Shown here piece by piece: positions 1-64,000 of a stretch of DNA of 64,000 nucleotides. Below the pieces are notes generated by a model. That model searched no databases. It was not told the DNA's origin and saw nothing but the letters and a program-made list of their open reading frames with translations. Numbering within the stretch: position 1 is the stretch's first letter; each line of letters opens with the position of its first letter. Where the stretch lies: positions 496,001-560,000 of the forward strand of contig OY540821.1 of assembly GCA_961205875.1 (NCBI GenBank), in the 5' to 3' direction. The position numbers and the translations under genes are program-made. This DNA is from Sialis fuliginosa. Lineage: Eukaryota > Arthropoda > Insecta > Megaloptera > Sialidae.

Positions 1-878
1 TCTTGTGCACACCACTGTCGTACTCCTTTTGATATGACACTTTTTTAACTTTAAAATACCGGTTACTTTCACTCACATATTTTGGTAATTTATTTTAGGT
101 AATAAAATTTGGTATTCAAATGTGCGACAATATATCCCACCGGTCCAGGTTAGACCCGGCTGAGATACTCGTCAGATACTGACTCAACGTTTCTGCCGTG
201 TTTGCAAATGCACGTTAGCGTTATCTCTCCATGGTATCGCGTAACGCGCCAAGTTCAAAATTCAATCTAAAAGGTATCGGCGTTAACATAGGAGATATCT
301 CAAAATGTAAAAATTATCACATAATTATCGTCAGATTTGATTTAATTTGATAATTATCGTTGATTTGATTTTTTAATTATACATTTATTAAAAATTGTTA
401 AATGTAATATAAAATATAACATTTTATTTTTTGCTTTTTTTTAGATTTATATGTTTTATATTAAAGAAAAACTGAAAATAATAATTCTATACTAACAATA
501 AGTATAGCTGTAGGACAGGTTTGTGTAATTTATTAATTTGAAATAGAAACAGAAGATATCGGATGACATTTCATCAAACCGATTGTAATATTGAATTTGG
601 TTTTTATCAGTAATTGAGAAAACATAGGTAGGTATATACAGAAATTAAATTTTGTTGAGAAAGTAAATGTACCTACAATCTACGCAATGTTTTTAAATTA
701 TGTTATGTTAACAAGATTATTTAAAATGCAAGCAAATGGATTCATCATTTTATTCAGCAACTTTATGAAGAAATTTGGCTGGAATCAAACTGCCTTGGAA
801 CGACTTCTATTGTGACATTATGTGGACAGCATTCGAGTAATTTTTTAGATAAACTTTCTGAACAATCTTATATATCGA
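1..878. other. No gene recognised
   Basis: AT-rich sequence without a convincing exon. Positions about 345-600 are part of a dispersed repeat found again near 16950-17150; the rest holds nothing I recognise. Confidence 0.6.
345..600 (+). repeat. Dispersed repeat, copy 1
   Basis: About 250 bp match 16950-17150 in the same orientation with scattered indels, including the shared stretch around the words GAAACAGAAGATATCGG. No coding potential is visible; the superfamily is unknown. Confidence 0.7.
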
Positions 879-1757
879 CTAGCTGGGCCCACGCGGCTTC
901 GCTCGCGTAGACTACGGAATTATTGTTTAGGATTTTTGAAAAATATAGTTTAAATAATTAAGTACAAACACGATTAGTTATTATTGTAATAATAATTTAT
1001 CAATACCTAAATTACCTAACAAAAACGAATCAGAAGAAAAAAGTACAAATAATTTGTGTTCTGTTTAAATTTAAATGTTAATTATTGAAAACAAAATAAA
1101 CACAAACGATCAGCCGAGGGACTCCGAATAACAACCGAGCGTACGCGAATCCAGTCTGATGTACTTGCTTCGATGCGGCACGACACCATACATTTAAGAT
1201 ATTATCTTTATAAATATATTTTAAGATATTTTCTAAACTATACGACCAAATTGGATGCTGTAAATGGCAAACTATATCTACATTAAGTACTTATGACGAT
1301 GAAATCATTTATTTCGATATGGATTAATGTTTTGCAGGTCATAAGTCCATGTAAACAAAACCCAAATATTTTATGTTTTCTTTGTAACATAAAAGCAGTC
1401 ATTGTGGCTAAAATATAAAAGTTAGACATATGGTGTCGCGGACTTAATTGAAGAACTTTTGATTCTACACAATTCTTTATTACATTATTTTGTTCTATAT
1501 TGAACGGTTTAGGCAGCGTATTACAAAACAGCGCGCCGACGGCAAAATTTTTTCCGACTTGATTTACTATTATCGTCACTGCTTTGTTGTTATGTTACCT
1601 AACGTAAAAAAATATAGCCTATAACCTGGCCAGAGAACGTACCTATGAATTAAAAAAAAAACTCGTAAATCGGATAAGTGGTTCTCGAGTGATAAGGTAA
1701 CTAACGGACAGACAGACAGACAGACAGAGAGACGTTGAGCTTTATATATATTAAGGA
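879..1757 (-). mobile_element. Non-autonomous Helitron-like element
   Basis: On the minus strand the element starts with TCCTTAATATATA and ends with CTAG, flanked by A on the 5' side and T on the 3' side, as Helitrons insert. Just before CTAG is the short hairpin ACGCG-AGCGAAGC-CGCGT. Near the 5' end is a (GTCT)n tract. A second copy, nearly the same over its whole length, lies at 3351-4238. No Rep/helicase is encoded; open frames inside are short and uninformative. Confidence 0.75.
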
Positions 1758-2206
1758 TGTACTTTTAATATGAAAATCATTCAAATAATGACGCCCAATA
1801 TACTATCGTGCAAGTAATTTCCAAATACCAAATGACTCTTATTACATGTAATTTTAAATTGTATTTGTCGATGAGCGCAATATGTATCTGTTTTGTGACA
1901 ATAAATTAAAAACTTTAAAAAATATATTAGGTATATAATAAATTGTGAGTAAACATGTGTATATTTAACAAAATTGATGATGATGATTGCAGATTGTTGT
2001 CGGCTGGATAGTTCCTTTTCCAACAGCTCAGTGGTGTTTTATATTATGTTTTCGTGTTTAGTGAATTAACAGGGATACAAGATGGAAAGGGAATGTGCTG
2101 ATGGGCCGATCATCGCAGGTTGACACGTACATGATGGCCGGGCACAGGGGATGTGTAGGTTGGGAGCTACTAGGGAAGGGTTGACATTTATCTTATATAC
2201 TCATTT

Positions 2207-3350
2207 CTATAATTTTAAGTTACATTTATTCAAAAAGTTGATAATGTGATTATAGCTTGCTTTGTTTTTTAATATTTCCTTGTATTCTTCCGTATTTATT
2301 TTTTCTTTTTTTAATTCTTTTCTTTCGTTTTTGTACCTGGTACATTTTATGATTAGGTGTTCGGCATTACACATTGATTTTTGATCACATTGACAGAATG
2401 GAGTAGGTATTATTCCCATGCGGTGTAGGTGTTGTGGTGTATTCAGGTGGTTGAATCTTAATCTTGTAATGGTTGAAATGTTGTTTCTTGATTTTATTGT
2501 TTGCTGCCCTACAAACCACGTTTTTTGGGTATTATTGGTTGAATTTCCCCATAAAATCTTCCTTTGATTCTGGAAGAGATTGAGTACTCTTCTTGCCATG
2601 TTGAATATGATTGTTCCTTTATATTTGCTCTCACGTCTGTATGTGGCAGGAGTATATTTTCTATTTCAGTTTTGTTCTTTGCTTCATTTGCTAATCTGTC
2701 AGCTGTTTCGTTTCCTTGGATGTTGCAATGACTTTTTCCCCATATGAACTTGATTTGTTTATTGTTTTCTTCGTAGGATCTGGTAATGTTGATAATATCC
2801 ATTATGATGTAGTTGTTAATCGTTTTTTTATTTTGCAGTGTTAGAAGTACGCTTCTTGAATCCGTGATGATTATTATTTGTTTATGTGTCGAGTACAGGT
2901 AGTCTTGAAGCGCTGTTCTTATGGCTACTGCTTCTGCTGTATAAATCGTCATATTTTTGTTTAATTTCATAAGTATCGCTTTTTTGTCTGCCGGTGAGAA
3001 GTATGCCGCCCCTACATATTCTTCTGTTTTCGATTTGGAGCCGTCTGTATACACTTGGACTCCTTCTGGCCATCGTTCATGTATGATGTGTTCAAATATT
3101 GTCGCATCTTCACTTGCTTCATGGAATATGTCTAAATGTATTTCCATTTCTGTTTTGTGTAGCGCTGGATGGTAGTCGTAACGTATTGAGTTTACTGTTC
3201 TATATATTTGAAATTGTTTCGTGAAATGTAAGCTTTCAACTAGGATCGGTGTTGGTTTTTTATCCCAGTATTTTTTTGTGTTTATCAGTGTTGTGAGTTT
3301 TTCCAGTTGTTCATTGATAGGATGTGTGATTATCGCACTTTTATTTAAAA
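2207..3350 (-). pseudogene. LINE ORF2: RNase H and CCHC segment
   Basis: Open from the Helitron boundary at 3350 to about 2509, then shifted into another frame to the stop at 2207. RNase H landmarks are in order: YTDGSK (first Asp), YTAEAVAIRTAL (Glu), IITDSRSVLL (second Asp) and NETADRLANEA (last Asp), so the catalytic acids survive. After the frameshift comes a CxC...H...C motif (residues CQCDQ to LIIKC) typical of Jockey/I-type ORF2 C-termini. The protein would act with the reverse transcriptase in target-primed insertion. No start codon belongs to this piece; it continues the frame at 4240-4563. Confidence 0.85.
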
Positions 3351-4238
3351 CTAGCTGGGCCCACGCGGCTTCGCTCGCGTAGACTACGGAATTATTGTTT
3401 AGGATTTTTGAAAAATATAGTTTAAATAATTAAGTACAAACACGATTAGTTATTATTGTAATAATAATTTATCAATACCTAAATTACCTAACAAAAACGA
3501 ATCAGAAGAAAAAAGTACAAATAATTTGTGTTCTGTTTAAATTTAAATGTTAATTATTGAAAACAAAATTAACTCAAACGTCAGCCGAGGGACTCCGAAT
3601 ATCTACCGAACGTAAGCGAATCCAGTCTGATGTACATCGCTTCGATGCGGCACGACACCATACATTTAAAATGTTACCTTTATAAATATATTTTAAGATA
3701 TTTTCTAAACTATACGACCAAATTGGATGCTGTAAATGGCAAACTATATCTACATTAAGTACTTATGACGATGAAATCATTTATTTCGATAAGGATTAAT
3801 GTTTTGCAGGTCATAAGTCCATGTAAACAAAACCCAAATATTTTATGTTTTTTTTGTAACATAAAAGCAGTCATTGTGGCTTAAATATAAAAGTTAGACA
3901 TATCGTGTCGCTGACTTAATTGTAGAACTTTTGATTCTACACAATTCTTTAATACATTATTTTGTTCTATATTGAACGGTTTAGGCAGCGTATTACAAAA
4001 CAGCGCGCCGACGGCAAAATTTTTTCCGACTTGATTTACTATTATCGTCACTGCTTTGTTGTTATGTTACCTAACGTAAAAAAATATAGCCTATAACCTG
4101 GCCAGAGAACGTACCTATGAATTAAAAAAAAAAACTCGTAAATCGGATAAGTGGTTCTCGAGTGATAAGGCAACTAACGGACAGACAGACAGACAGACAG
4201 ACAGACAGAGAGACGTTGAGCTTTATATATATTAAGGA
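3351..4238 (-). mobile_element. Helitron-like element inside LINE ORF2
   Basis: Second copy of the 879-1757 element, with the same TC start and the same hairpin plus CTAG end. Left flank ends in A (3350) and right flank starts with T (4239). Deleting 3351-4238 joins the two LINE halves in frame, so insertion was precise at AT with no TSD. A (CAGA)n tract near the 5' end is longer than in the first copy. Confidence 0.88.
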
Positions 4239-4239
4239 T

Positions 4240-4563
4240 GAATCTCCTGGCTAACATTGATCTTCTAATGTGTAGCGGCATCTCTCTGGCTTCAGCTAAC
4301 AGTGCGTTCACAGGTGTGCTTTTGATTGCTGCTAAGGCTATTCGTATTGCCTTGAATTGTATTTTATCTAGCTTGCTTGTTGTCGATTTTGGTGCATTAT
4401 GATATAGAAAACATCCGTAATCCATTCTTGATCTTATTAATGATCTATATATTAGAAGGGCAATTTGTGGGTCAGCTCCCCACCACTTATTGGTAGTTGC
4501 TCTCATTATGTTCATTGATTTTTTGCTAATGTGTTCTATGTGTTCCTTCCATGTTATTAACAA
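4240..4563 (-). pseudogene. LINE ORF2: C-terminal part of reverse transcriptase
   Basis: About 108 codons with the TWKEHI block, MDYGC and the thumb-like RIALAAIKSTP segment seen in Jockey/I reverse transcriptases. The polymerase active site (YADD) is missing because the element is truncated. The frame runs into the Helitron at 4238 and resumes at 3350. Confidence 0.85.
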
Positions 4564-4652
4564 AATTAATTTATTAATTAATAATTAAGGTCCGCATGTC
4601 TAATTAACAAATGGTCACATAATACTGTACGAGTAATACTTTATATTAAAAA

Positions 4653-5679
4653 CTAGCTGCTACCCGCGGCTTCGCTCGCGTAAATTTTGTAACCCCCATC
4701 TTAATGATATTTTTTCCGCCGGATCGAGTGACGCTAATTACATACAACCACTCATATGTAAGAGTGTGAAATATAAATTTTTTCTATATTTTAGTTTTCA
4801 TTCATTATGCAAAATCGCAAATATCTCGACTGCTATGCGAGATAGGTTTTTTTTTCTTCTATATACCCCATGTATAAATACCCGACCCCTGTGGTATTTT
4901 TCCCGCCGGATCTAATAAAACTAATTACTACCCTTCATATGTAACAAGGGGTGAAATATTTATTACTAAAAAAAAATTCCCATACAAATTTTTCAACCCT
5001 TTTGCAATCCCTTAAGGGTTGAATTTTCGGGATACGAAGTAGCCTATGTTCTTCCTCGGGATGCAAGATATCTCACTGCCAAATTTCATCAAGATCGTAA
5101 AACGGTTTAGCCGTGAACAGGTAAAAAATAGACAGACTGAGAGATACACTTTTGCATTTATATTATAAGTCTTGACTTCTATGTAAGATAAGGGGTTGTT
5201 TTGTCCCTCTAATAACCCCTCTGCCGTAGTATTTTTCTCGCCAGATCGAATGTAACCAATTACAACCCTTCATATGAGACAGGGGGTGAAATATTAAATT
5301 TTTCTTATTTTTAGTTTTCTTCCATTATACAAAATCGTAAATATCTTGGTTCCTATGCGAGATTGAGGGTTGTTTTCCCCCTGAAACCTCCATCCCCGTG
5401 GTATTTTTCCCGCCGGATCGAATAAAACCAATCACAACCCTTCATATGTAACGGGGGGTAAAATATTAATTACTAAGAAAAATCAAAAATGTTCCACCCC
5501 CTTGCAATTTCCTAGGGGTTGCATTTTCGAGATACGAAGTGCCTATGTCCATCCTCGGGATGCAAGCTATCTTACTGCCAAATTTCATTAAGATCGGTTC
5601 AGCGGTTTAGCCGTGAAAAGGTAACAGACAGACAGAGAGACAGACAAACACACTTTCGCATTTATAATATTAGTATGGA
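4653..5679 (-). mobile_element. Helitron-like element, second subfamily
   Basis: Minus-strand start TCCATACTAATATTA and end CGCGGGTAGCAGCTAG with A and T flanks. Internally it looks like two end-to-end partial units: an internal copy of the 5' region lies near 5105-5170. Related to 14718-15706. No coding sequence recognised. Confidence 0.75.
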
Positions 5680-6700
5680 TTTATTAATATTATATACCTA
5701 CCTACATTTTGTATTAAAATTGATGAACCTTTTTTAAATCAAATATAGTTGTAAATTGAATTAACTTTGTCACTTTTAGATGCACGATGTTCAGATCACA
5801 GAGACAGATGTACAAATTCATACAACAATCAAACAAAATATCATTTAAAATTACGACAATGTTAATTATTAATTAAATAAATTCTTCTAATATTTATACA
5901 ATTAATACAATAAAATACCTATGTAGGTAAAAATATTGATATATCAATAACTTTAAGTTTTAAATTTTAATGTATTACCTATGTTATGCCGAATATTAGT
6001 CATTCGAATGCTGTGATTGTTTGTCTCCAATTTTTTTGACAAATTTATGTACAAAAATTTTAATTATTTATTACTTTAGAGTTGTGCATATTTTTCATTC
6101 GTTATGTTCTTTATATTTCTTTTTTGTCATATTTTATTCTTCATATAAAACACATTTACTTCAAAATTTTAAATGGCCACTGACATTTAAAAATAATAAA
6201 TAAAATATAATGTATCCATAGTTACGACATTTGCAATTAATTTAGTAAATGCTTAAAGCGCATTATATGTAAACGTATTTTGTTTATTTTCTCCTCTTTA
6301 ACATATCTTTTTCAAAAATCAGACACGGGTTCATGGTTGTCAATTAACCAAAGTATTTGAAAAAAATTAAAAAAATCTAATATCGGTTTTCGTTTTGATA
6401 CTTTTTTACATCAAAACTTTTTTTTTCCTTTTTTTTCATTTTTTTTAAATCTGAAATTTGAACCTTACATTATATCGCCCAAGGAATATAAAAAAAATAA
6501 TAAAAAAATTGTAACTTTTTTTTTGAAAATTTGGGGGCCCCTTGTTACCCTATTTACAAACTTATTCAAAAAAGGCCCACTAGTTGTTATTTTTTACCCC
6601 CAAGGAATGTATATACCAAATGTCAAGGTTCTCCGATGAGTGGAAATGGTCAAAAAAATGATTATCAGTCAGGGCACTTCGTTATATATTAAAAATATTA
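5680..6700. repeat. 1-kb dispersed repeat, copy 1
   Basis: Matches 15885-16920 in the same orientation over about 1 kb, from a shared TTATTAATATTATATACC start to a shared end near TTCGTTATATAT. Both copies lie next to the 5' end of a Helitron of the second subfamily. Short open frames do not look coding. Confidence 0.75.
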
Positions 6701-6796
6701 ATAATGTTTTTACATAACCTCTTATTATTGTTTTCATAATGAAATAATTTTAAATTTTACAAATCATATCATTCGAAAATACACATTATGGTTATA

Positions 6797-7167
6797 CAGT
6801 AGAGCATCGATTATCCGAATACCGATCAACTAAAACATTGGTTAACCGAAAGCGTCCCAGTCGACAAATTCTTTGCACGCAATGTAAAATGTAAAAGCGA
6901 GTGACAGCTCTGAACTAAAGAAAATTTTGGATTTCTTTTCCTAAACTGAAGGCCCACTTTAATTTATTGCTTTATGTAAAGTTATTTGTAAGATGTGTGA
7001 TACAAAATATATACAGTTTTGTGTTTAATATCACTTTTTCTTTGTTTCATATTGCTCTTATGGCACTGATAATTTTTTTTTTCCTAATTGATCAGTTATC
7101 CGAAATATCAGTTAACCGAACACCCCCCGCCAGTCCCATATTGTTTTGAATAATCGATGCTCTACTG
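6797..7167. mobile_element. pogo/Tigger-like MITE
   Basis: Terminal inverted repeats starting CAGTAGAGCATCGATTAT; the left end follows TA and the right end is followed by CA, read as a mutated TA. Internal TTATCCGAA-like subterminal words resemble pogo/Tigger termini. 371 bp, no transposase. Confidence 0.65.
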
Positions 7168-7826
7168 CATCGCCAGCAATTATATAGAATGGCAACTCAA
7201 AATATTTATTTTTCGGTATATCACAGTATTATAACTTTTTTAATAAAAATGTCATCATTTGTTTGTAAAACTATTTTAATTATTTATTAATCAATAATGT
7301 TATTGAAGAAATATTAAAGGAGTTTATTGTGTGAATACCACATTAACAAATACATAAAATATATTATATTTATTGGATATTTAAATTTTAAGTTTCTCTA
7401 AAAGAATAATTAATGACAGATAAAAAATTTCATGACTATATTAAATAAAAATTTAACTAATCAATTTTCATATTTATTTTAGTATATGTATAATATAATA
7501 AATAAAAACAACTTGTTTGTCTAAACGTCATAAATTATATATTAAGAATATTTATAAACGCAAGCTTTCGATTCATAGAACAAAATGTAAGAACGATATG
7601 TACCTACCTATAATTGCCAGCTAGGTATATTTATAAACAAAATACTTTATATATTTCAGTTAGTACCTATAATTTTTGTAAATGAAATAAATTATTCAAG
7701 ACATATCTTATACACTGTTTAAAATTTGTAAACTTTTTGAAATTCATAAATTTATCTAATATAAAATAAAACACGTTTTCAAATATAAAACAACAAATAT
7801 ATATTAATTAATATAAATTACATACT
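7168..7826. other. No gene recognised; 3' flank of the RGG gene
   Basis: AT-rich, no recognisable element. The part next to 7827 would hold the 3' UTR of the minus-strand gene at 7827-8298; I could not pick a convincing poly(A) signal. Confidence 0.5.
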
Positions 7827-8298
7827 CTATGACATGTAAATATTAATAACTGATGGTCCCGGAGCACCTTTATTTGTGGTGCGGTGTGCACCACCGCGAC
7901 CACGTTTATAAAAACCGCGGGAACCGCGGTATGCGCCACCGCGACCACGTTTACTACCGCGGTGTGGCCCGGCACCACCTTTAAATTTTATCCAATAGTT
8001 TTTATTTTTATTTTTATTTGTTTGTTTTTCTGGTTCATGTTCATTCTCTCTGAAACAAGAAAATACAAATATTACAAAACTACTTACAAAAAAAATTTAC
8101 AAAAAACTGCTTACTTAATTTTTTTTTTTCGGATTTTTCATTTGTAGATTTATTTTCTATTTCGTTTCTGAAAAATATTTTTTTTTAAATAAACATTGTA
8201 TCATTAATAAACTATATAAATAAATTAAATTAAATTATTAAAACTTACATATCTGGCATTTTTTCGTCCTCGACTTTTTCTATTGTGACTTTTTCCAT
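7827..8298 (-). CDS. Small spliced RGG-box protein (108 aa)
   Basis: Three exons on the minus strand: 8298-8249, 8167-8114 and 8049-7827. Introns are 81 and 64 bp with GTAAGT/TTTTTCAG and GTAAGC/TTGTTTCAG sites, and the phases (2, then 2) join one open frame ending in TAG. The product starts with an acidic-basic, Lys/Glu/Asn-rich half (residues 1-52, beginning MEKVTIEKVEDEK), then an Arg/Gly-rich half with a duplicated KRGRGGA[YH]R unit and other RG dipeptides, and ends PSVINIYMS. RGG/RG tracts generally bind RNA and are arginine-methylation targets, so an RNA-binding or nucleolar role is an inference; I recognise no family. The RGG exon uses GC-rich Gly and Arg codons, unlike the AT-rich surroundings. 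Alternative: an exon set of a larger gene or a chance match, which the two consistent introns make unlikely. Confidence 0.72.
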
Positions 8299-9350
8299 TT
8301 TTTATATCAATGAAATGTTTTATTAAATTTCATTTGTTCTTTAATTTTTTTAAACGATGCCTTTGATCTAACTTGATTTTAAAAAGTTTAAAAATTCAAG
8401 TTTTAAACCATTTTTTTAAATATATAATTGGTTTGAAACTTGAATGAAGCGTCACCTTGCGTCACCTGTTTATAATTTTGTACGTCTGAAAATGTTTGTG
8501 TGTTTTGAAAATTGTTAAAGAGATATATAAGATAGGAGATATCACAAAAGTGAAAATTATCACATAATTATCGTCAGACAGGTATGTCAACATAATACTT
8601 TTGATTTGAAACCATTATTTTAGGGAATGCTACAATAAAAATTTAAAGATGTTATGTATTGAGTGTTTGTTCAGCGCGTGGAAGTTATAGATTAGGTAAC
8701 AAGCACACCATTTTTGTAACACATATCTGTCGTATTTTTTTTTCCTAAAAATACATTAAAGTACATTTATCAAATTTTAAAATAATTTTTTTTTGAAGTA
8801 GGTACATATTAATATTTTTCAATTTATGTTGACCTTCATATTTGTTACACCTCTACTCGTATATGTACATATAGTGAACACAGATCTTTTACAAACCAAA
8901 CTGATGATAATTGAAAATTGCAATTTACCTAAAAAAATAATTTGATTTTTTATTACAATATTAATAACAATAGTATGTAAATAATTCAAATATCTACACA
9001 CATACTTTTAGATTGGCCCTTAAATACTGCGGTATTTATTTCGATATGTTTATTAGTTCTGTAGGCATCTTCAAGACAGCTTATTATGTATGTATAAAGC
9101 GACCATATTAACTCACTTTTATTAGCTTGACCTGTAACATTGTAAGAAAATCTTACAAATCAATTTTCGCCCTCTTTTAATTTTCGTATCGAATTGAAAC
9201 ATTGCAAACTTATGCAATTATGGTGACAATACAATAATATGGTACCATCAATATTGTATGATGATAGATGCTTAAAGGGACACCTCAAGCCCTTCGAGTT
9301 TGGACTCGTTTGACTTATCTCAATGATAGGCGTGTTCTTAGTTTTTTAAA
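8299..9350. other. No gene recognised; 5' flank of the RGG gene
   Basis: AT-rich. Positions near 8535-8580 resemble the start of the dispersed repeat at about 290-340 (shared AAATTATCACATAATTATCG). No clear TATA box for the minus-strand gene. Confidence 0.5.
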
Positions 9351-9687
9351 CTATACCTTTTCAACTTCAAATTGAGACTAATCAATTTCAAATTGGGAAT
9401 AATCAATTTCAAATTGAGACTAAACAATTTCATATTGGGAATAATCAATTTCAAATTGAGACTAAACATTTTCAAATTGGGAACAATCAACTTCACTTTG
9501 AAATTAATTATTCCCAATTTGAAACTGTTTAGTCTCAATTTGAAATTGATTATTCCCAATATGAAATTGTTTAGTCTCAATTTGAAATTGATTATTCCCA
9601 ATATGAAATTGTTTAGTCTCAATTTGAAATTGATTATTCCCAATTTGAAATTGATTAGTCTCAATTTGAAAAGTTGAAAAGGTATAG
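9351..9687. repeat. Hairpin built of 21-bp palindromic tandem units
   Basis: A near-perfect inverted repeat bounded by CTATACCTTTTCAAC and its complement, with a short loop near 9500. Each arm is a tandem array of 21-bp monomers containing the quasi-palindrome CAATTTCAAATTG. Two monomer types alternate (ending GGGAATAA or GAGACTAA), giving a 42-bp higher-order unit. Because 21 is a multiple of 3, both strands stay open and translate to a heptad-like repeat; I treat these frames as by-products. Confidence 0.85.
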
Positions 9688-10619
9688 AATTTGTTTTAAA
9701 CATCAATTTTTAGGATGAAATTATAATGAATGTAAGTAAGTAAATATCATCAATAATTATGTTCGCTTTGAGTGATAACAGTTTGTTTTTTAATGATAGT
9801 TTGGACTTTCTCTCCATTATAACCAGTACATTTTGATGAATTTTTTGAAATGCTTTAATTATATAGACAATTTATATACAAATGAAATTAATAAAATAAA
9901 ATATGTTTCTGAACTTGGGGGTTTCAGGTGTGCTACAATGATACTTATGAAATAATTTTTTTAAATTTTTTGCTTGTTTTTCGATCTTGGCCAATTGTCC
10001 GTTTTCTCTTTAAACTATTTAATTTATCTGTTTTCATTGTTTTATTTAAATATTTAATTCTAATAAATGTACGTTGCAATATAAAAGTATCTTCAGGAAA
10101 ATTGTATTTTTGAATTATAGCACTGATTAATTTTTTTGTTACGCCAGATCCTTTATTTAATTTGTTTTTGTGGTATTCTAAAAATATATTATTCAGTAAT
10201 TTTGCTTGGGATAACCATTCTTCACTGGGCTCGGTTAATCCTCCAAATGAAAGACTTTGTAACCAAGAAGGTAGCGTATAGTTATGCTCTCTTTGGATTT
10301 TTGATATTTTATTTTGATACGTGTAATTTCCTAAATACTCATATTTATTTTTTAGTTTTTTTGCCACAAAACCAGCTATGTATTCAAATCCATCAGATTC
10401 GCTGATGACTGAAATTTGAAGATTATTAGTTGGAGACAATTCACTTTTTTCTTCTGACAAATCCATTTCATCGTAATTATCATTGTTGGTGTTTATATCA
10501 AGATTGGATTTTAATACAATTTCTGCTGTGATGAACTTATCTTGAGAAATATCTACAGTATTGACGTTACTGTGGATAATACCAGAATTTTTTCCTAAAA
10601 TAATCATTCTTATTCTATA

Positions 10620-11105
10620 CAGAGTAGTTCAATAGTGCGTCCGGCTTTCCTAGCGCACTTCCCATAGGAGATAGAAAAAAAGTTTGGTACATAATATTAT
10701 TGGTTTGAAAAGATCAACGTCGAAAAATTATTTTCAACAATACAGGGTGTCCCATTTTTGTGCTATAACAAAAACAAAGATTTTTTTGAATGGAATACCC
10801 TGTAACGTTTTATGTCTTCCGATGTCGTTTCTTAACCTCTACATTAACGTCTGTTCATTTTTTAATTTAGTGACAGTGTTGCCAAATTAGAATTTTTTTT
10901 CCGAAAAATAATCCAAATTCAGGCTCAACTATAAAAAATCGTAGCGACCTAATTTTTTTTGAAGTGATGAATTTCACCCTGTATTGTTGAAAATAATTTT
11001 ACGACGTTGATCTTTTCAAACCAATAATATTATGTACCAAACTTTTTTTTCTATCTCCTATGGGAAGTGCGCTAGGAAAGCCGGACGCACTATTGAACTA
11101 GCCTG
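10620..11105. mobile_element. Tc1/mariner-type MITE in P transposase exon 3
   Basis: Ends CAG(A/G)(G/C)TAGTTCAATAGTGC as inverted repeats of about 130 bp, flanked by TA on both sides. Removing the element and one TA restores NALYR-IRMIILG of the P transposase in frame. 486 bp, no transposase of its own. Confidence 0.88.
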
Positions 11106-12704
11106 TATAAAGCGTTAATAGGACTTGGGTGATCATTTAAACCTCCTCTCATTCTAATCTGAGAGAAAAAAATTTCAAGTAAGTCCTGATTTAATCTATG
11201 AGTCATTATATAGCTTACAGAGAATTTATTTTTCATGGCCTAGTATAATTGTTTTAAAGAAGAAATTGAAATAAGGACGGCTTTCTGAAATATTTGTAAC
11301 GAGAATTTATTTTTACAACGCATTGTTAGTACCAACTGATAAATGTCATCCAATTTTTTATTTTGATCAATTAAATTTGTTCCAAAAGGTCTTTTTGAAG
11401 GAATAGTTGCTCCTGCACCGTATGAATTCATAATATCAAACCATGCGTTAATTTGTTCGATAAATTCTCCTGTGTCGATGGCCAATTTTTTATTACACCC
11501 TGGTTGATATGTTTTTAATGCCGTCGCGGTGGAATGGGAAAGAAGTTGTGCAGCTAATAAAACATTTTGACGTTGCACCCTCGTACAATCTACATGTAAA
11601 TTTGTCAATTTAAAACAAGAATTTATTTCTGATCTTGTTTCTTTTACAAGAATTTCTACAGGTTCTTTTGTTATAAATGTTCCATCTTTTAGTACTTGTT
11701 TCTAAAACTTTAACTTTTTCTTTTAAATTTTTCATAACCCCAATATTGACGTTAAACTGTTCTTTTAGGTGATTATATTTCAGTAATAATGAATGATATT
11801 TATTTTCAAAAGAATTTTCTTTATTTGTAATAGGAACAGGCGCCGGATTTTCTTTGATAAACATATATTGCTGTGGAACATTAAGTAATTCTTGAACTAA
11901 TAATTTCTGTTGACGTTTTTGAACTTCATTATTTATATTCAAAATACTAGATGTGACATGATCAATTGTAGTAGTCATTTTTAAAGATGGTACAGCTGAA
12001 AATAATATAACATGACATTAAGTTCTATTTTATAACAAATATATATAAATTAGATCGAAAAAATGAAATATGTAATCAGAACTATAGATGTAAAGGAATA
12101 AGATGTTTTAATGTATGTATTTTAATCATTTGTAATGTGTATTCGTATAATCCTGGCAATGATGATAACAGTTGATGATCTATAACGCAGGTTACTCTTG
12201 TATAACTGATGTTTTCTTCATGTTTTAAGTACAAATTAGAATAGGTAAATAAAGTAGTGTTTTGATAATGTAGACTATGATTTTTAATGGAAATAGGAAT
12301 GGTCAGTATTGGTATGGGAGTGTTACATATCTACTTAGATTGTTAATAATGAAATAAAGGAATTTGTACAAAACAGCACGCCGTATCTGTAAAGAGTGAA
12401 AAAAATTATATTACTCTTAGATTAACTACTAATTAAAAAAATAAAAGATATTTGTCTACATACATCCGCTACTGCAAACATCGATTATGCAGTACATATA
12501 CAAACTCCTTCAATAGATTTCAAAGTGAATTATTGTAGGCATCTTTAAAACATTTTTATCTTAATTATATAATAATAATAAAATACTAAATAAAACCAAT
12601 TTTAAACATCAATCATTTTAATGAACTCTATATGTACTTGATAGTCTATGTAGTGCCAAATAAAATACTAGAATAATTTATGAAATATAATATAGCTCTA
12701 TATA

Positions 12705-14276
12705 CAGTGTGTCCCAAATTTATAGGGGCACCTACTTTTTCGGACATAACTTTTTTTTTCTACAAGCAAACAAAACTTAATTTTTACAAGGTATTTCTAT
12801 CTATTATTCACGACTTCTGTCCCATTTATGTGAGCTTACGGCAATTCATTTGTTTATTTTTACAGATTTTGTGAAAAAAGTGGTGTCCCACATTAATAGG
12901 GGCATTGGGAAAAGACACGTTTTTTTATTACAAAATCCACTTTATTTGTGAATTTCGATTATGACAAACAAAAACTCGGTATTTACTGACATACCTGTCG
13001 TATCTGGACATTTTTTGATACCATTTTGAAACAAACTCGCAAAATATTTCACATTTGAAGAGCGTCTTTCTGATTGTTGCAAGTGTAATTTGAGAACTTC
13101 GAGTTTCAAAACACATAAACATAACATAATATCTCTGTCTCAAGCGAGTCTAAAATTTATATCAGACCCATTTGAAATTTTACGGATTTTCCATCGCTCC
13201 GTCTTTTTCTTTTCCATTACGTGCTTATTTACGACGTCGAACGCGATTCCGAGGCCGTTCGAGCGAGCATCTCTGCACTTAGTTCGGGAAAAAATATAGA
13301 AAACGCCGAAGTTGAAGCCTCACTACAAGCTGGCACGCTACAAATTTGCTGAGGAGAGGTTGTATTGGACGCATGAATGGTCGAAGGTACAGAACTTATA
13401 GGTTTGCATTGTTGTCATTCAATCCTGTAAGTCTACGTGGGGTTGGATTATGATTTGGGGTATTTGTATGTGTTTCAGATTGTCTGGTCCGACGACAAAA
13501 AGTTGAAGTTTTTCTCGTCGGACCAGATCATAATCCAACCCCACGTAGACTTACAGGATTGAATGACAACAATGCAAACCTATAAGTTCTGTACCTTCGA
13601 CCATTCATGCGTCCAATACAACCTCTCCTCAGCAAATTTGTAGCGTGCCAGCTTGTAGTGAGGCTTCAACTTCGGCGTTTTCTATATTTTTTCCCGAACT
13701 AAGTGCAGAGATGCTCGCTCGAACGGCCTCGGAATCGCGTTCGACGTCGTAAATAAGCACGTAATGGAAAAGAAAAAGACGGAGCGATGGAAAATCCGTA
13801 AAATTTCAAATGGGTCTGATATAAATTTTAAACTCGCTTGAGACAGAGATATTATGTTATGTTTATGTGTTTTGAAACTCGAAGTTCTCAAATTACACTT
13901 GCAACAATCAGAAAGACGCTCTTCAAATGTGAAATATTTTGCGAGTTTGTTTCAAAATGGTATCAAAAAATGTCCAGATACGACAGGTATGTCAGTAAAT
14001 ACCGAGTTTTTGTTTGTCATAATCGAAATTCACAAATAAAGTGGATTTTGTAATAAAAAAACGTGTCTTTTCCCAATGCCCCTATTAATGTGGGACACCA
14101 CTTTTTTCACAAAATCTGTAAAAATAAACAAATGAATTGCCGTAAGCTCACATAAATGGGACAGAAGTCGTGAATAATAGATAGAAATACCTTGTAAAAA
14201 TTAAGTTTTGTTTGCTTGTAGAAAAAAAAAGTTATGTCCGAAAAAGTAGGTGCCCCTATAAATTTGGGACACACTG
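12705..14276. mobile_element. Tc1-like fold-back palindrome
   Basis: Near-perfect inverted repeat with arms of about 750 bp and a loop of about 70 bp, ends CAGTGTGTCCCAAATT, TA on both sides. Each arm carries the same Tc1 transposase pieces: LKPHYKLARYKFAEE and WTHEWSKV at 13315-13402 (and mirrored at 13579-13667), WGWIMIWG near 13440, and a VWSDDKKLKFF block at the centre. No complete catalytic DDE/D domain remains. It sits in intron 2 of the P-element gene. Confidence 0.88.
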
Positions 14277-14365
14277 TATAATATATTCGTAGTTTTTGTA
14301 ACCTAGTCTTGTATAAAATAAAAAGTCCCTGTAGGTTTGAATTTCTTCTGTGTGGGTAGTTTTAC

Positions 14366-14651
14366 ATAATAATTCGGATTTTAAATCTCGAAAGTAATCA
14401 TCTTTTATAAAATGTTCAGAACAAACATACGAAGTCTCAGCATTTAATTGACTACGTTTATTACATTTCTCAATCCAGTTGTTTCTACAGTAGATATCCT
14501 TGGGGAACCTATAAATTTTATGTGATTAAAGTAAAATATAATTAATAATTTAAAATAAATATTACTTATGATATATAATATTTGTTCCATGTTCCTTGCT
14601 TTCTGCAGAATTATTTTTGCATAGTGCAACGCTGCATTTACTGCCTGGCAT
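14366..14651 (-). pseudogene. THAP-domain exons 1-2 of the P-element gene
   Basis: ATG at 14651 begins MPGSKCSVALCKNN; donor at 14565 (GTAATA), acceptor TTTATAG before 14508. Exon 2 holds WIEKCNKRSQLN and the VCSEHF block, completing the C2CH zinc pattern (CxxxxC ... C-S-E-H). Exon 2 probably ends at 14366 before GTAAAA, in phase with exon 3 at 11995. Both exons are open. Confidence 0.78.
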
Positions 14652-14717
14652 TTTATTTTTAGTAAAATCTGTAAAAAAAATGTGAATATTATTATTTTTT
14701 AATTAAAATATAATTAA

Positions 14718-15706
14718 CTAGCAGCTGCTACCCGCGGCTTCGCTCACGTGGATTTCGAAACCTCCATCCCCATGATATTTTTTCCGCTGGATCGAATGAA
14801 ACTAATTACAACCCTTCATAAATATAAAATTTTTCTTATTTTTAGTTTTCTTTCATGATACAAAATCGTAAATATCTCGGCTCCTATGAGAGATAGAGGA
14901 TTGTTTTCCCCCTTAATCCCCCGCTCCCGTGGTATTTTTTCCGCTGGATCGAATAAAACCACTTACAACCCTTCATATGTAACGGGGGGTTAAATATTAA
15001 TTACTAAAAAAAATTAAAAATTTTCCTCCCCCTTGCAATTCCTTAGGGGTTGAATTTTCGAGATACGAAATAGCCTTTATCCGTCCTCTAGATGTATGCC
15101 ATCTCACTGCCAAATTTCATCAAAATCGGTAAAGCAGTTTAGTCGTGAACAGGTAACAAATAGACAGACTGAGAGATACACTTTCGCATTTATAATATAA
15201 GTCGCGACTCCTATGTAAGATAAGGGGTTGTTTTGTCCCCCTAATAATCCCTCTTGCGTAGTATTTTTCCCGACAGATCGAATGTAATCAATTACAACTC
15301 TTCATATGTGACAGGGGGTAAAATATTAAATTTTTCTTATTTTTAGTTTTCTTTCATTATACAAAATCGTAAATATCTCGGCTCCTATGCGAGATAGAGG
15401 GTTGTTTTTCCCCCTAAAACCCCGCCCCTGTGATATTTTTTCCTGCCGGATCAAATAAAACCACTTACAACCCTTCATATGTATCGGGGGGGGGTAAAAT
15501 ATTAATTACTAAAAAAAAAAAAAATTCCACCCCCTTGCAATTTCTTAGGGGTTGAATTTTTGAGATACGAAATAGCCTATGCCCGTCCTCGGGATGCAAG
15601 TTATCTCACTGCCAAACATCAAGATCAGTTCAGCGGTTTAGCCGTGAAAAGGTAACAAACAGACAGACAGACAAACACACTTTCGAATTTATAATATAAG
15701 TATGGA
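14718..15706 (-). mobile_element. Helitron-like element, second subfamily
   Basis: Same organisation as 4653-5679: minus-strand start TCCATACTTATATTATA and end with a CGCGG hairpin region then CTAG, A/T flanks, two partial units in a row. Lies 66 bp upstream of the P-element start codon. Confidence 0.72.
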
Positions 15707-15884
15707 TGTGTATACTTACATGGCTTACATGATTTGAAATAACATTTTATGAATATTAAAAATAATTTCATTTTTGGTTTTTATGCTCGTGTCTTTCAAA
15801 AAGTCATCTAAGTTAATTCAGTGTCTCTATATTATTAGCTTGTCTCGTAAATCCTTTGTACAATTCATTACAATTAACAATTAT

Positions 15885-16920
15885 ATATTTATTTATTAAT
15901 ATTATATACCTACATTTCGTATTAAAATTGATTAACTTTTTTTAAATCAAATATAGTTGTAAATTGAATGAACTTGGTCACTTTTAGATGCACGATGTTC
16001 AGATCACAGAGACAGATCGTACAGATGTACAAATTCAAACAACAATTAAAAAAATATCATTTAAAATTACGACAATGTTAATTATTAATTAAATAAATTC
16101 TTCTAATATTTATGTATGATTACAAATGAGTATAATAAAATACTTATGTAGGTAAGAATGTTGATATATCAATAACTTTAAGTTTTAAATTTTAATGTAT
16201 TACCTATATTATGCCGAATGTTAGTCATTCGAATGCTGTGATTGTTTGTTTTCATTTTTTTTGACAAATTTATGTACGAACATTTAAATTATTTATTACT
16301 TTATAGTTGTGCATATTTTTTCATTCGTTATGTTCTTTATATTTCTTTTTTGTTATATTTTATTGTTGATATTAAACACATGTACTTCAAAATTTTAAAT
16401 GACTGTCATTTAAAATTAATCAATAAAATATAACGTATCCATAGTTACGACATTTGCAATTAATTTAGTAGATGCTTAAAGCGCATTATATGTAAAAGTA
16501 TTTTGTTTATTTTCTCCTCTTTAACATATCGTTTTCAAAAATCAGACACGGGTTCATGGTTGTCAATTAACCAAAGTATTTAAAAAAAATAAAAAAAATC
16601 TAAAATCGATTTTTGTTTTGATAGTTTTTTACATCAAAACTTTTTTTTTGTTTTTTTTTCATTTTTTTTAAATCTGAAATTTGAACCTTACATTATATTA
16701 CCAAAGGAATATAAAAAAAAATAAATAAAAAAATTGTAACTTTTTTTTTGAAAAATTGGAGGCCTCTTGTTACCCCATTTATAAACTTATTCAAAAAAGG
16801 CCCACTAGTTGTTATTTTTTACCCTCAAGGAATGTACATATATACCAAATTTCAAGGTTCTCCGATGAATGGAAATGGTCAAAAAAATGATTATCAGTGA
16901 GGACACTTCGTTATATATAG
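15885..16920. repeat. 1-kb dispersed repeat, copy 2
   Basis: Direct copy of 5680-6700. The right end TATATATAGTAGA, read on the minus strand, resembles a Helitron-type TC start, so this may be part of another non-autonomous Helitron; its other end was not identified. 178 bp of unrelated sequence separate it from the Helitron at 14718-15706. Confidence 0.65.
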
Positions 16921-16949
16921 TAGATTTATGTATTATTTATGGTATGCAT

Positions 16950-17150
16950 TATTTGATTTTTAAATTATACATTTATTAAAAATTGTTAAATGTAATATAA
17001 CATGTTATTTTTTGCTTCTTTTAGATTTATTATGTTTTATCTTAAAGAAAAACTAAAAATAATAATTCTATACTATAGCTGTAGTACAGATTTGTATAAC
17101 ATATTAATTTGAAATAGAAACAGAAGATATCGGATGACATTTCATCAAAC
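16950..17150 (+). repeat. Dispersed repeat, copy 2
   Basis: Direct copy of 345-600, slightly shorter because of small deletions in the A/T runs. Confidence 0.7.
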
Positions 17151-17302
17151 TATTCAATCCACAAATAAGATTTTAAAGTTGCTAATTATTGAAAATAATT
17201 ACAAAGGTATTTGTATGTTTGTTATTTGTATTATTTTTTTATTTGTATTTGTATTATTTCGACCTATTCGTTAAGTTTCAGCAATGGAAATCCAAGTAGG
17301 GA

Positions 17303-17511
17303 CAGTAAAACCTCTCAAGATAAAGAGGTTTCTCGACTTGAAGAGAGTTTCATGTTATAGAGGCTACAGTTGGTAACATTAAGTTCTTGAGGATAAAAAT
17401 ATATATATTGAAAAAACTAGAGAAACCATGATACAACTATATAACTTGAGAAACCATATTTACACTCTGTTTCATCTAAGTTTGCAGTACGAATTGTGCA
17501 TCGTTCTACTG
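17303..17511. mobile_element. Possible pogo-like MITE
   Basis: Short inverted ends CAGTAAAAC / GTTCTACTG and internal CCTCTCAAGATAAAGAGG-like words. The TA flank is clear only on the right. 209 bp; weak call. Confidence 0.35.
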
Positions 17512-17584
17512 TAATGTATTTTTTTTTCAATTCAAATAATTAGGTGTGTTTTTTATTTTAAATTAAATTTTTGAAAATAGTCAA

Positions 17585-17699
17585 CTTGGAAATTACTTGA
17601 CATCAATATAGAAATAATTTAACTGAAAAAAATATTATAGAATCTCTACTTTACAGATTAAATGTATATACCCGGGTAACACCGGGTCCAGCGCGCTAG
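17585..17699 (+). mobile_element. 3' end of a Helitron-like element, third subfamily
   Basis: Ends with a hairpin ACCCGG-GTAACA-CCGGGT, then CCAGCGCG and CTAG before T. The last 110 bp match 59288-59400 in reverse orientation. The 5' end was not located. Confidence 0.6.
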
Positions 17700-17837
17700 T
17701 ATATTAATAAATGTTATAAACAATTATACCTACAAGTTTTTTTATGTAATAATGATATGGAATTAATTTATGGAACAAAATAGGAAATCTTTATTAACTG
17801 GATGAAATTTACTATTTTATTTACAAAAAAAGGAAAT

Positions 17838-18984
17838 TTAATTTTCATATATATTTTGCGTTTCGGAGACTTCATCTTCAAGTGGTGGGTGGTTATTGCA
17901 GTCAATTCCACTGCAAACAATGCAGGTTTGTGACCAATGAAGACCAGTTTTTCTGCAGCCACACGCTGAACCGCATCCTGTTTTACAAGAGCAAAATATG
18001 ATTTTCAAAACGTTGTTAGGTGCTGCTGGATGCGTCATTTTGATAAATTTTGATTGGTTTTAAATAATTATCGTTTTGCCAACCCCATTTTTCGGGAGGT
18101 ATTAAAGAATTATTTTTCCATTGCTGGACTTGTAAGTAGACTCTCTTAATATGTTGTTTTCACAGAACATTATTAATTTTTTATTAATCTTCTATCCGGA
18201 GGTAACGAACTAAGTTGTACACTTTTATTTTTTGAAGCTAATGCTATAAATCGTTTATATCGCAATTCATTCAAGTTTTTGGCTGTTTTAGCACCATACA
18301 TTGTGAGAATACAAATAATACCTTCATTAAAAAGCACTTCTTCACTTTGCTCTTCAACCATAAAATTTTCAGCTGCTGCACGTAACTTCTGATCATCATC
18401 AAACATTTTAATAAAACTATTTTTACCTTTGTTATAGAAAGCGGATGTAGTATCACATCCAGGCCCGAATTTAGAAATTTGCCGCCCCTAGGCAGTAGCG
18501 AAAATTGCCGCCCCCCCCCCCCCCTAGAAACTAACAGTTTAAGTCATAGATGTCAAAATATAAAACTCAGGATCTTTTTTTTTTGGTTGCGTCAGTTTCA
18601 AATTTTATAAATTTTTATAAAGTTACATTAGGAAACATAAAAACTGGAGACCTTTTTTTTATAGTCATGCTTGAGTTACATGTATAGAGAAATTATTGCT
18701 TATGGGTTGAAATTTTTACGTCTCGATTTTCGGATGGCAAACTCATCGATAATGGAATCAAAATCAAATTCAATTCCCACGAATATAACAAGTTTTCAAA
18801 GTTTCCACCAAAATTTGCCGCCCTTCAATTCTTGCCGCCCTAGACAGCTGCCTACTCTGCCTGCTTGGTAAATCCGGGCCTGATCACATCCAGTAAATGC
18901 ATGAATGATGAACAGATGCTCTTTTTTAATATTTACATATTTCTTTGATGTTGTTTTTGTAGAAAAAACTCGTTGTGTACAGAG
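17838..18984 (-). pseudogene. CXC-domain, GCDTTS-motif repeat-gene pseudogene
   Basis: Minus-strand coding remnants in order. 18984-18883 and 18459-18173 join across a MITE to give HAFTGCDTTSAFYNKGK and a following helical segment; after stops and shifts, 18038-17838 gives a Cys-rich TSO1/tesmin-like CXC block (CSCKTGCGSACGCRKTG ... CIVCSG). I recall this layout from multicopy, unnamed arthropod and cnidarian genes, probably transposon-derived; that is memory, not a search. The piece at 19335-19625 looks like its N-terminus. Stops, shifts and the MITE make this a pseudogene. Confidence 0.7.
18460..18882. mobile_element. hAT-type MITE in the CXC-family pseudogene
   Basis: Ends CAGGCCCGAATTTA / TAAATCCGGGCCTG with a perfect 8-bp TSD ATCACATC on both sides. 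Excision restores the GCDTTS coding segment. Contains a poly-C run near 18514. Confidence 0.88.
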
Positions 18985-19334
18985 ACGGATTAAATGTCGA
19001 GAGCGCCCTAAGCAAGCACCTCATCGGCGCCCCTCCCTTCCACTGTTACGTAACTTTTCATATTAAATATAACAACGAAATTTCCGAAATTCAAATATTT
19101 TCTTATTGTTGCGTCTATATTTTGTTTGTTAAAAATTATCACATCATCTTTTTGTGCACACAAGAATCTTTTTATATTGTGTAAGTAGGTACATAGGTAC
19201 TTACTGACACAATTATTTTTTTTCTTAACGATTTGCTCTTTCTTATCTCCTTCATTTCATCCGAATCCTTTTCACAGATAAAACACCTACTTTTCCAATT
19301 GAATTCAATTGAAGTAGCCGTTCAAAGCTTCTTT

Positions 19335-19625
19335 TTAGGAGGATAGCATGCTGATGTGGTGTCCTTTTTTTAAATAAGAATGAATACGTCCTTTATTAAT
19401 ATATTTTTGTCTGCATACTGAATGCACGTAGACAAATTCGCGAGTATTTAAATACTGAGACAGCCCATCCGCTCTTTCTGCAGAAGCAGCTTTCAGCGTT
19501 GATATTCCACTTGTTACTTTTACAATTTCTCCTAAATCGGAGTTTGATTCTGAACTAGATCCAATTTTGTCACAAATCAGGCAATCATTATTTTCATTAT
19601 CATCAGTATTAAATGGTTCATTCAT
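19335..19625 (-). pseudogene. N-terminal piece of the CXC-family gene
   Basis: 96 codons from an ATG at 19625, with a CLIC pair and, 50 residues on, a HSVCRQKY block, likely a CC-HC metal site. Order and strand fit it being upstream of the 17838-18984 remnant; about 350 bp between them include sequence starting CAGAGACGGATTAAAT that looks like a transposon end. The 5' flank (19640-19695) is repeated inverted at 20145-20215. Confidence 0.55.
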
Positions 19626-19639
19626 TTCGAATAACTAAT

Positions 19640-20680
19640 TTGACAATTTGAATTTATTTGAATTTGTTTCCAAGGCAACATAAATTAATTACATATCAAT
19701 TACTTCCATCGAAAAATCGTGTCCGAGAAAATGACAAATTCTGATTGTACTAACTTCAAAACGTAAAGAAAAGTTAATTTCCGCATGGCGGCTGTGCGTG
19801 TGTCTGTGTGTCCGTGTGTCTGTAGAATTTTCTTTCGTTCACGATAACTACTGTAAAAATGCACCGATCTGAATTATTTGTTGGGAAAATATTTGTCTCA
19901 GTGAGTATTCCAGACCTATTGATTTTGGTGCTAATCGAATTAGGGGTTTTGGAAATATTTAAAATTTTGTAACCTTTTTCGTCTAAAAAGCGAACATTGC
20001 GAGTATTATCTCACTAATTTTGATAAGACTTGGTACATTTGTAGTTCAATTGAACCTTAGGGACATTTATTATTTGTCTTGCCTAAACAGCCATTGAAGG
20101 GGTGAAAAACACCCTCAAAGTTTGAATTTTAAATACTAATTAATATGTCATTAATTCATGTTGCCTTGGAAACAAATGCAACTAAATCAGTTTGTCAAAT
20201 TAGTTGTTCTACGAATGTGTATTATGTTTTGGACATTAGGAAATTAGATTATATTTATATAAAAATGGCAATAACAGCTGTAACCGTCGTAAGTATATAT
20301 GTTTGTATTACGAAATTTATATTCATCGTAGTAGGTTATATAAATAAAATATTTTTTTTTAAATTCATATTTAAAAATTATTTAAAAAGATATAGAAAGA
20401 ACATGGAAGTCATGTATGGTTCTCCATACCGATATTTTGTATTTAAAATTCAAATTTTGAGGGTGGTTTTTACCTATTCAATAGCTGTTTAGACACGTAC
20501 AAATAGTAAATGCCCCTACGGTTCAGTTGAACTACAATTGTACCAAGTATTATCAAAATTAGTGAGATAATACTCACAAAGGTTATCTTTTTAGACGAAA
20601 ATAGTTACAAAATTTCGAATATTTCTAAAACTGGAGTTTTCACTGAGACAAACGTTTTCCCCAATATCAGTATCTAATTA
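19640..20680. repeat. Compound inverted repeat
   Basis: Two inverted pairs: 19640-19695 with 20145-20215, and about 19880-20135 with 20440-20680 (shared words such as AGTGAGATAATACTC). A GTGTCTGTGTGTCC run lies near 19800. It looks like a decayed fold-back element; no clean ends or TSD were found. Confidence 0.55.
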
Positions 20681-20689
20681 AAAAAGACA

Positions 20690-21816
20690 ATCTTTTTTGA
20701 AATTATAAACAATCTCTCGTCATTTCAATCAAACTTTTTTTCAAAACCAGGCATTTAAAACGGTCAAAACTCCTGGATCACATTGATAGTACTCAAGTGA
20801 AAGGAATTGTGGAAGGATTACGTCCAATTTTGATTTTGGTGGTTATGGTGGGGGTATTGTTGATAATTTTTACGCTGAAAAATATTAATACTAATTTTAT
20901 TTGTATCATATCTTCGGCAATTTTTGTACAATCAACTTTTAACAGTGCTCATTTTAAAGCTCTTTTCAAGTACTTTAAAAAAGATTCTATGAGTTTTCCC
21001 CAAATTTTTCTTTTTTTCCCGCTATTTGTTTCGAAGCTGATTTTGGTGTTTTCGGGATTTTTGCGATATTTAACTAAATTTTTTTAATAAAAAATGTGCA
21101 TCAATCAAGCTGATTTTTTGTGGGTACTGAGTACTATAAATGAACATACACATAATTATAGCTTTCTCAGTTTAACCTTAAAGCCACAATAAATTTCGAA
21201 AAATAGAAAAAATGACAATATTATTAATAAAATATAAAAGCCTCTATCTACAAAAAAAATAATTTAAACTTAAAATCGTGCGATCTCTTTTGAAACTAGA
21301 CTTTTTATGCTTACAAATGACATCAAGTCCGTTTTAATTGCTTTATTAGAACGCGTGCTATAGCGAGTTGAAAAAACGTTGAAAATCGACGAAATCTTCA
21401 TATCTTAAGAGGGTAAAATGGTCACCACCCCCGAACTATGGCCATTAAAAGTACAGTTTCTGCTATCTAATAAGTATAATAACAAATGATTAAACTTTCA
21501 TCAAAATTAAAAATGGTGCAACTTCAGCACCTTGATGATTTTATATGGAATGACCCAATTATTTATTTTAATAAATAAAAAATTGAAACCGTGCAAAATA
21601 TTATTTTTAACATTTTTCTATTGTGTTAAAAACACATTTCAAAAGGTTTCATAAAGATTCATTGACTGACCCTAGATTCCGATGTATAAATAATACGGCT
21701 CTCCACTAACAGTTAAAACAAATTAAATTATTGTTACTTCTGTAAGAAATAAGCTTGCACTTTAATAAATATTTATTAACTAATCTGAAAATTTTAAATT
21801 GTAGAACGTCCATAAA
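20690..21816. other. No gene recognised
   Basis: AT-rich; an open frame at 20797-21087 is hydrophobic but has no supporting context. Confidence 0.5.
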
Positions 21817-24000
21817 ATGTCAAATTCAGACAACGTAGTATCAAAGAAACAGAAAAAATATTTTGCTTTGTTTAATGATGGGTGGTTAACTCGAGTAGAG
21901 TACAAACAATGGTTACAAAAAGTAAATGAATTTTCGGGAAAATGTAACATATGCGGAATCACGTTTGTTATCAAATACGATGGAGAAAAGGCAGTCAAAA
22001 TACACGAAAATTATGTTCGTCACAGGAAAAATGTCAGCGCTCAAAGCAGTTCTCAATTGTTAACAAATTCTTTCGTTAAGAATGATTTTTTTGGAAAATC
22101 TACGTACTACAACTTTTGAGTTATCTATAGTTAACGGAGTGAAGCATCAACATAGTTATAACAGTCTAGAGTGCAGTATCAAATTAAATTCTGTAGTATT
22201 TAATGATTCGTCATTTTCTAAGCAAATTCACTGTGGACGGACAAAGTGTTCATGTTTGACTGAAAAACGTATTAGGTCCAAAAGCTATTGAATTGGTTTT
22301 ATCGGATCTTAAAAACAATATTGAAGAACCCAGATATTTCTCGATTTCTTCAGATGCCTCCAATAGAGGTAATATTAAGTTATTTCCATTAATTGTAACT
22401 TATTTTGTACCTGAGCAAGGCATCAAAACAAAATATTAGATTTCTACAGTCCTGACTTCGAATCATCTCAAGCAATTACTTAAAAAAAATTTGTCTGGCC
22501 TCGATGAACATGCATTGTCCTTAAGATAACGTTACAGCATATTCTGCAGATAATGCAGCCGTCAATTATGGTAAATACAATTGAAGGGTTTGCAGCAACA
22601 AGAAGTTAACTCTAGTTTTTATAATTTGTGGGAAAATAGAAAAAACTGTTAAAAAAAATGGAGAATGTATTTAAATAGCCTTTGTCTTTGTTCAATTATT
22701 ATTTGTCACCTACCACTTCATGTTTTGGTCAAATTCCATTGAGAAATTCGTCAAATTCGCAATTCTAGAGTCAATTTTATTCTGGAGTTACTTCCTTTTT
22801 GGCCCAAATAGTTGAAAATTATTTTCTTTTTAAAGTAAGGAAGCATTGAATAAGAACAATTTTCTAGAAAATTGGTTTATTTCAAGAAAGAACACAGTAA
22901 CGAGTGTACTCTAAGCCCAAAAAAAAGAGTCATCTTCTGGAGTTAACTCCATTTTGACCCAAGTGAATGAAGCAGCTAACTCATTCTAGTGGATACCTTG
23001 AGAACTATCAACTCTTTGTTGAACCAAACGAAAGAATGAATTTTTTCCCCCAAGAAACGGTTAACTCTGTTTGACCTAAAAATGGAGTTAACTCGTTGTT
23101 GCTGCAAACCCTTCTGTATTTGAAAAACTAAGTTGCAAAAATCAGTACATTATAAAAGCAAATTGCAACTGTCACGTGTTGCACAATGCTGCTAAATATG
23201 GTTGTAAAAAATTATCTTTTGATATTGAAACAATAGTAAATAAAATATATTCCGAATTTTCAACGAGTACAAAGTGTAGAAGAGAATTGCAATCGTGTTT
23301 TGATTTTTTAACATGGTATTTGCACAGATGATACGAAACGTTCCTACAAGATGACTCAGTTTATCTAAGGCTGTCGAAAGAATACTGTTGTCTTGGCCTG
23401 CCATAAAACAATATTTTTGAAATCAAGGAGAGGATGAATGTGATATGTTTATCTGGAAATTTATTAAAACACAGGAAGATGAAATGGAGGATGATATGAC
23501 CGATCCCACACTGTCCGAATTATATTTATATTTTGTCTCACATTTTCTAAATTTCATGTGCGAATCAATATTAATTTTGGAGAAAAATGATGTATCTTCA
23601 ACCGAATTAAACGACATTATGTTAAATATTAAAGAAAAATTGACATGCCGATTAAATGACATTTTTTTTGGCAGCAAAGTTTCTGCTTCATTAAAAAAAA
23701 TTTACAAGAGATCAAAATACATTTACTGGTGAAGCTAGAGAAGTTTACAAGCGCGCATTAACTTAAATAGAAAAATATTATGATAATGATAACAGTTTTT
23801 TCAAATATCTGAATGTATTGAATATAAGAAAAAATGATCTAAAATATGAAGATATATTAAAAGTTGCATCTTTATTAAACATAAAAATCAATGAAGATCG
23901 ATTGTATGATGAAATAAATATAATTCAACAATACGTTACCGCATTACGAAACGATTTTAACTGCTCAAGTACCGAAAAAATTGACCTGTGAACAATTTTA
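21817..24000 (+). pseudogene. hAT-superfamily transposase pseudogene (ZMYM6/SCAND3-like)
   Basis: Begins at ATG 21817 with a degenerate BED-like zinc finger (CNIC ... KIHENYVRH). After a shift follow ELSIVNGVKHQHS, KCSCLTEKVLGPKAI and YFSISSDASNRGNIKLFPLIV (catalytic-core start), then ANCNCHVLHNAAKYG and IYSEFSTSTKCRREL after an inserted MITE (22583-23114). Degenerate C-terminal pieces reach about 24000. At least five stops or shifts; no transposase activity is possible. The order of motifs matches hAT transposases used as host-gene look-alikes in insects. Confidence 0.8.
22583..23114. mobile_element. TIR element in the hAT pseudogene
   Basis: Perfect inverted ends GAAGGGTTTGCAGCAACAA. It interrupts the hAT frame between GKYN and VFEKL. 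Internal copies of GTTAACTC occur. The TSD is unresolved, so the superfamily is open. Confidence 0.75.
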
Positions 24001-24045
24001 CTATTATCTAAAAGCTCCAGAGCAGAACCCTAGTCGTTATGGTAT

Positions 24046-24570
24046 ATTGAAATTAATCCATTGACATCTCCGCTTAATTACGATTTAAAGGTTAGAAAAG
24101 TTTCTAAAAGTTTACGTTATTCTATACGGGTACACAAATATAATATGTGGAAAAAAAACACCTTTGATTGTTTATTGAACATTTTTGCAAATTTTCGTAA
24201 GTGGTATAATGAAATTAATCCATTGACATCTCTGCTTAGTTACGATTAAAGGGTTAGAAAAATTTCAGTTTATATTATATTTACATTATACTACTCGGGT
24301 ACATACATATTTTTGAAAAAAATTCACCTTTGACTGTTTATTGAACATTTTTGCAAACTTGTCGTTAGTGGTATATTGAAATTAATCCATTGACATCTCC
24401 GCTTATTTACGATTTAAAGGTTAGAAAAGTATCAGATTATATTGTATTTACATTAATCTACACGGGTACATAAATATTTTTGAAAAAAATTTACCTTTGA
24501 CTGTTTATTGAACATTTTTACAAACGTGTCTTTAATGGTATATTGAAATTAATCCATTGACATCTCTGTT
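24046..24570 (+). repeat. 165-bp tandem repeat, 3.2 copies
   Basis: Units start with ATTAATCCATTGACATCT near 24051, 24213, 24380 and 24547, so the period is 163-167 bp. Units differ by scattered substitutions. The array begins right where the hAT homology fades. Confidence 0.8.
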
Positions 24571-25010
24571 AAATACTTACAAGTAACACTACCCAACTGT
24601 AACTCACCGATTTGAATGAAACTTAACATACATATTAAACACCGAAAAATATTAAATATGTGTTTTTTTGTTTCGGCTAAATACGCTTTTTAGGGGTAGA
24701 AATCACCCCTCAACCACTGGAGGTGGAAACAGTTATGGCTAATTATTTCTGAAACGATACATTTTCTGAAAAAAGTGCTTAGGACCAAAGTTGTAGAGTT
24801 CAAAGTGATGCACTTGATGGCGACCTCAAGGTCGTTATGTTCCAGACATGCTATAGCTATTTATTATATGTTTTCTTACATTTTGATATGCATTTATGTG
24901 CATGAAAAACATTGATATTTTTGTACAGTGTTGATCGGAGGTATAAATAGAAGCTACAAGTGTAATTTGGAAGAAAAAAATTGATTTTTTTACTTGGTTT
25001 TTACTGCATA

Positions 25011-25400
25011 CAGTGCGTTCATGATGAAAGGAACAAATTCGTTTAAAATTCAGTTAATTATTTCGTGCAAAAACGCTCGGACACGTCGATTAGTATTTTT
25101 AGTTGCGGATTTTTTGACATAAGAAAATTGTATACAGGGTGTCTCAAGAAGAACATATACAGTCATCATTGATTTTTTTAAATGGAACACCCTATAAATT
25201 ATACCATTTTTGAATTGCGCGATAAATTCTGAACACTTTTTGTACAGCATATCATATCTCTAAAATCAGTGGTTTTCGGAATAATGACGTTTGAAAATTG
25301 ACATTTTGAAATACACACAAGTCAAATAAAATGTTTAAATTGAAAAAATACACCTTGAACATTTTTTAAAAGCCAACAAAAACATCCTGGTATGACAAAA
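25011..25400. mobile_element. MITE with CAGTGCGTTCATGATG end, copy 1
   Basis: Left end CAGTGCGTTCAT after TA; contains an internal TACAGGGTGTCTCAAG, itself a mariner-like end. The same sequence recurs at 40238-40740 and, inverted, at 62800-63181. Right end not defined. Confidence 0.6.
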
Positions 25401-26071
25401 AAGAAAGAACATTGAACTTTTTTTTCCCTTTTTTTTCTTCAATCAAAATAAAATTATGCCATAGTTTTTCGATAATAACAACTTTTATCTTCATCAGTGA
25501 TGTTTTTGTATTTACATATTCTATAATGACAAAATTACAAACAATTAAAAATGTACATAATATTTTATACTAATGAAGATAAAAAATGTAATTATCGAAA
25601 AAATATATGCGCATAATTTTATGAACGTATAGCTAAGTATTATTAGCATTCTCCTTTTTTGGCTGACCGAATATCCCAGTATAAAAAATTATATTAAATA
25701 TAAAAAAATGGTAATTTACTTAAAAATACATATATACCTATATTATATATGTATATTAAAAATTTTATAAAAAAAAAAAAAAATTATAATTTTAAATTTA
25801 ATATTTTCTTATCACATGTTGTTAATTTAAATATATTTTTTAAGATAAAGTACTAATTGATACATCATTCCATTTAAAATTTTTGAATTTTCCCCAATTA
25901 AATAATAATAAATTGAAGTTTTGCATTTTTGATATGTCGCGTATGACACTTTAAATATCCAAATCTCAAATAATCATACATACATCATTAGAAAGTTAAT
26001 TATTTCTACTTTCAAATAAAAGTTTAAAAATAAAATTTCATTAACAATTAACGAAACTAGAGCACTTTAAG
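25400..26071. other. No gene recognised
   Basis: Very AT-rich, with imperfect inverted words (ACTTTTATCTTCATCA near 25482, TGAAGATAAAAAATG near 25574). No exon seen. Confidence 0.5.
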
Positions 26072-26350
26072 CATGGGCGCCGGGAGGGGGGTGCAAGGAG
26101 GTGCACTTGCACCCCCCTGACAAATGAAATAATTAAGAAATACAATTGTAATTTTAAAATTTAATACATTTGCACCCCCCTGGCAAAATGAAAAAAAATT
26201 TACTCCGTGAATAATAAGGTATAAATGTGAAAATATAAAACTGAGGACCTTTTTTTTTTTTACTCATATTAACTTCCATCAAAAAACATTTTTTCGTATA
26301 TAATTTCATCTAAATGCACCCCCCTAGAAGAAATTCTGCCGGCGCCCATG
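26072..26350. mobile_element. hAT-type MITE, CATGGGCGCC family, copy 1
   Basis: Inverted ends CATGGGCGCCGG and perfect 8-bp TSD ACTTTAAG. Same family as 29110-29368. Internal G/C-rich blocks with GCACCCCCCT. Confidence 0.88.
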
Positions 26351-26566
26351 ACTTTAAGTAAAACCCGAATATTTGGAAACAATTTGAATGTATGAAAAAA
26401 TTTTTTTTACAAGTTTCTTACTTTTTTATGATCTTTAAAATTATCTGCTTTTGGATATACCGTTCCATTTGATTTTGGGGGAAACTGGCATGTACCCCTC
26501 AAAATACCCCCCAAGGAGAAGTTTTAGGGGTTGAAAATATTTTCCTGAAATTCTTTAGGGTCGATA

Positions 26567-27893
26567 GACTGTGTTCAATATTTCATTTATTATAACAAAT
26601 GGAAGAAAACTTTAAATACAAAAGTTGTCAAGTTAGACAAGCCGCATATTTTAAATAGTTACATTTATATAGGGTGCCCCATAAGTGCGTTACAAATCAA
26701 AGTTATGTTTTTTAAATACAACGTATTTTTTTTTGATTGATAATCTTAAAACATTTATTTTTTTGGATATTTTAATATAAGCATGTGTGGGATTATACTG
26801 AGCGGTTTAGAAATTATGACCATTTTTATATGAAAATTGACATATTTTCAACACCTTGTAATTTTCTAATTACAACAAAAAAATTCTGTTTTCTGCTAAA
26901 AATAATTTTGGCATTTGCTCTATTATTGCGATATTACATCAAACATTTACAAAATTGTATTCTTTGTACAGGGTGTATCAAAACTCTGAACTTAATTTTT
27001 TTCAAAATTTTCAAATGGAACACCCTATATATTTTCACATTTTCAAATTGCCTTTTCAATTCTAAACACATTTTATAAACTATGTTCTGAACCTAAATCT
27101 AGCCTTTAAATAATTATTTGGAAGATTTTTAAAATCTTAACATGTTTTATAAAAATAATACAACTTTATTATAATTCCTTAAAACAATTCGATAGAACTA
27201 ACAAATTTTAACATCATAAATTCTAAAAATTAAATAAACAAAATGATACACAAAAGTTAATTTCTTTGTTCAAAATGTCCACCAGCGGCGTTAATAGAAT
27301 GTTGTAACCTATCATTCAAATTTAATTAATATCTTTTTAACGGTTGAATTTAGGTATAGAACAAAGTTTATAAAATGTGTTTAGAATTGAATGGGAAATT
27401 CCATTTGAAAATTAAAAAGAAAAAAATTAAGTTTAGAGTTTTGATACACCCTGTACAAAGAATACAATTTTGATGAATTTTGTAAATATTTGATGTAATA
27501 TCGCAATAATAAAACATATGCCAAAACTATTTTTAGTAGAAAACAAATTTTTTTTGGTTGTAATATAAAAATTACAAGGTGTTGAAAATATGTCAATTTT
27601 CTTATAAAAATGGTCATAATTTCTAAACCGCTCAGTATAATCCTACACATGCTTATATCAAAATATCAACAAAAAAAAATGCTTTAAGATTACCAATCAA
27701 AAAAATATACATTGTATTTAAAAAAACATAACTTTGATTTGTAACGCACTTATTGGACAACCTATATAAATGTAACTATTTTTAAAATATGCGGCTTGTC
27801 TAACCTGACAACTTTTGTATTTAAAGTTTTCTTCCATTTGTTATCATAAATAAAATATTGAACTTTGACACAGTCTTGGGACATCCTGTATAT
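26567..27893. mobile_element. mariner-like fold-back element
   Basis: Inverted arms of about 530 bp (from GACTGTG at 26567; right end GGGACATCCTGTATA a little beyond 27880) around a loop at 27100-27360. The loop keeps the end of a transposase frame (27257-27325). The left terminus seems truncated. Confidence 0.7.
27257..27325 (-). pseudogene. C-terminus of a mariner-family transposase
   Basis: 22 codons reading LNDRLQHSINAAGGHFEQRN then stop. The pattern RL..CI...GGHFE before a stop resembles the C-terminus of mariner-type transposases. It is the only coding remnant in the fold-back. Confidence 0.55.
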
Positions 27894-27899
27894 AGTAAA

Positions 27900-28299
27900 T
27901 TTTTTATCATAAGATTCTATCTTCAACAATTTGGGCGTAAAACATAGTGGACGGGTGGTCTGGAACACCCGGCATAACAATTAATTATTGATATTTATCA
28001 TTATTAACGTAAATATCTAATATTCTAATATCAGTTTTCACATTTCACAACGATGTTGTAATTTTCAGGTTGGTAAATATTGCTGTCAAACAATAATAGA
28101 ATATCTATTATTTATGTACTTTTAATTGCACTATGTACTAAACGTTTCTCTAATTATCTATAAGAAACATATAGAACCTAATTATAAAAACAAGGATCTT
28201 TTATAATAGTTTTTTTTTTTTTTTCAAAAAAATATTTCATTTACATTGTTGTCGATCGGAAATGTACTTAAAATAATAATAATCATGAGAACTTCCGTT
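27900..28299. other. No gene recognised
   Basis: AT-rich, poly-T run near 28210; nothing identified. Confidence 0.5.
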
Positions 28300-28880
28300 C
28301 AGTGACGCCAGAACCGGGGGGGCAGTTTCCCCCTCAAAATATTCAGTGTGGGGACAATGACTACTTTTTGCCTCCTCAAAATTTGGATCCTGTTTTTTAG
28401 GGCGGGTTTGAAGCGATGTGCAATTACAAAAATTTGTGTTCTATAATTTTTTTTACTATTAAAAATTATTTAATTTTTGTAAACTGATGTTAAAGCTCAC
28501 AAACAAATTATAAAATGTAACCAGGAGTCAAAGAAAAATCAAAAGAGTACAGTGAAACATCGTTAGTACGTTTTTTCTTTGTTTTAGGTCCCGGCATTCT
28601 TTCATAAGACTCCATGTTAAAATATTTCGTTAGTGCGTTTTTCTCATTAGTACGTGTTTTCCCCCTAGTCCCTTTAACCCTAGTTTAACCAACCAAATAA
28701 ATTTACACTATTGACCAACAAGGTACCCGGGTACCTATGTACGAATTTGTAAGTAAAACTTTACTCTAACTAAAAATTATTTTATGTATTGGATGAATAT
28801 TGATTTATTTATGGTTGACGAAGATATTTCGAGCTAAATACAATTCTAAAATTATATACAGTGTATTCCAAGTTGATTAA

Positions 28881-29645
28881 GGTGGCTATAACACTATCAA
28901 AGAAATGTGATAAAATTTCTTTGATCAAAGAAATATGACAGTGTAATAAGTCAACTTTTATAATATTTACCTTCATAATATTTCTATGATCATAGTTAAT
29001 GACAGTCTCTTATATTTGATCAAAGTTTTTTGACAGATAAATCAAAATGGCGACTGCCAAGTTATCACTGACAGTTACAGTTAATATATTAATATCAATA
29101 TAATCCAGCCATGGGCGCCGGGAGGGGGGTGCAAGGAGGTGTACTTGCACCCCCCTGGCAAATGAAATAATTAAAAAATACAATTGTTATTTTAAAATTT
29201 AATACATTTGCATTCCTCTGGCAAAATAATAAAAAATTCACTCTGTGAATAATAAGTTATATAAATGTAACTGAGGACCTTTTTTTTTTTACTCATTTTT
29301 TTTCGTATGTACTTTCATCTCATATATCTGAATGCACCCCCCTAAAGGAAATTCTGCCGGCGCCCATGAATCCAGCTATTATATGATAATCTTCTTATTG
29401 ATTATAAAAACCACAATACATAGTTGTAAATTCAAACCTTGATCGCGTCAACTGACGAACATCCACACATTGATTATCAAAATGCACCAAAAAAGAAGAA
29501 AATATCCCTAGATAATACTAAGAAAATATTATCAAATATTTTATGTATAGTGTAATAGAACAAAATCTCATATTATATCAAAGAAATATGATCAAATCTT
29601 TGTCAAAGATCTTTGACATATTTATTTGATAGTGTAATAGCCGCC
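28881..29645. mobile_element. PIF/Harbinger-type MITE
   Basis: Ends GG(T/C)GGCTAT(A/T)ACACTATCAAA, 3-bp TSD TAA on both sides, as PIF/Harbinger elements make. Excision joins the two halves of the mariner MITE left arm. Confidence 0.8.
29110..29368. mobile_element. hAT-type MITE, CATGGGCGCC family, copy 2
   Basis: Ends CATGGGCGCCGG and perfect 8-bp TSD AATCCAGC. Innermost element of the nest. Confidence 0.88.
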
Positions 29646-30589
29646 TAAGACATAGGAAATTTAAAATGGGGACAATTAGAAATGTTGTAGTAACCTTTGG
29701 TCAAATTTAACGATGTGTGATTGGTGCATTTTGAAATGCCGCCACAAAATTTAATAAAATAGTAATTAGTATTTTGTTTTCAAATTTATATCTGCCAAAA
29801 AATATTATTATAATTTTATCTAGGATGCTTACTTTAATTTCATTAATGTATTTTATTCTTTATTAAAGTTGTAAACAAAATACTGTTGATTAATTTAAAA
29901 TTTATCATTTAGTTTCGAGGCGGCATTTCAAAATGCACCAATCACACATCGTTAAATTTTTACCAAAGGTTACTACAACATTTCTAATTGTCTCCATGAT
30001 AAATTTCTTATGTCTTAATCAACTTGGAATACACTGTATAATTGCCTTTATAATCCTAAGTCAGGTATGAAACACGAACAGCTTTATCGTAAATTTCTTA
30101 ATTTTTACATTTGAAAAGCATTTTAGTTTAGTTTATAATAAATCGGTAACAGTCCAGGTTACTGCTAATAATCAAGCACGTGACAACACTGACAGAAAAG
30201 TTGTTGGAACACGCTACATTTGCAGCGAGCAACCTGTTCGTAAACGGAGGAAGACCAGGAAGTGCTGAGTTGAATGCGAAAAGCCAGTCTGCGATGAGCA
30301 TACTTCAGCAGTGGTCCCCAACCCTATGCCCGCCGACCGTTTTACGTGTGCCCGCCCCTGTGCGACTACGATAAAACTTAATTTTTTTTTAGTATTCAGT
30401 AACAATTTTTTTAAATATAGATATTATATCATTTTAACAATATTTCTTCTGTGAAAATATTGTATTTGTATACTTTCATGTATTGTCAATCATAGTAAAA
30501 GAATCAATCATTTCCAAAATTAATTAAAAAATATATTGTTACTTTTTCAAATCTGTTTATTGCTGGAGCTAAAAATGTTGGATCTTCAG

Positions 30590-30790
30590 AAGGACATTGT
30601 CCTAAAATCCAATGTAATATATGAGAACTTCTGGAATATAGGTGACAAAAACAAATTTCCATTCTTGAAAAGAGTATCATACAAAATAAAATCGTTTTTC
30701 GGTTCCACATATTTGTGTGAATCATTGTTTTCAACAATGGATATCATTAAATCAATACACAGATCTCATCTTGATGATTGCTTACAGATA
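30590..30790 (+). pseudogene. hAT transposase C-terminal dimerisation domain
   Basis: Reads NFWNIGDKNKFPFLKRV, then FFGSTYLCESLFSTMD, KSIHRSHLDD. This is the hAT C-terminal signature (FGSTxxCExLFSxM ... K...RS.L.D). No catalytic domain upstream. Confidence 0.8.
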
Positions 30791-31026
30791 TATGTATTTA
30801 TTATATGTACCTACATATATGATATCTTCATACTCTCCTAATTATGAAGCAATAGCCAATGAAATGTAATGCACATTATTTTTGAGATTTATATTTTTTA
30901 GAAGGAATTTTTTTACTATGTTAACTTTTGTATGTAGGTATTGTTTAGTAATTATTTATTTTACAAATAAACAATAATTTTTATATGTTAAAACGATATT
31001 TTTGGAAATTTTTTGTGTGTATATTC

Positions 31027-31273
31027 CAGGACTTCGAACCGTTATTTTTTTCGTTTCGGTTTTCGTTCCGGTTCGAGTAAAAAAATATATTACGGTTCGG
31101 TTCCGGTTTTCGTTCCACAAAAAATAACGGTTTTTACGGTTGTCAATTCAGTTCCGAGTGATTAATTAAAAAAAAATTATTTGTACAAACCGATATTTTT
31201 ATTTCGGTTCTGTTCCGGTTTAAGTTCCGGCAAAAAATAACGGTTTTCGGGTCAGTTCCGGTTCGAAGCCCTG
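31027..31273. mobile_element. hAT-type MITE, CAGGGCTTCGAACCG family, copy 1
   Basis: Ends CAGGACTTCGAACCG / CGGTTCGAAGCCCTG, perfect 8-bp TSD GTATATTC, interior of repeated GGTTCCGGTT-like words. Sister copy at 59478-59860. Confidence 0.88.
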
Positions 31274-31424
31274 GTATATTCTGTGTATTATTAACTATGT
31301 CCAACTGTAAATTTACCTTGAAAAAATAAATGGTGCCCGCCGCCCGACCGGTATTCTAAAAAGTGCTCTTAGGTACAAAAAGGTTGGGGATCACTGCCCT
31401 AGAGCATACTGCCAAAGTTACTAA

Positions 31425-32220
31425 TGCCCGTTTGCACCGTATTAATCTTAAGTCAGGCTTAGCTAAGTCTGGATTAAGTCTGAGCAAAGCTTAAGTTTTG
31501 TTTCGTTTGCACCGTCTCCCAAGCCATCATGCTTAACTATAAGACCGTTAAACATGACAACACTGTAAAAATCTAGTAACTTTTTATATCTTACGTTTGT
31601 GCACTTTCATCAAGAGGCTGATTTTTCAAAAATGCATCTGTCAAACACATATTTTAGTCGAAATTCAAAACAGAGGAACATAATTTCAAAAGAGAAATGT
31701 ATTTACTAGACATAAGATATAAAAAAGGAAACATTAAAAAAATGAAATAATAATTTAAAGTATTTTTATTTATTTATACATATTTATAATAGTCATCAAA
31801 CGAAACCATCAATAAAAATTATATTCATCCATATCATTAAAATAATTTGAACGGGTATAATTCAGTCTTGGAAAGCCAAACTCAATAATGTCTATAATAT
31901 CTAAATCGTCCTCAAAAATATCGTGCATTCAAATATCCATGATTGAATTCAACACAAAACAGTATTTGACAGACGTTTATAGGTTATGCAGTAATGTCCA
32001 GGTTATGTACAAAGTAGTATGTCGTTTGTCGATGTAATGACCATGCGCGAACACTCGATTCCTACTGGTTCCTTACTTTAAGTTTGACTTAAGTCCTCGC
32101 TAGCAAGGACTTAGATTTAAGATAGACTTAAGAAATTGTGGAGAACGGTGCAACAAAAATCGTTGTCTTAAGATTGACTTAAGTTTAAGACAGACTTAAC
32201 TAGTACTGTGCAAACGGGCA
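31425..32220. mobile_element. PIF/Harbinger deletion derivative
   Basis: Inverted ends TGCCCGTTTGCACCGTA / TACTGTGCAAACGGGCA and many CTTAAG words inside. A fragment of a Harbinger transposase remains at 31783-31913. The TSD is not clean. Confidence 0.72.
31783..31913 (-). pseudogene. HARBI1-like transposase N-terminal fragment
   Basis: Reads IIEFGFPRLNYTRSN, FNDMDEYNFY, stop, WFRLM. The FPR...R.N.F...D...F..RFR spacing is the N-terminal region of Harbinger transposases; an in-frame TGA replaces one residue. Confidence 0.65.
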
Positions 32221-33070
32221 TATATGTCTTGATTAATTTCAGTTTTTTCATTTAACTGCTAAAAAACAATTATTACAAGCAATTGATTTTATAAATTTCA
32301 TTTATTATTGATGATTGTTTGTACATGGTATTTTTTTATACCCATAAAAAAGTAGAAATGTAATAATTATTTTTACTACATTCATTAAATTTGATGAATA
32401 AACAATTAAAAATAAATATTATTTATAATTATTTACTTATTTCTTTTTTATAAAAATATTTTAATTTAATGATATATTGCATGAAAACTATTAATTTTGT
32501 ATGCAGGTACCCGGATACCTGGTTGGACTATACGTGTACTTTTTTTTAAATTTAAAATTTTCTTAGTTAAATAAAATTAAAAAAAATATTGTGCATTTTT
32601 CAATAGGAAATCGATCAAATCGTGGGGATCCAAGAGAATTTTTGCAAATTTTCTTTAGGAAAAAAATTATTCAACAAAATGTACGTCGATAGCTACCCGG
32701 GTACCTGGTTGGTTACACAAGGGTTAAAAACGTACGAACGAGGTTCCACTGTATTTCTATTTATTTTTATTTTTTTAACAAATAATACGATATTAATCAA
32801 ACTAAAGAAAATTTAAGTCAATTTTGAATTTTATGATAAGAACATCAAGTAAAATTAGGTCAGTTTAATTTTTGAGATTCGCACTGCCCCCCACTTCCCC
32901 CCCCACTGCTTCCGTTATTATACTACATATTAGTGATGTAACGAATGTATGATTTTAAACATTCGCGAATGCGAATGCGAATATTAGCGGCTGATATTCG
33001 CGAATGCGAATATTGACTTTTTTTTAGTAGTTTTATGCCCGATATTATAAAGGGTATCCGGTGAGTTTTT

Positions 33071-33625
33071 CGAAACACAATTTTTCGAATCACAATTCTT
33101 CGAATGAACAATTTTTCGAAAAAATTAAGTTTTGGGTTTTTTAAATTTAGTTTTATACAAAATTTGATAAAGGTAGAAATGAGAAAGAAAAAAGAAAAAG
33201 CAAAACTTTTATTTAGTAAATAAAATATAATTGGACATTTTACGAAATATATTTAAGTTGTATTTGCATGTTTTTTGAAAGTTGGTTTATTAATAAATTC
33301 ATTTTAAGCGATTTTCTTTTATGGTTTTTAAATCCCAATAAATGTTCTTTTTTACGCGTATGTTATTATTAACATTAAACAAAATTAGTTTATTGATGAG
33401 AGGATTAGCCAGCCATCTCACAAACTGCATATGTATTAACATATGCATGTACATATGTACCTAAATAAATTCCATGGCTTTTTGTTTATTAAATATATCG
33501 TAAAATGTCAAAATATTAGTTTACTTAATATTTTATTTACTAAATAAAATTTGAACAATAAAACTTAAATTTTTCGAAAAATTGTTCATTCGAAGAATTG
33601 TGATTCGAAAAATTTTGTTTCGAAT
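33071..33625. repeat. Inverted repeat rich in TTCGAA
   Basis: Arms of about 65 bp with several TTTTTCGAA/TTCGAAT words around about 430 bp of AT-rich sequence. Probably a MITE; ends uncertain. Just left of it (32936-33010) is a run of GCGAATATTCGC-type words, seen again near 34285. Confidence 0.6.
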
Positions 33626-33791
33626 CACAATATTGGAAGTAGATCCATAATTAAGTAATTATTATTTTTTAAATGAATGAAATTATTATAATAATAATAC
33701 TTAATTTTAAAAAATATAATAATTTAAAAATATTTAAAATATATAATCATTAACAATATCTTAAAAAAAAATAATTATTGTATTTAAAACT

Positions 33792-33800
33792 TATATAAAT
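33792..33800 (+). promoter_or_regulatory. TATA box of the secreted-peptide gene
   Basis: TATATAAAT, 75-83 bp upstream of the ATG at 33875, so transcription would start near 33820-33830 and leave a roughly 50-nt leader. Confidence 0.6.
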
Positions 33801-33874
33801 ATGGACAAAAACGTTTAATATAACAAAAGTATTAATTTAATAATTCCTGTACTTTACTACATAAATTACTAACA

Positions 33875-34189
33875 ATGGTAAAGATTTTATTATTATTGAC
33901 GTTAACATTAAATGTAGTTGTGTTCAATTGTTATCCGGTTCTGGAAGAAAATACAGAAAACCATTTGGATGAGTTGTCCAATTTTGAAGCAGATATAGCC
34001 GACCAATATACTTTTGACTCAAATAAAACTTCCGACAAATATAAAAGAACTATTTTCCATGTTGCGATTACATGTCCGAGAGGTTACACATTAAATAGAA
34101 TAGGATTGTGTGTACGATGTTTAACAGACAGAAGAGGAAAATGTATAAGAAAATTTGTAGAAAAACCTGAATATACATTATACAGTTAA
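33875..34189 (+). CDS. Secreted cysteine-containing prepropeptide (104 aa)
   Basis: ATG in AACAATGG context, single open exon. Residues 1-20 form a signal peptide (MVK then a Leu/Val/Phe core, NCYP near the cleavage site). Residues 21-56 are acidic with one N-glycosylation site (NKT, 50-52). A dibasic KR at 57-58 could release a basic 46-residue peptide with four Cys (67, 79, 82, 90) in a CPRGYTLNRIGLCVRC core, enough for two disulfides. TATA box upstream and AATAAA 19 bp past the stop complete a compact intronless gene. The layout is that of a processed extracellular peptide (hormone, immune or gland product); the family is not recognised, so no function is assigned. Confidence 0.7.
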   Translation: MVKILLLLTLTLNVVVFNCYPVLEENTENHLDELSNFEADIADQYTFDSNKTSDKYKRTIFHVAITCPRGYTLNRIGLCVRCLTDRRGKCIRKFVEKPEYTLYS

Positions 34190-34207
34190 TTTGTTATATT
34201 ATTATGG

Positions 34208-34213
34208 AATAAA
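34208..34213 (+). terminator. Poly(A) signal of the secreted-peptide gene
   Basis: AATAAA 19 bp after the stop codon. Confidence 0.6.
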
Positions 34214-34830
34214 TGATTTCTAAAAATGTGTTTTTACTTTCTTATACCCATGTAATGAAATATATACATATATATGTAGTAGTGATGTAACGAATATTCG
34301 CATTCGCAAGAAAAAGTGCGAATATTACTTCTTTTTGTAATAAAAAAAATATTTTTTTATCTATTATATTAAATAATTATTTTTTAGAACTTAATAACAG
34401 TCAACATTTATTTTTACCCCCCTCCTAAAAGCGAAAAAATAAGAAAAAGAAAAGTTATAATAAAAATAATTTTAAATATAAACAAAAATATTATGGAACA
34501 TGGAACTCATGTATGGTTCTCCATACCGTTAATTTCTTCTAAAATAGTACTCTTTTCTGTATTAAGCAGCTAATAGTTGATAGTTTCTTAATTAATATAA
34601 ATTTTCATAGCAATAAATAGTTTTTATAATATTCTATTTTAAAAACCCAAAAATTAAGATTTGATATATATGTATTTAGTACATCTTAAACAAATTTTCA
34701 AATAATAATAAAGTTTTTTAAATTCTCCATTATATCAAAAAAAAGGAAATAAATGATAAAATTAATTAATGATTAGGAATACAAAACAAAAAGAAATACT
34801 AATCAACAAATCAACATTTATTAAATTATT
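34214..34830. other. No gene recognised
   Basis: AT-rich. Near 34280 is a GTAGTGATGTAACGAATATTCG word, like a hAT-type end and like 32934. Near 34500 the word TGTATGGTTCTCCATACCG also occurs at 20414. Confidence 0.5.
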
Positions 34831-35090
34831 CATGTCAAATATCTGAAAAAAAGTTGCACCTATAATAGCCTATTAAAGTCAAACTACTTTTAGCATTACC
34901 CAGAAACAATTTTTAAGCTAAAAGGTAATTTTAAGCAGCTGTTGTAGAAGGCCCGAATGTGAGAACATTAAAAAAGCACCCAAAGGAAACATACAACTAC
35001 TACGTCCACGCCGTTGTTTCTGGGTAATGCTTAATGTAGTTTGACTTTAATAAGCTATTAGGTGCAACTTTTTTTTCAGATATTTGAGTT
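34831..35090. mobile_element. Fold-back MITE
   Basis: Arms of about 80 bp match inverted (AAATATCTGAAAAAAAGTTG at the left, its complement at the right) around a 90-bp centre. A mariner-like end ACACTGTATA lies further right at 35386, so it may be part of a longer element reaching about 35392. Confidence 0.6.
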
Positions 35091-35403
35091 CGTTGATTAA
35101 TCTTACAGCGCCTTCTACCGAGAGAAGAAAGCATTTTTAAGAAAAATTTTTCCTACTAACGATACTAATTTTTTCACGTAGAATACGAATGTGCAATAAA
35201 AAATATAGATTTTTATTTAAACAATTAAAGTTGACCTTGATTTGACCTTGAAAAATGGTTTGAAGGTCAACCGCAAGGTCACCATTGTTTGGCCCACTTG
35301 AAACCAAGCAACTTTTGTTTGAAACGTTTTTCTCAATTTCGCTTACTTTTCGAGATATTTGACTGCGTTGATTAAAATGACTCACACTGTATAAACCAAT
35401 ATA

Positions 35404-37045
35404 TGTAAATTAAAATAATTTACTTAAGTTTTGACAGATTTATTAACACATAAAACATATAATTTACAAACACAAAATCAATGATTATTTTAACTAACTA
35501 TTAATTACAACAAAACACTCGTACACGACACACACTCGTAATGGACAACCGTAACAGTCTCGTTCTACCCGTAACACTCATAAACGTAGTAAATGCACGT
35601 ATTCTGTACACCGTATATGACAGACTCCCGTATTCCTCGTAAAACAACTCATGCTGTCGTCGCCTACTCTCTACCGTCTGTAGTTCGTCTGGCGCGCAAT
35701 TCAAACAAGCTCGGCTATCCTGCTTAGTGGATGGACCTCCATCCACAATGTCGTCTTCTTCTGAAGTTGGATCTCCATCCAAAGCTCCATCTTCTTCCGG
35801 GAGAACACACCAAGGTTTCAACCTATCGGCCGAAAAGACTGACGAGGAGAACGTAAGAAGTGCCACGCTCCGATTTACCTGAAAGTTCGCTCGGTGGAAG
35901 AGGGGTCAAAATAAGCTAACACGTGTCTCGGCTTATCCGTAGATACTCAAACGTTTCCGAGAAAATGACATTCAAAGTTTTCGACTATGTGCCTTTTAGC
36001 GCGCATCGAGTTTAACGGAAGCCGCTGCGTCTCGGGTTCACACTTTTGCGTTCGGGGTTCAAAACCCGATATAATTTTTTTTTGTCATCAACCCATGTCC
36101 GTAGGAGATTACTTCACGAGTGTTTCTTGTCAAGTTACAGGATACAGGGCGTAATAATAATAATATAATTGTAAAATTACAACTGGGTTTCATAATGAGT
36201 TTTATGTATTTATGATATTATATAATATTTGTGTGAATGGTTTTCAGGGATTACAATCTTTTTAAATTCTCATACTCCTATATTTTATTTTTATATACAT
36301 TCTTATATTTTATCCTTATATCAATTGTTACATTAATTCTTATATATAATATATAATATAGGTATATGACAAGAAACATTCGTGAAGTAATCTCCTACGG
36401 ACATGGGTTGATGACAAAAAAAATTATATCGGGTTTTAAACGCTGCTTCCGTTGAACTCGATGCGCGCTAAAAGGCACATAGTCGAAAACTTTGACCGTC
36501 ATTTTCTCGGAAACGTTTGAGTATCTACGGATAAGCCGAGACACGTGTTCGCTTATTTTGACCCCTCTTCCACAGAGCGAAGTTTCAGGTAAATCGGAGC
36601 GTGGCACTTCTTACGTTCTCCTCGTGAGTTAAAGGTTCGTTGTGTTCGTTCGGCTCCAGATACGTCCTGTAGCACGTATCTGTCGTTACCTAATACCTTA
36701 GTGACTAAATACAGTTAGTTTTTTCGACCCACCGGTCGCCGCCGCTTCTCGTAATATCAACACCAAATAATTTTCCTTATATGTCATTAGTCTTGTTGTC
36801 CCTGAATTAACTCGGCGCGTTTGATCTTCTTGATTGAGTTTTATTTCTTCAATCGCCGTTCGTCGGGCTTCTTCTCTAGGCTCGCGTTCTTTGGTTTGAT
36901 CTTCGTTGTCGCATAACGTTAGAAGTAATTTATTCCCAAGGATGTCGCGCGGTTCGTAATCAAACAACAATACATGAGGCGAACGTCTTGTCGTATTGTT
37001 GGGGAGGTAATTCAATTTCCACTGTATTGCTCGCAGATTTACATC
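35404..37045 (-). mobile_element. Ty3/gypsy-type retrotransposon fragment
   Basis: Minus-strand pol remnant. 37045-36628 encodes the end of an integrase (SPHVLLFDYEPRD block) and a charged tail. The frame stops at a fold-back insertion (35843-36624) and resumes at 35842 with the VFSADRLKPW block, ending at 35501. A 153-bp stretch 35556-35404 starts TGTTAC, ends TTTACA and has AATAAA, so it may be an LTR (weak). The rest of pol is lost at 37045, where Harbinger sequence begins. Confidence 0.72.
35843..36624. mobile_element. 782-bp fold-back element in gypsy pol
   Basis: Inverted arms of about 270 bp (CGAGGAGAACGTAAG outward end) around an AT-rich 240-bp centre. 3-bp TSD TGA on both sides. Removing the element and one TSD restores the pol frame exactly. 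The arms are GC-richer than the window. No protein recognised. Confidence 0.85.
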
Positions 37046-37062
37046 CTATTCGTTTTCATTCG

Positions 37063-37607
37063 TCATTGTCTTAATAGTAAAGGATTTTATTCACTCAATG
37101 TACAAATTGTAAAATATTGAATATTGTTGCTAGATGGCGAGGTAGTGTTCATGATTCACGAATTTGGAATAATTGTTTGCTTAAAGAGCAATTAGAGGAA
37201 GGTAGAATAGGGGGTGTATTGTTAGGAGATGCAGGATATACTCTGTCTACCTATTTACTGACTCCTTTTTTAAATCCTGCAACACGTGTTGAAGAACGGT
37301 ACAATAGAGCACATAAAAAACTCGTGTCACTGTAGAACGATGTTTTGGTGAGCTAAAAGGAATGTTTCGTGCACTTCGAAATACCTTTTTAATTTCCTTG
37401 GAGACTGCGAAATTTGCAATCATTTCTATTGCTATATTATTTAATATTCGTAAAATAACACAAGATGATAATCTGTATGAAGACGATTCAGATACAGATG
37501 AAGAAAATATTAATGACCAAGACGAAGATGAAAGACCAATGTCTGGTCAAGTTCCTATTGCTGCTAATGTTCTTCGAGCAGAATTTGCTCAGCGAAATTT
37601 TGTATGA
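37063..37607 (+). pseudogene. PIF/Harbinger transposase, C-terminal half
   Basis: Reads FYSLNVQIVK, then ARWRGSVHDSRIWNN, LLGDAGYTLSTYLLTPF and, after a +1 shift in an A run near 37320, TRVTVERCFGELKGMF and an Asp/Glu-rich tail. These are the central catalytic Asp (HDSRIW), the LLGDxGY block and the conserved Glu (VERCFG) of HARBI1-like DDE transposases. Frameshifts near 37115 and 37320 and a missing 5' part make it a pseudogene. Confidence 0.82.
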
Positions 37608-38287
37608 ACTATTTTGCAGCATTATTTATTTATTTAAAATGTATTTGAATAGTAGAGGAGCTGCACCAAATATTAGATACGTGTATAATATTGGATACCG
37701 CGTTATAATAGAAACTAAAAACCGTCACCTATAATTACTTTTAACATTTTCAAAATGTATCCAGTATTTGGTGCAGCTACTCTATTAAATATGTATGTGA
37801 ATCTTTATTAATAAATATTTAGACATTTTTCATTTAAATTATTTGAACTGTTACATATTTCTACAAGAAAAATTTCAGACAGTTTTAATAATATCTGACA
37901 GTGTAACATACTGATTGTAAGTATTATTTGATATTATTTATAATAGTAACTTGATTTTTGTCACATGGCATTTCACCCCCTTTCATTTTAATTGTAAAAG
38001 AAAACTAACTAAAAAAATTTTATGTAATCACAAAAAGTAAAGCTAATATTAAATACTATACTAATAATTTGAATCCAAGAATTCAGTGGAATTTAAAAAG
38101 TTATTATACTTCATTTTTGCTATTTTATTTTGCATTCTAGCATTTTCACGTTCCAAATTGATAATATCCATTTTAATCTCATGTTACTCTTTCATAGAAT
38201 TTAATTCTAATGCCAGTATAGCCATTTTTGTTTCATGCTGCTTTTCAAGGTGGTTGATTTCTCCATTAATTTTCTGGGTATGTAATT

Positions 38288-38786
38288 TCAACATTTCCCC
38301 CTCAAAAACCGACATTTATCTTTAAATTTTTTTGTTCTATCCTTTTTTAAAGATTTAGAAACATCATCAGGGTTATTTACAAGAATTTCGTTTCCTTCTA
38401 ATGTTGAACGATCTAATACAAACTCACCCGTCGTAACATCGAGAATGTATTCAGAAATTTGATCATTGAAATTTTCAGTTAATTTTGTCTCTTCCAAACA
38501 CTGATCCCTACAGCTGTATTTTCATCAATTATGAAATCTTTAGGGCAAATGGAACTAATTGTGTAGTCTAAGGTATTAGGTTCTGATATTGGAGGTCCTC
38601 CACCAGTTTTGTTGAGACTTTTTTTATAATTTGTAATATTTTTTTTGGCGTCAAGCTTCCATCGCTGGTTTTATACCCTTTTGAGTTCAATTTTGCTGCT
38701 AAAAGTTTCCATACCTCTCTTTTATGATTAATATTGCTTGGCGTATTACTTTTGCTTTCCAAAATGTTTTTATGTTCGTATATCAC
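38288..38786 (-). pseudogene. Myb/SANT-like partner gene of a Harbinger element
   Basis: Convergent with the transposase. 38786-38590 encodes a Myb/SANT-like helix bundle (EHKNILESK, VWKLLAAKLNS), shifting into KTGGGPP, the hallmark after this domain, and an acidic C-terminus to 38288. Harbinger elements usually carry such a DNA-binding partner. Shifts near 38610 and 38500. Confidence 0.72.
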
Positions 38787-38889
38787 GCGGGTATTTTAAT
38801 ATGCATCAGGAAAATCACACCTCTAGCAGTCGAAAATACTAAATTTTGGCAGTGATTTCAAACTGTTACTTTATTGGTATAATTGCTGT

Positions 38890-39740
38890 ACAAAAAACAT
38901 CTGCCAAGTAAATGCACAATGCTTCCTCGTGCTAAATTCACTAAAACCGATAGTGTTCAGATAAATTGCCTGGCATTGGTTAACCATTTAATTTTTATAC
39001 AAATTTTACTAAAAAATCTTAGTTCGAAATTTTTCATAAAACGCACCTGAATATTTTTTCATATATTTATAGTTCATATAAAAGTGGAGCAAAGTAACCC
39101 CGGTTTACGGTATTTTTAATTTTTTGGAAATTTCAATCTAAATCTAAATTTATGCAAATGTCAAAATGACATTTGAAACGTCAAAGTGACATTTAAAACA
39201 CCAAAATTACATTTAAAACGTCAAAATGACATTTAATATGGCCAATCAAATATCAATTTAGAAAAACAAAACACGAATATTTAAAATAAATTGAGATAAA
39301 TCTTTGTAAGGGAATATTTTACAACAAACATAGTAGACCCATATTATAGGAAATTTAATGCTCTACAAAAAATATTCTATAAAATTTTCTCGTAACATGT
39401 GTCGTTCTTGAGATATCTTGAAAAAGGAAATATTTTGGGGTGTCACCCCTCCCCCTTACACACGATTTTGATGATTTTGAAATGGGACCGTTCTCAAACC
39501 AAACCCAACCATCCGACCAAGTTTCAATAATATCGGTTCAGTGGTTCATGAGTTATGCGTGTGACAAGGATTCAGGGGACAGACAGGCGGACAGACAGAC
39601 AGACACGGAACGAAAAGTGTTTGTCTTGACGTGAAACGGATAAATCAATTTAAAATTTTGAAATTGGAGAACTTTTTTTTTGTCTCAATCTGAAACGATC
39701 ACATAGCTTCTCGTATTTTCGATGTTGCAAGGAAGCAAAA
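38890..39740. repeat. 0.8-kb dispersed repeat, copy 1
   Basis: Direct match to 60630-61390. It includes a short tandem of ACGTCAAAATGACATTTAAA-like 22-bp units (39160-39240), a CACCCCTCCCCCTTACACAC block and a GACAGACAGAC run. Longer here by extra tandem units. Confidence 0.75.
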
Positions 39741-40237
39741 TTTCTCGTAAAAGTGGACGGCTAAAAATGTTTTTACAAGTTCCCGCCAGGTACAAAATGA
39801 TTTTTCTCATGGTCGCTATGGGTACTAACATTTAAAAAACATTTTACCCTGTTACTCGATAGGCTAGTTTTTTTGCAGCGAGCTCTTGGTCTAATACGTG
39901 TGGGTCATGAAAACTGTAGAATAATTTAATTTCGACCTTATTCCTCAAAATCAATATTACTTTTTTTTGTAACCTGGTTTTTAACTTATGTATGGGATTC
40001 ATTGCGACCAAGAGGTACCTAAGGTATTGCAACTACCGAAGGGTTAAAAAAGTTATATTTCAATATATCTCTGAAATTTGACATTCTATTGTTTTTTTTT
40101 GACACCGCTATTATTCATCCCGGAAAAAAATACTGATACTTTATCCATTTAACCGATCTTCTGGTTCCAATAATAACAAAGTTAGCAATGATCTCTCAAC
40201 TACCGCGAACATCCAGTATATTTAATTTATATTTATT

Positions 40238-40740
40238 ATGATGAAAAATTCGTTTAAAATTCAGGTAATTATTTTGTGCAAAAACGCTCGGACACGTCGA
40301 TTAGTATTTTTAGTTGCGGATTTTTGACATAAGAAAATTGTATACAGGGTGTCTCAAGAAGAACATATACAGTCATCATTGATTTTTTTAAATGGAATAT
40401 CCTATATATTATACCATTTTGAAATGTACGGTATATTTTGAATACTTTTTGTATAACATATCATATCTCTAAAATCAGCGGATTTCGGAATAATGACGTT
40501 TGAAAATTGACATTTTGATATACACACAAGTCAAATAAAATGTTTAAATTGAATAAATACACCTTGAATTTTATTTAAACGCAAACAAAAACAACTTCGT
40601 ATTGCAAAAAAAAAGTTCAATGTTTTTTTTTACAATACCAGGTTGTTTTAGTTGGCTTTTAAAAAAAAATTCAAGGTGTATTGCACAAAATAATTACCCG
40701 AATTTTAAACGAATTTGTTCCTTTCATCATGAACGCACTG
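40238..40740. mobile_element. MITE with CAGTGCGTTCATGATG end, copy 2
   Basis: Fold-back form: left arm ATTCGTTTAAAATTCAGG and right arm complementary, right terminus GAACGCACTG followed by TA; left terminus truncated. A second internal palindrome surrounds 40640. Confidence 0.65.
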
Positions 40741-41321
40741 TATAAATATTTATTACATTAAATAAACAGTTTTTATATAAATATATAATACATTATAAAT
40801 GCCGCGTTCATTTGGTAGTTCCATCGGCCAACGTTTCGTCATACGTTTCAGTGGAAATCTTCAGGTTTTTTGTAAAAGTACACTTTTACGATAGTGCGAC
40901 CAAATTGATGCGGCTTATACCCAGAAGTCAACTAACTTATTTATATGCAATAAACTCTTATTTTATATTTTCATTATATTTTAGCAGGTGTTACACTCGC
41001 TAAACAACGGAAAGCACTGTACTTGGGGGATTCAAAATACAAGATACGGGATAAACTTAACTTAAACTCTAATCAAGCATGTGACAATACCTGTCCTGAA
41101 AAATGCAAGTAATTCGGATCTTAGCTTGATTAATATAAATGGAAAAAAAATTTCGATACGAAATACTTGTGCTTTCGATAGCATTTTCGAAATATTTTTA
41201 GCAGCGGCATTTGATTATGACATTTTTTTAGAAAAAGTAAGAGTACCTACTTTATTTAAACTTTCAGTATAATATTATTTTATGGATATTTACTAAATTT
41301 TGTAATATCCTAATGAATGTA

Positions 41322-41712
41322 CAGTCGCCTGCAGAACTCGTCTGGTACCCTAAAGGCTAGAATCGCTTACAACAGATTCCAAATTTAAAGACAAACATCA
41401 TCGGTTATCTTTTTCTATCAAGTTTAATATATTTAAATACTAAAATTCGGAATATCAAATATTTATTGCCACAAAATTTACGTATACAATTTTCAATAGA
41501 TTACATAATAATTTAATTACACAAATATATATGAGTACCTATTATAAACGAAGAGTACTTCTTTATCTAGCAACTGAATTTCTAAATATCTGTCTTTGTT
41601 TGATACATGAAGAAATGATGTAAATATTATAATAATCAAATGGGAGGAGTCTACTAAGTTTGTGATAAACGAAAATGAATACAAACTGCAAGACCATTAA
41701 TGCAGGTGACTG
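41322..41712. mobile_element. Tc1/mariner-type MITE in intron 1 of the peptidase gene
   Basis: Inverted ends CAGTCGCCTGCA / TGCAGGTGACTG with TA on both sides; 391 bp. Confidence 0.75.
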
Positions 41713-42366
41713 TACATTGAAATAAAAAAATCTGCTTAAAATAGCAGCTACGCTCATTTTATGGAAAATTAAAAAAAATCATAGTTTTTTGAAGATATTT
41801 CGCCTTAGTCTCTTGAGCAATTATTAAAAGATATAATTCTATTTACAGATCCATTTATTAGAAAACAAATTTAAATTCTTCAATTTAATCAAATGTGTTA
41901 AAGATCATGGTATAACCACAAAAACATATGAAAAGAGGGCCGAAATCTTAGTAAATTTTTTTCAAATATCACAGCACTGTGCTGTAAATTCATTACTATT
42001 AATGGATTGTAATGAAAATGTAGCAGTTTTAGCAGAAAAAATATTACCGGATATTTTCAGTTACAATGAAAATTTGTTCTGCACTAAAGGGTGCTACAAT
42101 AGAAATGAAAATTATAATAATTTTGCAATACCTATAACACACTTAATAGAAAATGGTACAGAACAACTTCTTGCAAAAATATGCAACCAACAAATAAATT
42201 CACCCTGTACAGAAACACAATGTACAGGGATCATCAAAAGAAAACATTTGATAGGTACACGTAAAAAATTTTTTAGCATCGTAAGGGTTAATTTCATTTA
42301 AGAAAAACACTAATTCTTCTATCTTATCTTTTCCAACATTCCAATTTATTGATGACTAAAAGATAA

Positions 42367-43700
42367 CACTGGTAAACACTGTTTTTGTCACACGAACTTT
42401 GTGATGATTTTTGTTCATGTTGGTGTACCCTCATTAACAATATATAATAATTTTGTTTCAATCACGTCCAGTTTTTTTGTGACAGCTACATATTCATTTC
42501 TGACCTCATATACGTGTCTTTTTTTGAATAACTTCATTTAGACGACTGTATAACTATTGCATTCAACTAGCTTACATCTTATATACGTTTGTTACATCGT
42601 AAACATGCCACGAAAGTGTTCTAACAACCCCGACAGTTTTTGTTGTGTGTGTGGAGAATTAATTTTTACATCTCAGCATCGAAATTTCACATCATTAATT
42701 GAACAGTGCTATTTAGACTATTTTGGATTTCCTGTGAGGAATCAAGATAAATCCTGGATTCCACATAAATGTTGTGTAACGTGTGTGAGACTGCTATTAG
42801 GTTGGGCTAAACAAGAACCCAAACATATGCCATTTGCTATACCAATGATTTGGACCGAATCAAAGGATCATGTAAGTGATTGTTATTTTTGTTTGACTCA
42901 AACAAAAGGCATTACAACCAAGTCCAAACACACTATCCAGTATCCAAACTTGTCTTCGGCCAACAGACTCATCCTACATAGTGCCGAACTGCCTGTGCCA
43001 AAGCCTCCAAATCGATCAGAAAGTCAGGATTTGTATATCTGAAAGAGAAATTCCCCAAACTCAGCGAGGCAAAAATTAAAGAGGCAATATTTGTAGGTCC
43101 ACAAATACGGCAACTGATAAAGGATAAGAGCTTTGAAGAAAAACCGAATGATCAGGAAAAACTCGCCTAGAAATGTTTTTTGAACGTTGTCCAAAATTTT
43201 CTAGGAAACCATAAATCGGAAAATTACAAAGACTTAATAAATGAACTTATAATGTCATATAAAGCTTTAGGGTGTAATATGTCCTTAAAAATACATATGC
43301 TGGACTCACATCTGGATTTCTTTCCGGCAAATTTGGGTGCTGTGAGTGACGAACAAGGCGAGAGGTTCCATCAGGACATTTCCTTAATGGAGAAGCGCTA
43401 TCAAGGGAAATGGAGTCCAGGAATGCTAGCAGATTATTGTTGGAGACTTAAAAAAGACCTTCCAGAACCCAAATATTCACGAAATTATTTATTATTAATT
43501 TATTCTATATTAAGCAATAATTTCTCTAAATGTAGCTGATGTTTGTACTTTTTACGAAAATATATGTTTTGATGTCACAAGGAAACCTGACGTGTCAATT
43601 TTTATTCATTCACATATTATTGTTTGGTGGCCCTAGTACATTCAAAATTTGATATAAGTTTTCATGTGACAAAAAAAAGTTAAAATTTTGTTGACCAGTG
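42367..43700 (+). mobile_element. CACTG-ended DNA transposon in intron 2
   Basis: Ends CACTGGT(A/C)AACA with inverted subterminal TTTTGTCACA, and a 3-bp TSD TAA on both sides. It carries the two-part gene at 42605-43539. Ends and TSD length fit the CACTA/EnSpm group, but no recognised catalytic domain is present. Confidence 0.65.
42605..43539 (+). pseudogene. Internally deleted MPRKC-type multicopy gene
   Basis: ATG at 42605 opens MPRKCSNNPDSFCCVCGE, with CxxC pairs (CVCG, CCVTC) and the DCYFCLTQTKGITTKSKH block, ending near 43030. After a deletion it resumes with FPKLSEAKIKEAIFVG and, past a stop, VQNFLGNHKSENY, NMSLKIHMLDSHLDFFP and DEQGERFHQDI. I recall full-length versions as unnamed proteins repeated in many arthropod genomes, with a long middle part missing here. 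Function unknown. Its place between matching TIRs suggests it is the transposon's own gene. Confidence 0.75.
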
Positions 43701-44304
43701 TAATTATAAATACGGTAAATAATTATAATTTAACTAAAATTTGCTTTCAGGTGACATTGTATTAATAACTGTGCATGAAACAGAAATAGATATAAAAATA
43801 CCATTAAATAACATTCCAAAAAAATTACCATTCCAGATGATAACGAATATGAATTTAATTTTAGTAGGTCTAGTAGATTACAAATCTTATAAAAAAAAAC
43901 AAGAAAAGGAGAAGACTCCAGTGGACATTATATTGCATTTGCGTTAAGAAGAGATGGGAATTGGTGCCGATACGATGATATCACTGGATCATACTTGTAG
44001 AAGATAAATAAAAAAATACTTCAAAGTTTGCACCCTTTGTGCAATAAAATTAGAATATATTTTTTGTTTTATCACACCTCTGTGATGTAAGTCTTATTTA
44101 CTATTACAATTAAAAGTGAATACATTTAAGTTATCTTTTGTTTTATGTTATGTGTTTTGTGTATTGTTAAAGTGAAACTGTATTTCCATCATCCCCCTTT
44201 TTCTCCTAACCATAAATACAGTTCACTGGATGCAGTCCAGGAACTACCAAGCAGGACAAATTGTAAGTAAAGTTTTAACTTATTTTAAATTTAATATACC
44301 ATTA

Positions 44305-47300
44305 AGGTAAAGTACCCAGTTATGGAACGATTTTTCCTCACCTTTTTTTTGCGCTCATATAAAAAATCTATAAGTTATTAAATGGAACATTGTAATACAT
44401 TATTTGATGGGCCTATGTTTCCTCTATAACGTCATACTTACAAAACTCAAATAAATATAATATTTTTCATGATATAAAAAAAAAGTGAATGAACTAATGT
44501 CCACTATTATGAAACAAGATTTTTGCATTGGCACCTATGTTCCATAATTAATTCACCTAATATGGAACAGTAGTTTTTCATCTATAAGTTATTTTTCCAT
44601 TGATTTTTATAATTTTATTGATTTAATTATTTAATATTAATCACCGCTTTCATTGATTTTTTTACAAAATTACACTTGAATTCAATCTTCTATTCTACTA
44701 ATGAAGACGGTTTAGTATTTAAGGGTTGATTCTTACCCTTATAATTTATTTTCAATTTTTAACATACAGTACCCTTGTATACAGGGTTTACCACCCAGTT
44801 TGTAAATTTCACAGTTTTATCTTTACCTGTGTCCTTCGAATTAATTGGGGTTGGAGTGATTAAGGGTAGAAACGTGGTTGAAAATAGCTGGATTTTATTG
44901 ATATTGTAAATTTATATTGACTGTGATTGTTTCTAATAAATCATGAAGATTTTTAAATTTGTTTGAAATCATATTTTTTTTGAAATTAATAAGAGAGTAC
45001 CTTTAGGGTGCAAATAAGTTATACAAATAATAATAATTGTGAATTTTATTTTTATTTTTGAATAATTCGTTTTTACTTTTTTTTTCAATACTTGAAAATG
45101 CCATTTTCCATTTTTCATCCCTTCAAGGGTTGTAAGCCTTTCTATGGATGCACGTACAAAGTTATTTCTTGGACTTTGAGACAACACCACATTAATGATT
45201 TTTCTGAAATTTCATATTAATATGACAATTTTTAACAAAACTGTTCCATTCAAAAAGTTTCCCACTAATTGTGACAAGCAGTGTATCAGTAATATTAATT
45301 GGATTTAAAATATTAGATTTTTATTTTAATTGGAAATGCACCTAAAATAATATTAACGATGAAAGGAAATAAGAAAAATAATTTGAAAACATCATTAACA
45401 TACATTAATCTTAAGCAGAACTTTATTAAATTTTTTAAATGTTATAAATCATAATAAAATATAAATATCAATAATATAAAGTTATAAAATTTAAATATAC
45501 AAATTTAATACACCCAATTCTGTTTTCTCACGATACGTTCAGCCTATTAATTTAAAATTTAACAAGAAAAAGAACTTCATTGTATGAAAATAATAAATTG
45601 TATAAATTTTACAGTGATTTAGAATAAATGGATCATGTAAAATCAAATCAGTACGCAAAAAAAAAAAGTTTTTTTATTGTTATCGACCGTGATTCTTCAA
45701 AATCGTGTAAAAAAAATTTGTTTGAAAACAGAATTGGCTGTACCTATATGAAAAATATAAAATATTAAAAATAAGGTAACAAAGTTTATGAAAAATTAAG
45801 TTTCTTGCTTAATTTTTAGGGTTTCGTAGAAAACTACGAAACCTTATAGTTTCGCTCTGTCAATCTGTCTGTCTATATAAATTTTATACCGATTAAAATG
45901 AAATTTGGTATACGGACGAAGACTGATAACCCAAAAACAGAAATGATAAGATTTAAAAAAAAAAGTTATTTGGACCCCCTTCTCATAGACTGAAAAGTAT
46001 ATTAAAAAAAAATTCACTTAATCTGTTAGGTGGGGTGTCTTTAGATAGGTCTCCTAAAATGCAATAAAGTATGTTATATTTTGATTTTAACCCTCCAGTC
46101 ATGAATTATTTGCTTTTAAATGTCGTTGTCAGAGCTAACTAAACTATCAACTCAAAAAATCTGAAAACAATCCAGAATGTAGCTTTTAACAAACACTGTA
46201 GCAAAAATAGTTTATGAAAAATTTTGAAATAACTTTTTTTACAAATCATAATGACTACGGAACCCATCATGTGAGTACCGAACATGCACTTGGCCCTTTT
46301 ATTTTTTTAATTGTTTCATTTGTTCTTCAAATTCTTTATTTTTTTTCAGCTAATCATTCGTTTCTCTTCTTGCAATTGTTACGATGGTAATTTCATTATG
46401 TTGTAAATCAATTATATCTAGAATTATAAATAATATAGATAAATATTCAATATTAATTAATTAATTAATTCAAACAATCAGTACCTACCATCGAATACAA
46501 TTAAGGGATCATTAAGTGTCTTTGTAACACCTTCTTCATAATAATATATTGATTCTTTGGTAACCACTGTGATAATTTGATCAAATGCGTTTTCATTATT
46601 TTGATTTGTAAAGTTTCTGTATCTTTCATCGTATATACCTCGGAGAGGTTAAGATGGTAATTTTAATCTATCTAGTCCAGTTTATACTAGAACATTTGTT
46701 ATTTCAATCAATTCTTTCGCCTTTGAAGAATTCAAAACATTTCCTTTCTTAATAATGTGACAGCTGACACTGAATCGTTTTAGATGTACTATTTTTCCTT
46801 CTAATTTTATTTTTTTATTTATTTATTTTGATTAATACTCTTTATTTTTCTAGTTTTCATTGCTAAAACAAATATAAGTAAAGGATTAAATTATAAATAT
46901 TATTGACAGGTAATATGTTGAGGTTAGGTTTTTACTTTATTTCACTCACCTATTTCTTATATTCTTAAATAAAATGCATGAATATTGATTGATCACACCA
47001 CTTTGATGATAAAATAATAATTCAAATACAGAAATAATACGATAATGACACAAATTAGTTGCAAACAATACGTTCCATAATATAATACAGATAATTGAAA
47101 AAGTCCCACTCCAGGCACAAGCGTTTCGGTTGTTTCATATATTGGTTAATAATGACATTCAACATTCCTATAAAGAAACATGTATTTATCAATAATGACT
47201 TTACTTAAATCTATGAAATAATTATATCATATCATTTATTAAAGACTTACCTACAATTTGAACTATTATTTATATCGTAAAATACTTGAAATATTAAGAA

Positions 47301-47583
47301 TTACATCAAAACAGTGAACTGTACAAATCACTACATTTGTGATAAACATGTCAGTGAATACCAACTTTTATGTAGGCTATAATAAAATAATTTTTTTCGA
47401 CTATTTATATTTAAATAATACTTTGATTTTTAGTACTATAGTTAAATTAAAAGGTTTAATGACACTAGGTAAATTTTTTTAGTACGCAAAACGAAGTATG
47501 AATATTATTAAAATTGATTAATATACGTGTGTTCCACAATAGCCGCTGTTTTTCGCGTTGTGCCATAACTGGGTACTTTACCT
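44305..47583. mobile_element. 3.3-kb TIR element
   Basis: Inverted ends AGGTAAAGTACCCAGTTATGG with TA on both sides. Several ATGGAAC/GTTCCAT words lie in the left part. The interior is AT-rich, with one spliced ORF candidate at 46350-46648. Transposase not recognised; TA suggests a Tc1/mariner-type element. Confidence 0.65.
46350..46648 (-). CDS. Candidate spliced C-terminal exons in the TIR element
   Basis: Exon 46648-46489 is open, with donor GTAGGT; acceptor TTCTAG before 46417; the last exon 46417-46350 ends in TAG, and the phase (1) matches. Product segment includes FDQIITVVTKESIYYYEEG and ends IARRETND. No family recognised and no start seen; may be chance. Confidence 0.3.
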
Positions 47584-48914
47584 TATACGCTCAAAAACAG
47601 GCCACGCCCGCTGTAGAGGTTAAGAGTTATATCATTTAACCTACCTGTACCCCCCACAACTAACACCTAATGTGGAAGATATCAAATACACAAACAACAG
47701 AGAAATCAGAAATCTCATCAAACATCTTCAAAAATCGCAAAGCACCAGGACCGGACAATATCTCAAGCCAGTGCCTAAAACCTCTACCAAGCAAAGGCAT
47801 ATCAACACTAAAAATTATATATACAATACTTGTCTCCAGAAACAGCATTTTCCAAATCCATGGAAAATAGCATCAATCATTCCTATACACAAGCAAGGGA
47901 AAGCAAGAAATTACCCAATAAACTACAGACCGATCAATCTGTTATCAATACTTGGAAAAATCCTAGAAAAAATAATACTCAAAAGACTCCAAGAGGAACA
48001 ATTCGGATTTAGAACAAAACATTCAACCATTCACCAACTTCACAGAGTAACAGAATTCATCAAAATGGGAATGAAAAAAAAAAATAGACACTTACATGGT
48101 TTCTGATGACTTTAATGACACTCTAGTATTCTTCGTACCTTAATGAAACACACTTATTATTATTAGACAAGGTTTTTTTTGTAAATATTACAATGTTCTA
48201 TCAACAGACAACTTTATATTTTCTCTAGCCCTATCACTTGTTTTGTAAACAAGTGACTTCAGTACTACCAACTGAACATAACATAGATAATATAGTATTA
48301 CCTATTTATCAACAGTTTCACTATCAAAAAACTTCACTATCAAGATGTTCCACTCTACCTAACAAAAACAATACAAAGCTACCTAAAACAACGTAAGTTC
48401 AGGGTCTTAGTCAATGCACTAAATCTGAGCTCAAAAACATCACAGCTGGAGTCCCACAAGGATCAATACTCGGACCAACATTATTTAACACTTACATCAG
48501 AGATATGCCCAAACCCACAATCGGTGTCCACAATGTCCACATGGCGTTATACGCTGATGATACTGCGATCTACACATCTGCTGCTCAAAATCGAAATGAA
48601 ACAGCAATCACAAAGTTAGAAACTGCATTAAAAAAACTTCAAAAATATAACAAAGAAAACAATATAAAAGTAAACACGGCCAAAACAGAATACACAGTTT
48701 CCAGTGAAGCAAAACACAACGATATAACCGAAATCAAAATAGGAAAAGATGAAATCGGAAACGGCAAAACCACCAAATACTTAGGTATCATACTGGATCA
48801 AAAACTAAATTACACAAAAACCATAAATAACCAACTTAACAAAGGACGAAAAGCATTCATAACATTACTAACCTTACTAAGGTCAAACCTACCACAAAAG
48901 TTAAAGCTTACCAT

Positions 48915-49906
48915 TAGGGTTTGCAATCCCGCAGAATTTTTTTTCCCGCGGGAAATCTGCAAATCCCGCGGGATCCCGTACTTTTTCCAAAATTTTTATT
49001 ATTCATGCTTAAAATTACTATTATTTAGTTAACATGACAATTAAATAATGAAAAATAGTTTCATAGCGGTAAAATATGACACATAAACGTAACATGTACG
49101 GTATAGACCGACGTAAAATCCATAAAATACACCTGTGAATAGGAGATTGTCTAATATGTTAGGTACAAGTACAAGATGCTTCTAACTACTTTTGTCTTTT
49201 TGTTCGATTATCCATTTCAATTTTTTTAAGTCCATCGTTGCGTATAAATTAGCCCTTGTTTTATACGTACATATGTAGGTCGCCTTTTACGCCGCGCTGG
49301 TATATACGGTATGTCACGTAAAACTAAACCACTAAATATCATTATTTACGGTTGCATTTTAGGGACAATCTGTTAAAAAAGTATCGTGTAGATCGTATAG
49401 AAAAAGATAGTTTTGAGAAAACACGAATTTTGTGTATTAAATTTTTGTGGTTAACTTTCATTTAATCTGCCATTCTTCTTCTAAATTTTTGTATTTCGTA
49501 TTTTTTATGTTTTTTTTTGTAATCTGCGGGCTGTTCGAACTTCTTTCGTCGCCTGAGTCGTGCGAATCCTGGCATGTTTTAATCGGTTGTGCGGTCACAT
49601 TTTTCGAACGTTTTTTTTTTTTTTAATTCTGGAGGTATGTAACCACTTAACTAATCGTGAACAAGATATAATTTATTTCACTAGTTTCATATTCAGTCAT
49701 CTCAACCTTAATTTTTTTTTCAAAATTGTTACCTTTTTTATCCATATTTACGCTTTATAAGTATTCAAAACGCACGCGACCTACAAATTTAATGTTAAAA
49801 AAATTCCGCGCGGATCCCGCATTTTCAGTGCGGGATCCGCAGATCTCCAAAACGTGCGGGATCCCGCGGGAATGCGGGATCCCGCATTGCGGGATTGCAA
49901 ACCCTA
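48915..49906. mobile_element. hAT-type element in the LINE reverse transcriptase
   Basis: Ends TAGGGTTTGCAATCCCGC as inverted repeats, subterminal GCGGGATCCCGC-like palindromes, 8-bp TSD CTTACCAT/CTAACCAT (one mismatch). Excision restores KLTI-YKSC of the reverse transcriptase. Confidence 0.88.
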
Positions 49907-50411
49907 CTAACCATATATAAATCATGTATCAGGGCGGTAGCTACCTATGGAGCTCAAATCTGGTGTACTGCCAAAACCAGTCACATAAACTCACTTCAAA
50001 TCCTGCAAAATAAAGTACTCCGACTTATTCTGAAACAATGCTCCACCAACTGGCAGAGATCAAAACCATAGAAGAACACATCACTGAACTCACGACTCGC
50101 TACATTGAAGGGACTAGAGATCACAATAACAACCTCATTAAGGAGTTAGGCAGAGTATATACCAGATCCAGAAGATCTCGACGACACAAGACAATTACAG
50201 AGACCAGCTTCTACAAACCATAAGGGAATCAGCAATAGATTTAGGTTAAGTTTAGTTATAAGTTAGGTTAAGTATGTCTAGTATTTTTTGAAACTTTTTT
50301 ACTTCAATAATACATAACAAATAAATATACTTCAGGATGTAAATACAATAGATTTTATATTAAGGTAAAATGTAAACAGGAACCTATGATTAATGTAAAT
50401 ATAAATATGCA

Positions 50412-50833
50412 GGGGAGATTACGATATCCGTGGGCACCGCTGGTTATTTATTATGTATATCAAATTAAAACATTTTCGCGTTAGCGAAAATGTAGTAATG
50501 TTATGTACTATATTGTCTTTAGTATATTGAATATTGATGTTCTTTTGTATAGATTTCTTGAATGTGGGGCTTATAAACTATAGTTTAAAAAATATGCGTT
50601 ACTTTTTATTATATCAAATTAATTATTATTATATTATATTATTATATTAAATTAGTAATGTTATGTACTATATTGTCTTTAGTATATTGAATATTGATGT
50701 TCTTTTGTATAGATGACAGAGGACCCCCAGACTCTCCGTATTTACCCTTAAAACACTTCAAATATCAAGTTTTAGCTCCCTCTGTTGGAATTCATCATAA
50801 CCTAGCGGTGCCCACGGATACCGTAATCGTGCC
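50412..50833. mobile_element. TIR element in the LINE 3' UTR
   Basis: Ends GG(G/C)(G/A)(A/C)GATTACG(A/G)TATCCG as inverted repeats, perfect 8-bp TSD AATATGCA. Contains a 60-bp segment twice (50495 and 50655 on) in direct orientation. The 8-bp TSD suggests hAT. Confidence 0.75.
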
Positions 50834-50899
50834 AATATGCAAATACTATGTATATAATATTATAGACAAATAAACTTATTCTTCTTCTACCATATTATT

Positions 50900-51667
50900 A
50901 TACACTCCCAAGGGGTGAAAAGGTTTGTTATGCGTGTTGCCTACTATGCATAATATTTGTACTTATTTTTAATTTCAAATAGAAAGGTAAAAACAATAAA
51001 AAGCAATTTAACTTTAACAAAGTTATCGATTTATTTATATAATATACATTATTTTGAATTTTACAATAATACAGGGTGGGGCATTTAAAGTGTTACAGTT
51101 GATTATCTCAGAACCATCGCATATTTGAAAAAAATGTTTCACTATATAGAGTCACATTACTGCCAGCATGTTAAACACTTAGGTTAAATATCTATTCATT
51201 ACATTGACAAATGTATATGATATTAAATCTGTTACTAATTTTAAAATGTAGGAATGCTACCTACTACCTATGACTATAATACTACAAAAATAAATAAATT
51301 GATGTCTGCACAAACTAAGAATATTTAAATTATTATTGCATTCACACTGTAACAGATTTAACACCAAACTTTTACTTTTTTCAATACTATCTAAAAACAT
51401 ATAAATTGAAATATAATATTTTAAAATCACGATAACACAGAAAAATATCTTTAAAATAGAAAACACTACACAAACAACTACAACACGTCTTCATAACGTT
51501 TAACACTTTTACAACAAATATACATTTCAAATAACTGTCAACTTCCCAGTAAACGGGTACAGTTTTACCAACGTAGCTCATGAAAATAACTAGAACTTGC
51601 ATTCCCCTTGCCCCTTTCGTATTTCCAAGAGTAACCAATGATGGACATAAGAGCCGATTATCTATAT
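50900..51667. other. No gene recognised
   Basis: Starts with AT-rich sequence and a mariner-like word TACAGGGTGGGGCATTT at 51071 whose partner end was not found. Open frames at 51257-51701 lack support. Confidence 0.5.
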
Positions 51668-52012
51668 CAAGCTTGTCCAACCCGCGGCCCGCGGGCCACA
51701 TGCGGCCCTCGAGGACCCTTGGTGCGGCCCGCGAGCATAATTTAAAAAATTAAAAAAATTTATGATAATAAATGTACATAGAAAATAGTATCTACGACTA
51801 AAAAAAAAAGGTCTATCCAATCAAACTCTCTATCCATATATCTATTTATATAGGTATTATATTTATAATAAAATTAGGAATTGAAATTGACGCGACCAAA
51901 AAAAAAAAAAAGGTCCTCAGTTTTATATTATAAACTGCGGCCCTTAGTAAACCAAATTAGATAAAAAATTTGCTATGCGGCCCGGAAGGTTCAAAAAGGT
52001 TGGACACCTATG
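51668..52012. mobile_element. hAT-type MITE
   Basis: Ends CAAGCTTGTCCAACC / GGTTGGACACCTATG with TSD ATCTATAT/ATATATAT. GC-rich GCGGCCCGCG words near both ends. Confidence 0.72.
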
Positions 52013-52594
52013 ATATATATTATATGTGATTTGTGCTGCTAATGTGAACTAGAACAGTGATACTCAACATTTTTATATCATTTCCTTTGTTTTATACTAA
52101 ATATTAATATATATTAATTATTCTTTAAAAAAATTAGGTGCAGGATAAGTGGAATGACTACACTTTTAATTTATTTATTAGGTTATGAACATGAGCGTCC
52201 ATAGTCTGAAAGCAGAAGGGGTCGAGGCGGGGCACTCCTTCCCTTTGGATCTAGTAAATTGATTCAATACTTACTTTATTCATTAATCTACTTGTAAAAA
52301 AATTAAATAAAAATAAATTATATAAATATTTATTGGTGTAATTATTTGTATACAAATTTTGTATCTGCTATGGTATACAAATATCATTTATAACTAGATA
52401 CATTCTTATAACTAGGTTTGTAAGAAATTAAAATACAAATTCAATATTATAAAAATCCTTGTTCGATTTTAAGTTTCCAAATTAAATCATCATAGCAATA
52501 TTTGGAAAAAGTTCCAAACAAAATGTTACGAATTAATATTTAGAAAATTGAGCTACTTACAGAAAAACTCAACGGACAAAAGTTACTCAGTTTG

Positions 52595-52760
52595 TAGGGT
52601 GACCAGGTTGTCAAAAATAGAGCAGGGGACACAACAGTGTAGATTATGGTAACAAATTTTATGAAAATAAAAATAAAAAGAATAAAATAAAAAATAAATA
52701 AAAAAAAGGGGTCTTCATTTACATCTCAGTGTTTACCAAAACTAAAATCTGGTCACCCTA
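52595..52760. mobile_element. hAT-type MITE, 166 bp
   Basis: Ends TAGGGTGACCAG / CTGGTCACCCTA with a perfect 8-bp TSD TCAGTTTG. Confidence 0.88.
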
Positions 52761-52800
52761 TCAGTTTGAAAGAGATGATATAATGATATTTTTTTAAGGT

Positions 52801-53213
52801 AAGCGTCGATTACATTGAGCGAGTTTACAAGCTACAAGCCAGCTTTTTTACAAGCTGCTTGTAAACTCGCTCAGTGTAATCATGTTCACTAGCTAACAAG
52901 CTGCTTGTAAACGATCTGCTACAAAAGTTGAAAGCCGGGCTACTTTACTCGCTGGCTTGTAGGCTTGTTAGCTTCTTAGTTTGTAAACTAGCCGTGTGTC
53001 ATCATAGTAGCTAGTTCGCTAGCTGCTAGTATCTCGGTGATTCCTGGTTTCAGTGTCTATAAAATGTATTGACAACACGTGGTTTACTCGCTATCTAGTT
53101 GGCTACTGAGCGAGTGAAAAGTTTTGTGTGTCATCATCACTATCTTACAAGCTAACAAGCTTGTTACAAGCTGGCTTGTTAGCTAGTAAACTCGCTAAAT
53201 GTAATCGACCCTG
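52801..53213. mobile_element. MITE with dense AGCT-type subrepeats
   Basis: Ends about GCGTCGATTACATTGAGCGAG and the complement of its degenerate partner. The interior is full of ACAAGCTAACAAGCT-like words in both orientations. TSD unresolved. Confidence 0.7.
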
Positions 53214-54484
53214 TAACTTTGCTTTTTTATGCGAACTTATATTTTCGTTTTGAGGATTTAGTTTATATTAAAAAGTAAGAAAATTTTATTTCAAACATTT
53301 TATTATCCAAGACGATTTTTTTAATTTAAAAAAATTAAAATATCTAACAAAAAATGTATTATTATGGTACAAAATCACGGAAGTGGCGAATTTGCTATGG
53401 CAGCTCATAAAATGATAAATACGTTTTTTATTGTTAAAAATAAATACATCAAATTTATCTTATTGTTCAGTTTTAATGTCACCTAAATTAATTTACTTCG
53501 AAATTCAATAATTTAACGCATTAAAAATTAAAATAAGTAGCAAAAGTCATCAAGGGAACGTGTCCGTAATTGCTAATCCAAAAACAAAAGCAACCTGTAC
53601 GTAAGAAAAAAAAAGTTTTTATGCTTTTAACGTTCTTGTAAGCTTTATTTATTGTTCTACAAAAATATATTTTCAACTGGCATTAATAATATAATTAATT
53701 CCAAATACAAAATTAGTTAAAAGTTTGTCCGCAAATAAACGCATCATTTTTGTTATTTTTGACATCAAATTTAAATTCACATTTATATGTAGCTATGAAA
53801 ATTTTAATGAAACATTATTTCTGTGATACTTTTATTTTATTTGTCTATTTAAATTTTGGTGACAATTTTTTAAGGTAGTTTTTGTTTTCTACATACAGTT
53901 TTTAAATTGTGTATCTAAAAATATACATATGTGTACCTACTCCAGAAAAATATTATACATATTTTACAATTCTATTTTACATATAAATAATAATGATTAC
54001 TATAAGTAACTAATACATATAATAAAAGAACATAAACATTACTTGAACCAGTAACCGGTGTTATATTTGTCGGTTCAAAAAATATATTACTAACTATTTC
54101 AAAATTTGATCTATAAGTCAAAAATGGCGAAGAAATACATTTGTGAAAAAAAATTATAAAACAAAAAATAATTTTGAAACTGTATTTATTTTTATTCTTA
54201 AACCTATGTTCACACTAATCATACACAGTAGTCTTTAAGGCTATTGCCTAGAGCCCTAAAATAAAAATGTGGCTCGGGGGGGGGGGGGGGGGGGTGAAAT
54301 GGTTGTGTTTACTAGAAATGCACGTTATTATGAAACATTCATTTTTGAAAAGGGCTCCCAAATATATATTCCGCCCACAATTGCTAGTCAGATTTAAAAA
54401 GTTATTTAGTAAAATGTATAAATTTATATTTATCAAATTACTTTTTCGTATGCAACTGTATTCACACTAGTCGCATTTAATTAA
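53214..54484. other. No gene recognised
   Basis: AT-rich; a run of 19 G near 54276. No exon or repeat end identified. Confidence 0.5.
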
Positions 54485-55999
54485 CCCATTAGCGCCCAAA
54501 CGTCCGCTTTTTTCTCGCAACTTTCTGTCGCCTTAGTTGTTATGATAATGATCCTGAAAAAATTTGTGAAATACATATTCTTATGTAAAAATTATCGCTC
54601 TCTCAGATTCCGTGGTCGAAAGTTTGCTAAAGTAAACCGGAAATTAGTTATAACCAAATTAATGAAAAAAAACGCGTTTTTTTCGCCTTTTTTCTCAGAA
54701 GTACTGTTTTTTCACATGGGAAGAGCATTGGACGGACCTTAAAAACAATAAATATTGCGTCCATGGACCTTTAGCTTCAAATATTGGGCATAGTCAAATT
54801 GAAAAACCAAGATGGCATCCTCCAAAATGGCAACCGAAGGTCAAATTGCTTTCAAAATCGTATGGAATTTTTTACTCGAAAACGACCAACTTTTGTGAAA
54901 ATGTTTAAGGAACAAAACATGCTTACAATTAGCCAAGGAAAACGCATGAATATTTTCAGAATTTTTTGACTCATTTTTTAATTTTTTGACGTGGCAATTT
55001 TTTGAAAAAATTCAAAATTCTCGAAAAATTCTGAAAAAATTCATACGTGTTTCTTGGCTAATTGTAAGGCTTTTTCATTCTTTACAATTTTTTTTGAAAG
55101 TTGTTCGTTTTCGAGTAAAAAATTTCTAAAGGTTATAATGCGTTTATCATATAAAAATACCAGTGGCCTAGCGCGGAGATTTAAATCTAATTATCCACTC
55201 TTAATCGTTACACTCTTTATTACGGGCCAAGCCTCCCTGACACTCCGACTATATGATAAACGAACTTAGAATAATTTTAATTCAATCATTAGCCATATGG
55301 AACACTCCCGCGCTAGGCCACTGGTATTTTTATATGATAAACGCATTATAACCTTTAGAAATTTTTTACTCGAAAACGAACAACTTTCAAAAAAAATTGT
55401 AAAGAATGAAAAAGCCTTACAATTAGCCAAGAAACACGTATGAATTTTTTCAGAATTTTTTGAGAATTTTGAATTTTTTCAAAAAATTGCCACGTCAAAA
55501 AATTTAAAAATGAGTCAAAAAATTCTGAAAATATTCATGCGTGTTCCTTGGCTAATTGTAAGCATGTTTTGTTCTTTAAACATTTTCACAAAAGTTGGTC
55601 GTTTTCGAGTAAAAAATTCCATAAGATTTTGAAAGCAATTTGACCTTCGGTTGCCATTTTGGAGGATGCCATCTTGGTTTTTCAATTTGACTATGCCCAA
55701 TATTTGAAGCTAAAGGTCCATGGACGCAATATTTATTGTTTTTAAGGTCCGCCCAATGCTCTTCCCATGTGAAAAAACAGTACTTCTGAGAAAAAAGGCG
55801 AAAAAAACACGTTTTTTTTCATTAATTTGGTTATAACTAATATCCGGTTTACTTTAGCAAACTTTCGACCACGGAATCTGAGAGAGCGATAATTTTTACA
55901 TAAGAATATGTATTTCACAAATTTTTTCAGGATCATTATCATAACAACTAAGGCGACTGAAAGTTGCGAGAAAAAAGCGGACGTTTGGGCGCTAATGGG
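54485..55999. mobile_element. piggyBac-type palindrome, 1.5 kb
   Basis: TTAA on both sides, ends CCCATTAGCGCCCAAACG / CGTTTGGGCGCTAATGGG, arms of about 700 bp that differ at only a few positions, and a 130-bp centre. CCC...GGG ends with TTAA targets are the piggyBac mark. Mirror-image open frames in the arms do not resemble transposase. Confidence 0.85.
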
Positions 56000-56339
56000 T
56001 TAAAAGAGGTCGTTCACTAACAGAATGGGCCAACTCGCCGCAAATTCAACATAACGTGGTGGTTGTGCATTTGATCTAATATATATAGTATATTAAATAT
56101 TACTACTGCACGGTGCTCTGGAAGACAACTTAAATTTAAAAAGTTATTACCTCTGATTTTTTTGTACAATTCAATTCTTTAGTATTTAAGGAACATTTTA
56201 AGACCAAAAAAAATCGCCTCGGCGCTTTAGTACTGTCTATTAAAATATTCCTACGTAACTAATGGCGTTTTAGAGGAATGGGGGCGGGGCTGAAGCTCCC
56301 CAAAAAAGATATAATAAAATATACCTAAGAAAGTGGCTT

Positions 56340-59300
56340 TTATAAGGGGTGCAGAGAAAAGGGCTTTTGACATGAACTCGCTGCAAGTTGGCCCTGCGGC
56401 GAGTTGTCATTAGAATGTGTTAATTTATGTGTATTCAAATGTCTTTTATGTCTGCAACTATATTCACATTGGTCGCATTTAAAAGGTCGGTCGTTAGAAT
56501 GTGTAAATGTATGTTTTTTCAAATGAATTTTTAGTCTGCAACTATATTCACACTGTTCGCATTTAAAAGGTCGTTCATTAGAATGTGTTAATTTATGTCT
56601 ATTCAAATTACCTTTATGTCTACATCTGTATTCACACCGGTCGCATTTCAAAGGTCGGTAATTAGAATGTGTTAATTTATGTGTTTTCAAATTATTTTTC
56701 AGTCTGAAACTATTTTCACACCGGTTGCATTTAAAAGGTCGGTCGTTAGAATGTGTTAATGTATGTTTTTTCAAATGAATTTTTAGTCTGTAACTATTTT
56801 CGCACCGGTCGCATTTAAAAGGTCGTTCATTAGAATGTATTAATTTATGTCTATTCAAATTACTTTTTTGTGTACAACTATATTCACATTGGTCGCATTT
56901 AAAAGGTCGGTCGTTAGAATGTATTAATTTATGTCTATTCAAATTACTTTTTTGTATACACCTGTATTCGCACTGTTCGCATTTAAAAGGTCCTTCATTA
57001 GAATGTGTTAGTTTATGTTTATTCAAATCACTTGAAAATAAAGTCTCATTAGTTAAGAGTTTTGTTTCTTCACTGATATCTTGATTTTCTGGTTGCTCAT
57101 TTTGAATGTCGGTGTCTGTCTGATTGTCTTCTTCATTGACTTCCAGGTCTTCCTGCAAAATAATATTTGATAACTCAATGCAATGTAGATTATCCATGGC
57201 TTCCACGGGGCTGACAGGACTCTAACCCTGGGGCTAAAAGAGGCCTTCAAAGTTGGCATTAATCAAAAAATGAAATAGTACATACATATTTTTATCTATA
57301 AGGTTTCAATATAATACTAAATTATGCAAAATATAACGGTACTTTAAGGATCGACAGACCTTTTCCAATCCCCATTAGACCCATCGGTGGAAGCGAGTTT
57401 TCTGCGGAGACTACAAGTTACATGATTACTAGAGATTGGAAAAATAGCACAGGTTTACAAAAAAACAAAAGTTTATGAATATTTGACGAGACCATTGTAT
57501 TCATATGTATTTTGACGTCCTGAATCCGAATATGAGGTCCGTTGACCTTGGTTAGCTCAGTTTCAAGGTCATTTTAAGGTCACATTTTTAAAAATCGCTA
57601 AATGATTCTGGTAAAAGGTGATACATAGGTTTTTCTGGTCGCTGATTCTGAATTTGACATCCGTTGACCTCTACGAGGTCAGGTTCAAGGTCATTTCAGG
57701 GTCAAAGTAGGAAAAATCACTCGAAAATTCTGACAAAACAGTACATATAGATTTTTGGTGTTGCTGAATTAAAATTTAAGGTCCGTAGACCCCTGCAATG
57801 TCAGTTTAAAGGTTATTTGAAGGTCAAATTTTTATTTATTAAAATCGCTAAATGTTTCTGGTAAAAGGTGTATATAGGTTTCTCTGGTCGCTGATTCTGA
57901 ATTTGACGTCCGTTGACCTCTATGAGGTCAGGTTCAAGGTCATTTGAAGGTCAAAGTGGGAAATATCGCTCGAAAATTCTGAAAAAACAGTACATATAGG
58001 TTTTTGGGGTCGCTGTATTAAAATTTGAAGTTCGTAGACCCCTACAATGTCACTTTCAAGGTTATTTCAAGTTAAATTTTTTAAAATCGCTAAATGAATC
58101 TGGTAAAAGGTGATATATAGGTTTCTCTGGTCGCTGATTCTGAATTTGACGCCTGTTGACCTCTACAAGGTCAGGTTCAAACTTATATGTACTGTTTCAA
58201 GCGATTTTTTCCACTTTTCCATGAAATGACCTTGAACTGACCTCGTAGAGGTCAACGGACATCAAATTCAGAATCAGCGACCAGAGAAACCTATATATCA
58301 CCTTTTACCAGATTCATTTAGCGATTTAAAAAAATAAAATTTTGATCTTAAAATGACCTTGAAATTGAAATTGTAGGGGTCTACGAACTTCAAATTTTAA
58401 TACAGCGACCCCAAAAACCTATATGGACTGTTTTGTCAGAATTTTCGAGAGATTTTTCCTACTTTGACCCTGAAATGACCTTGAACCTGACCTTGTAGAG
58501 GTCAACGGATGTCAAATTCAGAATCAGCGGCCAGAAAAACCTATGTATCACTTTTTACCAGAATCATTTAGCGATTTTTAAAAATGTGACCTTAAAATGA
58601 CCTTGAAACTGAGCTAACCAAGGTAAACGGACCTCAGATTCGGATTCAGGACGTCAAAATACATAAGAATACAATGGTCTCGTCAAATATTCATAAACTT
58701 TTTTTTTTTTGTAAACCTGTGTAGTTTTTCAACTATTGCGTAAAAATGCATTTATTGTAATTTGTATTACATATCTCCACCGTTTTCGGAAAACTGGTTT
58801 GATTGAACACGATTTGAAATCAACTATTTGCAACTACCTTTCCAACTATTTTTAAACTATTTGCGACAGTTTTTACTGCTTCGTTTGCACTAATTATTAT
58901 CAAATCGTAAAAAAAACTATTTACCAACTATTTTCCGAAAAAAAATTCAACTAGTAACTATTTCATTGAAACTAACAACTATTTTTCCAATCTCTAATGA
59001 TTACTTATTTTCGTGCTAAGTTTGAGTAGTGATTTTAGACAATTTTAAACATTTATTATGCAACCTTCAAGATTATACTCTATTTCATTTAAGAATGCAG
59101 TGGTTGCCGAGGTTTTGACGGTACGAATCGTGCATTTTTTTGGCATAAAACTTTATAATTTTTTTTTTGACTCATTACTATACCAATCGAGTAACAGCTT
59201 CAAACTATAACCAAATGAAAGTTTATATATTTTTCTATTGAAATGCCTGGCACAAAACTTATTATTTTTCTCAAAGGCTATATACAACTAGCGCGCTGGA

Positions 59301-60351
59301 CCCGGTGTTACCCGGGTATATACATTTAATCTGTAAAGTAAAGATTCTGTAATAATATTTTTCAATTAAAGTATTTCTATATTGGAATCAATTAATTTTC
59401 TCACCGTTTGCGCATGCGTAAGGAGTAAGGGAAACGACTTCTCCTTCGATGTGGGGTATTAATTCTGTACTAGTATCCAGGGCTTGAAACCGGAACTGAA
59501 CCGAAAACCGGGAAAACCGTTATTTTTTGCCGGAATGAAAACCGGAACAGAACCGAAATAAAAATATCGGTTTTTACAGTTCAGTATATGTTAAAATACG
59601 CGCGTTAACATGATCTTATTTCTCACTTCAATTGTCGTCAGGGCTATCATACAAGTACCATAAAATATTCTAAATTATGGTAGAAAATTTTTTTTTAATA
59701 CAAATAATTTTTTTGTTTTAATTAATCACTCGGAGCTGAACCGAAAACCGAAAGAACCGTTATTGTTTGCGAAACGAAAACCGGAACCGAACCGAAATAT
59801 ATTTTCTTACTCGAACCGGAACGAAAACCGAAACGAAAAAAATAACGGTTCGAAGCCCTGCTAGTATCTATGGATTAGCTATGGAATTTAGAGCAGTGAC
59901 ACTTCAACTAATTGTAACACAGTTGGCATCTTTCACCGTACAAAATAATTTTCATAATATCACCACTGTTTTAATACCGTTGGTGTTTACTTACTACAAC
60001 GCGTGCGCGAAACTTGTCAGTCTTCAACAAACTCCAAAAGAACTGTCATATAAGTTTGATATCTCATTTGAAAGTGCTTGCTTGCTAGCAAATTTGCTAG
60101 CTCCTTTATAATACCGGACATAACTGTACATGCCTAAACCTAAACCGCACCTTAAGATGAACAATATTTTTCATTACCTGGGGTTCTTGTTTATAATTTA
60201 TTGCAAATTCGTTAGAAGTTTCAATATCTTTCAAAGGATCGATTTCTTTCTTTATATCTTCTTGTTTAAAATATCCTTCATAATCATCAAAAGCTTCAAT
60301 ATATTCTAGACACTCGATTTCTTCTTTTATCTCTTGTTTCACTTGAAACAT
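56340..60351 (-). CDS. C2H2 zinc-finger protein, two exons (328 aa)
   Basis: Exon 1 60351-60178 starts MFQVKQEIKEE and ends EPQ before a CAG/GTAATG donor; exon 2 57152-56340 starts after TTTTGCAG, in phase 0. The N-terminal 115 residues are acidic with repeated KQE/KEE motifs, possible SUMO sites. One half finger (LNKHKLTH, lacking its Cys pair) precedes seven complete C2H2 fingers (residues 116-310, 28-residue spacing, linkers HSNxxPFKC instead of TGEKPFKC). A short tail ends SLHPL. It is a likely nuclear DNA-binding regulator; targets unknown. An in-frame TTG 21 bp upstream of the ATG is not used as start. The 3-kb intron carries a hAT element and a Helitron; 56000-56339 would be the 3' UTR. 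Lineage-specific finger genes like this are common in insects. Confidence 0.82.
57430..58996. mobile_element. hAT-type fold-back element with AGGTCA arrays, in the zinc-finger gene intron
   Basis: Ends TAGAGATTGGAAAAATAG / CTATTTTTCCAATCTCTA, perfect 8-bp TSD ATGATTAC. The arms (57456-58190 and 58195-58725) are inverted repeats, each of tandem units of about 120 bp. Units hold TCAAGGTCA (seven exact copies counted over both arms) and everted TGACCT-5bp-AGGTCA pairs. Last part (58726-58995) has many AACTATTT words. No transposase. Confidence 0.82.
59288..59874 (-). mobile_element. Helitron-like element, third subfamily
   Basis: Minus-strand start TCCATAGATACTAG (59874) and end CCGGGT hairpin then GCGCGCTAG (59288), A/T flanks. 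Its 3' part matches 17585-17699 inverted. A hAT MITE interrupts it 14 bp from the 5' end. Confidence 0.65.
59478..59860. mobile_element. hAT-type MITE, CAGGGCTTCGAACCG family, copy 2
   Basis: Ends CAGGGCTTGAAACCG / CGGTTCGAAGCCCTG with perfect 8-bp TSD CTAGTATC. Interior of GAACCGAAA repeats; sister of 31027-31273 but longer. Confidence 0.88.
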
Positions 60352-60629
60352 TTTTACGCACTTGAGGTCCAATTTTTAAAATTTAATAAACAAAACTCTG
60401 GATTACGTTACACAATTAAACAATAGTGTACTGACAACTATCAGATAGTAAAACTCACAATCAGTAGAATACAAGAACAACTTGTATGTCAAAACAGATA
60501 TTTTGTCAGCTGCGCACGCCGAGTGTACAAATACTGCCATAATATACCAGTGCCCCTCAATCGATGGTACAAACTGACGAATTATATGTATTTAAAAAAT
60601 ATTTTGCATTTAAACTGTACACAAGTAAA

Positions 60630-61390
60630 AAAACATCTGCCAAGTAAATGCACAGTGCTTCCTCGTGCTAAATTCACAAAAGGTAGTTAATTATTATTCA
60701 ATAATTTAAATAAAAACCGATAGTGTTTATATAAATTGCCTGGATTTGATTAACCATTTAATTTTTATACAATTTTACTAAAAAATCTTACACCTGAATA
60801 TTTGTTTTTATATTTTTAATTTTTTGACAATTTCAATCTAATTGTAAATCTAAATTTATGCAAACGTCAAAATGACATTTAATATGTCCAAGCAAATATC
60901 AATTTAGAAAAACAAAACACGAATTTTAAAAATAAATTGATATAAATCTTTGTAAGAAAATATTTTACAACAAACGTAGTAGACCCATATTATAAAAAAT
61001 TTAATCCTCTACAAAAAATATTCTATAAAATTTTCACGTAACATGTGTCGTTCCTTAGATATCTTGAAAAAATAAATATTTTGGGGTGTCACCCCTCCCC
61101 CTTACACACAAATGGGACCGTCTTCAAGCCAGACCCAACCATCCGACCAAGTTTCAATAATATCGGTTCAGTTGTTATGAGTTATGCGTGTGACAAGGAT
61201 TCAGGGGACAGACGGACACATACACGGACAGACGGATAGACAGACAGACACGGAACGAAAAGTGTTTGTCTTGACGTGAAACGGAAAGATAAATTTAAAA
61301 TTTTTAAATCGGAGAACATTTTTTTTGTCTCATTCTAAAACGATCACAAAGCTTCTCATATCTTCGATATTGCGAGGAAGCAAAATGTAT
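60630..61390. repeat. 0.8-kb dispersed repeat, copy 2
   Basis: Direct copy of 38890-39740 with fewer 22-bp units; shares ATCTGCCAAGTAAATGCACA at the start and GACAAGGATTCAGGGGACAG near the end. Confidence 0.75.
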
Positions 61391-61655
61391 AATTAAAATT
61401 ACTTTTGTCAAAAATAGTACTTATAAGTATAATTGGCAGCTATGCAAGATCAGAATGAAGTCAGCGCTTGTAAGCTGAACACATGACAGCGGCTAGAATA
61501 ATTAATTAGTATTGTGTAGTTTTAAACTAATTTATTATCTAAAAAATATAATGTACATTTATGTATTGAGTGCTAAATAAACTTGTTACATAATTAGTTT
61601 ACAAAAATATGTATTTCTGTATAAGTAAAAAGTAAAAGTACTTTTTACAAATATA

Positions 61656-62676
61656 CAGGCTGGGGCAATAGTGCTTTTGTTTAAATATCTTAGAGCCACC
61701 ATGTACAGGGTGCTCAAAATTGTCAAATTTTGAGAACTTCAAAGTTATTTTTTTAAACTATTTCGAATGGAACACCCTATATATTTTTTAACGATGTTAT
61801 GTAGAATTACATAATGAACATTTTTTGTTTGTACATTCTTATGGTTATTTGTAACCATTATTGATTTATTGAGCAAAAAGTACAAAATTCAACAATATTT
61901 ACTAAAGAAATTTTTTTTTTTCAAATATAATAAAACACCATGTTTTGTTCATGTTGCCCATAAAAACAGCACTTTATGTTTCTGTCTCGATTTCACACTG
62001 CGCATTAGTGAATTTATATGGTTGTAAATTATTTTGGTTGTTTGTGTTCGATAAAATAATAAAGCATCTGTTTGCTAGCTGAAAAAAACTCATACTGTTT
62101 TTATTTTGTTGAATTTTGTACTTTTTGCTAAATAAATCAAAAATGGTTACAAATAACCATAAGAATGTACACAAAAAATTTTCGTTATGTAATTCTACAT
62201 AACATCGTTAAAAATATATAGGATGTTCCATTTGAAATAGTTTAGAAAAATAACTTTGAAGTTATCAAAATTTGAAAATTAATTTTGAACAACCTGTACA
62301 TGGTGACTCTAAGATATTTCAACAAAAGCACCCACCGACCTCCTACAATAAGGTCCATATTTAATTTCGTCTTCAAAGCTGCGGCCGCGGAAGTGGTGAA
62401 TTTTTAAATGGTGTAATGTAAAAGTCAATTTTTTAAACCGGACATCAGATACGGCTAATATTTTAGATATAAATAAACATCCCAAGAAATGTGTTAAGTA
62501 TGCAAAAATATTCAGGACATTCCATTTAAAAAAAAATACCTTAAGCGTGCCACACTTTTTTGTAGCACCCTGTATATTTGAAAATAATTTCTATGTATAT
62601 GCATTTACCCACAGTTTACATCTACATGTTATGGTCTACGAGCTATCGAACTTCCACGCACTATTGTCCCACCCTG
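61656..62676. mobile_element. Tc1/mariner-type fold-back element
   Basis: Ends CAGGCTGGGGCAATAGTGC / GCACTATTGTCCCACCCTG with TA on both sides. Inside, a second inverted repeat (61690-61870 with 62140-62325). No transposase recognised. Confidence 0.72.
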
Positions 62677-62799
62677 TATATTAGTGATATCCCTGTTCAG
62701 CTAATTAACTGATTTTTTTATTACTTTGTGTCAACTAGTTCTCATTTTCGGATTTTTTCCTTGACTTTTGTTATGAGACTTTCGTGCTAAATTTCAAGG

Positions 62800-63181
62800 T
62801 CAAGGTTATTTTTGTTGGCTTTTAAAAAAGTTTTCAAAGTGTTTTTGTTCAATTTAAACATTTTATTTGACTTGTGTGTATTTCAAAATGTCAATTTTCA
62901 AACGTCATTATTCCGAAAACCGCTGATTTTAGAGATATGATATGCTGTGCAAAAAGTGTTCAGTATTTATCGCACAATTCAAAAATGGTATAATATATAG
63001 GGTGTTCCATTTAAAAAAAGCAATGATGACTGCATATGTTCTTCTTGAGACACCCTGTATACAATTTTCTTATGTCAAAAAATCCGCAACTAATAATACT
63101 AATCGACGGGTCCGAGCGTTTTTCCACAAAATAATTACCTGAATTTTGAACGAATTTGTTCCTTTCATCGTGAACGCACTG
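62800..63181. mobile_element. MITE with CAGTGCGTTCATGATG end, copy 3 (inverted)
   Basis: Reverse of 25011-25400, right terminus GAACGCACTG then TA. Left end undefined. Confidence 0.6.
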
Positions 63182-63183
63182 TA

Positions 63184-64000
63184 TATTTACAATCAGTTTA
63201 CACATATAGAAGTTGTTTAACAGTTTACATAAAGATATAACTAACAATACAATCATGTGCAATAAAGAAACTTGTTAACGGAACTACTTATTTTATATGA
63301 ACTATGGCCATCTTGAATCTAATTCTACACTTTTCCGCTCTGTCACCTTCACTGTATATATTATTACCAGCTTAAAATATTATTCACAACAAATTTCAAC
63401 TTTACACCTCTAGCTGTTCATTACATTACATTACAGACATATCATATTATGAAATCTAATCTGTATTTACTAACATGTAATTCAAATTTAACTTTGCATT
63501 TCTTACCTCACGATGAGAAAAAAATTATATGTGCGTTTTGTAGGGGAAGGGTACATTTTCCCCCCCCTACACAAGACCCCCACCCCCTGCTAGAATCTTT
63601 AGCACTATTTTACCACCGGTGGGTGAACGTAACCCAAAATGAACTCTGAGAGTTAAACCTTATAATGCTTTGCACCTCCACCATGTTGTGCAAATAAGAC
63701 AATAGCATATTATTTACATTTAAACAACATATCGAAAAAATAGAAACCTGTGGGTGGTAATTTATTGCATTTTGGAGAATAAATGCCACCGTTTATAATT
63801 GTTATTATAATTTATAAATTCCTAAACAGCTTTTGCATGTACCATATATATAGGACCTAAAACAATCTGACTGTATTTTAATATTAAATAAATACACTTA
63901 AAACTAATCTGTTCATATTACTATCCAGTTTTTAATTCACAACTCGAGTTATAGAAATGCGACTGTATTATTTCAACTAGACACTTTATTCCCGGAACTA
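63184..64000. other. No gene recognised
   Basis: AT-rich with C-rich runs near 63560. No exon or complete element seen. Confidence 0.5.

Follow-up and report, generated by a model that had tools for sequence, protein, structure and literature searches.

The window analysed here (the whole 64-kb stretch of DNA, C13:496001-560000 in an assembly of 392 Mb and 20 contigs) holds on its minus strand a genuine gene skeleton of three exons for a small protein rich in arginine and glycine (Table 1). The skeleton opens with an ATG in good context (AAAAAATGG) at 8298, and the splice signals of the initial annotation are all present on this strand: the donors GTAAGT at 8248 and GTAAGC at 8114, and the acceptors ATTTTTCAG and TTGTTTCAG, which precede 8167 and 8049, respectively. 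The second acceptor is a tandem, CAG-AG-AG, whose second AG would start exon 3 at 8047. Exon 3 encodes YWIKFKGGAGPHRGSKRGRGGAYRGSRGFYKRGRGGAHR and ends in NIYMS-stop. The doubled KRGRGGA motif, already recognized in the initial annotation, corresponds to a duplicated unit of 28 nt whose two versions are 93% alike, and the longest stop-to-stop frame at the locus does, as had been remarked, lie on the plus strand (7854-8147, 97 aa).

Table 1. Parts of the window locus (window positions) and copies of the family in the assembly (contig positions; W, window copy)
Feature	Position	Strand	Remarks
5' flank	8299..8628	-	common to paralogues
Exon 1	8249..8298	-	50 nt coding, MEKVTIEKVEDEKMPD plus 2 nt
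Intron 1	8168..8248	-	81 nt, GTAAGT...TTTTTCAG
Exon 2	8115..8167	-	53 nt, including 11 consecutive A; frame does not continue into exon 3 when the CAG acceptor is used
Intron 2	8050..8114	-	65 nt, GTAAGC...TTGTTTCAG
Exon 3	7827..8049	-	223 nt; YWxxF, RG-rich repeats, NIYMS-stop at 7827
3' flank	6778..7826	-	part of unit common with the C9 copy
W, type I	C13:504298		position of ATG
C9, type I	C9:755446-756041		
C13b, type I	C13:495252-495656		directly left of window
C4a, type I	C4:35202207		
C4b, type I	C4:35220791		
C4c, type I	C4:35227428		
C4d, type I	C4:35239035		
C4e, type I	C4:35164212		
L034 (L038), type II	C4:35139549-35140002		
C9ii, type II	C9:749637-750042		
L041, type II	C9:705419		
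L042, type II	C9:1068204		

The three-exon RGG-box gene of the initial annotation holds up as a family, given that a diverged paralogue of identical exon layout is intact and that splice sites are common to other copies, but not as the product that was drawn. The phases described as matching do not match, as exons of 50, 53 and 223 nt add up to 326, which is not a multiple of 3, and the junction drawn at 8114/8049 places the last exon base one position too late. Because that junction would require a TA-AG intron, and because the canonical GT-AG join of all three exons at the CAG acceptor reaches a stop after 54 codons, the 108-codon frame is unsupported in the window; the close sister C9 is also broken. 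When GT-AG models from the ATG at 8298 were enumerated within set distances, the RGG motif was reached by 10 models of three exons and 5 of two, the best-rated readings being skipping of exon 2, for which both splice sites are strong (90 aa), and use of a weaker acceptor 2 nt downstream (CAGAG, exon 3 from 8047; 107 aa). One base at a splice junction can thus decide an attractive gene model.

Through protein and DNA searches of the assembly, together with local comparison of fetched stretches, we identified at least 12 copies or part copies of the gene, of two subtypes and on three contigs (Table 1), as well as smaller fragments, for example at C4:35168354, 35225025 and 34524082 and at C9:738303, all counts being lower bounds. 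None of the 12 copies is farther than ~1.1 Mb from an end of its contig. The 64-kb window yielded no second copy (next tblastn match E 0.92), and weak genome matches at C5:18796163 (E 0.009, with stops), C4:9310920 (E 3.1) and C6:23609319 (E 0.24) were taken as unrelated. Exons are homologous, and intron positions and splice motifs common, among the copies; since introns and 5' flanks are shared, the copies were duplicated as DNA. The 5' flank of the window copy is ~97% identical to those of C9, C4d and C13b across ungapped columns of the 225 nt that precede the ATG, the match to C9 and C4d ends at 8628, and the unit from 8628 to 6778 is 90% identical to the C9 copy. Two instances of GGTGACGC (minus strand), 10 nt apart, lie in this flank at 8449-8466, versus one each in C9 and C13b.

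With regard to how the copies spread, carriage by a transposon was considered and rejected, as the limits of homology vary by pair (-330/+1520, -460/+709 and -235/+361 relative to the ATG) and no fixed ends were seen. Ordinary DNA duplication fits these variable limits better, although some limits do repeat: two pairs end near +788 of L034 on the 3' side, and two begin at -205 on the 5' side. A viral, phage or bacterial origin was likewise set aside, the viral, prokaryote and phage collections having yielded no confirmed relative, a result with no bearing on conservation among insects. A tandem repeat of 166-167 bp lies between the two C9 copies (C9:750411-754380; L024 2412-3437 and 4005-6381), and a related array, of period 148 by TRF, lies near the C13b copy (L026 672-1115). 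In length, the 167-bp repeat resembles a 169-bp satellite of Myzus.

The RGG exon carries a coding signal of its own. G+C makes up 62 of 84 bases at codon positions 1 and 2 of its 42 RGG codons versus 15 of 42 at position 3 (Fisher p 8e-5, in a test whose repeat units are not independent). The GC-rich codons remarked on earlier are therefore so at the first two positions (0.71 and 0.76) and not at the third (0.36), a pattern set by the encoded amino acids, unlike that of a patch GC-rich throughout, and one that supports coding. A strict scan of the window (strong donor, pyrimidine-rich CAG acceptor, intron of 50-250 nt, at least 90 aa) returned a single model, exon 1 joined to exon 3 at 8298-7827, compared with one model in all from 40 shuffled windows; when the RGG patch was kept and the 600 nt upstream were shuffled, 0 of 4000 sequences had an in-frame strict model, these chance figures being rough because the limits, including that of 90 aa, were chosen with the candidate known. 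The locus is of low complexity, and the viral, prokaryote and phage collections, which do not include insects, held no confirmed relative, as might be expected if it were no gene at all but a GC-rich repeat flanked by chance splice motifs. An intact diverged paralogue, common introns, the codon-position pattern and the shuffling result argue against this explanation, which we regard as extremely improbable.

Elsewhere in the window, a minus-strand stretch at 9945-12017 holds fragments of a P-element-type transposase (Tnp_P_element_C, TNP-like_GBD), and two adjoining 42-bp minisatellites in opposite orientation (by eye) occupy 9361-9709 and are open on both strands. A 104-aa plus-strand ORF at 33875-34189, whose start is hydrophobic and whose tail contains Cys (CPRGYTLNRIGLCVRC), resembles a small secreted peptide and had no Pfam match up to E 1. 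On the minus strand at 56340-57221 a stop-to-stop frame of 293 codons contains repeated units of C2H2 zinc-finger type (motif by eye). Rfam gave no match at the gathering score across the whole window, and a sigma-70 promoter scan of the window is uninformative for this genome.

In a plain GT-AG, first-acceptor reading only one of the 12 copies, L034, is intact. It has coding exons of 8, 60 and 223 nt, GT-AG introns throughout and a 96-aa product (MEVITITEDNK...DYWRGF...HRGGHRG...NIIIYM), and is the best candidate for the family's working gene. When every exon is included and the first acceptor (CAG) is used, the other 11 copies carry a lesion of frame, splicing or truncation, some judged by eye. 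In the window copy this is the length of exon 2; in C9, C4d and C13b the frame changes ahead of the RGG tract. Among the remaining type I copies, C4a has a truncated exon 3 and an exon 2 of 35 nt, C4b has a frameshift within the RGG tract and an unrecognizable exon 1 and most of exon 2, C4c is truncated with CGG as acceptor, and C4e has the donor ATAAAT and lacks exon 3 at the site (by eye). In type II, C9ii has a 2-nt deletion in exon 3, L041 holds stops in exon 2, and L042 has lost the usual donor and has a TGA in the RGG tract (by eye). Frame-breaking changes in the RGG exon of relatives, which the initial annotation had named as telling against a gene, were sought in paralogues of the same genome; they occur in C4b, C4c and L042 and are absent within the RGG tract of C9, C4d, C13b and L034. 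Exon 1 leaves the same remainder, 2 mod 3, in all six copies measured (50, 41, 62, 62, 53 and 44 nt). Exon 2 is a multiple of 3 in C9, C4d, C13b, C4e, L034 and C9ii and not in the window copy, C4a, L041 or L042.

These observations bear on two ways in which the window copy could be a working gene. If exon 3 were spliced from the downstream acceptor at 8047, the product would be a 107-aa RGG protein very near that of the initial annotation. With exon 2 included and this +2 acceptor, three of the four type I copies tested are open through the RGG tract to a shared stop (W, 107 aa; C4d, 108 aa; C13b, 87 aa), and all three have the tandem CAGAGAG, which counts against decay in that the window copy would be intact. 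C4d and C13b are near relatives, however, so that these amount to about two independent cases, and C9 read in this way stops after 34 codons. Moreover, L034 is open with the first acceptor, the exon 3 of C4a and C4b is in the same phase, and the first AG of the tandem has the better context, splicing preferring CAG to GAG as an acceptor. We consider this reading unlikely. Skipping of exon 2 would instead yield a 90-aa protein through an in-frame join of strong sites, the sole strict-scan model in the window, and the truncated C4a would likewise be in frame as far as its RGG part reaches. Against it, the splice sites of exon 2 are still good, six other copies have an exon 2 whose length is divisible by 3, and skipping with the CAG acceptor leaves C9, C4d and C13b closed, making a working gene of this kind decidedly unlikely.

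Comparison of the copies points to constraint in the past. In the RGG exon, dN/dS was 0.28-0.51 in all 10 pairs of five copies, on an alignment that crosses repeats and includes two close pairs with only 4 and 5 changes. The youngest pair that includes the window copy, W and C9, is equally diverged in the two compartments, at 9/310 for exons and 10/335 for introns plus 5' flank (ratio 1.0). Its RGG part shows five changes, 3 replacement and 2 silent, and at this low power the pair gives no sign of present constraint. Coding indels between the two (9, 3, 1, 36, 6 and 1 nt) are mostly multiples of 3 (4/6, versus 4/19 of non-coding indels), which argues against decay. Single-base coding differences sit in or beside runs of A, where assemblies can err.

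In older pairs the exons are mostly the more diverged part. Exon divergence was 3.8-7.2 times that of introns plus 5' flank in 8 of 10 pairs, which share branches and are not independent (for example, W-C4d, 96/293 vs 17/339; L034-C9ii, 55/278 vs 6/217), the exceptions being W-C9 (1.0) and W-L034 (1.4). The contrast covers 10 of the 14 aligned pairs (C9-C4e, C4d-C4e, C9ii-L042 and L041-L042 were omitted) and excludes the rearranged 5' flank of L034-L042 (32/93) and the 3' flank throughout. In C4d-C13b (20/220) and L034-L041 (22/80) it is the 3' flank that has diverged more than the exons, and in L034-C9ii (14/77) the two are about equal; as this flank is not slow, the exon excess applies only in comparison with introns and the 5' side. 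Silent divergence is elevated too (e.g., exon 2 of L034-C9ii, S 4/12 and N 9/51). On these two grounds the exon excess, although it might suggest positive selection, does not show it. With silent sites elevated, the excess may reflect gene conversion affecting the flanks, rapid turnover of exons of low complexity or diversifying selection.

We propose that the window copy is a member of a small multi-copy gene family and, with a probability of about 0.6, a decaying or marginal duplicate, as suggested by its equal exon and intron divergence from a sister, C9, that is broken too. The intact member has three exons and two short introns, and the protein it encodes combines a K/E-rich N-terminus with the YWxxF motif, a tail rich in RG and a short C-terminus of IYM type. 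The window copy retains the ATG, splice sites and RGG exon, yet its three-exon mRNA would end after 54 codons with the CAG acceptor, and an RGG protein would be made by skipping exon 2 (90 aa) or from the downstream AG (107 aa). A different and, in our view, improbable reading is that of a lineage-specific, rapidly diversifying RGG family near chromosome ends, possibly of germ-granule type, in which exons evolve several times faster than introns and the frame is restored time and again by tandem acceptors or by exon skipping, such that copies whose upstream exons are altered would still deliver the RGG tail. Should L034 be expressed, it would represent a class of small RGG proteins missed by simple ORF scans and Pfam, and the intact and broken copies together would form a natural set for testing the several-fold excess of exon over intron divergence.

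In its 90-aa reading the window protein has a pI of ~10, with its first 33 residues acidic and the remainder strongly basic, and contains 8 arginines. Its 9 RG/GR steps in 45 residues are the highest count in all six frames of the window (next best 5), and, as in the RG/RGG class, several motifs lie close together. RG/RGG tracts bind RNA, become methylated and join in condensates, and among RG/RGG proteins of the nucleolus and of P granules the best known also have RRM, helicase or enzyme domains. From composition only, we infer that the family may bind RNA; the intact type would be disordered, basic and open to arginine methylation, and would bind RNA or aid RNA-protein condensates. Description of the gene as previously undescribed is not contradicted: Pfam gave nothing above cut-off for the window and L034 proteins, solved structures in the PDB matched at chance level only, and the literature matches listed for aphid RGG or arginine-glycine proteins included no such family. 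The glycine-rich family GRP (PF07172) was a weak match by composition only (E 0.066-0.13; 13.4 and 14.3 bits against a cut-off of 30).

Among known systems, the window protein resembles nucleolin, GAR1, fibrillarin, LAF-1 and PGL (PMC9633708) in its basic RG-rich tail with aromatic residues, and differs from nucleolin, GAR1 and fibrillarin in that none of their folded domains scored above the Pfam cut-off in it or in L034. P-granule proteins of C. elegans share a tyrosine-rich RGG motif, and nucleolar proteins a phenylalanine-rich one (PMC9633708); the window's RGRGGAYRG is nearer, by eye, to the P-granule motif RGGRGGYRGGD of that account than to the nucleolar type. A second comparison is with the bicycle genes of aphids. 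Bicycle genes have many microexons and a signal peptide. The window copy and L034 differ in having three exons, and the N-terminus of the window copy, MEKVTIEKVEDEK, is charged (by eye). At the same time, the bicycle genes, which the two reports concerned describe as gall effectors (PMC9168663, PMC13041983), are likewise multi-copy, fast-diverging and without similarity to known proteins.
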